A DNA stretch of 32,848 nt from Actinomycetota bacterium (GTDB taxonomy: Bacteria > Actinomycetota > Thermoleophilia > Gaiellales > Gaiellaceae): the NCBI GenBank assembly GCA_020029595.1, contig JAIBJN010000019.1:1-32848 (forward strand). The letters are read 5' to 3'. The notes beneath the pieces are model-generated. The model was given only the letters and a program-made list of their open reading frames with translations. It had not been told where the DNA came from and searched no databases. How positions within the stretch are numbered: the first letter of the stretch is position 1; every line of letters begins with the position of its first letter. The position numbers and the translations under genes are program-made. Below are positions 1 to 32,848 of the stretch, piece by piece.

Positions 1-365
1 ATGACGTGCGGGTACTGCAGGAGGAACGCCTCGAGCTGCGGCCCCGGGATCTCGAGGCAGTGCAGGGCCGAGCGCGCGACGACGTCCGCGGTCGGCTTGC
101 AGCGGAGCAGGGTCGAGACCTCGCCGAAGAAGTCCCCTCGGCGGAGCCGCCTGGGCTCGTCGTCCCCGGGGATCTCGACCGCCGCCTCTCCGTCGAGGAT
201 GACGAAGAGGCCCCCGCCGGAGAGCCCTCGCCGGAGGACGCGCTCGCCGTCGGTGAAGCGGCGCTCCCAGTCCGGGTCGGCGATCGCCTCGAGATCGGGG
301 TCGCCGAGGTCGGTGAAGAGCGCCAGCCCCGCCAGGCTGCGGACGAGGTCGTCGCGTTCGGTCAT
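1..365 (-). CDS. Cyclic nucleotide-binding (CNB) domain protein, partial (3' end outside window)
   Basis: The minus strand from the ATG at 365 is open to the left edge, giving 121 residues without a stop. They fit one CNB/Crp-like domain. An N-terminal helix leads into a beta-roll (F/GGLFVILDGEAAVEI, about residues 50-65) and a phosphate-binding-cassette-like stretch GDFFGEVSTL (residues 77-86), then PTADVVA. The cassette arginine that normally contacts the cyclic phosphate seems to be Pro91, so cAMP binding is doubtful. The visible part does not show whether a DNA-binding or catalytic domain follows. The gene lies downstream of the nuo cluster on the same strand but is separated from it by a strong hairpin, so it is probably a separate transcription unit. 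The ATG lies inside a 9-bp inverted repeat. Confidence 0.75.
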   Translation of the reverse strand, partial: MTERDDLVRSLAGLALFTDLGDPDLEAIADPDWERRFTDGERVLRRGLSGGGLFVILDGEAAVEIPGDDEPRRLRRGDFFGEVSTLLRCKPTADVVARSALHCLEIPGPQLEAFLLQYPHV

Positions 366-385
366 GGGCCTACCGACCCATGACC
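360..385. repeat. Inverted repeat over the start codon of the CNB gene
   Basis: Arms GGTCATGGG (360-368) and CCCATGACC (377-385) are perfectly complementary with an 8-base loop. The left arm contains the minus-strand ATG of the CNB gene at 363-365. In RNA this would bury the start codon in a stem; in DNA it could be a dimeric protein site. It is one of several such repeats at gene boundaries here. Confidence 0.6.
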
Positions 386-441
386 GAGTGGAGGGTATGT
401 GAGGGAACCGGGAGGTTCCTTCACTCGATCAAGGAAGGGGG

Positions 442-472
442 CCCGCGGGGGAAACAAGGTTTCCCCCGCGGG
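442..472 (-). terminator. Strong hairpin terminator after the nuo/flavoprotein operon
   Basis: A perfect 14-bp stem (442-455 with 459-472, core CCCGCGGGGGAAAC) closes on a 3-base loop. It lies 37 bases past the stop of the last minus-strand operon gene (TAG at 510-512). No T-run follows, as is common for actinobacterial hairpin terminators. The rest of 386-509 shows no gene. Confidence 0.65.
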
Positions 473-509
473 AGCGAGCTGAAGGCGAGCGACGCTCATC
501 GGCGCGAGG

Positions 510-1877
510 CTACAGCTCCAGATCCCGGGCCGCGAAGTGCACGGCCTCGGAGAAGGACGGGAACGGCTGGATCGTGTCGCGGAGGACGTCCACGTTCACC
601 TCGGCGCGGATCGCCAGCGTCAGCTGGCCGATCCACTCGCCGGACTCGGGGCCGACGGCCGTCGCCCCGACGAGCACGCGCCGCTCGGGATCGGCGTAGA
701 GCTTCAGGAGCCCGGGCCGCTTCGGCCGCTGAAACGTGGACGTGCGGGAGACGGACTCGAGCCTCCACGAGGACGTGACCGCGCCCTCGCCGCTCGTGTC
801 ACCTGCCACGGCGACCTGCGGGTCGGTGAAGACGCAGGCGGGGATTGCGCGGTAGTCGGCGCGTGCGCCCTTCCCGGCGACGTTGGCCGCCGCGACGCGG
901 CCCTGGTACTTCCCGACGTGCGTGAAGAGTGCGACGCCGGTCACGTCCCCCGCTGCCCACACGCCTTCCCCGGCCGCGAGGCGCTCGTCGACGGCGATGC
1001 CCCTCTTCCCGATCGTCAGGTCGAGGCGCTCGAGGCCGAACCCGTCCACGTTGGGCTTTCGGCCCGTGGCGACGAGGAGCCGCTCGGCCTCGACGGGCTC
1101 CTCGTCCTCGAGCTCGAGCCGGAAGGGTGCGCCGCCTCCTCCTCCTCCTCCTCCTCCTCCTCCTCCTCCTCCTCCTCCTTCCACGCGGGTCGCCGTCGCG
1201 CCGAGGCGGAGCTCGATCCCCTCCTCCCGAAAGGTCTCGGCGAGGATGTCGGCGGCCTCCGGGTCGACCTGCGGAAGGAGGCGGTCGCCGTTTTGGACGA
1301 GCATCACGCGTGAGCCCAGGCGAGCGTAGACCTGCGCGAGCTCGCAGCCGACGGCGCCGCCGCCGACGACGATGAGGCTCTCTGGGACGGTGCTCGCGCT
1401 CGTCGCCTCCCGGCTTCCCCAGTGTGCGACCTCGGCCAGGCCCTCGACCGGCGGCGCGACCGGTCGGGAGCCGGTGGCGAGGAGGAGCGCGTCGTAGGGG
1501 AGCTCGCGCTCGCCGACCTTGACGAGCCCGGGCTCGGCGACGACGCCCGTCCCGCGCACGAGCGTCGCGCCCTGCTTCCGCACCCACTCCGCCTGGCTCT
1601 GGTCGTCCTTCTCCGCCACCTGGTCCCGCCACCAGAAGACCCGTGCTGCGTCTACGGTGGCGACGGCCTCGGCCGCCCCCGGCGCGAGGCGCGCACGGGC
1701 GACGACCTCGAGCGGCCGCAGGAGCGTCTTCGACGGGATGCAGGCCCAGTAGGAGCACTCGCCGCCGACGAGCTCGTGCTCGACGACCGTGATCTCAGCG
1801 TCCGGATCGAGGCGGGCGAGCGCGGCGAGGAAGGCCTCTCCTGTGGCCCCCGCGCCGAGGACGACGACTCGCTTCAC
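510..1877 (-). CDS. Pyridine nucleotide-disulfide oxidoreductase (dihydrolipoamide dehydrogenase/mercuric reductase-like)
   Basis: A 455-residue FAD- and NAD(P)-dependent flavoprotein of the Lpd/MerA/glutathione-reductase family. It shows the FAD motif VVVLGAGATG (residues 4-13), the redox-active CxxxxC disulfide in GGECSYWACIPSK (C41 and C46), the NAD(P) motif VVGGGAVGCELA (170-181), the ATG motif LLVATGRKPN, and the second FAD motif VWAAGDVTG. The C-terminal dimerisation domain normally carries a His-Glu dyad; here the stretch is PFPSFSEA, with Phe439 in place of the His and Glu444 kept. Residues 234-249 are sixteen consecutive glycines encoded by a GGA microsatellite. The GTG start abuts the TAA of nuoN (TAAGTG), so it is translated as the last gene of the nuo operon. 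The substrate is unknown. It is not next to the 2-oxoacid dehydrogenase genes, so calling it their E3 would be unsupported. Confidence 0.88.
   Translation of the reverse strand: MKRVVVLGAGATGEAFLAALARLDPDAEITVVEHELVGGECSYWACIPSKTLLRPLEVVARARLAPGAAEAVATVDAARVFWWRDQVAEKDDQSQAEWVRKQGATLVRGTGVVAEPGLVKVGERELPYDALLLATGSRPVAPPVEGLAEVAHWGSREATSASTVPESLIVVGGGAVGCELAQVYARLGSRVMLVQNGDRLLPQVDPEAADILAETFREEGIELRLGATATRVEGGGGGGGGGGGGGGGGAPFRLELEDEEPVEAERLLVATGRKPNVDGFGLERLDLTIGKRGIAVDERLAAGEGVWAAGDVTGVALFTHVGKYQGRVAAANVAGKGARADYRAIPACVFTDPQVAVAGDTSGEGAVTSSWRLESVSRTSTFQRPKRPGLLKLYADPERRVLVGATAVGPESGEWIGQLTLAIRAEVNVDVLRDTIQPFPSFSEAVHFAARDLEL
1135..1179. repeat. Trinucleotide microsatellite (CCT)15, read as (GGA)14 in the flavoprotein
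   Basis: Fifteen uninterrupted CCT units run from 1135 to 1179. On the coding (minus) strand they give fourteen GGA glycine codons, followed by two GGC codons. All other glycines nearby use mainly GGC/GGG, so the tract arose by slippage rather than by selection for codons. Changes in copy number would stay in frame and alter only the length of the glycine linker. Confidence 0.97.
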
Positions 1878-3359
1878 TTAGCCCTCGGGGAAGGGGAGGA
1901 GGGCGACCGCGTCGCGGGCGATCTCGAGGAGCGGGTCGGCGGCGACGAAGCTTCCGATGGTGACGACGACCGCGACCGCGACCGCGGCCACGAGCGCCCG
2001 GTCGGTCGGCGGGGAGCCGCCGGCCGCGACGACGGCCAGCTCCCGACGCTGCATGAACATCGCCCGGATGACGCCCGCGTAGTAGTAGACCGAGACGACT
2101 GTGGCGACGACGCCGACGATGGCGAGCCACGTCCAACCGCGGTCGATCACGGCCGAGAAGACGTAGAACTTCCCCAGGAAGATGCCGGCGGGCGGCAGGC
2201 CGATGAAGCCGAACATGAAGAGGGCCATCGAGGTGCCGAGGAAGGGTCGCTCCCACCCGAAACCGGCGAGGCTGGCCAGCGTGACGGGGCCGGCGAGCTC
2301 CCGCTCCCGGATCGCGACGACCGCGAAGGAGCCGACGCTCACGGCCGAGTACGCGATCAGGTAGTAGAGGAGCGCCCGGCCGCCGAGCGCGTTCCCGGCA
2401 GCGATCGCCATGAGCAGGAAGCCCGCGTGGGAGATGCTCGAGTACGCGAGCATCCTCTTTACGTTCGTCTGCACGAGCGCCGCGAGGTTCCCCCAGGCCA
2501 GCGAGATGCAGACGATCACGGCGAGTGCCACCGTCCAGAGCTCGGCCTCGCTCGGGAAGACGGTGACGAGGACGCGCAGCGTGACGACGAGCGCGGCCAC
2601 CTTCGTCGCGGCGGACATGAAGCCGGTGATGGGGGTCGGCGCGCCCTCGTAGACGTCCGGCGTCCACATGTGGAATGGGGCCGCGGAGGCCTTGAACGCG
2701 AGCCCGACCAGGATCATGGCGAGCCCGGCGACGACGAAGAGCCGTTCGGCGTCGTCCGTCCCCGCGGCGATCTGCTCGAAGCCGATGGCGCCGGTGGCGC
2801 CGTAGACGAGCGCGCTCCCGAAGAGGAGGACCGCCGAGCCGAAGCTCCCCACGATCAGGTACTTGAGGCCGGCCTCGAGCCCCGAGAGCCGCTCGACGGC
2901 GATGGCCGTGAGGACGTACAGGCAGATGGAGAACCACTCGAGCCCGAGGAACAGCGTCATCAGGTTCGACGCGGAGACGAAGAAGGCCATGCCGCTCGCC
3001 GCCGTGAGGAGAAGTGCGTAGTACTCGCCCGCCCGGTCGCCGCCGCCCCGCTCGCGGAAGGAGACGCCGACGGTCAGGAGCCCGGCGCCCATGACGAAGA
3101 TCTCCGCGAGCTCGGCGAGCCGGTCGCGGCGGAGCGCGTCGGCGACGATGCCGCGGCCGGTCTCGTCGGCGGCGAAGAGCGCGATCGCGGCGGCGCCGGC
3201 GGCCAGGAAGCAGACCGAAGCGACCACCGCGCCGAACCCGCGGCGGATGCGGACGGGAAGGAAGAGGCTGACGAGGAGGACGACCACGGCGCCGCCGAGC
3301 GAGACGAGCACGGGCGAGAGCGCCGACCAGTCGATCGAGGGCGCAGTGAACTCGTTCAT
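1878..3359 (-). CDS. nuoN: NADH-quinone oxidoreductase subunit N
   Basis: A 493-residue antiporter-like membrane subunit of complex I in the proton-pumping arm, with about 14 predicted transmembrane helices. The ND2/NuoN signature is clear: LGLEWFSICLYVL carries the conserved membrane Glu (E141), and LAFKASAAPFHMWTPDVYEG carries the membrane Lys (K223). VKRMLAYSSISHAGFLL is the conserved TM8-9 segment. I chose the ATG at 3359; an in-frame GTG at 3368 overlaps the nuoM stop (TAGTG) and is also possible, adding three residues. The gene sits between nuoM and the flavoprotein, as the last nuo subunit gene in the usual A-N order. A much longer same-phase open frame upstream is a GC-bias shadow over nuoM and nuoL. 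Confidence 0.96.
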   Translation of the reverse strand: MNEFTAPSIDWSALSPVLVSLGGAVVVLLVSLFLPVRIRRGFGAVVASVCFLAAGAAAIALFAADETGRGIVADALRRDRLAELAEIFVMGAGLLTVGVSFRERGGGDRAGEYYALLLTAASGMAFFVSASNLMTLFLGLEWFSICLYVLTAIAVERLSGLEAGLKYLIVGSFGSAVLLFGSALVYGATGAIGFEQIAAGTDDAERLFVVAGLAMILVGLAFKASAAPFHMWTPDVYEGAPTPITGFMSAATKVAALVVTLRVLVTVFPSEAELWTVALAVIVCISLAWGNLAALVQTNVKRMLAYSSISHAGFLLMAIAAGNALGGRALLYYLIAYSAVSVGSFAVVAIRERELAGPVTLASLAGFGWERPFLGTSMALFMFGFIGLPPAGIFLGKFYVFSAVIDRGWTWLAIVGVVATVVSVYYYAGVIRAMFMQRRELAVVAAGGSPPTDRALVAAVAVAVVVTIGSFVAADPLLEIARDAVALLPFPEG

Positions 3360-3367
3360 CAGTGGCA

Positions 3368-4786
3368 CTAGAACAGCGCCCCGAAGACGCGCTCGGTGAC
3401 CGCGGCCGGCCAGAACGAGAGCGCGAGCAGGACGAGGACGAGCGGGAGGATTACGCCGACCTCGGCCGGGCGCAGATCGAGCGCCTCCGCCGGCACGGCG
3501 CTCCCGACGTTCTCGTGCAGGACGGCGGAGATCAGCCTGAGGATGTACATCGCGGCGAGGACGATCGCGACCGCGCCGACGACCGCCCAGCCCCAACCGA
3601 TGTCGAAGATCCCGTTCAGGACCAGGAACTCGGCCGCGAACGCGGTCGAGCCGGGCACGGCGAGCGCGATCACGCCCGTCGTGATCAGGATCGTGGCCAG
3701 CACGGGCCGGCCGCGCGCCATGCCGCCGAGGAGGCGGAGCTCGCCCGTGCTCGTGCGGCGCTCGATTGCGCCGGCGAGGAGGAAGAGGGCGGCCGAGATG
3801 AGCCCGTGATTCACCATCTGGAGGAGTGCGCCCGTGTAGCCGGACGCGTTGACCGCGAAGATCCCGATCACGATCAGGTTCATCTGCGCGAGGCTCGAGT
3901 ACGCGATCACGCCGCGGACGTCGGGCGCGCGGAAGGCGAGCAGCGATCCGTAGACGAGGCCGATCGAGGCGAGCACGAGCACCGGCGTGCGCCAGTCCTC
4001 GGCCGGGCCCGGATAGAGGGGGATGGCGATAGCCAGGAACCCGTACGCGGCCGTCTTCGAGATCACTCCCGAGAGGACCGCGGCGACTTCCGCCGGCGAC
4101 TCCCGGTAGGCGTCGGGGAGCCAGCCGTGGAAGGGCCAGACCGGCGCCTTGACCGCGAAGGCGATCGCAAACCCGAGGAAGATCCACGTGCTCGTCCCCC
4201 GCCCGGCGAGCTCGGCCATGTCGAAGGTGCCCGCGCCGAGCCCGGCGGCGATGATCGCGACTAGCATGAGGAGCGAGCCGGCGATTGTGTAGGCGACGAA
4301 CTTGAACGTCGCCCTGAGCCGCCCCGGCCCGCCCCAGACGCCGATGAGGACGTAGAGCGGGATGAGCATGGCCTCCCAGAAGACGTAGAAGAGCACGAGG
4401 TCCTGCGCCATGAAGACGCCGATCGTCGCCCCCTCGAGGAAGAGGAGGAGGCTCAAATAGACGCCACTCCGCTCGCGCCCGACCCAGAAGCCGTAGCCGA
4501 CCGCCGCGGCGGTGACGACGACGGTCAGGCCCACGAGCCAGAGCGAGTAGTCGTAGAGGCCCACCTTGAAAGAGACGTCGAGGTCGGCGAACCACGTCAC
4601 GTCCGCCTCGGCCTGGAGCCCGGCGGCGCCGAAGTCGAAGTTGAGGGCCGTCCCGACCCAGAGCGCGAGCTCGCCGAGCGCGACGAGGAGGGCGAAGCCC
4701 CCGGCCGTCCTGGACGAGCTCCACGGCGTCACCCAGAGCGCGACCGCGGCGGCGATCGGGAGAAAGACGAGGAGGGTGGTAATCAC
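3368..4786 (-). CDS. nuoM: NADH-quinone oxidoreductase subunit M
   Basis: A 472-residue antiporter-like membrane subunit of complex I. VLFYVFWEAMLIPLYVLIG holds the conserved TM5 Glu (E138). AVKAPVWPFHGWLPDAY holds the TM7 Lys (K213) and the loop His (H220). VRGVIAYSSLAQMNLIV is the TM8-9 segment with the broken helix typical of Mrp-like subunits. The GTG start lies 3 bases after the nuoL stop, so translation is probably coupled. The length is normal for bacterial NuoM, and the ion-translocating residues I can recognise are intact, unlike the TM5 Glu in the neighbouring nuoL. Confidence 0.97.
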   Translation of the reverse strand: MITTLLVFLPIAAAVALWVTPWSSSRTAGGFALLVALGELALWVGTALNFDFGAAGLQAEADVTWFADLDVSFKVGLYDYSLWLVGLTVVVTAAAVGYGFWVGRERSGVYLSLLLFLEGATIGVFMAQDLVLFYVFWEAMLIPLYVLIGVWGGPGRLRATFKFVAYTIAGSLLMLVAIIAAGLGAGTFDMAELAGRGTSTWIFLGFAIAFAVKAPVWPFHGWLPDAYRESPAEVAAVLSGVISKTAAYGFLAIAIPLYPGPAEDWRTPVLVLASIGLVYGSLLAFRAPDVRGVIAYSSLAQMNLIVIGIFAVNASGYTGALLQMVNHGLISAALFLLAGAIERRTSTGELRLLGGMARGRPVLATILITTGVIALAVPGSTAFAAEFLVLNGIFDIGWGWAVVGAVAIVLAAMYILRLISAVLHENVGSAVPAEALDLRPAEVGVILPLVLVLLALSFWPAAVTERVFGALF

Positions 4787-4789
4787 GCC

Positions 4790-6694
4790 TCAGGCCACCA
4801 GGAGGAAGACGACTGCGAGGACGGCCAGGCCGACGGCGAGCGCCAGCACGTAGCCGCGCACGCGCCCGGTCTGGGCGGCGGCGACCCGGTCGGAGACGTC
4901 GCGGACGCCGATCCCCAGGCCTCCGAGGGAGCGGAGAACGAGGGGCTCCTCGATCCGCCGTGTTAGCCACGTCGCCAGGCGCGAGGAGGGCTCGTAGAAC
5001 GCGAGGTTGTAGGCCTCGTCGACGTAGAGCTTGTGCTCCAGCGTGCGCACGGCCCCGGGAAAGCGGCGGCGGATGTACGCAGGCCGCTCGCCCGGCCTCC
5101 GGTAGAAGGCCCACGCGACGGCGATGCCGGCGAGCGCCGCCGCGAGCGAGGCGAGGATCGAGAAGACGGCGAGGGCGCCGCTCGCCTCCTCGACGGACTC
5201 GGCCACCGGGTCGATCCAAGTGTCGACTCCCGCCCAGGCTCCGGGGACTTGGAGGAAGCCGCCGACGATCGAGAGGACGCTCAGGACTGCGACCGGCCAC
5301 AGCATCACGACCGGGCCCTCGAAGCGCCCCCGGTGCAGGTGCTCGCGCGCGAAGGCGGACACCTCACCGAAGAAGACGACGAAGAGGAGCCGGAACGCAT
5401 AGAGCGCGGTCAGGAAGGCTCCGACGATTCCGACGCTCCAGAGGATCCAGCCGAGCGACCCGGAGTTTGCGGCGCTCGAGAGGATCGCGTCCTTGGAGAA
5501 GAAACCGGCGAACGGCGGGATCGCCGCGAGCGCGAGCGAGCCGACGAGGAAGGCGCGGTACGTCCAGGGGAGCTCGCGCGCGAGGCCGCCCATGCGGCGA
5601 ATGTCCTGCTCGCCGGAGAGTGCGTGGATGACGAGGCCCGCCGCCATGAAGAGGAGCGCCTTGAAGAAGGCGTGCGTCATCAGGTGGAAGAGGCTCGCGC
5701 CGTAGGCGCCGAGGCCGACGCCGACGAACATGTAGCCGATCTGGCTCATCGTCGAGTAGGCGATCACGCGCTTGATGTCCGTCTGCACGAGCGCGACGAG
5801 CCCGGCGACGAGGAGCGTGACCGCGCCGAGGATCCCGGCGAGGTCCTGGACGTCGACAGCGAGCTCGAAGAGCGGGCTCGACCGCACGATCAGGTAGACG
5901 CCCGCGGTCACCATTGTCGCCGCGTGGATGAGGGCGCTGACCGGGGTCGGGCCCTCCATGGCATCAGGGAGCCACGTGTGGAGCGGGACCTGCGCGGACT
6001 TCGCGACGGCTCCGCCGAGGAGGCCGAGCGCCACGAGCACGGAGAGGGTGCTTCCCTCTCCGAGCGCCTCCGGGGCTTCCGCGAAGACGGTGTCGAAGTC
6101 GAGGGAGCCGATCTGCTGGGCGAGGATGAAGAGCGCGAGGACGAAGGTGGCGTCGCCGAAGGCGTTCATGATGAACGCCTTCTTGCCGGCGTCGACGGCC
6201 TCCCGTCGCCGGTGCCAGAAGTTGATCAGGAGGTAGGAGGAGAGCCCAACCAGGCCCCAGCCGGCCAGAAGCAGGAGGAAGTTCCCCGCCTCGACGAGTA
6301 GGAGCATGGAGAAGACGAAGAACGCCTTGTAGGCGTGGTAGCGCCGCTCCTCCTCATCGCCCGCCATGTAGCCGATCGCGTAGGCGAGGATGAGGAAGCC
6401 GACCCCGGAGACCACGAGCATCATGAAGACCGAGAGCGGGTCGACGAGGATCTCCGCGCCGAAGCGGAGGTCGCCCGCGGTGAGCCAGGTCCAGAGCGTC
6501 GAGACCTCGGACCGGTCCTCGGGCTGCCGCCCGAGCAGGTCGAAGAAGACGACGACCGAGCAGAGGAACGAGAACCCGGTCGCGCCGGCGGCGAGGAGGC
6601 CCGCGCCGCGGCCGTCGATCCGGTTGCCCAGGAGCGCGATCGCCGCCGCGGCCGCGGCGGGCGAGAAGAGCGCGGTCCAGGCGAGGGCGGTCAC
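4790..6694 (-). CDS. nuoL: NADH-quinone oxidoreductase subunit L
   Basis: A 634-residue distal antiporter-like subunit with the long lateral C-terminal helix expected of NuoL. VAKSAQVPLHTWLPDAMEG holds the conserved Lys and His, and IKRVIAYSTMSQIGYM the TM8-9 segment. The C-terminal VDEAYNLAFYEPSS is the usual linker before the last helix. In the TM5 segment, LAGWGLVGLSSYLLINFW reads Gly where the family motif GWEGVGLCSYLL has the conserved Glu. The DNA (GGCTGGGGCCTG on the coding strand) is clean in frame, so this is a substitution and not a frameshift. I chose GTG 6694, four bases after the end of the arginase remnant, because the protein then begins at the first hydrophobic helix; a TTG at 6730 would add 12 polar residues. 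Confidence 0.95.
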   Translation of the reverse strand: MTALAWTALFSPAAAAAAIALLGNRIDGRGAGLLAAGATGFSFLCSVVVFFDLLGRQPEDRSEVSTLWTWLTAGDLRFGAEILVDPLSVFMMLVVSGVGFLILAYAIGYMAGDEEERRYHAYKAFFVFSMLLLVEAGNFLLLLAGWGLVGLSSYLLINFWHRRREAVDAGKKAFIMNAFGDATFVLALFILAQQIGSLDFDTVFAEAPEALGEGSTLSVLVALGLLGGAVAKSAQVPLHTWLPDAMEGPTPVSALIHAATMVTAGVYLIVRSSPLFELAVDVQDLAGILGAVTLLVAGLVALVQTDIKRVIAYSTMSQIGYMFVGVGLGAYGASLFHLMTHAFFKALLFMAAGLVIHALSGEQDIRRMGGLARELPWTYRAFLVGSLALAAIPPFAGFFSKDAILSSAANSGSLGWILWSVGIVGAFLTALYAFRLLFVVFFGEVSAFAREHLHRGRFEGPVVMLWPVAVLSVLSIVGGFLQVPGAWAGVDTWIDPVAESVEEASGALAVFSILASLAAALAGIAVAWAFYRRPGERPAYIRRRFPGAVRTLEHKLYVDEAYNLAFYEPSSRLATWLTRRIEEPLVLRSLGGLGIGVRDVSDRVAAAQTGRVRGYVLALAVGLAVLAVVFLLVA

Positions 6695-6698
6695 GCCG

Positions 6699-7167
6699 TC
6701 ACTGCCTTCCGCTCGCGGCCGCCCGGGCAATGTGCACGAGGAGGTGGACGGCGGTCGGCGGCACCAGTCCTTCGGGATCCGCGCTCGCGTCGTCTGCAGT
6801 CATGGCGGCCGCGCGAATGCGGAATCGCTCTCCAACGGCCTGGATCGTCGCCGCCATGTCCGCGGCGGAGGGCCCGCCCGCGGGCCGCGTCGTGATTCAC
6901 GATCCCCTCGCTGCGGTCGAGGACGTCCAGGTCGAGATGGAGATAGACGTCGGCGACGCGCTCGCGCAAGGCGCCGAGCCTGTTGTTCCAGTAGACATCA
7001 TCGCCGTCCCGCTCCTCACGGGCCAGAACGGCCTCGACCTCGACGTCGTGCCCGGCCTCGCGAAGCGCTTCCGCGGCGCCCGCCTCGAGGATCTTGATCG
7101 GGCCCGCGGCCACGTCGACCCCTGCGCGCCCGAGGTGGTAAGGAGCTTGAATGAGGCTGACGCGCAT
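6699..7167 (-). pseudogene. Arginase-family remnant, internally deleted and frameshifted
   Basis: From the ATG at 7167 the minus strand encodes an arginase-type N-terminus (MRVSLIQAPYHLGRAGVDV, then GPIKILEAGAAEAL). After about 75 residues it jumps to the C-terminal metal-binding segment VYLHLDLDVLDRSEG, which holds the second DxDxxD motif. The middle third, with the first His ligand and DxHxD metal ligands, is missing. At about 6872-6884 the frame breaks: one extra base in a GGG/CCC run moves the homologous continuation GGPSAADMAATIQAVGERF into the next frame. That frame runs to a TGA at 6699-6701, four bases before nuoL. The 469-base length (3n+1) fits a single-base insertion. With half the metal site gone it cannot be an active ureohydrolase. 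It begins 2 bases after the nuoK stop, so it was once a normal member of the operon. A sequencing error could explain the frameshift but not the deletion. Confidence 0.8.
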
Positions 7168-7169
7168 CG

Positions 7170-7478
7170 CTACCCGCTCAAGGTCGTGAGCTTGTCGACG
7201 TCGAGCTCGACGCGCTTCCGGGAGACGGCGACGATGAGGCCGAGCCCGAGCACGGCCTCGGCGGCGGCGACGACCATGACGGTGAGCGCGAAGATCTGCC
7301 CGTCGCCGTTCCCGAGCTGGCGGGAGAAGGCGATGAGGGCGAGGTTCCCAGCGTTCAGCATCAGCTCGAGCGCGAGCAGGATGATGAGCGGGCTCCGGCG
7401 GATGAGGACGCCGAAGGCCCCGGTTGCGAAGAGGACGACCGAGAGGATCAGATACGCGGCGATCCCAGGGCCGAGCAC
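7170..7478 (-). CDS. nuoK: NADH-quinone oxidoreductase subunit K
   Basis: A 102-residue, three-helix membrane subunit of complex I, equivalent to ND4L. The two membrane glutamates of the family are present: E38 in LLALELMLNAGNLALIAF and E74 in VVAAAEAVLGLGLI. The length matches the usual 100-105 residues. The GTG start directly follows the nuoJ stop (TAAGTG), the same arrangement seen between nuoN and the flavoprotein. It is followed 2 bases later by the arginase remnant instead of nuoL. Confidence 0.97.
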   Translation of the reverse strand: MLGPGIAAYLILSVVLFATGAFGVLIRRSPLIILLALELMLNAGNLALIAFSRQLGNGDGQIFALTVMVVAAAEAVLGLGLIVAVSRKRVELDVDKLTTLSG

Positions 7479-8060
7479 TTAGTCCGCCCCTGCCTTGCTT
7501 CGCTGGGGCATCGCGCTCCCGAGGATGACGCCGCCCACCGCGGCGACGAGGAGCACGATCGAGGTCGCCTCGAAGGCGAGCAGATGGTCGGAGAGGAAGA
7601 GGTCTCCGATCTCGGCCGGCGAGCCGAACGCTCCGGTGACCTCGGCCGTGTCGCTCAGCTGGTCGCCGGCCGCAAGCGCGATCACGACAATGACCTCGAG
7701 CGCGATCGCCGCCGCGGCGACGACGGCAGCGGCGGCCTGGAGCGTCGGCCCGCCCGCCCACGGGGCGTCCGCTCGCCCGCCGAGGTAGGCGAGCACGAAG
7801 ACGAACATGATCACGATCGCCCCGGCGTAGACGATCACCTGCGCGCCGGCGACGAACTCTCCCGAGAGGAGCAGGTAGAGCACGGCGAGGGAGGCGAGGT
7901 TCCCGATCAGCGAGAGCGCCGAGTAGAACGGGTTCGTGAAGAGGACGACCGCGATCCCCGAGGAGAGGAGCGCGAGCGCCGCGACGACCCAGACGACCCA
8001 AACGAGGACGTTGCCCGCGGAGGCCGCGAGCATGACCTCCACTGGTGCCTCGAGGGGCAC
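7479..8060 (-). CDS. nuoJ: NADH-quinone oxidoreductase subunit J
   Basis: A 193-residue membrane subunit equivalent to ND6, with five predicted helices. The family segment FYSALSLIGNLASLAVLYLLL is followed by FVAGAQVIVYAGAIVIMF, the TM3 region with the pi-bulge. The start is uncertain. GTG 8060 overlaps the nuoI stop (TAGTG) and has a GGAGAG-type ribosome site close upstream, so I prefer it; ATG 8033 would remove nine residues. The last codons KAGAD-TAA abut nuoK. Confidence 0.95.
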   Translation of the reverse strand: MPLEAPVEVMLAASAGNVLVWVVWVVAALALLSSGIAVVLFTNPFYSALSLIGNLASLAVLYLLLSGEFVAGAQVIVYAGAIVIMFVFVLAYLGGRADAPWAGGPTLQAAAAVVAAAAIALEVIVVIALAAGDQLSDTAEVTGAFGSPAEIGDLFLSDHLLAFEATSIVLLVAAVGGVILGSAMPQRSKAGAD

Positions 8061-8557
8061 TAGCTCTCCGCCTTCCACACGGGGGTCGGCGTGTCGTAGA
8101 GGTCGCGGTCGGCGACCGGCATGCGCTTCACCGGCTCGGCGAGGAGCATGTCCTTCGTGTAGATGAGATCGTCGCGCGAGTACTCCGAGATCTCGAACTC
8201 CGCCTCGAGCGTGATCGCGTCGAAGGGGCAGGCGAGCTCGCAGTAGCCGCAGAAGATGCAGCGCGAGAGGTTGATCTCGTAGATGCGGGCGTAGCGCTCG
8301 CCCGGAGAAACTCGGTTTCCAGGCGTGTTCTCGGCGGCGACGACCCGGATGCAGTCCGCCGGGCAGGCGGCCGCGCAGAGCGAGCAGCCCACGCACTTCT
8401 CGAGGCCGTTCTCGTGGCGCCAGAGCCGGTGGCGGCCGCGGAAGCGCGGGTACACCGGCCGTTTGTACTCGGGGTACTGCTGCGTGATCGGCTTCTTGAA
8501 CATTTGCCGGAACGTGACGGCGAAGCCCTTGAGGCTGTCGAACGGCTGCGGGCTCAT
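8060..8557 (-). CDS. nuoI: NADH-quinone oxidoreductase subunit I (two [4Fe-4S])
   Basis: A 165-residue peripheral-arm subunit that carries clusters N6a and N6b and passes electrons towards NuoB. Two ferredoxin motifs are complete: CxxCxxCxxxCP at C55, C58, C61 and C65, and again at C100, C103, C106 and C110. The N-terminal amphipathic part ([21 protein letters not shown]) is typical of NuoI. The ATG at 8557 lies 10 bases past the nuoH stop. The C-terminal tail of about 50 residues after the second motif is of ordinary length. Confidence 0.98.
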
Positions 8558-8567
8558 CCGGCCGGCC

Positions 8568-9551
8568 TCATGCGTACACGACCACGATCGCGGTCACGAC
8601 GGCATTCAGCGTCGCCACGGGCAGGAGCACCTTCCACCCGACCTGCATGAGCTGGTCGTAGCGCAGGCGGGGGAGGGTCGCGCGGAGCCACATGAAGACG
8701 AAGACGACGAGCGCGAGCTTGACGACGAACCAGAGCGGGCCGGGGAGCACGGGCCCGCTCCAGCCCCCGAAGAAGAGCGTCACCGCGAGGCCCGAGAGCG
8801 TGATCATGTTGACGTACTCGGCCATCGCGAAAAGGCCGTAGCGCATGCCGCTGTACTCGGTCTGGTAGCCGGCGACAAGCTCGGTCTCGGCCTCGGGGAG
8901 GTCGAAGGGCGGGCGGTTCGTCTCCGCGACGCCGGCGACGAAGAAGACGAGGAGCCCGACGATCTGCGGTGCCGCGTACCAGAGAGTCTCCTGCTGCCGC
9001 TCGACGATGTCGACGAGCGAGAGGCTCCCGGCCATGATCACGACGCCGAGCACCGACAGCGCCAGCGAGACCTCGTAGGACACGAGCTGTGCCGCGGTGC
9101 GCATCGAGCCGAGGAGCGAGTACTTCGAGTCGCTCGCCCAGCCGCCGACGAGGAAGGCGTAGATGCCGATGGCGCCGAGCGCGAAGATGAGGAGGATGCC
9201 GATGGAGACGTCGGCGACCCGCCCGCTGACCTCGTAGCCCCCGATCTCCCAGACGCCGCCGAACGGGATGACGCTGAATGCCGCCAGGGCCGTGAAGGCG
9301 GCCACGACCGGCGCGGCGAAGTAGAGGAGGTCGATCGCGTGAGTCGGAGAGAAGCTCTCCTTGCGGATGAGCTTGACGAGGTCGGCGATCGGCTGGAGGA
9401 GCCCGTACGGTCCTGCTCGGTTGGGGCCGTAGCGGAGCTGCATGCGCCCGAGCACCTTCCGCTCGAGCCAGGTCGCGTAGGCGAAGGACAGCATCACGAT
9501 GTTGACGATGACGGCCGCCTTGATGACATCGATCCACCAGGGCTCTCTCAT
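8568..9551 (-). CDS. nuoH: NADH-quinone oxidoreductase subunit H
   Basis: A 327-residue membrane subunit equivalent to ND1 that forms much of the quinone chamber with NuoB and NuoD. Signatures seen are [22 protein letters not shown] near the N-terminus, [15 protein letters not shown], and the acidic quinone-site loop [20 protein letters not shown] followed by [15 protein letters not shown]. The ATG overlaps the nuoG stop by four bases (ATGA), so translation is coupled. The start codon also lies at the edge of a 9-bp inverted repeat. Confidence 0.98.
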
Positions 9552-11792
9552 CGAGACTCGCCCGTGGAGAGTCTCGAAACCTGAACGCGATCGCCGAAGT
9601 CCTTTGCGTGCTCAGCGGGGATTCGAACGACTCCGACCCTCAGCTTGCGGTTGAGCCCTGCGCGAAGTTCGCGGGACGTCCCGTTCGAGGTGACGACGAC
9701 GGCCTCGCCGGGCGCGATCCCGCGCGTCGAAGCGTCCTCGTGGGCCAGCTCGACCTCGGCGGCGGGCCGCTGGAACTGGAGCTGCGGGATCCGCTCGACC
9801 GCGGCTCCGCTGAAGAGCGCGCCGATGCGGACGAGCTCGAGCCCCGGACCTGCCGGCTTCCCGGGCGGCGCCTGCGGGTCGGGGCGCGACCACGCGAATT
9901 CGTCTGCGGGCGGCAAGTCGGCCTGTTCCGCGGCCGTCGGAGCGGCCCACGGGTCGATCGCGACGCCGAAACGCTCGGCGAGCTGCGCAAGCCACTCGAG
10001 CTCGTCGGGCCCGAAGGGGACGACGGCGCGGCGGAGGCGCTGCGGCCGCCCCTCGAGGTTGACGTACGTTCCCTCACGCTCGAGGTAGCTCGTCCCGGGA
10101 AGGACGACGTGCGACCAGGCTGTGAGCTCGCTCTGGAACATGGCCGTCGTGAGGACGAAGCTCGCGCGAGCGGCGAGATCGGCCACTCGGGGATCGGAGG
10201 CCGCCTCGTCGCCGGAGACGACGAGCGCGCCGATCTCGCCCTCGCCGGGCGGATCGGAGCGGCCCTCGCCGACCGTGTACCAGGCCGTCGCGACGCCCCG
10301 GCCGTTCGGCGTCCGCGGGAGGACGTAGACGGCTACCTCGGCCCTCCCGTTCTCGTGGAGCTCGTTCGCGAGCGCGCCCACGTGACGGCCGCCGGTCGGG
10401 TCGTCCTCCGACCAGACGAGCGCGACCCGCTTGGCGCTCTTGAGGCTCTTCGCGGTCTCGCGCAGCTCGGTCGGCACCTTCTTCCCTTCGCGAAGATCCG
10501 CGCAGACCTGGGCGGCCGAGCCGGGGGCAGCCTGGACGTCGCCGGCAGGGTTGACGGCGATCACCTCGGCTTCTGCTCGCCGGGCGGCCCGCAGCCAGAG
10601 GTCGACGACCGGCGCCCGCTCGACGACGGGATCGTCGCCGAGAATCAGGCAGACGTCCGCGTCCCGGATGGCGGAGAGCGGGGCTCGAAAGGCGTCGAGC
10701 GCGGCGTCCCAGTCGTCTGGCAGGAGCGCCGCGTCGGAGCCGAGGCCCTCGCGGACGATGCGCGCGAGCGCCGTCGCCTGCTCGACCGTCTCCCCTCCCG
10801 AGAAGGCGACGACGACCGAGGAGCCGGCCGCGCGGAGCCCCGCCTCGGCGGCGTCGAGCGCGGCCTCGTGGGACGCCTCCTCGAACCCGCGGCGCCGTAC
10901 CCGGACGAGCGGCGTGCGAAGGCGGTCCTCGGCGCGGAGATGGTCGTAGGCGAAGCGGCCCTTGTCGCAGAGCCAGCCCTCGTGCACCTCCGGGTGGTTG
11001 CGAGAGAGGATGCGGGCGACCTTGCCCTCGCGCGTCGTCGCCCAGACGTTGCAGCCGACGGGGCAGAGGCCGCAGACGGTGGGGACGTTCTGGATCTCCC
11101 ACGGACGCGCGCGGAAGCGGTAGGTCGTCGACGTGAGCGCCCCGACGGGGCAGAGCTCGAGCACGTTGCCGGAGAAGTGCGCGCGGTACGGCTCGTCCTC
11201 GAAGGTGGCGATGATCGACTGCGCCCCGCGGTTGGCGGCCACGAGCTGCCCGTCCTCGGAGACGCTCTCCGAGAAGCGCGTACAGCGGTAGCAGAGGATG
11301 CAGCGCTCCCGGTCGAGGGCGATCAGGGGCGAGATCGGGATCGGCTTGTCGAAGGTCCGCTTCGGGAACTGCATCCGCGTCGAGCCGGGGCCGAAGCGGA
11401 AGGTGAGGTCCTGGAGGGGGCACTCGCCGCCCTTGTCGCAGTCGGGGCAGTCGAGCGGGTGGTTCAGGAGGATGAACTCGAGGATGGCGCTCTGGCCGCC
11501 GGCCGCCTGCTCGCTCGTACGCGCGGTCCGCAGGACGAGCCCGTCCGTGGCGGTCAGCGTGCACGCGGCCTGGAGCTTGGGCAGCCCCTCGACCTCGCAG
11601 AGGCACATGCGGCAGGCGCCGACAGGGGGCCCGAGGCGGGGCTCGTAGCAGAAGACCGGAATCTCGATTCCGACCGAGGCCGCCGTCTCCACGAGGCCCT
11701 GTCCCTTCGGGGCCAGCACCTCCTGGCCGTCGATCGTGACACGAACCATTTCCGCTTCCGCGGAAATCGTTCGATCGGAGCTCTTCGCGGCT

Positions 11793-11800
<8 letters not shown>
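9548..11800 (-). CDS. nuoG: NADH-quinone oxidoreductase subunit G
   Basis: A 750-residue peripheral-arm subunit with the longest Fe-S chain. The N-terminal [2Fe-2S] ligands are C51, C63, C66 and C80. The N5 motif is H114, C118, C121 and C127 (HPLDCPDCDKGGEC). A ferredoxin-type region follows (CILCYRCTRFSES, later ELCPVGAL). CGLCPVGCNVW with HEGWLCDKGRF is the molybdopterin-oxidoreductase-like N7 region. The rest is a molybdopterin oxidoreductase fold without cofactor, ending in an aspartate-decarboxylase-like domain. The start is uncertain. ATG 11800 overlaps the nuoF stop by 8 bases, but homologues usually begin at the VRVTIDGQEV strand, which fits an ATG at 11749 (733 residues). An inverted repeat lies right on that second ATG. 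Confidence 0.95.
9551..9577. repeat. Inverted repeat at the nuoG stop / nuoH start
   Basis: Arms TCGAGACTC (9551-9559) and GAGTCTCGA (9569-9577) form a perfect 9-bp stem with a 9-base loop. It spans the last codons of nuoG and touches the nuoH ATG at 9549-9551. It may control coupled initiation of nuoH. The arms also encode the NuoG C-terminal residues SRLSTGESR. Confidence 0.6.
11748..11767. repeat. Inverted repeat at the internal nuoG start candidate
   Basis: Arms ATTTCCGC (11748-11755) and GCGGAAAT (11760-11767) enclose a 4-base loop. The left arm overlaps the minus-strand ATG at 11747-11749, which encodes Met18 of the longer NuoG and is the start expected from the family. A stem here would hide that ATG, and the same bases contain its purine-rich upstream region. 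Confidence 0.5.
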
Positions 11801-13173
<1,373 letters not shown>

Positions 13174-13184
<11 letters not shown>

Positions 13185-13644
13185 CGCGCAGCTCCCTGAC
13201 GATCTCCGCCACGTCCTCCGGCCGGACGGGCTCGTGGTAGCGGTGGTCGACGACGACAACCGTCCCCCACCCGCAGCCGCCGGCGCACTCAACCGTGCGT
13301 AGCGTGACCTCGCCGTCCGGCGTCGTCTCGCCTGCGGCGACTCCGAGCTCGCCTTCGAAGGCCTCGAGCACCTGCTGGGCGCCGACGAGAGCGCAGGAGA
13401 CGTTGGTGCAGACCTCGACCATGTGCCGGCCGACGGGCTCGAGGTGAAACATGTCGTAGAAGCTCGCGACCGCCCGGCAGTACGCGGGCGTGAGCTCGAG
13501 CGCCTCGGCCACGTCGCGGAAGGCCTCGGGCGGGAGCCAGCCTCCATGCTCCTGCTGCGCGAGGCGGAGCGCGGGCAGGATGGCGGAGCGGCTCTCCGGG
13601 TACCGGGCCGCCACCGAGCGGATCGCGTCGTAGAGGCCGCTCAA
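13174..13644 (-). CDS. nuoE: NADH-quinone oxidoreductase subunit E ([2Fe-2S])
   Basis: A 156-residue thioredoxin-like ferredoxin subunit that carries cluster N1a. The ligands are C79 and C84 (VCTNVSC) and C120 and C124 (VECAGGCGWG). The N-terminal helical bundle ends in the family segment AVASFYDMFHLEPVG. The start is TTG 13644, chosen because GGAGG lies about 6 bases upstream and the protein then has normal length. It is separated from nuoD by a 61-base gap that holds two inverted repeats, unusual for this otherwise tight operon. Confidence 0.96.
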
Positions 13645-13666
13645 CAGAATCCTCCGGAGCGAAGCG

Positions 13667-13681
13667 ATGGGACAAACCCAT
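13667..13681. repeat. Small inverted repeat upstream of nuoE
   Basis: Arms ATGGG and CCCAT enclose ACAAA. It lies between the larger nuoD-terminal hairpin and the nuoE ribosome-binding site. The stem is weak alone but directly adjoins the 13-bp stem at 13683-13712. Confidence 0.35.
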
Positions 13682-13682
13682 C

Positions 13683-13712
13683 CCGGTGAAAGTGCGCTAG
13701 CACTTTCACCGG
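13683..13712. repeat. Perfect 13-bp inverted repeat spanning the nuoD stop codon
   Basis: Arms CCGGTGAAAGTGC (13683-13695) and GCACTTTCACCGG (13700-13712) close on a 4-base loop (GCTA). The nuoD TGA (13706-13708) lies inside one arm. No T-run follows on either strand, so it is more likely an mRNA processing, stabilising or attenuating element between nuoA-D and nuoE-N than a full terminator. Confidence 0.75.
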
Positions 13713-14968
13713 TCCACCTCGCCCATGACTGTGTCGAGGGAGCCGACGATGGCGATCAGGTCGGCGACGAGCGCGTCGCTCATGCAGGTCGCCGTCGCCT
13801 CGAGCGCCACGAAGGAGGGCGCGCGGAACTTCACGCGCCACGGCTTCGGGCCGCCGTCGGAGACGAGGTAGCACCCGAGCTCGCCACGCGGCGACTCGAC
13901 GGTGACGTAGACCTCGCCCTCGGGGACGCGGTACCCCTCGGTCACGAGCTTGAAGTGGTGGATGAGGCTCTCCATCGAGGTGTGCAGCTCGTGCCGCGGC
14001 GGGAGGACGATCTTGCGGTCGTCCACGATCCACGGTCCTTCCGGCATCCCGTGGAGCGCCTGCTGGACGATGCGCGTCGACTGACGCATCTCGTCCATGT
14101 GCACCTTGTAGCGGTCGTAGACGTCGCCGTTCGGATAGACGGGCACCTCGAAGTCGACCTGGTCGTAGACGAGGTACGGCTGCACCTTGCGCAGGTCCCA
14201 GTCGACGCCCGACGCGCGCAGCACCGGTCCGGACTGTCCGAGCGCGATCGCGTCCTCGGCCGAGAGGAGCCCGACCCCCTTCGTCCGCTCGAGCCAGATC
14301 GCCTGGCCGGAGAGGAGCGCCTCGTAGTCGTCGACGCGCTTCTCCATCGTGTCGGCGAACGCGCGGCACTCGTCGTAGAAGCCCTGCGGGATGTCCTCCG
14401 CGAGCCCGCCGGCCTGGAAGTAGCGCGTGTGCATGCGCACGCCGCCGACGAGCTCGAACAGGTCGAGAATGGCGTCCCGCTCGCGAAAGCAGTACCAGAA
14501 CATCGAGATTGCCCCCAGCTCGAGCGCGGCCGTCCCCAGCCAGACGAGGTGCGAGTGAATGCGGTTGAGCTCGCAGAGCAGCATGCGCATCCACTGCGCC
14601 TTGGGCGGCGGCTCGATTCCGAGCAGCTTCTCGATCGCGAGCACGAAGACGAGCTCGTTGTTCTGGAAGGAGACGTAGTCGATCCGTTCCGGGTACGTGA
14701 TCGCCTTCCAGTAGGTCTTCGCCTCCATGTTCTTCTCAAAGCCCGTGTGGAGGTAGCCGACGACGGCCTGGAGCCCGACGACCTTCTCCCCGTTCAGCTC
14801 GACGATGAGGCGGAGGACACCGTGCGTCGACGGGTGGTTCGGGCCGAAGTTGACCTCGAGGATGTCGCCCTCCTCGCGCAGACCGGGGTCGACCTGGAGC
14901 ACGGACGGGATGGGCGAGGGGATACGCGTGCCCTCGTAGATGGCCCTCTTCGTCTCGGCGACGGCCAT
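13706..14968 (-). CDS. nuoD: NADH-quinone oxidoreductase subunit D
   Basis: A 420-residue 49-kDa-type subunit related to the large subunit of [NiFe] hydrogenases, which lines the quinone site with NuoB. Seen are NFGPNHPSTHGVLRL (the conserved His loop), YLHTGFEKNMEAKTY, ERIDYVSF, ELNRIHSHLVWLG, and the C-terminal ESPRGELGCYLVSDG and ADLIAIVGSLDTVMGEVDR. NuoC and NuoD are separate genes here, not fused as in enterobacteria. ATG 14968 is preferred; an in-frame TTG at 14986 would add six residues. A 166-base spacer lies upstream instead of the overlap seen at most other junctions. Confidence 0.98.
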   Translation of the reverse strand: MAVAETKRAIYEGTRIPSPIPSVLQVDPGLREEGDILEVNFGPNHPSTHGVLRLIVELNGEKVVGLQAVVGYLHTGFEKNMEAKTYWKAITYPERIDYVSFQNNELVFVLAIEKLLGIEPPPKAQWMRMLLCELNRIHSHLVWLGTAALELGAISMFWYCFRERDAILDLFELVGGVRMHTRYFQAGGLAEDIPQGFYDECRAFADTMEKRVDDYEALLSGQAIWLERTKGVGLLSAEDAIALGQSGPVLRASGVDWDLRKVQPYLVYDQVDFEVPVYPNGDVYDRYKVHMDEMRQSTRIVQQALHGMPEGPWIVDDRKIVLPPRHELHTSMESLIHHFKLVTEGYRVPEGEVYVTVESPRGELGCYLVSDGGPKPWRVKFRAPSFVALEATATCMSDALVADLIAIVGSLDTVMGEVDR

Positions 14969-15134
14969 CAGTGCCGCTTCAGGCAATACGAGCCTGCCTC
15001 TGCCCCGCGATCACGCTGCGCCGGAGACCACCCTCGCTCTTGCCAAGGCATCCGGCCTTGGCGGCGCGCGAGTGCGAACTCCGGCTTGGTGCTCGCGACG
15101 CAGAGTCGAGGCTGGATTACCTGAATGGGCACTC
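14969..15134 (-). other. Non-coding nuoC-nuoD spacer with inverted repeats
   Basis: This 166-base spacer has no convincing gene in any frame. It contains a perfect 8-bp stem GCCAAGGC / GCCTTGGC (15042-15049 with 15055-15062, 5-base loop). A 5-bp stem CAGGC/GCCTG lies close to nuoD (14980-14996). There is also an imperfect repeat of GCGAGTGC with GTGCTCGC. It could hold an internal promoter, an mRNA processing site or the remains of a lost gene; I cannot tell which. Confidence 0.5.
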
Positions 15135-15692
15135 CTACTCCTCGCCGGAGAACCGCACCGGCTCGCCGCCGAGCGGGTAGTCCTTGCGGAGCGGGTGCCC
15201 CTCCCAGTCGTCCTCCATGAGGATGCGGACGAGGTTGGGATGACCCTCGAAGGGAATGCCCATCATGTCCCAGGCCTCGCGCTCGTGCCAGTCGGCCGTC
15301 GGCCAGACCGGGACCAGGCTCGGCACGGGCTCGCCCTCCTCACACCAGACCTGGAGGCGGAGGCGCGGCGCGTTGCCGCCGCCCGACTCCACGCGCAGGA
15401 GGTGGTAGGAGACGGAGAAGCGTCGCGGCTTCGGCGCCGGCTGCGACTGGAGGCCCCACGAGCCCGGGCTGTTGATGTCGCGGCCGCGCGGGTCACCCCA
15501 GTAGCCGGCGACGCGCGGGCGGTCCCAGTCGAGATAGTCGGCCGCCGCGACGTCCGAGAGGAAGTTGAAGCCGGCCTCGTCGCGGAGCCAGTACGCCGCT
15601 TCGATGAGGCGCTCGAGCTCGACGACGACGGTCGTCTCTCCGTGGTCCTCGCGCTCCTCGACGAACCCCGGCACTCCCTGGAGCGAGCTCAC
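15135..15692 (-). CDS. nuoC: NADH-quinone oxidoreductase subunit C
   Basis: A 185-residue 30-kDa-type subunit of the peripheral arm with no cofactor. The family signature is clear in [38 protein letters not shown] (described here by its core ErE..D..Gi.F.gHP.l.RIl..ddW.GhPlRKDyp), near the C-terminus. The GTG start at 15692 overlaps the nuoB stop by four bases (GTGA), so translation is coupled. Between the N-terminal alpha/beta domain and this signature there is a loop of about 40 residues (around [17 protein letters not shown]) that looks longer than in minimal NuoC proteins. Confidence 0.96.
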
Positions 15693-16276
15693 TCTGCGAC
15701 TCCGCGGATCTCGTAGGCGGGAGGGACGCCCGCGTGGATCTTCTCCTGGAGCCGCACGATGCCCTCGAGGAGCGCCTCGGGCCGCGGCGGGCAGCCGGGC
15801 ACGTGGATGTCGACCGGGACGATCTTGTCGACGCCCTGGAGGATCGCGTAGTTGTTGAACATGCCGCCCGAGCTGGCGCAGGCGCCCATGGCGATGACCC
15901 ACTTCGGCTCGAGCATCTGGTCGTAGATCTGCCTCAGCGGCGCGGTCATCTTGTGCGACACGCGCCCGGAGACGATGAGCAGGTCGGCCTGGCGCGGCGA
16001 GGAGCGAAAGACCTCGGCACCAAAGCGGGCGACGTCGTAGCGCGAGGAGACGATCGACATCATCTCGATCGCGCAGCACGCGAGCCCGAACGTGTCCGGC
16101 CAGATGGAGTAGCCCTGCGCCCAGGCGACGGCCTTCTCGACCGTCGTCAGGGCCAAGCGCTCCTCGAGCTCGTCCGCTCCCAGCTCCCGCTCGAAGACGC
16201 TCGGGCCCTTCGCCCGCATCAGCGTTCGCTCGGACTGGAGGCCGTAGTCGGCGAGGCGCTTCTTCCTCACCGCCAC
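15689..16276 (-). CDS. nuoB: NADH-quinone oxidoreductase subunit B (cluster N2)
   Basis: A 195-residue subunit carrying N2, the last [4Fe-4S] cluster before quinone. The ligands are the adjacent C67 and C68 ([11 protein letters not shown]), C133 ([10 protein letters not shown]) and C162 ([14 protein letters not shown]). Start options are GTG 16276 and GTG 16270; the second overlaps the nuoA stop as GTGA. The difference is only two residues. NuoB contacts NuoD and NuoH at the quinone chamber, and all three are present in this operon. Confidence 0.97.
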
Positions 16277-16662
16277 TCGAGCGCACCTCGCTTCCAGACG
16301 TAGACGTAGGCGATGGCGAGGATCGCGATGAAGAAGCCGAACTCCGCGAGCGCGAACGGCCCGACGACATCGAGGACGACGGCGACCGGGTAGAGGAAGA
16401 CGATCTCGATGTCGAAGACGATGAAGAGCATCGCCGTCAGGTAGAAGCTCACGGTGAACCGCTGCAGCTTGGGCGGGCCGGTCGAGACGCCCGACTCGAA
16501 AGGCATCCGCTGGGCCCGCGGCGCGCGCTCTTTCCGGCGCGTCGAGAGCGCGAACGAGAAGAGAAGCATCGAGCCGGGGATCGCCGCCGCGAAGAGCGCG
16601 TAGACGAGGAACGGGAACCAGTCGTCAAGCGCGGCGAGGAGCACGCCCTGCACGCCCCGCAT
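16267..16662 (-). CDS. nuoA: NADH-quinone oxidoreductase subunit A
   Basis: A 131-residue, three-helix membrane subunit equivalent to ND3, the first gene of the operon. Seen are the family's loop [21 protein letters not shown] (core pFESG, where ND3 has a Cys-containing switch loop) and [20 protein letters not shown], with the conserved acidic FDIE in TM2. The Cys of mitochondrial ND3 is Val here. I chose ATG 16662; GTG 16674 is an alternative, and neither has a good ribosome site. The operon promoter must lie in 16663-16790, but I could not place it with confidence. Confidence 0.95.
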
Positions 16663-16754
16663 CCTACCGCTCACAAGGAGTCCGCGCGTTTGGACGAAAA
16701 CCGGCTCTGCGCCTGGGGAAGCTGGGTGCTACGACCGTCACAAAGTCGGGCACT

Positions 16755-16782
16755 TTGGAGCGGCGGAGGCCGTTGCTACACT
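16755..16782 (+). promoter_or_regulatory. Promoter of the A-type Fe-S carrier gene, probably leaderless
   Basis: A -35-like TTGGAG (16755-16760) and a -10-like TACACT (16777-16782) are spaced by 16 bases. The start codon follows after only 8 bases, so the predicted transcript starts at or next to the ATG and has no room for a ribosome-binding site. The interval 16675-16790 also has to hold the divergent nuoA promoter. Confidence 0.6.
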
Positions 16783-16790
16783 CCGACTAG

Positions 16791-17189
16791 ATGGTCACCG
16801 TTACCGAGACGGCAGCTTCGAAGATCAAGGAGCTCATGGCGCAGGAGCCCGAGGGCGAGATCAGCGTCCTGCGCGTCGCCGTTCAGGGCGGCGGATGCTC
16901 GGGGTTCCAGTACGCGCTCGGCTTCGACCGGGGCCCTCAGGACGGAGACAACGAGATCGAGATGCATGGCGTCCGCGTCGTGGTCGACCCCGATAGCGCT
17001 CCGTACCTCGTCGGCTCCGAGATCGACTTCGTCGACGCCCTCATGGGCGCGGGCTTCGCGATCAACAACCCGAACGTGACGGCGGCCTGCGGCTGCGGCT
17101 CTTCCTTTCAGGCCAAGGAGGAGGCGGGCGGCGAGCCTGCGCAGACCGACGCCGCCGCCGGTGGCTGCGGCTCGGGCTGTAGCCACTAG
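16791..17189 (+). CDS. A-type iron-sulfur cluster carrier protein (ErpA/IscA family)
   Basis: A 132-residue HesB/IscA-type carrier that accepts an Fe-S cluster from a scaffold and passes it to apo-enzymes. The three ligand cysteines are present: C36 in GGGCSGFQY and C100 and C102 in AACGCGSSF. The first 106 residues are the whole family domain. After it comes a low-complexity tail (KEEAGGEPAQTDAAAGG) ending in CGSGCSH, which adds C126 and C130 and is not usual in the family. Placed divergent from the nuo operon, which needs eight or nine Fe-S clusters, and near lipA, it plausibly serves these enzymes, but that is inference. Whether it is ErpA or IscA cannot be decided from sequence alone. Confidence 0.92.
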   Translation: MVTVTETAASKIKELMAQEPEGEISVLRVAVQGGGCSGFQYALGFDRGPQDGDNEIEMHGVRVVVDPDSAPYLVGSEIDFVDALMGAGFAINNPNVTAACGCGSSFQAKEEAGGEPAQTDAAAGGCGSGCSH

Positions 17190-17225
17190 CTGCCGGCCGG
17201 CTCGTCCTCGCTACCCTAGGGCCGC

Positions 17226-18236
17226 GTGAGCGAGCATCACGTCGTCGACATCACGATCATCGGCGCCGGCCCCGTCGGACTCGCCGCCGCCTACTACGCC
17301 GGACACCGGGACGCCTCGGTGCGCATCGTCGAGAGCCTCGGGCAGCTCGGCGGCCAGGTCGCCGCCGTCTACCCCGAGAAGCACGTGTACGACGTCGCGG
17401 GCCACCCGAAGATCCAGGGCCAGGCGCTCGTCGACCTGTGCGTCGAGCAGGGTCTCCAGTTCGGAGCGGAGACGTTTCTCGACCAGGAGGTCAAGGACCT
17501 CCAACGGGTAGGCCAAAACGGAGAGCAGCTCCTCGTCCTGACGACCCACGAGGGCGAGTCGTTCCCCACACGCGCTCTCATCGTCACCGCCGGCCACGGC
17601 GCCTTCGAGCCGCGCAAGCTCGAGATCGAGGACATCGACGCCTGGGAGGGGTGCGGCCTGCACTACTTCGTCAGGCGGAAGGAAGTCTTCCGCGACAAGA
17701 CGTGCGTCATCGTCGGCGGCGGCGACTCGGCCCTCGACTGGACTCTCGGCCTCCAGGACACCGCACGATTGCCGATCACGCTCGTCCACCGGCGGGAACG
17801 CTTCCGCGCGCTGGAGACGTCGGTCAAGGAGGCGCGCGAGCTCGAGCAGAAAGGCGACGTGCGCATCTGCGCTCCCGCCGAGGTGCGCGACGTGCGGGGT
17901 GACGGGTTGATCCAGGCGGTGACGCTCGAGGACATGACGACCGGAGACCGGTTCGAGGTCGATTGCGAGGCGCTGATCACGCTCCTCGGATTCCACTCGC
18001 ATCTCGGCTCGATCGCGGACTGGGGTCTCGACCTCCACGGCAAGCGCCAGATCCTCGTCGACCCGTCGACGATGGAGACGTCGCTCCCATCCGTGTACAG
18101 CGCCGGGGATGTCGCCGGCTACGAGGGCAAGATCACCCTCATCTCGGTCGGGTTCGGCGAGGCGGCGATCGCAGCCAACCAGGCGATCGCCAAGATCCGC
18201 GGCGAGAAGGTTCAGCCCAAGTACTCCACGGACTAG
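17226..18236 (+). CDS. Ferredoxin--NADP+ reductase, thioredoxin-reductase-like (type 2)
   Basis: A 336-residue FAD enzyme that moves electrons between NADPH and ferredoxin or flavodoxin. The FAD motif is IIGAGPVGLAAAYYAG (residues 11-26) and the NADPH motif VIVGGGDSALDW. There is no CxxC disulfide between them, which separates it from thioredoxin reductase and fits the YumC/type 2 FNR group. The C-terminal YSAGDVAGYEGKITLISVGF is the family's FAD-binding end. The GTG start lies 36 bases after the Fe-S carrier gene, with a TACCCT -10-like box 8 bases upstream, so it may have its own leaderless promoter or be co-transcribed. It could supply reduced ferredoxin for Fe-S biogenesis; this is inference. 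Confidence 0.92.
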   Translation: MSEHHVVDITIIGAGPVGLAAAYYAGHRDASVRIVESLGQLGGQVAAVYPEKHVYDVAGHPKIQGQALVDLCVEQGLQFGAETFLDQEVKDLQRVGQNGEQLLVLTTHEGESFPTRALIVTAGHGAFEPRKLEIEDIDAWEGCGLHYFVRRKEVFRDKTCVIVGGGDSALDWTLGLQDTARLPITLVHRRERFRALETSVKEARELEQKGDVRICAPAEVRDVRGDGLIQAVTLEDMTTGDRFEVDCEALITLLGFHSHLGSIADWGLDLHGKRQILVDPSTMETSLPSVYSAGDVAGYEGKITLISVGFGEAAIAANQAIAKIRGEKVQPKYSTD

Positions 18237-18268
18237 GCCCGGGCCCGGCGACGGCCGGGGCCCGGGCC
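18236..18268. terminator. Bidirectional terminator hairpin between the FNR and multicopper oxidase genes
   Basis: GGCCCGGGCCCGG (18236-18248) pairs with CCGGGGCCCGGGCC (18255-18268) with one bulged G and a 6-base loop. It lies just after the FNR stop and 10 bases from the convergent oxidase stop. There is no T-run. Confidence 0.6.
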
Positions 18269-18277
18269 GTCCGCGGT

Positions 18278-20215
18278 TCATACCCCGGGGCCGATCCGGT
18301 AGGGCCGCATCATCTCGTGGTCCTCGTGCTCGACGATGTGGCAGTGCCACACGAAGAGGCCCGCCACCCCGAAGGTCGCTCGGACGCGCGTGATCTCGCT
18401 GGGGTAGGCGATAACCGTGTCCTTGCGGCCGGTCTCCCACGTCTCCGGTGGGCGCGCGGGGCTGCCGTCGAGCGGCTGGCGGTTCACCACCTCGAACTGC
18501 AGCTCGTGAATGTGGATGGGGTGCGCGTCCTCGGTGAAGTTGTAGAGCTCCCAGACTTCGGTCGCGCCGACAGCCGGGGCCTCGGTGAGAGGGTCGTCCC
18601 AGCCGAGCTGTTTGCCGGTTCCGTCCGGGTTGAGGACCCCCAAGAGGGCTGCACGAGGACCCACCTCCTCGAGGACGTCGGAGTCCACTTCGTTGAGAGA
18701 GAGCTGGCGCGTCACGCTCTCGGACGGCAGCGGTGCCGGCGCGGGAAGCGCAAGCAGGTTGGGCGGCGTGCTCCTGTCCACGCCCGGGGACCTCACGACA
18801 CGGAATTGCATTACCTGCCCGGTCGTCTCCGGGTCCGCGGTGTCGAAGTCGCCCGGCGGCTCCCCGCCGCCGAACGGCTCATCGGGGCCGAGGTTCAGCA
18901 GGATTATCTCGGTTCCGGCGGAGACCTTCGTGAAGTCGACGATGACGTCGGCCCGCTCCGCCGGTCCCATGAGAAGCCGGCTGCGCTCCACGGGGGCCGG
19001 CAGGAAGCCGCCCTCCGCCCCAATCTGCCAGAAGGGGAGGCCGTTCGACAGCTCGAGGATCAGGAAGCGCGAGTTGCAGCCGTTGAGGAAGCGGAAGCGG
19101 TAACGCCGCCGCTCCACCTCGAGGAACGGCCACGTCTTCCCATTGACGACGATCGAGTTGCCGAAGAACTCCGGGTTGAAGATCGGTGCGATGTCGCTGT
19201 CTGGGATGTACGGCCCCGCGAAGCCGTCGAAGAACGCGCGGCTGTCCGGGTAGAAGAGCGACCCGTCCTCGTTGAACGAGCGGTCCTGGATGGCGATCGG
19301 GATTTCGTGGTAGGTCAGGGCGGGCGGGTCGCCGAGGGCAGGCGCGGGGCCGGGCAGGGTCCCGTGCACCGCGTCGCCGGGGCCGCCGCGCAGGAGATAG
19401 AAGCCGGCCGGGCCAGCGTAGACGTTCAGCCGCGTCATCCCGAGCGTGTGGTCGTGATACCAGAGCGTCGCCGCCGCCTGGTCGTTTGCGTACTGGAAGA
19501 CCGCCGCCCCCGGCGTCCAGTCCCCTCCGAGCGGCGAGCTCGCCTTGAAGACGTCGTAGAACGAGCCGGTCGTCGCGAAGCCCGCCGGGAGGTTCGACGC
19601 CGCGGGCAGGTACCAGGCCTCGGCGTAGCCGTCGCTCTCCTGGGTCGTGTTCTCGCCGCCGTGCAGGTGGACGACCATCGGTACGGGCCCGGAGTAGGGG
19701 CCGGGAGTGGGCATGCCGCTGAAGTCCGGAGCCGAGTCGCGCCCGCTCTCGCCGCCCGGAGGATTCGCCCAGTGGAGCGTGGGGTCGACCGGCAGCAGGT
19801 GGGAGAGATAGTTCCCGCTCCCATCGATGAGCTGGTTCATCCACTTCACCCGAACGGGCGCGCGCCACTTCGCCTCGATCGTGAACGCGGGGTAGTTGAA
19901 TGTCCCCGGATGGTTGACAGAGCCGTAGCTCCAGACAGTGGTTGCCGGAAAACCGACCGGCAGGATCTGCTGCCGGAACTGCCTGACGGCGATCTCGTAG
20001 TAGTCGGTCTGCTTCCCTCCCTTCGTCTTGAGCTTCCCGGTCCGTGGCATGGCGGGCGGGACGATGAGGGGCGTCTCGTACTTGGGGACGATCGTCGGAT
20101 CGAGCGTGCCGCCTGGTATCTGGGCGAGCGACCACGGGATCCCGCCGCGCCAGAACAGTGCCGCGCCCGCCGCCGTCCCGTACACGATGAGTTGACGTCG
20201 CGTCAAGCCGGGCAT
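18278..20215 (-). CDS. Tat-exported multicopper oxidase (CotA/bilirubin oxidase-like laccase)
   Basis: A 645-residue three-cupredoxin oxidase that oxidises phenols, bilirubin or metal ions and reduces O2 to water. All four copper motifs are present: HLHG (183-186), WYHDH (252-256), HPIHIH (565-570) and HCHIVEH (624-630) with the axial Met635. HLHGGENTTQESDGYAEAWY is typical of the CotA branch. The N-terminus TRRQLIVYGTAAGAALF looks like a twin-arginine signal, so the enzyme is probably folded with copper inside and then exported. It is longer than CotA (about 510 residues), with extra loops around 130-180 and 205-240. The gene diverges from a TetR regulator and has a leader of about 170 bases with a large inverted repeat. 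The physiological substrate is unknown. Confidence 0.93.
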   Translation of the reverse strand: MPGLTRRQLIVYGTAAGAALFWRGGIPWSLAQIPGGTLDPTIVPKYETPLIVPPAMPRTGKLKTKGGKQTDYYEIAVRQFRQQILPVGFPATTVWSYGSVNHPGTFNYPAFTIEAKWRAPVRVKWMNQLIDGSGNYLSHLLPVDPTLHWANPPGGESGRDSAPDFSGMPTPGPYSGPVPMVVHLHGGENTTQESDGYAEAWYLPAASNLPAGFATTGSFYDVFKASSPLGGDWTPGAAVFQYANDQAAATLWYHDHTLGMTRLNVYAGPAGFYLLRGGPGDAVHGTLPGPAPALGDPPALTYHEIPIAIQDRSFNEDGSLFYPDSRAFFDGFAGPYIPDSDIAPIFNPEFFGNSIVVNGKTWPFLEVERRRYRFRFLNGCNSRFLILELSNGLPFWQIGAEGGFLPAPVERSRLLMGPAERADVIVDFTKVSAGTEIILLNLGPDEPFGGGEPPGDFDTADPETTGQVMQFRVVRSPGVDRSTPPNLLALPAPAPLPSESVTRQLSLNEVDSDVLEEVGPRAALLGVLNPDGTGKQLGWDDPLTEAPAVGATEVWELYNFTEDAHPIHIHELQFEVVNRQPLDGSPARPPETWETGRKDTVIAYPSEITRVRATFGVAGLFVWHCHIVEHEDHEMMRPYRIGPGV

Positions 20216-20285
20216 TCAGGGCCTCCAGTGGAGAGAGGGTCGTCTCTGCCCCTAGCCGGCGTGCCGGCGGGAGCCGCCACGCGCG

Positions 20286-20367
20286 ACCGGGTAGGACGCG
20301 TGCAGGGAAAATCGAGATCTCGGCGGCCGCGCCTGCTCGACCAACCCTGCACGCTGCCATACCCGGT
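20286..20367. repeat. Long imperfect inverted repeat in the multicopper oxidase leader
   Basis: The arms 20286-20307 and 20345-20367 match over 22-23 bases: ACCGGGTA, a 4-5 base mismatch, then a perfect GCGTGCAGGG. A 37-base centre separates them and holds the palindrome CGAGATCTCG (20313-20322). It lies between the minus-strand promoter and the oxidase ATG and could fold into a long stem in the mRNA. It may act as an attenuator or a stability element, or be a small mobile-element remnant. Confidence 0.6.
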
Positions 20368-20393
20368 AGGGTGCCGCATTGTCCCTGTCGCCA

Positions 20394-20423
20394 ATTAGAT
20401 CACACATGTCATCTGAAAATCAA
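20394..20423 (-). promoter_or_regulatory. Promoter of the multicopper oxidase gene
   Basis: On the minus strand TTGATT (20423-20418) and TCTAAT (20399-20394) are spaced by 18 bases, giving a predicted start near 20387. The spacer and -35 overlap the operator palindrome at 20405-20434, so a bound repressor would block polymerase. Confidence 0.6.
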
Positions 20424-20445
20424 GTGATGTCATGAGAAGGTGACA
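20405..20445. promoter_or_regulatory. Putative TetR-family operator with three half-sites
   Basis: CATGTCATC (20405-20413) and GATGTCATG (20426-20434) form an inverted repeat with a 12-base spacer and one mismatch per arm. ATGTCAT also recurs as a direct repeat 21 bases apart (two helical turns). TGTCA (20429-20433) pairs with TGACA (20441-20445) across 8 bases. The site lies between the divergent oxidase and TetR genes, the normal place for a TetR autoregulatory operator. No binding has been shown. Confidence 0.6.
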
Positions 20446-20469
20446 GCGCTGATTCAGAAAAGGACGTAG

Positions 20470-21042
20470 ATGGCCGCCGTGAGCAGACGAGCGCGGAGCG
20501 AGCGGGAGATCCTCTCGGCGGCGGCACGGACGCTCGCGGACCGGCCGACGGCCGGGATGGGTGAGATCGCCTCCGCGGCCGGTATCGCCCGCGGGACGCT
20601 CTATCGCTACTTCCCAACCCGAGAGTCGCTGCTTCAGGCGCTGGAAGCGGCCGCCGACGAGGAGGCGCGTCAGCGACTCGAGGAGGCCAACCTCGATCAG
20701 GTTCCCGTGGACGAGGGACTCGCTCGTGCGACGCGGGCTCTCGTCGCGGTGGGTGAGCACTTCATCGTGCTCCTACGTGAGCGGCGCCCTCCCGAGCCCG
20801 GCTTCACGGCTGTGCTCGCTGCGCTCCTTCTGCGCGGGCAGTCTGGAGGCCAGGTCCGCGCCGACGTCCCGGTCGACGTCCTCGTCGAGTCGCTGCTCGT
20901 CCTCGTCGGGGTGTGCGTCCGTGCCGGTAGGGGAGCTGGGACGGGATCCGAGGACATCAGCTCGATCGCGCTCCGGTTGTTTCTCGACGGAGCGCGCCGT
21001 CCCCCGAGTGACCCGGCTCTCGAGGGTGAGGTCGGTGACTAG
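20470..21042 (+). CDS. TetR-family transcriptional regulator
   Basis: A 190-residue repressor. The N-terminal helix-turn-helix is clear: EREILSAAARTLADRPTAGM, then GEIASAAGIARGTLYRYFPTRESLLQAL (core A..AGiarGTLYRYFPtResLl), residues about 12-60. The C-terminal ligand and dimer domain (about 70-180) has no recognisable ligand signature. The ATG at 20470 has AGGA 9-12 bases upstream. A palindromic operator lies directly upstream and overlaps the promoter of the divergent multicopper oxidase, so it probably represses that gene and itself. Its 3' end overlaps the chosen fumarase start by 8 bases, which would also tie fumarase expression to it. Confidence 0.93.
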   Translation: MAAVSRRARSEREILSAAARTLADRPTAGMGEIASAAGIARGTLYRYFPTRESLLQALEAAADEEARQRLEEANLDQVPVDEGLARATRALVAVGEHFIVLLRERRPPEPGFTAVLAALLLRGQSGGQVRADVPVDVLVESLLVLVGVCVRAGRGAGTGSEDISSIALRLFLDGARRPPSDPALEGEVGD

Positions 21043-22381
21043 ACTGGCCGGCGTGAGCGGGATCGCGCCCAGGGAGCTCTGGGGCGAGGAGACGCGGAAG
21101 GCGATCGAGAACTTTCCGGTCTCGGGCGATCCCATTCCTGTCTCCGTCGCGCGTTGGCTCGGTCGCATCAAGGCCGCCGCCGCGCGCGTGAACGCCGAGC
21201 TCGATCTGCTCGAGGCCGAGAAGGCGCAGCGGATCGCCAAGGCGGCGGACCGCGTCGCGTCCGGTGAGTTCGACGATCAGTTCCCGCTGGACGTCTTCCA
21301 GACGGGCTCGGGCACCTCGTCGAACATGAACGCGAACGAGGTCATCGCCACTCTCGCCGGCGAGGGCGTGCACCCGAACGACGACGTCAACATGGGCCAG
21401 TCCTCGAACGACATCTTCCCCTCGGCCGTCCACCTCGCCGCGCTCGATGAGCTCGTCCACGACCTCGTGCCCAGCCTGACGGGGCTTGCGGAGGTCCTCG
21501 AGCGCAAGGCGGAGGAGTTCGCCGACGTCGTCAAGTCCGGCCGCACCCACCTGATGGACGCCGTGCCGGTGACGCTCGGCCAGGAGTTCGGCGGCTATGC
21601 GGCGCAGGTGCGCCAGGGCATCGCGCGCGTCGAGTCGACGTTCGAGCGGCTTGGTCAGATCCCGCTGGGCGGGACCGCCGTGGGGACCGGCCTCAACACG
21701 CACCCCGAGTTCGCCGAGCGCGTGCGGACGCGGCTCTCGGCGGAAACGGGGCTCGTGGTTCTCCCCCCGGCCGACCCGTTCGAGGCGCAGGCCGCGCGAG
21801 ACGCTCTCGTCGAGGCCTCGGGGGCGCTCAAGACCGTCGCCGTCTCGCTGACGAAGATCGCGAACGACATCCGGTGGATGGGCTCCGGCCCGCGGGCCGG
21901 TCTCGCCGAGATCGCCCTGCCCGAGCTCCAGAAAGGGAGCTCGATCATGCCGGGCAAGGTGAACCCGGTGATCCCCGAGGTGGTGACGCAGGTCGCCGCC
22001 CAGGTGATCGGAAACGACGCGGCCATCACCGTCGGCGGCCTGCAGGGCCACTTCGAGCTGAACGTCTTCGTCCCGATGATGGCCCGCAACCTCCTCGGCT
22101 CCATCGGCCTCCTCGCCTCCGCGTCGCGCCTCCTCGCGGAGAAGTGCGTGGACGGCATCGAGGCGAACCGGGAGACGCTCGAGCGCTACGCCGAGCTCAC
22201 GCTCTCGGCGGCGACGGCGCTCAACCCGCACATCGGCTACGACCGCGCGACGGAGATCGTCAAGGAGGCCGCTCGCTCCGGCCGCCCGCTGCGTGACGTG
22301 GCCCGCGAGGCCGGCGTCGACGAGGAGACCCTCGAGAAGGCGCTCGACTACCGGGCGATGGCGCGCCCGCACGAGCGCTGA
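21035..22381 (+). CDS. fumC: Class II fumarate hydratase
   Basis: A TCA-cycle enzyme of about 448 residues that interconverts fumarate and malate; this class is oxygen-stable and has no Fe-S cluster. Family motifs are FQTGSGTSSNMNANEVIA, NMGQSSNDIFPSAVH, SGRTHLMDAVPVTLGQEFGG (core GRTHlmDA.P) and the signature GSSIMPGKVNPVIPEVV near residue 302. The start is uncertain: GTG 21035 overlaps the TetR stop and has a purine-rich stretch before it, while GTG 21053 would give 442 residues and start at a more usual place. Overlap with a TetR gene is not a typical context for fumC and suggests shared transcription. Confidence 0.96.
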   Translation: MTRLAGVSGIAPRELWGEETRKAIENFPVSGDPIPVSVARWLGRIKAAAARVNAELDLLEAEKAQRIAKAADRVASGEFDDQFPLDVFQTGSGTSSNMNANEVIATLAGEGVHPNDDVNMGQSSNDIFPSAVHLAALDELVHDLVPSLTGLAEVLERKAEEFADVVKSGRTHLMDAVPVTLGQEFGGYAAQVRQGIARVESTFERLGQIPLGGTAVGTGLNTHPEFAERVRTRLSAETGLVVLPPADPFEAQAARDALVEASGALKTVAVSLTKIANDIRWMGSGPRAGLAEIALPELQKGSSIMPGKVNPVIPEVVTQVAAQVIGNDAAITVGGLQGHFELNVFVPMMARNLLGSIGLLASASRLLAEKCVDGIEANRETLERYAELTLSAATALNPHIGYDRATEIVKEAARSGRPLRDVAREAGVDEETLEKALDYRAMARPHER

Positions 22382-22394
22382 GCCCGGCGCACTC

Positions 22395-22423
22395 TTGACA
22401 CGCGCCTTTTAGTGTCATTAACT
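22395..22423. promoter_or_regulatory. TGACAC-N10-GTGTCA inverted repeat with a -35-like hexamer
   Basis: TGACAC (22396-22401) and GTGTCA (22412-22417) are perfectly inverted. On the plus strand TTGACA (22395-22400) lies 17 bases before TTAACT (22418-22423), like a promoter, but no plus-strand gene follows for over 1 kb. The TGTCA/TGACA half-sites recall those at 20405-20445. It lies just after fumC. The rest of 22424-22515 shows only weak GC-rich hairpins before the lipA stop. Confidence 0.4.
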
Positions 22424-22515
22424 GCCGGTACGCGCGTTCCGGGACGCGGCGAGGGGACTACCTCTCAGATCCGGGCGGCAGCGCAGCCCGCCGCGAGCCC
22501 GTCGCGACCTCCGGG

Positions 22516-23502
22516 TCAGCTCTTGGGGGGAGAGCCGCGGGAGAGGAGCCGCCGCACGGCGGCTCCCTCCGTGAAGGAGCCCTCAGTGGCGACGGCGTCG
22601 CGCCCGGTCTCGGCCGCGTGCCGCTGCTCGTCGGCCCTGTAGGAGGAGCGGACGAGCGGGCCTGCGAAGACGGAGCCGAAGCCCATCGCCTCGCCCTGCT
22701 CGCGGAGCCAGCGGAACTCGTCCGGATGCACCCAGCGGTCGATCGTCGTGTGGCGCGAAGACGGCTGCAGGTACTGGCCGATCGTGACGACGTCCACGCC
22801 GTGGCCGCGGAGGTCGCGCATCGTCTCGACGACCTCGTCGTTCGTCTCGCCGAGGCCGACGATGATCCCTGACTTCGTCAGCACGGGGTAGCCCGCGAGC
22901 TCCTTCGCACGGTGGAGGAGCCAGAGGGCCTTGTCGTAAGAGGCCTTGGCGCCACGCATGCGGCGGTGAAGGCGTCGGACGGTCTCGATGTTATGGTTGA
23001 AGACCTCCGGCCGCTCGGCCAGGACCGTGCGGAGCGCCTCCTCCTCGGCGTCGAGGAAGTCGGGTGTGAGCACCTCGACAGAAGCCTGGGGAAGCTTGTG
23101 CTTCAGCGCGCGGATCGTGGCCGCGTAGTGCCCCGCGCCACGGTCGGGGAGGTCGTCCCGGTCGACCGACGTGACGACGACGTGGGTGAGGCCCATCTGC
23201 GCGGCGGCCTGCGCGAGCCGGAGCGGCTCGAGCGGGTCGGGCGGGGCCTCGGGGCGGCCGGAGTGGACGTAGCAGTAGCGGCATGCCCGCGTGCACGTGT
23301 CTCCGAGGATCTGGAACGTGGCGGTGCCCCGCCCCCAGCACTCGGCGATGTTGGGGCAGCGCGCCTCCTCGCAGATCGTGTGCAGGCGCTGGCCGTGCAG
23401 GAGCTCTCGCACCTCGAAGTAGCGCGAGTCGGCGCTCGGCGCGCGCACCTTCATCCACTCGGGCCGGCGCGGCCGCTCGGCAACGGGCAGGGAGGCCTTC
23501 AT
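22516..23502 (-). CDS. lipA: Lipoyl synthase (radical SAM)
   Basis: A 328-residue enzyme that inserts two sulfur atoms into protein-bound octanoyl groups to make lipoyl cofactor. The auxiliary cluster motif is CxxxxCxxxxxC (C44, C49, C55 in ICEEARCPNIAEC) and the radical SAM motif CxxxCxxC (C70, C74, C77 in CTRACRYC). RSSYRAD near the C-terminus supplies the conserved Ser ligand of the auxiliary cluster. ATG 23502 follows a TACACT -10-like box (23516-23511) by 8 bases, so the mRNA is probably leaderless. The partner lipB and a lipoylated E2 lie downstream on the same strand side of the cluster, across the secreted-protein gene. Confidence 0.98.
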   Translation of the reverse strand: MKASLPVAERPRRPEWMKVRAPSADSRYFEVRELLHGQRLHTICEEARCPNIAECWGRGTATFQILGDTCTRACRYCYVHSGRPEAPPDPLEPLRLAQAAAQMGLTHVVVTSVDRDDLPDRGAGHYAATIRALKHKLPQASVEVLTPDFLDAEEEALRTVLAERPEVFNHNIETVRRLHRRMRGAKASYDKALWLLHRAKELAGYPVLTKSGIIVGLGETNDEVVETMRDLRGHGVDVVTIGQYLQPSSRHTTIDRWVHPDEFRWLREQGEAMGFGSVFAGPLVRSSYRADEQRHAAETGRDAVATEGSFTEGAAVRRLLSRGSPPKS

Positions 23503-23543
23503 CGCGACCCAGTGTAGAGGGGCTCGGACTCACGGCGCGCCGC

Positions 23544-23573
23544 TTGAATCTGGCGCCGGTTACCTCCTATAGT
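23544..23573 (+). promoter_or_regulatory. Promoter of the secreted propeller-like protein
   Basis: TTGAAT (23544-23549) and TATAGT (23568-23573) are spaced by 18 bases. A GGGAGAGG ribosome-binding site lies just before the ATG at 23608. Unlike most neighbours, this gene has a leader of about 28 bases. Confidence 0.65.
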
Positions 23574-23607
23574 CACCCAGAGTTCACCCCGGGGAAGGGA
23601 GAGGCAG

Positions 23608-25305
23608 ATGAGCGTGAAAGCGCGAGCCAGGCTCCTGGCCGTCGGAGTTCTGCTGGGAGCGTTGCTCCTGGCGCTCCCGGCCTCGAGCGCCGGTCCCAAG
23701 CAGAAGCGACTGACGGGAGGGAAGCAGCTCACGCACTTCTCGCAGGCGGTCGCGCTCCGCTTCTGGGCGGAGAACCCCGAGTTCGCTCCCAAGGAGCTGA
23801 CGGAGCGCCTGGAGCAGGTGCGGGCGGAGGAGCACCCGGGGAAGGATCGGGGCAAGCCCGGCGCTCCCGGCGCCGCCGGGATCGTCTTCAACGCGGATGA
23901 GTTCGGTCTCCCGCAGAACGAGGAGTCCGTGACCGCCTGCCGCGCGAACACGAGCTACGTGCTCGAGGGTACGAACGACTATCGCGGGCTGCTCGATCCG
24001 CTCGGGAACTTCACCGGGTGGCACTTCTCGAACGACGGCGGCCGCTCGCTCGCGAACGAGGGCCTGCTGCCGCCGGTTCCGCTGTTGAGCGATCCGGCGA
24101 CCGAGGTGCCGTCAGGCGGCGATCCCGTCATGGTCGCGGGGAAGGGATGCGCCATGTTCGGCGGCGGCCTTGCGTACGACGCGGTCGATCCCTTCTCCAA
24201 CCCGAACGGCATCGCGGTGTCCAAGAGCTCGCCCTCGATCCTGGCGTCCTGCGACACGGCGGCGGATCCGGCCAACCCAGACTGTTGGCCGACTCGCCGG
24301 CTCGTGGCCGAGGGCACCGGCATTCCGGATCCGACTCCCGAGAATCCCGGGCACTTCCTCGACAAGCCGTGGTTCGACGTCGGGTGGAGCGGGGACGCCG
24401 AGTACGTCTGGATCGCGTACTCCGACTTCGCGATCACGGGCCCGGGCGACCTCGACTTCACGGCGGAGATCTTCGCCGTCCGGTGCACCAGTGATCTGGC
24501 CACGTGCACGGAGCCGATCCCGATCAGCGTGGACGACGTCGACGTGCAGTTCGCCGACGTGACGATCGGTCCGGACGGACGCGTCTACGTGACGTGGTCG
24601 CAGATCTTCGGCGAGCTGACGGAGGAGCCGCAGACGTTCGTGCACAAGCTCCGCGTCGCCGAGGCCGGCAGCACGACGTTCGGGCCGGAGAAGATCGTGG
24701 CCGTCGAGGAGCTTCCGATCCCGTTCGGCGGCCTCCTCAATGCCAACGACTTCCGCATCGCCACGTACCCGAAGAACGCCGTGGCCCCACACCGCGGAAA
24801 CTCTCGTGTCTTCGTGGTGTGGGACGCCTGCAGGTACCGGCCGCTCGACACCGTCTGCGAGGAGGCGTACGTCAAGCTGACCTGGTCAGACGACCTTGGC
24901 GACACCTGGGCCGACCCGGTCGAGCTCTCGCGGGGAGGGAACAACTACTTCCCGTCGATCGACTGGGACGGCGAGCGCCGGGGCGCCGATCTCGCCTTCA
25001 CGTGGTTCTCGAACCGACGCGACGGCCAGTTCGACAACCGCCAGGACATCGAGTTCGCGAGCGTCGACGTGAGCCGGCCGTGGGACGTCGAGGATCGGCG
25101 GGTGCTCACGAGCGGAATGAACGAATCAGAGGCGGATCCGCTCCTGGGCGGCCTCTTCATCGGCGACTACATCGAGGTCGCCGCGGTGGGCGACCGAGCC
25201 TGGGTCGGATACAACGCCAACTACCGGCAGAAGGAGCTCCTCGGTGAGGGGGTGCCCGTTCCGCAGCAGGACAACTACCTCGACCGCGTTCGCTTCGGCG
25301 GCTGA
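23608..25305 (+). CDS. Secreted protein with sialidase/BNR-like beta-propeller repeats, function unknown
   Basis: A 565-residue exported protein. Residues 1-28 are a classical signal peptide: basic start MSVKARARLL, hydrophobic core GVLLGALLLALPA, likely cleavage near ASSA-G. The mature part shows Asp-box-like turns (S-x-D-x-G-x-T-W), the best being SDDLGDTW at 427-434 and a weaker one at SNDGGRS (141-147). These mark sialidase-type six-bladed propellers. Phrases such as VTWSQIFGEL and VFVVWDACRYR fit repeated propeller strands. I see no sialidase catalytic Arg triad or FRIP motif, so enzyme activity is unproven and binding is equally possible. Its own promoter and a terminator after it make it a single-gene unit placed between lipA and lipB. 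Confidence 0.85.
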   Translation: MSVKARARLLAVGVLLGALLLALPASSAGPKQKRLTGGKQLTHFSQAVALRFWAENPEFAPKELTERLEQVRAEEHPGKDRGKPGAPGAAGIVFNADEFGLPQNEESVTACRANTSYVLEGTNDYRGLLDPLGNFTGWHFSNDGGRSLANEGLLPPVPLLSDPATEVPSGGDPVMVAGKGCAMFGGGLAYDAVDPFSNPNGIAVSKSSPSILASCDTAADPANPDCWPTRRLVAEGTGIPDPTPENPGHFLDKPWFDVGWSGDAEYVWIAYSDFAITGPGDLDFTAEIFAVRCTSDLATCTEPIPISVDDVDVQFADVTIGPDGRVYVTWSQIFGELTEEPQTFVHKLRVAEAGSTTFGPEKIVAVEELPIPFGGLLNANDFRIATYPKNAVAPHRGNSRVFVVWDACRYRPLDTVCEEAYVKLTWSDDLGDTWADPVELSRGGNNYFPSIDWDGERRGADLAFTWFSNRRDGQFDNRQDIEFASVDVSRPWDVEDRRVLTSGMNESEADPLLGGLFIGDYIEVAAVGDRAWVGYNANYRQKELLGEGVPVPQQDNYLDRVRFGG

Positions 25306-25328
25306 GCGGCAGGACGTCTCACCGTGCC

Positions 25329-25354
25329 GCGGGCCCCGGGAGACCGGGGCCCGC
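25329..25354. terminator. Bidirectional terminator hairpin between the secreted protein gene and lipB
   Basis: GCGGGCCCCGG (25329-25339) and CCGGGGCCCGC (25344-25354) form a perfect 11-bp stem with a GAGA tetraloop. It lies in the 55-base gap between two convergent genes and has no T-run. Confidence 0.7.
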
Positions 25355-25360
25355 TCCCTG

Positions 25361-26137
25361 CTAGGGCCGGGCCGGGACCTGCTCCACGCCGATCGCCTCT
25401 CCGGAGCGGGCGGCCGCCCGGAGGGGCTTTGCCGCCAGCTTGTCGTGGACGGGCTGGGGCCAGAGACCGAGGCCGTCCTCGGCGGGAAGCTCGTCGAGCT
25501 GGAGCCCGAAGACGTCGGCGATCGCAGCCGCTGCCTCGGCCCGCACGTCGTCGACCCCGAGCGAGCGGTCGAGCTCGCGGGTCATCGTCGTGAAGGCCGC
25601 GTCCTCGAGGCCGCAGGCCGTGATCCACTCGGAAAACGGCGTCGGGTCGAGGTCGACGTTGAGGGCGTAGCCATGCGTGGTGATCCAGCGCGAGATGTGA
25701 ACTCCGATCGAGCAGATCTTGCGGGGCGGGCTCTCGAGCCAGACGCCGGTGAGGCCCTCGATTCGGGCTCCCTCGATCCCGAAGGCGGCGAGCGTGCCGA
25801 TGACGGACTCCTCGAGATCGCGGCAGTAACGTTTCACGTCGCGGCCGTGCCGGTTGAGGTCGAGGATCGGATAGCAGACGAGCTGTCCCGGCCCGTGGTA
25901 GGTGGATTTGCCGCCCCGGTCGGTTTCGACGACCTCGACCTCCGCCGCGTCAGGGACGTGGAGCTCGGCGGACTCGTCGGTGCGACGCCCGAGCGTGATC
26001 ACGGGCGGGTGCTCCAGGAGGATGACCGTGTCGGGGATCGCTCCCTGGGAGACAGCCGCCGCGAGCGCGCGCTGAAGCCCCCACGCCTCGCGGTACGGCG
26101 TCGCGCCGAGGTTCAGCAAGTACGCCCCGCGCTTCAC
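25361..26137 (-). CDS. lipB: Lipoyl(octanoyl) transferase
   Basis: A 258-residue enzyme that moves octanoyl from acyl carrier protein onto the lipoyl-domain lysine of E2 and related proteins, before LipA adds sulfur. The catalytic pair is present: K140 in RKICSIGVHISRW and C175 in WITACGLEDAAFTTM. RGGKSTYHGPGQLVCYPI (74-91) is the family signature. The start is GTG 26137, 37 bases after the E2 stop. A TAGGCT -10-like box 7 bases upstream may give a leaderless transcript in addition to read-through from the dehydrogenase operon. The C-terminal 30 residues (after about 225) are not family-conserved. Confidence 0.97.
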   Translation of the reverse strand: MKRGAYLLNLGATPYREAWGLQRALAAAVSQGAIPDTVILLEHPPVITLGRRTDESAELHVPDAAEVEVVETDRGGKSTYHGPGQLVCYPILDLNRHGRDVKRYCRDLEESVIGTLAAFGIEGARIEGLTGVWLESPPRKICSIGVHISRWITTHGYALNVDLDPTPFSEWITACGLEDAAFTTMTRELDRSLGVDDVRAEAAAAIADVFGLQLDELPAEDGLGLWPQPVHDKLAAKPLRAAARSGEAIGVEQVPARP

Positions 26138-26174
26138 GATCTACAGCCTAGACGCCGCGCACCTGCGAGCCGTC

Positions 26175-27539
26175 CTAGAAGTCCGACTCGCCCCAGGTCT
26201 GCAGGCGCTCGCGGAGGTCGCGGAGGAATCGTCCCGCGAGGGCGCCGTCCACGAGGCGGTGGTCGTACGTGAGCGTCAGGTTCATGATCATGCGGATCGC
26301 GATCACGTCCTCGCTCATCTCGTCCTGGACGACCCACGGCCGCTTCACGACCGCGTAGGTGCCGAGGATGGCGGCCTGCGGTTGGCTGATGACCGGCGTC
26401 CCGTGGAACGTGCCGTAGCCGCCTGGGTTCGTGATCGTGAAGGTGCCGCCCTGGACGTCCTCGGGCAGGAGCTTCTTCTCCCGCGCGCGGGCGGCGAGGT
26501 CCGCGATCGCCTTCGCCATCCCGAGCAGACTCAGCGTCTCGGCGTTCTTGACGACCGGAACGATCAGGCCCTTGCCATCGGCGAGCTCGACCGCGAAGCC
26601 GATGTTGACGTAGTTACGGGTCACGATCGAGTCGCCGCGCAGCTCGCCGTTCACCCACGGGTAATCCCTGAGCGTGTCGACGGCGGCGCGCGCGACGAAC
26701 GCGAGGTAGGTCGGGTTGACGCCGTACGACTCCTGGTACTCCGTCTTCAGCTTCCGACGGATCGCCGCGACCTTCGACATGTCGACCTCGATCGAGCTCG
26801 TGACGTGTGCCGACGTATCCAGCGACCGGCGCATGTGCTCGGCGATGCCCCTCCGCATCGCGGACATGGGCTCCACACTCTCCCCCTCCTGCGCCGCCTG
26901 CGGCGGCTCCGGAGCGGGAGAGACACGCTCCGGTCGAGCCGGAACTGCCGCTGGCGCAGCCGGCGGCGGAGCGATCGTCGGGGTCGGTGCGAGAGCACCA
27001 GACTCGATGAAGCCCAGGATGTCTTTCTTCGTGACGCGGCCGGCGCGGCCCGTCCCCGGGACCTGCGAGACGTCGACCCCGTGCTCGGCGGCGATGCGGG
27101 CCACGACCGGGGAGACGAAGCGTGCGCCCTCCGCCTCTCCGTCGGCCGGGCCGGCCTGAGCCTCGGCGGCAGCGGGAGTCGGAGCCGGAGCCTGTTCGGC
27201 TGCAGCCTCCCCAGTCGCCGGCTCGGACACGGCCTCTGCTGGAGGCGCCTCTTGCGGCGGCGCCTCGGCCGGGGCGGCCGCCTCGACGCCCTCCGGCGCG
27301 ATCACGGCCAGCTTCGTCCCCACCGCCACCGTCTCGCCCTCCGGGACGAGGATCTGCTGGAGGACGCCGGACGCCGGGCTGGGGACCTCCGTGTCGACCT
27401 TGTCCGTCGAGATCTCGAGGAGCGTCTCGTCCGCCTCGACCGGGTCGCCCTCGGACTTGACCCACTTCGTGATCGTCCCCTCGGAGACGGAGACGCCCAT
27501 CTGGGGCATGACGACGTCGACGAGCGTTCCGGTGGCCAT
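26175..27539 (-). CDS. Dihydrolipoamide acyltransferase (E2) of a 2-oxoacid dehydrogenase complex
   Basis: A 454-residue core subunit that passes acyl groups from E1 to CoA. Domains in order: one lipoyl domain (1-80) with the modified Lys47 in EISTDKVDTEVPSP; an Ala/Pro-rich linker (about 85-138); a peripheral-subunit-binding domain (141-176, FVSPVVARIAAEHGVDV and GTGRAGRVTKKDIL); a second linker; and the catalytic domain ending in DHRLVDGALAGRFL, with the catalytic H427 and D431. The ATG start overlaps the E1beta stop by one base (TGATG). The acyl specificity (branched-chain, pyruvate or other) cannot be settled from sequence; the E1 pair resembles the branched-chain/acetoin type. Confidence 0.95.
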   Translation of the reverse strand: MATGTLVDVVMPQMGVSVSEGTITKWVKSEGDPVEADETLLEISTDKVDTEVPSPASGVLQQILVPEGETVAVGTKLAVIAPEGVEAAAPAEAPPQEAPPAEAVSEPATGEAAAEQAPAPTPAAAEAQAGPADGEAEGARFVSPVVARIAAEHGVDVSQVPGTGRAGRVTKKDILGFIESGALAPTPTIAPPPAAPAAVPARPERVSPAPEPPQAAQEGESVEPMSAMRRGIAEHMRRSLDTSAHVTSSIEVDMSKVAAIRRKLKTEYQESYGVNPTYLAFVARAAVDTLRDYPWVNGELRGDSIVTRNYVNIGFAVELADGKGLIVPVVKNAETLSLLGMAKAIADLAARAREKKLLPEDVQGGTFTITNPGGYGTFHGTPVISQPQAAILGTYAVVKRPWVVQDEMSEDVIAIRMIMNLTLTYDHRLVDGALAGRFLRDLRERLQTWGESDF

Positions 27540-28516
27540 CAGTACGAGACGAGCTCGCGGATCCCCGCGACCACGTCCTCCACCTGGGGAAGGAACGCCT
27601 TCTCGAGCGGCGGCGAGAACGGGACCGGGGTGTCCGGTGCCGCGATCCGCTTCACGGGTGCGTCGAGCTGCTCGAACGCTTCCTCGGCGATTGTCGCCAC
27701 GATCTCGGCGCCGAAGCCGCCCGTCTGGGTGTCCTCGTGGAGGACGACGACCTTCGAGGTCTTCTCCACCGAGGCGAGCACGGCCTTCTTGTCCCACGGA
27801 ATGATGGTGCGGAGGTCGACGATCTCCGCGGAGACGCCGTCCTCCTCCGCGACCTTGTCGGCGGCCTCGGCGGCCGTGTAGACCATCGCGCCCCAGGTGA
27901 CGACGGTGACGTCCTCGCCCTCGCGATGGATGCGCGCTTCGCCGAACGGAGTCGTGTAGCGCTCGTCGGGCACGTCAGCCTTGATGCGCCGGTAGAGGTG
28001 CTTGTGCTCGAAGTAGAGGACGGGGTTCGGGTCCTCGATCGCCGTGACGAGCAGCCCCTTCGCGTCCTCGGGGGTCGCCGGGCACACGACCTTCAGGCCC
28101 GGGATGTGGGCGAAGCTCGACTCGGGGTTCTGGGAGTGGAAGGGCCCGCCCGAGAAGCCGCCGCCGGACGGGCAGCGGACGACGATGGGGACGGGCGTCC
28201 CTGCGCGGTAGCGCTGCTTGGCGGCGACGGTGACGAGGTGGTCCCACGCGCAGGAGACGAAGTCGGCGAATTGCATCTCCGCGACGGGGCGCATGCCCAT
28301 GATCGCCGCTCCGGTGCAGCCGCCGACGATCGCCGTCTCGGCGAGGGGCGCGTCGATCACCCGCCAGGGCCCGAACTCCTCCTGGAAGCCCTGTGTGACC
28401 TTGAAGGCGCCGCCGTAGACGCCGACGTCCTCGCCGATCACGAAGACGCGCTTGTCGCGCCGCATCTCCTGGCGGAGCCCGTCCGAGATCGCCTGCAGGT
28501 ACGTCTTCTCCGGCAC
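27539..28516 (-). CDS. 2-oxoacid dehydrogenase E1 component, beta subunit
   Basis: A 325-residue partner of E1alpha in a thiamine-diphosphate-dependent decarboxylase. Family motifs: VFVIGEDVGVYGGAFKVTQG with the cofactor-activating Glu, APLAETAIVGGCTGAAIMG, EMQFADFVSCAWDHLV, and RCPSGGGFSGGPFHSQNPES. The start is GTG 28516, 10 bases after the E1alpha stop. In between, a TGATG / TAGTG chain creates a three-codon frame (M-A-H) that links the two genes. NPESSFAHIPGLKVVCPATP leads into the C-terminal transketolase domain. The gene appears complete and normal, in contrast with E1alpha. Confidence 0.96.
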   Translation of the reverse strand: MPEKTYLQAISDGLRQEMRRDKRVFVIGEDVGVYGGAFKVTQGFQEEFGPWRVIDAPLAETAIVGGCTGAAIMGMRPVAEMQFADFVSCAWDHLVTVAAKQRYRAGTPVPIVVRCPSGGGFSGGPFHSQNPESSFAHIPGLKVVCPATPEDAKGLLVTAIEDPNPVLYFEHKHLYRRIKADVPDERYTTPFGEARIHREGEDVTVVTWGAMVYTAAEAADKVAEEDGVSAEIVDLRTIIPWDKKAVLASVEKTSKVVVLHEDTQTGGFGAEIVATIAEEAFEQLDAPVKRIAAPDTPVPFSPPLEKAFLPQVEDVVAGIRELVSY

Positions 28517-28526
28517 TAGTGAGCCA

Positions 28527-29522
28527 TCACTTGTGGTGCGGCGTTTCGAGGTCCTCGGGCGTCGCGAAGACGCCCTCGAGGAGCGTGGACGGATCCGGCA
28601 GCGGGCTCTCCTCCGCGCGCTTGATCGCGTCGTTCAGCAGCTTCTTCACGTCCCCGCGGATCTCGCTCTCCTGCTCGTCCGTGAAGTCGGCGTTCTCGCG
28701 CAGCCAGGAGCGGAAGCGCTCCAGGGGGTCGCGCTTGGCCCACTCCTCGAACATTTCCTTGGGGACGTAGAAGGCGTCGTCGTGGACCGCGTGGCCCTCC
28801 ATGCGGAGGGTGAGGCACTCGATCAGCGTCGGGCCTTCGCCCTCACGCGCCTTCTCGACCGCGCGCTTCGCCTCGCGGAAGACTGCGAGCAGGTCCGTGC
28901 CGTCGGCGACCACGCCCTCGAAGCCGTAGACCTTGCCGCGGTCGGCGATGTGCTCGCAGGCGTACTCGAGGTGGGTGGGCGTCGAGTAGGCCCACTGGTT
29001 GTTGTCGCAGATGAACACCACCGGGAGGCGGCGGACGCCGGCCAGGTTCATCGCCTCGTGCGTGTCGCCGCGGGCGGAGGCTCCCTCGCCGAACCAGCCG
29101 ATCGCCACGCGCCGCTCCTCGCGGATCCGGAAGGCGAGCGCGCAGCCGACGGCGACCGGGACCATCGCCGGCAGATGGCTCACCATGGCGATGAGCCCGA
29201 GGAACTGGGCGAAGATTCGCCAGGGCTCGACCCCGCGCACGACGTGGACGCCCATATCCCGGTGGAGCGGCGTGCCCACGTCGTCGGGTCCCATGGCCAT
29301 GGCGATGCCGACCGCGGCCGCCTCGTTGCCGCGCCCCGTGTAGAAGCTCCCGGGGATCTTCCCCTGCTTGTAGAGGATGTGGCCGCGCTCCTCGATCCCC
29401 CGGGTGACGAGGAGGTGGCGGTAGATGTCGAGGAGGTCCTCGCGGTCGAGGCCGAGCTCTTGGATCTCCGTGAGCGAGCCGACGGGCTCTGCTTCCCTGG
29501 CGATCGCCATCCCGTGGGACAC
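28527..29522 (-). CDS. 2-oxoacid dehydrogenase E1 component, alpha subunit, with a missing active-site loop
   Basis: A 331-residue thiamine-diphosphate-binding subunit. Seen are RGIEERGHILYKQGKIPGSF, GRGNEAAAVGIA, the cofactor motif GWFGEGASARGDTHEAMNLA with NNQWAYS (about 142-180), and the C-terminal EGHAVHDDAFYVP. Family members carry about 20 residues between FAQ(F/Y)(L/M)G and MVSHLPA that include the GRDGNxH loop near the cofactor. Here FAQFLG (residues 104-109) joins LIAMVSHLPAM directly, so that loop is absent while the frame stays open. Start GTG 29522 is given; ATG 29510, with a TAGAGT box 10 bases upstream, is equally likely and would be nearly leaderless. First gene of the E1alpha-E1beta-E2(-lipB) operon. 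Confidence 0.92.
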   Translation of the reverse strand: MSHGMAIAREAEPVGSLTEIQELGLDREDLLDIYRHLLVTRGIEERGHILYKQGKIPGSFYTGRGNEAAAVGIAMAMGPDDVGTPLHRDMGVHVVRGVEPWRIFAQFLGLIAMVSHLPAMVPVAVGCALAFRIREERRVAIGWFGEGASARGDTHEAMNLAGVRRLPVVFICDNNQWAYSTPTHLEYACEHIADRGKVYGFEGVVADGTDLLAVFREAKRAVEKAREGEGPTLIECLTLRMEGHAVHDDAFYVPKEMFEEWAKRDPLERFRSWLRENADFTDEQESEIRGDVKKLLNDAIKRAEESPLPDPSTLLEGVFATPEDLETPHHK

Positions 29523-29554
29523 TCTAGCGCCTGCCTTGGGGGTAGGGTGAGGGC

Positions 29555-29836
29555 ATGGCCGGGGCCTCGAACTGGCTGCGGGAGGAGCGCCGGCGGACGC
29601 TCGGCGACTGGGCGGCGTTCTGCCTCGCGTGCGGTCACGTCCAGCGCTTCTTCGTCGAGGACGAGCGCAAGCTCGAGGCCTCCTGCCCTGCCTGCGGGGG
29701 CGAGCTGAGAAGCCGCTGCCCTTCCTGCTCGGCGCGCATCGCCTCGGCGTTCGCGATCGAGTGCGAGGACTGCGGGGCCCCGCTCCGTCCGGCCGAGGCC
29801 TTCGGCGTGCCGATCCGCCGTCCGCCTCGCGGCTGA
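29555..29836 (+). CDS. Small zinc-ribbon protein
   Basis: A 93-residue protein with four CxxC pairs: CLAC, CPAC, CPSC and CEDC, about 16-24 residues apart. This is the pattern of a double zinc ribbon that binds two zinc ions. The N-terminal SNWLREERRRTLGDW is a charged helix. The ribbons suggest a nucleic acid or protein adaptor, but I do not recognise a specific family. It diverges from E1alpha across 32 bases and has a TAGGGT box 6 bases before the ATG, so it is probably leaderless. It converges on the ASCH gene with 3 bases between stops. Confidence 0.75.
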   Translation: MAGASNWLREERRRTLGDWAAFCLACGHVQRFFVEDERKLEASCPACGGELRSRCPSCSARIASAFAIECEDCGAPLRPAEAFGVPIRRPPRG

Positions 29837-29839
29837 GTC

Positions 29840-30187
29840 TCAGGACTGGATCTCGGAGAAGTGAATGACCGTGACCGTGTCCTCTTCGATCACGTCCCGG
29901 TTGTAGAGCTGGCCGAGGAAGGTGGCCATGTCGTCGGTCCGCTTGATCTCGGGGTTGTCCTTCTCGAGCTCCCGCGGAGAGCAGTCGGCGAGCGGCTTCA
30001 CCTCGACCTTGTCGATGACCGCGTCGAAGATCTTCGCGCGCGGACCGTAGCGACGGCCGACGAGCACCTGCACGACCATCCCCTTCTTGTACTTCCCGGA
30101 CTTGTCGCCCAGCCGGATCGTCGCGGTCTTGCGCCTGCTCCGAAGCTGGTCGGCGACGATCGGCGAGTAGAAGTTGAGGGCGTACAT
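29840..30187 (-). CDS. ASCH-domain protein
   Basis: A 115-residue single-domain protein. The pattern YALNFYSPIVADQLRSRRKT, then TIRLGDKSGKYKKGMVVQVL and YGPRAKIFDAVIDKVEVKPL, fits the ASCH/PUA-like beta-barrel fold, which binds RNA or modified nucleosides. The core K(T/k)xTIR(l)GDKS is the ligand groove of the family. The start ATG 30187 was chosen because upstream residues are unlike the family. A TATGAT -10-like box at 30223-30218 puts the transcript start about 24 bases before the ATG, within the 3' end of the Nudix gene. The target is unknown. Confidence 0.75.
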   Translation of the reverse strand: MYALNFYSPIVADQLRSRRKTATIRLGDKSGKYKKGMVVQVLVGRRYGPRAKIFDAVIDKVEVKPLADCSPRELEKDNPEIKRTDDMATFLGQLYNRDVIEEDTVTVIHFSEIQS

Positions 30188-30218
30188 CGAGCCGGGGGAG
30201 GGCACAGCAGCGGGAGCA

Positions 30219-30653
30219 TCATAAAGCCTGATGGGCCAGGATTTCGCGTGCCTTCTCGGCCATCTCACGCTCTCCCCTGTAGGCGAGCAGGCGCGGAGCC
30301 TCCTCGAGCGGGAGCCACCGCGTCGCGTCGACCTCGTGAGCGAGCTCCGGCGGGATGTCGCCGAGGCGGCCGCGACGGTACCGGAAGAGATAGAAGCTCA
30401 CGATCTTGAAGACGCGCTCGCCTTCCCACGTGTAGACGTAGCGCACGTCGCCCAGCTTGCCGACGAGGCGCCCCTCGACGCCTGTCTCCTCGGTCACCTC
30501 GCGGGCGGCGGTTTCCTCGGGCCTCTCGCCGCGGCCGATCAGCCCCTTCGGGAGTGCCCAGACCTCCTTCCCGCCGGGTCGGATGGCGGCCAACCGCCAG
30601 CCTCCGCGCAAGCGGCGGACGACCACTCCCCCGGCCGAGAACTCGCGACGCAT
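30219..30653 (-). CDS. Nudix hydrolase
   Basis: A 144-residue pyrophosphohydrolase. The Nudix box Gx5Ex7REUxEExGU is complete: GLIGRGERPEETAAREVTEETGV (first G at residue 37; catalytic REVTEE). The N-terminal SAGGVVVRR and the ALPKG strand before the box resemble the MutT/Ap4A hydrolase subgroup, but the substrate cannot be named. The ATG at 30653 diverges from the MFS gene across 26 bases. Its stop lies 31 bases before the ASCH start on the same strand, so the two may share a transcript. Confidence 0.93.
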   Translation of the reverse strand: MRREFSAGGVVVRRLRGGWRLAAIRPGGKEVWALPKGLIGRGERPEETAAREVTEETGVEGRLVGKLGDVRYVYTWEGERVFKIVSFYLFRYRRGRLGDIPPELAHEVDATRWLPLEEAPRLLAYRGEREMAEKAREILAHQAL

Positions 30654-30679
30654 CGGAAGCAGGAAGCTAGCATCGAGGC

Positions 30680-31843
30680 GTGCGCCGCCTCCTCCTCCTC
30701 GTCTGCGCGATCGTGCTCGCAGACACGGTGCTCTACTCGGCCCTCGCGCCGCTCCTCCCGCACTACGCGGACGAGTTCGGGCTCTCGAAGGGCGAGGCCG
30801 GGCTCCTCGTCGGCGCGTACGCGGCGGGCGCGCTGCTCGCCGCCCTCCCCGGAGGTCTTGCGGCCGCCCGCTTCGGCCCGCGTCGTGCGGTGATCGGCGG
30901 GCTCGTGCTCATGGCCGTGGCCAGTGTTGCGTTCGGCTTCGCGGACTCCGCGCCCGCGCTCGGCCTCGCGCGTCTCGCACAGGGAGTCGGCAGCGCGCTC
31001 TCCTGGACGGGCGGCCTCGCCTGGCTCGTGGCGGGGACCCCGCGCGCGCGGCGCGGAGAGATGATCGGGACGGCGATGGGCGCCGCGATCTTCGGTGCTC
31101 TCCTCGGGCCGGCCGTAGGCGCCGTCGCGGAAGCGCTCGGCTCCCGCGTCGTCTTCTCCGCCATTGCGGGGATCTCGCTCCTGCTCGTCGGCTGGGCGCT
31201 GCGGACGCAAGCGGTCGCAGCCGACCCGCAGCCCGCGCGTGCCTATCTTCGGGCGGTTCGCGAGCCGGTCATCCTCGGTGCGCTGTGGCTCATCGTCCTG
31301 CCCGCGGTCCTCTTCGGCGTCATCTCCGTGCTCGTACCTCTCGAGCTCGGCGACGCCGGCTGGAGCGCAGCCGCGATCGCCGCCGCCTTCATCGGCTCCG
31401 CGGCGATCGAGATGGTGGTGGCTCCGCTTCTCGGCCGCTTCTCCGACCGGCGAGGGCGCCTCCTCCCGCTCCGGATCGCCCTCGCCGGGGGCGTCGCGGT
31501 TACGACTGGGCTCGCCTTCGCCGGCCGGCCCGCGGTCGTCGTCGTCCTCCTCGTCGCCACGGCGGTGACCTTCGGCGCCTTCTGGGCGCCGGCGATGGCG
31601 CTTCTCGCCGACGGCGCCGAGCGCATGGGGCTCGCGCAGGGCCTCGCCTTCGGGCTGCTGAACGCCTCCTGGGGCGCGGGAAACTCGGTCGGACCGCCGC
31701 TCGGCGGCGCCCTGGCCGACCTCGGCGGAGACGCGCTCCCCTACGCTCTCCTGGCGCTCGTCTGCGCGGTCACGCTCCTCGCCGTCTCCCGAGGACGCCG
31801 GCTCCTTGGCACTCCGCTCGCCCGAGTGCCAGAGAGCTCTTGA
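30680..31843 (+). CDS. Major facilitator superfamily transporter
   Basis: A 387-residue transporter with about 12 hydrophobic helices. The motif A-like loops AARFGPRRAVIGG (TM2-3) and GRFSDRRGRLLPLR (TM8-9) are both present. The first helix LVCAIVLADTVLYSALAPLLPHY resembles drug/H+ antiporters of the DHA1 type. The substrate is unknown. The start GTG 30680 follows a TAGCAT box by 6 bases, so the mRNA may be leaderless. The last 13 codons contain a complete CIRCE operator of the downstream groESL operon, which constrains the C-terminal sequence TPLARVPESS. Confidence 0.9.
   Translation: MRRLLLLVCAIVLADTVLYSALAPLLPHYADEFGLSKGEAGLLVGAYAAGALLAALPGGLAAARFGPRRAVIGGLVLMAVASVAFGFADSAPALGLARLAQGVGSALSWTGGLAWLVAGTPRARRGEMIGTAMGAAIFGALLGPAVGAVAEALGSRVVFSAIAGISLLLVGWALRTQAVAADPQPARAYLRAVREPVILGALWLIVLPAVLFGVISVLVPLELGDAGWSAAAIAAAFIGSAAIEMVVAPLLGRFSDRRGRLLPLRIALAGGVAVTTGLAFAGRPAVVVVLLVATAVTFGAFWAPAMALLADGAERMGLAQGLAFGLLNASWGAGNSVGPPLGGALADLGGDALPYALLALVCAVTLLAVSRGRRLLGTPLARVPESS
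31806..31832. promoter_or_regulatory. CIRCE operator 1 (HrcA site), inside the MFS coding sequence
   Basis: TTGGCACTC (31806-31814), 9-base spacer, GAGTGCCAG (31824-31832). It matches the CIRCE consensus TTAGCACTC-N9-GAGTGCTAA closely and has the exact spacing. It lies upstream of the -35 of the groESL promoter, 70 bases centre to centre from CIRCE 2. Confidence 0.9.
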
Positions 31844-31870
31844 TCCGACCGCTCCGATTTAAGGTAGGAT
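31840..31870 (+). promoter_or_regulatory. groESL promoter
   Basis: TTGATC (31840-31845) and TAGGAT (31865-31870) are spaced by 19 bases, slightly long. The predicted start near 31877 falls in CIRCE 2. The promoter is framed by the two CIRCE elements. Confidence 0.55.
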
Positions 31871-31875
31871 CTCCG

Positions 31876-31902
31876 CTGGCACTCGATTGAGTCGAGTGCC
31901 AG
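31876..31902. promoter_or_regulatory. CIRCE operator 2 (HrcA site) in the groESL leader
   Basis: CTGGCACTC (31876-31884), 9-base spacer, GAGTGCCAG (31894-31902), a perfect inverted repeat. It overlaps the expected transcription start, the usual position for HrcA heat-shock repression. Confidence 0.95.
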
Positions 31903-31936
31903 CCACGAAAAGTCACGTCGCAAGGAGGAGTGCTGG

Positions 31937-32275
31937 ATGAACCTTCAGCCACTGGGCGATCGCCTGATCGTCGAGGCGCTCGAGGAGGAGGAGACGACCG
32001 CGAGCGGCATCGTCCTCCCGGACACCGCCAAGGAGAAGCCGCAGCGCGGCCGCGTCCTCGCCGTCGGCCCCGGCCCCCGGGACGAGGACGGCAACTACGT
32101 GAAGATGGATCTCGAGGAAGGTGACGAGATCATCTTCTCCAAGTACGGCGGCACCGACATCAAGCTCGGCACGGATGAGTACCTCATCCTGCGCGAGTCG
32201 GACGTGCTCGCGAAAGTCGTCGGGACCACCAAGAGCAAGAGCAGGAAGAAGGAGCTGGCCGGCGCCGCCGCCTAG
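31937..32275 (+). CDS. groES: Co-chaperonin GroES
   Basis: A 112-residue co-chaperonin that caps GroEL. Typical segments are [40 protein letters not shown] (mobile loop region with the GIVLP tripeptide) and [17 protein letters not shown]. It is about 12 residues longer than most because of a tail [15 protein letters not shown] after the last strand. AAGGAGGAG lies about 8 bases before the ATG, a strong ribosome site in contrast to the leaderless genes nearby. It is under two CIRCE elements, so it should be induced by heat through HrcA. Confidence 0.98.
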
Positions 32276-32312
32276 CGCGACGTCCGCCAGAGAACCGAAA
32301 CGGAGGAAGTGA

Positions 32313-32848
<536 letters not shown>

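Follow-up and report, generated by a model that had tools for sequence, protein, structure and literature searches.

The segment at 7167-6699 on the minus strand, which occupies the nuoK-nuoL interval of the window (i.e., the whole 32,848-nucleotide stretch analyzed here), is very probably a pseudogene of an arginase-family (ureohydrolase-fold) gene, and a minority of this bacterial family carry that gene as a co-directional extra member of the nuo operon, at the junction of nuoK with nuoL. Five observations stand directly behind this statement: homology to the arginase family, intact copies at the same site in relatives, a central deletion, a change of frame, and absence of the gene from most relatives. 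The most likely account is that of a dispensable, ureohydrolase-like operon passenger that was probably inserted once, was repeatedly lost, and is now a pseudogene here; a functional link of the gene to complex I is not favored. The locus places an unrelated enzyme gene among the genes for the membrane arm of complex I. Because members of one family have this gene intact, decayed, or not at all, it can serve to illustrate how a passenger enters an important operon, becomes coupled to it, and leaves it again.

A decayed arginase-family gene between nuoK and nuoL

The nuo operon of the window is on the minus strand. Its nuoK (7170..7478) and nuoL (4790..6694; Pfam Proton_antipo_M, 3.5e-82, and Proton_antipo_N, 2.6e-17) are both intact and are separated by about 475 bases. 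The stop codon of nuoK (TAG, 7170-7172) is followed two bases further on by the ATG of the remnant, whose frame encodes MRVSLIQAPYHLGRAGVDVAAGPIKILEAGAAEALREAGHDVEVEAV..., an arginase N terminus, and runs on into ...LGALRERVADVYLHLDLDVLD. Past a short junction, and in frame with this N terminus, lies the DxDxxD segment DVYLHLDLDVLD, which completes the first part of the remnant (6900..7167, minus strand). The second part (6699..6890, minus strand) is the arginase C terminus, AGGPSAADMAATIQAVGERFRIRAAAMTADDASADPEG..., read in a different frame and ending with TGA at 6699-6701; the GTG of nuoL (6692-6694) is four bases on. The remnant is therefore on the same strand as its neighbors with gaps of 2 and 4 bases, and the sequence-only reading was correct, in its coordinates as well, that the operon position was kept.

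Neither piece of the remnant has a match in Pfam or NCBIfam, and the gathering score of PF00491 (22) is not reached; we therefore built a subgroup profile from 32 relatives and scanned the whole window with it in six frames. Three colinear matches were obtained, to model positions 3-55 (i-E, 7.4e-11), 194-230 (2.6e-8), and, in the other frame, 229-284 (1.7e-11), with no further significant match anywhere in the six-frame scan. Three significant matches in the same order as the model confirm an arginase-family remnant rather than a chance resemblance. Model positions 56-193 (approximately 130 residues) have been lost and replaced by an 8-residue linker, which bears out the earlier description of an N terminus fused to the DxDxxD segment with the metal-binding center gone. 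The lost middle includes the GxC and DAHxD metal-site motifs. Taking the six metal ligands of arginase as the His of GGDH, the D-H-D of DAHxD, and the two D residues of DxD, four of the six are absent from the remnant, and DLD is kept. Conserved residues have also been altered in the parts that remain (DP to DR after DLDVL, and TAYDP to TADDA). Since the genome carries four other arginase-family genes elsewhere, the loss at this site does not remove the family from the genome.

A relative, G011, allows a direct comparison. Its arginase-family gene has both ends beside nuoK and nuoL, on two contigs (L105 and L106): on one, VRITLVQTPYHLGHEAVGMGAGPEALVEAGAAEALVGAGHEVDV comes just a few bases after nuoK, and the contig then ends; the other (JACCXC010000214.1, the nuoL side) starts inside the C-terminal half and continues into nuoL. 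The remnant has 71% DNA identity to the start of the G011 gene over 125 bp and 73% to its C-terminal half over 194 bp, from which we conclude that the two share descent. Together with the subgroup profile, this comparison at the sequence level establishes the arginase-family ancestry that had been proposed for the segment. The assembly break in G011 loses nearly the same central part of the gene that is deleted in the window, which may reflect a deletion that is polymorphic in the population or may be chance.

Could the real gene be intact, with its middle dropped and one base shifted by the assembler? The draft assembly is fragmented (140 contigs), and the G011 assembly is interrupted at almost the same place in this gene, as an artefact of this kind might predict. 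We nonetheless consider this explanation unlikely. It would need two separate defects as well as the altered conserved residues in the remaining parts, and a single contig of 32.8 kb runs across the junction. The single shifted base is a different matter. A one-base shift had been proposed at a G/C run, and the frame does switch between the profile matches at that region (6865..6890, minus strand); the shift could still be technical, either a sequencing or an assembly error. Neither the large deletion nor the altered residues depend on that one base.

Does the remnant still encode something of use? The shift leaves an open frame of 158 codons (6691..7167, minus strand), which could still yield a short product, and the TGA of this frame shares the GTGA overlap with the nuoL start. 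One might thus imagine a functional short protein in which the 158-residue frame is translated, preserves the coupling between nuoK and nuoL, and has been re-used; its N-terminal part is fairly well conserved relative to G011 (57% over 44 residues). Against this idea, the short form occurs in one genome only, the tail beyond the shift matches nothing in the profile, open frames would be common at high GC, and the other genome of the same genus (G001) has nuoK adjoining nuoL without any insert. We regard a functional short protein as very improbable.

Intact copies and the identity of their product

Among 103 genomes of the same family, an intact arginase-family gene lies between nuoK and nuoL in four: G033 and G096, which belong to one genus, and G020 and G126, which belong to another, both distinct from the window's own genus. 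An intact version at this very junction is what the sequence-only reading had anticipated, and the comparison of nuoK-nuoL spacing that it proposed gave a gap of 60 bp or less in 71 of the 81 contigs carrying both genes, that of G001 among them. The intact genes are on the same strand as nuoK and nuoL, with overlaps or few-base gaps on either side: an ATGA, GTGA, or TTGA overlap with the nuoL start in all four and an ATGA overlap with the nuoK stop in three. They are under purifying selection, with dN/dS values of about 0.34 (G033-G096) and 0.49 (G020-G126). At the protein level, G033 and G096 are 59.7% identical for the arginase-family gene versus 93.6% for nuoL, 98.0% for nuoK, and 94.8% for nuoJ. 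Purifying selection combined with faster change than the nuo neighbors agrees better with a gene that is useful yet dispensable than with a component of complex I.

What does the intact gene encode? The proteins match most of the PF00491 domain and pass its gathering cutoff of 22 (G033, 87.6 bits; G020, 95 bits; C-terminal half of G011, 31.6 bits), and the solved chains nearest to them by sequence are bacterial arginases (2ef4 and 1cev). They keep DAHxD and DxDxxD. However, they fall far below the equivalog cutoffs for arginase (TIGR01229, 92.3 and 84.5 bits against 227.6), agmatinase (TIGR01230, 15.9 to 27.8 bits against 174.3), and formimidoylglutamase (TIGR01227, 29.6 to 48.7 bits against 229.15), and a label of arginase or agmatinase is therefore wrong on the tests made. 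Unlike arginase, the intact copies have a Cys aligned to the first metal-ligand His (GNC, not GDH) and carry TAYDP near the C terminus. GNC or a similar triplet runs across the subgroup alignment in place of the classical GGDHS His ligand; in members of this Cys-for-His subgroup (L053, L054, L081, and L051), the next residue is variable (GNCH, NCF, GNCS, and GGCS). The intact copies suggest that there is a subgroup of the arginase fold in which a Cys is a metal ligand. The enzyme DcsB likewise combines the arginase fold with a metal-site Cys. We identified no characterized member of the subgroup by sequence. As far as the evidence goes, the product is best described as a putative arginase-family hydrolase, with no narrower name.

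By profile and tree, stand-alone proteins of Rubrobacteraceae, Gemmatimonadales, Acidobacteria, and others (L048, L036, and L040) belong to the same subgroup. Outside the window's family, the subgroup was found only away from nuo: nuoJ, nuoK, and nuoL are absent from the examined flanks of eight such homologues and from the shorter flanks of others.

History of the junction and the question of complex I

These observations bear on a further suggestion of the sequence-only reading, that the intact gene might be the sign of a tie between complex I and the metabolism of arginine or agmatine. In its broader form, the intact gene would be a partner or regulator of complex I, or a connection between nitrogen metabolism and respiration, and the copy in the window would record the loss of that connection. 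Retention at the same site in several genera, with start/stop overlaps, and purifying selection in the intact copies are consistent with such a role. In contrast, nearly all relatives have an ordinary nuoK-nuoL junction and lack the gene, the gene evolves much faster than nuoL, nuoK, and nuoJ, its homologues elsewhere are not near nuoJ, nuoK, or nuoL in the examined flanks, and the intact copies score far below the equivalog cutoffs for arginase and agmatinase. We therefore regard the arginine or agmatine link as unsupported and judge the broader form highly improbable. It is likewise highly improbable that the Cys-ligand subgroup provides complex I with an accessory that is specific to the lineage, coupled to it in translation, and recently lost here, which might, for example, clear a guanidino inhibitor or tune expression of the distal antiporter subunits nuoL-N.

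We favor instead the dispensable passenger. In the arginase trees, the remnant groups with G011 (98/83 and 86/81); G033, G096, G020, and G126 group together with good support; and a weak branch (59/11 and 58/81) unites the six nuo-linked copies. The nuoL tree requires at least four changes in the presence or absence of the gene. Given that the insertion point is identical, and that among the relatives found each copy is closest to the other copies, one ancestral insertion followed by repeated loss is the simplest history. This history of one gain and many losses lacks good statistical support, and a few separate entries at the one site may have occurred instead.

In the model that we propose, the gene would have entered between nuoK and nuoL in one event close to the family's base, or in a few events, and would have been expressed through its start/stop overlaps with nuoK and nuoL. 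Its product would hydrolyze a guanidino- or amidino-type compound in a metal-dependent reaction. The gene would be dispensable and would have been lost many times, although not yet completely in the window's genome. The remnant has probably survived because such a deletion is harmless as long as nuoL stays coupled to translation from upstream.

Nuo operons of other bacteria include extra genes that do not encode complex I subunits, and the gene described here resembles these in being an additional gene among nuo genes. Full-text searches of a literature that largely lacks subscription papers turned up no description of an arginase-family gene within a nuo operon. In most of the window's family, nuoK lies directly against nuoL, and a short start/stop overlap joins the two genes in 33 of the 81 contigs. 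Wider gaps in G002, G013, G027, G084, and G086 were considered as further remnants, and none gave a convincing match to the profile or to the remnant DNA. In G002 (L107, G002:C23), the gap is filled by a different 91-residue open reading frame that overlaps the start and stop codons of its neighbors, has no Pfam match, and has no likeness to arginase. The gaps in G084 (L109), G027 (L108), G086 (L110), and G013 (L010) are 82 to 184 bp long. Some of the short junction inserts contain inverted repeats, the clearest in G084 (GGTCGGGCTTCAGCCTGACC...GGTCAGGCTGAAGCCCGACC), and resemble small palindromic repeat elements. In total, the nuoK-nuoL junction seems to be tolerant of insertions.

Elsewhere in the window, a coding region holds a trinucleotide microsatellite at positions 1137-1180, made up of about 15 TCC units that read as GGA on the minus strand. 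The run gives about 17 glycines in an otherwise normal-looking dihydrolipoamide dehydrogenase-like protein (open reading frame 510-1877, minus strand).

What the first reader, a model, noticed from the sequence alone, without database searches (positions are those of the whole stretch)
31806..31902. Two CIRCE operators for groESL, one inside the end of an MFS gene
Both elements have the exact 9-base spacing and near-consensus arms, 70 bases apart, and bracket the promoter. The upstream one lies fully in the MFS coding sequence and fixes its last residues. HrcA bound there could also act as a roadblock to MFS transcription, linking a transporter to heat shock.
Basis: partly seen in the sequence, partly recalled or inferred. 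Interest (0 to 1): 0.5.

Follow-up and report, generated by a model that had tools for sequence, protein, structure and literature searches.

The report
Two heat-shock switches around chaperonin promoter
The chaperonin (groES-groEL) promoter of this actinobacterium carries two copies of a well-known heat-shock repressor site, one of them hidden in the last codons of the gene before it; the pair recurs across its bacterial class, so it is a variation on a known switch, and nothing found here ties the transporter gene to heat shock.

Summary
Confirmed: two CIRCE (HrcA-operator) palindromes with perfect TGGCACTC-N9-GAGTGCCA cores lie 70 bp apart before groES-groEL. Site 1 lies wholly in the last codons of an MFS gene; site 2 at the expected start site. 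They are the only exact copies in the assembly, which encodes HrcA. Site 1 is kept in the same genus (15 of 16 core bases). In the family, 5 of 5 groES-adjacent MFS genes end in GT-x3-RVP, spelled by the operator, against 0 of 20 MFS homologues elsewhere; sister families read the operator in another frame. So DNA is conserved, not protein.

A roadblock or transporter/heat-shock link is not supported: in family f10, 61 of 72 loci are double whichever way the neighbour points; in f8, 16 of 16 loci with a same-strand neighbour have one site. Best reading: two HrcA operators flank one promoter and tighten groESL repression; gene compaction explains the overlap.

New: doubled CIRCE recurs in class Thermoleophilia with clumped spacing (about 29, 49, 60, 65-73, 74-80 bp), hinting at helical phasing (not proved). 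No binding or expression data.

The parts
31806..31832 (.). CIRCE site 1 (upstream HrcA operator), inside the last codons of the MFS gene; perfect core 31807-31831
   Evidence: same genus and other relatives have a counterpart mostly 67-73 bp upstream of site 2
31876..31902 (.). CIRCE site 2 (downstream HrcA operator), ends 34 bases before the groES start codon, at the expected transcription start
   Evidence: 212 of 215 groES loci examined have a CIRCE of at least 14/16 upstream
31840..31845 (+). candidate -35 box TTGATC; contains the MFS stop codon TGA (31841-31843)
   Evidence: sequence; TTGA boxes at the same place in relatives, read by eye; MFS stop codon inside TTGA in 4 of 5 f1 and 3 of 4 f2 MFS-groES loci, 0 of 12 in f3
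31865..31870 (+). candidate -10 box TAGGAT, 19 bases after the -35
   Evidence: TANNNT starts 12 bases before the site 2 core in 17 of 60 loci of the 65-73 bp class (16 of 60 have it at 16 bases); generic scan negative
30680..31843 (+). MFS transporter gene whose 3' end carries site 1 (tail GTPLARVPESS)
31937..32275 (+). groES (Cpn10)
32313..32848 (+). groEL (Cpn60), runs off the window
30219..30653 (-). NUDIX gene; in family members without the MFS gene this or the gene next to it lies divergent before groES

Best explanation
Both palindromes are HrcA operators of the groESL promoter. At normal temperature HrcA dimers sit on site 2 (over the start site) and on site 1 (just upstream of the -35 box), so that RNA polymerase is shut out from both sides; on heat shock HrcA is lost and groESL is transcribed. 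Site 1 lies in MFS codons only because the MFS gene abuts the promoter so closely that its end runs through the operator and stops in the -35 box; the operator dictates the last MFS residues. Shown: the sites, their conservation, their place around promoter boxes shared with relatives, HrcA in the genome, DNA rather than protein constraint. Inferred: HrcA binding, repression, the start site, and that the second site strengthens repression.
For: Perfect cores, the only exact copies in the assembly, both before groES. HrcA (PF01628, E 5.5e-36) is encoded, followed by a DnaJ-like ORF. The same-genus genome keeps both sites (L082). Pairs 50-80 bp apart recur: 74 stretches in a scan of one genome per species, 72 with groES beside them; in an even sample of the phylum 5 of 38 genomes inside the class (own genome included) and 0 of 358 outside. 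Promoter boxes lie between the sites in relatives. The operator is read in frame 1 in the own family (5 of 5) and in frame 2 in the 10 f2/f3 loci where it overlaps the MFS end, giving unrelated peptides from the same DNA. Rare codons CTT, ACT, CGA, CCA spell the arms; synonymous choice at local usage would give them with chance 1.8e-6. GT-x3-RVP tail in 5 of 5 groES-adjacent and 0 of 20 other family MFS homologues (read from the listing).
Against: No binding or expression data. In family f1, 39 of 43 loci with an opposite-strand neighbour have one site only, and f8 has one site in 16 of 16, so site 1 is not needed for groESL control as such. The generic promoter scan found nothing. The codon test is post hoc. 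Site 1 RNA also folds into a stable hairpin (z -2.36).
Confidence: 0.75

Rival explanations
1. The two HrcA dimers act as one unit: they contact each other across the promoter on a fixed face of the helix (short loop or bridged array), so their spacing is held to about 10-bp steps. This is a stronger form of the best explanation.
For: Exact pairs are clumped: 28-30 and 48-50 (15 of 399 class genomes, nothing else between 23 and 53); 59-61, 67-75 and 77-80, plus one at 50, among the 72 with groES; none at 81-111 in 399 genomes. On 66 distinct genus/spacing pairs the best period is 10.15 bp, R 0.47, p 2e-4 against smoothed nulls.
Against: Genera are not fully independent; with one value per cluster p is 0.05 (five clusters) or 0.02 (four). 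The main cluster is wide: with mismatches allowed, values run 65, 67-76, 78-80, and the exact scan has one pair at 65 without groES (L127). A plain ladder predicts clusters near 39 and 90: one weak pair at 39 (L035), none at 81-111. Site 2 lies at different distances from the -10 box in different classes, but phasing against RNA polymerase instead of HrcA against HrcA could give the same steps.
Confidence: 0.3
2. Site 1 is a roadblock: HrcA bound there stops polymerases arriving from the MFS gene, insulating groESL from read-through (or trimming MFS mRNA).
For: In the relatives' set, MFS directly before groES and site 1 go together (20 of 21 against 11 of 60); no intrinsic terminator was found between the genes.
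Against: Class-wide the neighbour's direction does not predict site 1: f10 double in 24 of 27 opposite-strand and 37 of 44 same-strand loci; f8 single in 16 of 16 same-strand loci; leaving f1 out, 62 of 111 same-strand and 28 of 41 opposite-strand loci are double. L022, L049, L054 and L064 keep site 1 with an opposite-strand neighbour; L071 has the MFS gene without site 1. The tree gives too few independent changes.
Confidence: 0.15
3. Site 1 is kept as an RNA hairpin at the 3' end of MFS mRNA (stability or termination) rather than as a DNA operator.
For: Stable predicted hairpin, -22.6 kcal/mol, z -2.36. CIRCE in RNA has been linked to mRNA stability in B. subtilis and Rhodobacter capsulatus (discussion passage and reference title in PMC3207917).
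Against: No terminator found. In 98 site 1 copies the letters are kept: 738 of 784 pair cells are consensus, 23 are one-sided G-U, 19 one-sided and broken, 4 changed on both sides and still paired, 3 of these at the outermost pair. Site 1 also occurs in loci whose upstream neighbour is on the opposite strand, where it would not be that gene's 3' end.
Confidence: 0.05
4. Site 1 is a chance palindrome or a protein-coding constraint of the MFS tail.
For: It lies in coding sequence; one other 1-mismatch site in the assembly lies at the 5' end of an unrelated ORF.
Against: 0.00 expected in the window; conserved in place over families while the reading frame changes; tail absent in 20 of 20 non-adjacent homologues.
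Confidence: 0.01

Closest known systems
HrcA/CIRCE control of groESL (Bacillus subtilis type)
   Same: Operator palindrome with 9-base spacer, groESL target, operator at the start site, hrcA in the genome. Consensus TTAGCACTC-N9-GAGTGCTAA as given in passages of PMC1676014.
   Different: Two operators flanking the promoter; arms CTGGCACTC/TTGGCACTC. That G form is known elsewhere, e.g. Desulfovibrio vulgaris groESL cTgGCACTC-N9-GAGTGCcAA (table passage of PMC545781).
Doubled CIRCE of the Lactococcus lactis dnaK and Lactobacillus plantarum hrcA operons
   Same: Two CIRCE elements in one chaperone promoter region (passages of PMC1676014, and PMC3842655).
   Different: Those are dnaK/hrcA operons of other bacteria; PMC1676014 says the other chaperone operons of lactic acid bacteria then available had a single CIRCE. 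The passages seen do not mention an operator in a neighbour's codons or phased spacing.
Campylobacter jejuni groESL and hrcA promoters: HrcA at the start site, HspR upstream
   Same: A repressor occupies DNA upstream of the promoter while HrcA covers the start site, and the two cooperate (passages of PMC7464140).
   Different: There the upstream repressor is HspR; here the upstream site is a second CIRCE.
Mycobacterium tuberculosis groES and groEL2 CIRCE
   Same: Actinomycetota, CIRCE in groE upstream regions (passages of PMC3207917).
   Different: The passages seen do not describe a pair flanking one promoter.

Membership tests
CIRCE / HrcA operator (both sites) | Inverted repeat with 9-base arms and a 9-base spacer close to TTAGCACTC-N9-GAGTGCTAA | tested here: met
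   Spacer exactly 9 in both; 8-base core arms perfect; site 1 differs from the generic consensus at 3 bases, site 2 at 4 by reading; the G variant is in print (PMC545781 table passage)
CIRCE / HrcA operator (both sites) | Located in a chaperone (groESL/dnaK/hrcA) promoter | tested here: met
   groES and groEL directly downstream
CIRCE / HrcA operator (both sites) | HrcA encoded in the genome | tested here: met
   PF01628 E 5.5e-36 at G000:C17; 347 aa ORF directly before a DnaJ-like ORF (DnaJ named by reading)
CIRCE / HrcA operator (both sites) | Conservation of each site in relatives | tested here: met
   Site 2 type in 212 of 215 loci; site 1 in the same genus and in many loci of f1-f5, f10 and f79, absent in 39 of 43 opposite-strand f1 loci and 16 of 16 f8 loci
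CIRCE / HrcA operator (both sites) | HrcA binds the site and represses transcription, released by heat | not testable with these tools
   needs footprinting and reporter assays
Roadblock operator for the upstream gene | Presence depends on a same-strand gene upstream | tested here: not met
   class-wide counts
Helically phased operator pair | Spacing restricted to steps of one helical turn | tested here: inconclusive
   R 0.47 at 10.15 bp on 66 genus/spacing pairs, but p 0.02-0.05 at cluster level and a wide main cluster
Helically phased operator pair | Half-turn insertions abolish cooperation | not testable with these tools
   needs reporter assays

The most novel reading that the evidence does not exclude
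Thermoleophilia groESL is controlled by a pair of HrcA dimers that bind cooperatively across the promoter on a fixed helical face (spacings clumped near 29, 49, 60, 70 and 79 bp, none at 81-111 in the genomes searched), a bridged or looped HrcA repression complex that I did not find described for CIRCE in the held library; in the window's family the upstream operator and the -35 box double as the last codons and the stop codon of a transporter gene.
Probability: 0.3. Interest if true: 0.55.

Novelty: new variant of a known kind. Interest (0 to 1): 0.38.

Why it matters
It turns a single odd overlap into a pattern that recurs in a bacterial class: doubled CIRCE around one promoter with clumped spacing gives a natural series for asking whether HrcA dimers cooperate, which a one-site promoter cannot show. 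The MFS tail is a clean case of an operator dictating protein sequence, with the same DNA read in two frames in different families. It does not establish a regulatory link for the transporter.

Tried and rejected
Roadblock/insulator as the reason for site 1: tested by neighbour orientation over 206 loci that had at least 600 bases upstream and a site 2 of at least 14/16; fails in f10 and f8. The neighbour's direction comes from a simple codon-score gene caller trained on this window and will be wrong for some loci. RNA hairpin/terminator: pair counts and terminator scan. Protein constraint: frame comparison and non-adjacent homologues. MFS/site 1 association by independent pairs on a tree: 1 supported pair (5 on all branches; over random pairings site 1 went the same way in 0.8), no test possible.

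The prediction of a further spacing cluster near 90 bp failed: 0 of 399 genomes at 81-111. I read this as an upper limit, but it is also a miss for a plain 10-bp ladder. The rung at 39 is missing apart from one weak pair (L035, 14/16 and 14/16). The gap between 75 and 77 in the exact scan is narrow, and with mismatches allowed 74 (1), 75 (4) and 76 (1) occur.

Rows dropped before counts: L013, L083 and L084 (duplicates of L082 or L021) throughout; L040 and L042 (no site 2); loci with under 600 bases upstream or without a site 2 of 14/16. Three of the 11 MFS-negative loci counted with site 1, and the three f7 doubles, are half-site matches of 13/16 (L081, L085, L096). For one search the genus/spacing pairs were typed with the genus labels; L035 (39) and the three f7 rows (58, 58, 59) were left out, while other weak sites (13-14/16) were kept. 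In one search the f7 rows were left out of the site 1 counts. Of the 136 genomes, 132 loci were taken; some genomes gave none and one (G573) gave its CIRCE-free groES copy.

Literature: searches in the held PMC library, seen as listings; PMC1676014, PMC3192767, PMC3842655, PMC3207917, PMC7464140 and PMC545781 were seen as passages only. No report of doubled CIRCE in Thermoleophilia was seen in these; the one paper holding both HrcA and Thermoleophilia is a review on fruit and vegetable microbes (listing only). Most subscription papers are not in the library.

Full report
WHAT IS THERE. The window ends with an MFS gene (30680-31843), groES (31937-32275) and the start of groEL (32313-). Two palindromes stand between: site 1 31806-31832 and site 2 31876-31902, both with perfect TGGCACTC-N9-GAGTGCCA cores, 70 bp apart. 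With 3 mismatches to the generic CIRCE consensus 0.00 are expected in the window. In the whole assembly (G000, 140 contigs) they are the only exact matches; the next has one mismatch, and at 3 mismatches the pattern (20 places) does not exceed its backwards control (31). The genome encodes HrcA (PF01628, E 5.5e-36) directly before a DnaJ-like ORF.

WHO IT IS. The same-genus contig G001:C105 (9544 bases) matches the record JAICGP010000105.1, titled Thermoleophilia bacterium isolate CK_bin.5, of the same length and with the same groES and MFS identities, so I take the window to be from Thermoleophilia (Actinomycetota). f10 contains Conexibacter and Paraconexibacter by the same matching of contig lengths (G556, G571, G714).

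PROMOTER. Between the sites relatives share a TTGA box about 8-10 bases after site 1 and a TANNNT box before site 2 (read by eye and counted; in the 48-50 bp class the -35 region would overlap site 1). Here these are TTGATC 31840-31845 and TAGGAT 31865-31870, spacer 19. The generic scan with 16-18 spacers found nothing, so the boxes rest on comparison. The start site would fall at site 2; site 1 would occupy the DNA just upstream of the -35 box.

CONSERVATION. A groES match was found in 87 of 101 genomes (some are only weak matches to a distant relative), and upstream DNA was read for 83 distinct loci. A site at about -60 is the rule; a second site further up is present in part. The same-genus genome has it: CGGCACTC-AGCTGGCGA-GAGTGCCA, 15 of 16 core bases, spacing 69 (L082). 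In one search, 20 of 21 loci with the MFS gene upstream have site 1 (>=12/16; 18 at >=14) against 11 of 60 without (7 at >=14); best-of-60 scores in upstream DNA reached 12 or more in 4 of 1580 background draws. In f1 loci without the MFS gene a NUDIX gene or the gene next to it lies divergent before groES, except in L040 and L042, two CIRCE-free groES copies.

DNA, NOT PROTEIN. In the own family the operator is read as GT-x3-RVP (L012, L020, L043, L046, L082: 5 of 5); in the 10 f2 and f3 loci where it overlaps the MFS end it is read in another frame, as LAL.. or LSLSH-stop and the like. Twenty MFS homologues of the family that are not next to groES show neither the tail nor a CIRCE in the stretches taken (0 of 20). 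The arms are spelled with codons that are rare here: CTT 0.04, ACT 0.04, CGA 0.12, CCA 0.05 of their amino acids; the joint chance of the arms by synonymous choice is 1.8e-6 (post hoc). In 4 of 5 f1 and 3 of 4 f2 MFS-groES loci the MFS stop codon TGA is part of a TTGA box (L092 of f2 stops inside site 1, L046 of f1 ends further down); in f3 it is 0 of 12, the stop lying in most of them inside the operator spacer or upstream of the operator.

HOW WIDE. A scan of one genome per species for exact pairs 50-80 bp apart gave 74 stretches (two of them from one MAG), 72 with groES beside them. By title 58 name Thermoleophilia or its orders, families or genera (that Svornostia belongs there is recalled), 10 say only Actinomycetota, Actinomycetes or Actinobacteria, and 6 name other groups (Actinoalloteichus, a Proteobacteria MAG, a Bifidobacterium breve MAG, two Myxococcaceae, an Acetobacteraceae MAG; the first two without groES in the stretch). 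In an even sample of the phylum 5 of 396 genomes have such a pair: 5 of 38 in the class, own genome included, and 0 of 358 outside. Single exact sites are in 327 of 399 class genomes.

NEIGHBOUR TEST. With 132 more loci, 206 loci could be classed. f10: double in 24 of 27 with an opposite-strand neighbour, 37 of 44 with a same-strand one, 0 of 1 undecided. f8: 0 of 16, all same-strand. f79: 5 of 15 same-strand, 0 of 1 opposite. f1: 5 of 5 same-strand (all MFS), 4 of 43 opposite. f2: 4 of 4 same-strand. f3: 9 of 12 same-strand, 2 of 2 opposite. Overall 67 of 116 same-strand and 32 of 84 opposite-strand loci are double; without f1 it is 62 of 111 and 28 of 41, so the overall difference comes from f1. 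Lineage, not the neighbour, decides. On a groES-groEL tree of 72 loci of the order, MFS changes at least 5 times and site 1 at least 10, with 1 supported independent pair. The roadblock idea therefore has no support beyond the order.

SPACING. Exact pairs with groES: 50 (1), 59-61 (8), 67-75 (53, of which 40 at 70-72), 77-80 (10); one pair at 65 (L127) and one at 67 (L119) have no groES in the stretch. In 399 class genomes: 28-30 (5) and 48-50 (10), nothing else between 23 and 53, none at 81-111. With mismatches allowed: 28-30 (6), 39 (1), 48-50 (12), 58-61 (9, of which 3 are f7 half-sites), 65-73 (60), 74-80 (13), and 111 single. On 66 distinct genus/spacing pairs the best period is 10.15 bp (R 0.47; p 2e-4 against smoothed versions of the same distribution), but with one value per cluster p is 0.05 (five) or 0.02 (four). 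f2 and f3 sit at 67-69, f1 mostly at 67-70, f10 mostly at 70-73 with other clusters. This fits helical phasing of two HrcA dimers, with each other or with RNA polymerase, and is suggestive only.

RNA ALTERNATIVE. Site 1 RNA folds well (z -2.36), but no terminator was found and in 98 copies letters, not pairs, are conserved: 738 of 784 cells consensus, 23 one-sided G-U, 19 broken, 4 changed on both sides and paired.

VERDICT. The explanation is two HrcA operators for one promoter, with a compact gene end running through one of them. Doubled CIRCE is known from Lactococcus dnaK and Lactobacillus hrcA operons (passages); the flanking pair recurring in one class with clumped spacing, and the coding overlap, are the new parts as far as the held library shows.

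Noticed in passing
G000:C60:12342-12366 (locus L004 1501-1525): A third CIRCE-like site with one arm mismatch lies at the 5' end of a membrane-protein ORF that looks like a glycosyltransferase (by reading). The same-genus genome's three exact sites seem to be its groES promoter sites, one of them on two overlapping contigs, so this one is probably not conserved.
   Followed up: partly
L040 (G005), L042 (G029), L226 (G573): groES copies without any CIRCE upstream; each of these genomes holds another groES match with a CIRCE near it, so a HrcA-free paralogue seems to exist.
   Followed up: partly
L081, L085, L096 (family f7): A half-CIRCE (TGGCACTC) stands 58-59 bp before the full site and runs into TTTGACA, which looks like the -35 box: perhaps a decayed or half operator.
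   Followed up: no
L119, L127, L128, L142, L147, L159: Doubled CIRCE under titles outside the class: Actinoalloteichus, a Proteobacteria MAG, a Bifidobacterium breve MAG, two Myxococcaceae MAGs, an Acetobacteraceae MAG; spacing 65-79. Binning errors or separate origins.
   Followed up: partly
G000:C25:27824-28966 (L369): A second MFS homologue (about 50% identical) of the groES-adjacent one, without the operator-coded tail.
   Followed up: yes
window 510-1877 (-): A dihydrolipoamide-dehydrogenase-like ORF (by reading) holds a long glycine run.
   Followed up: no
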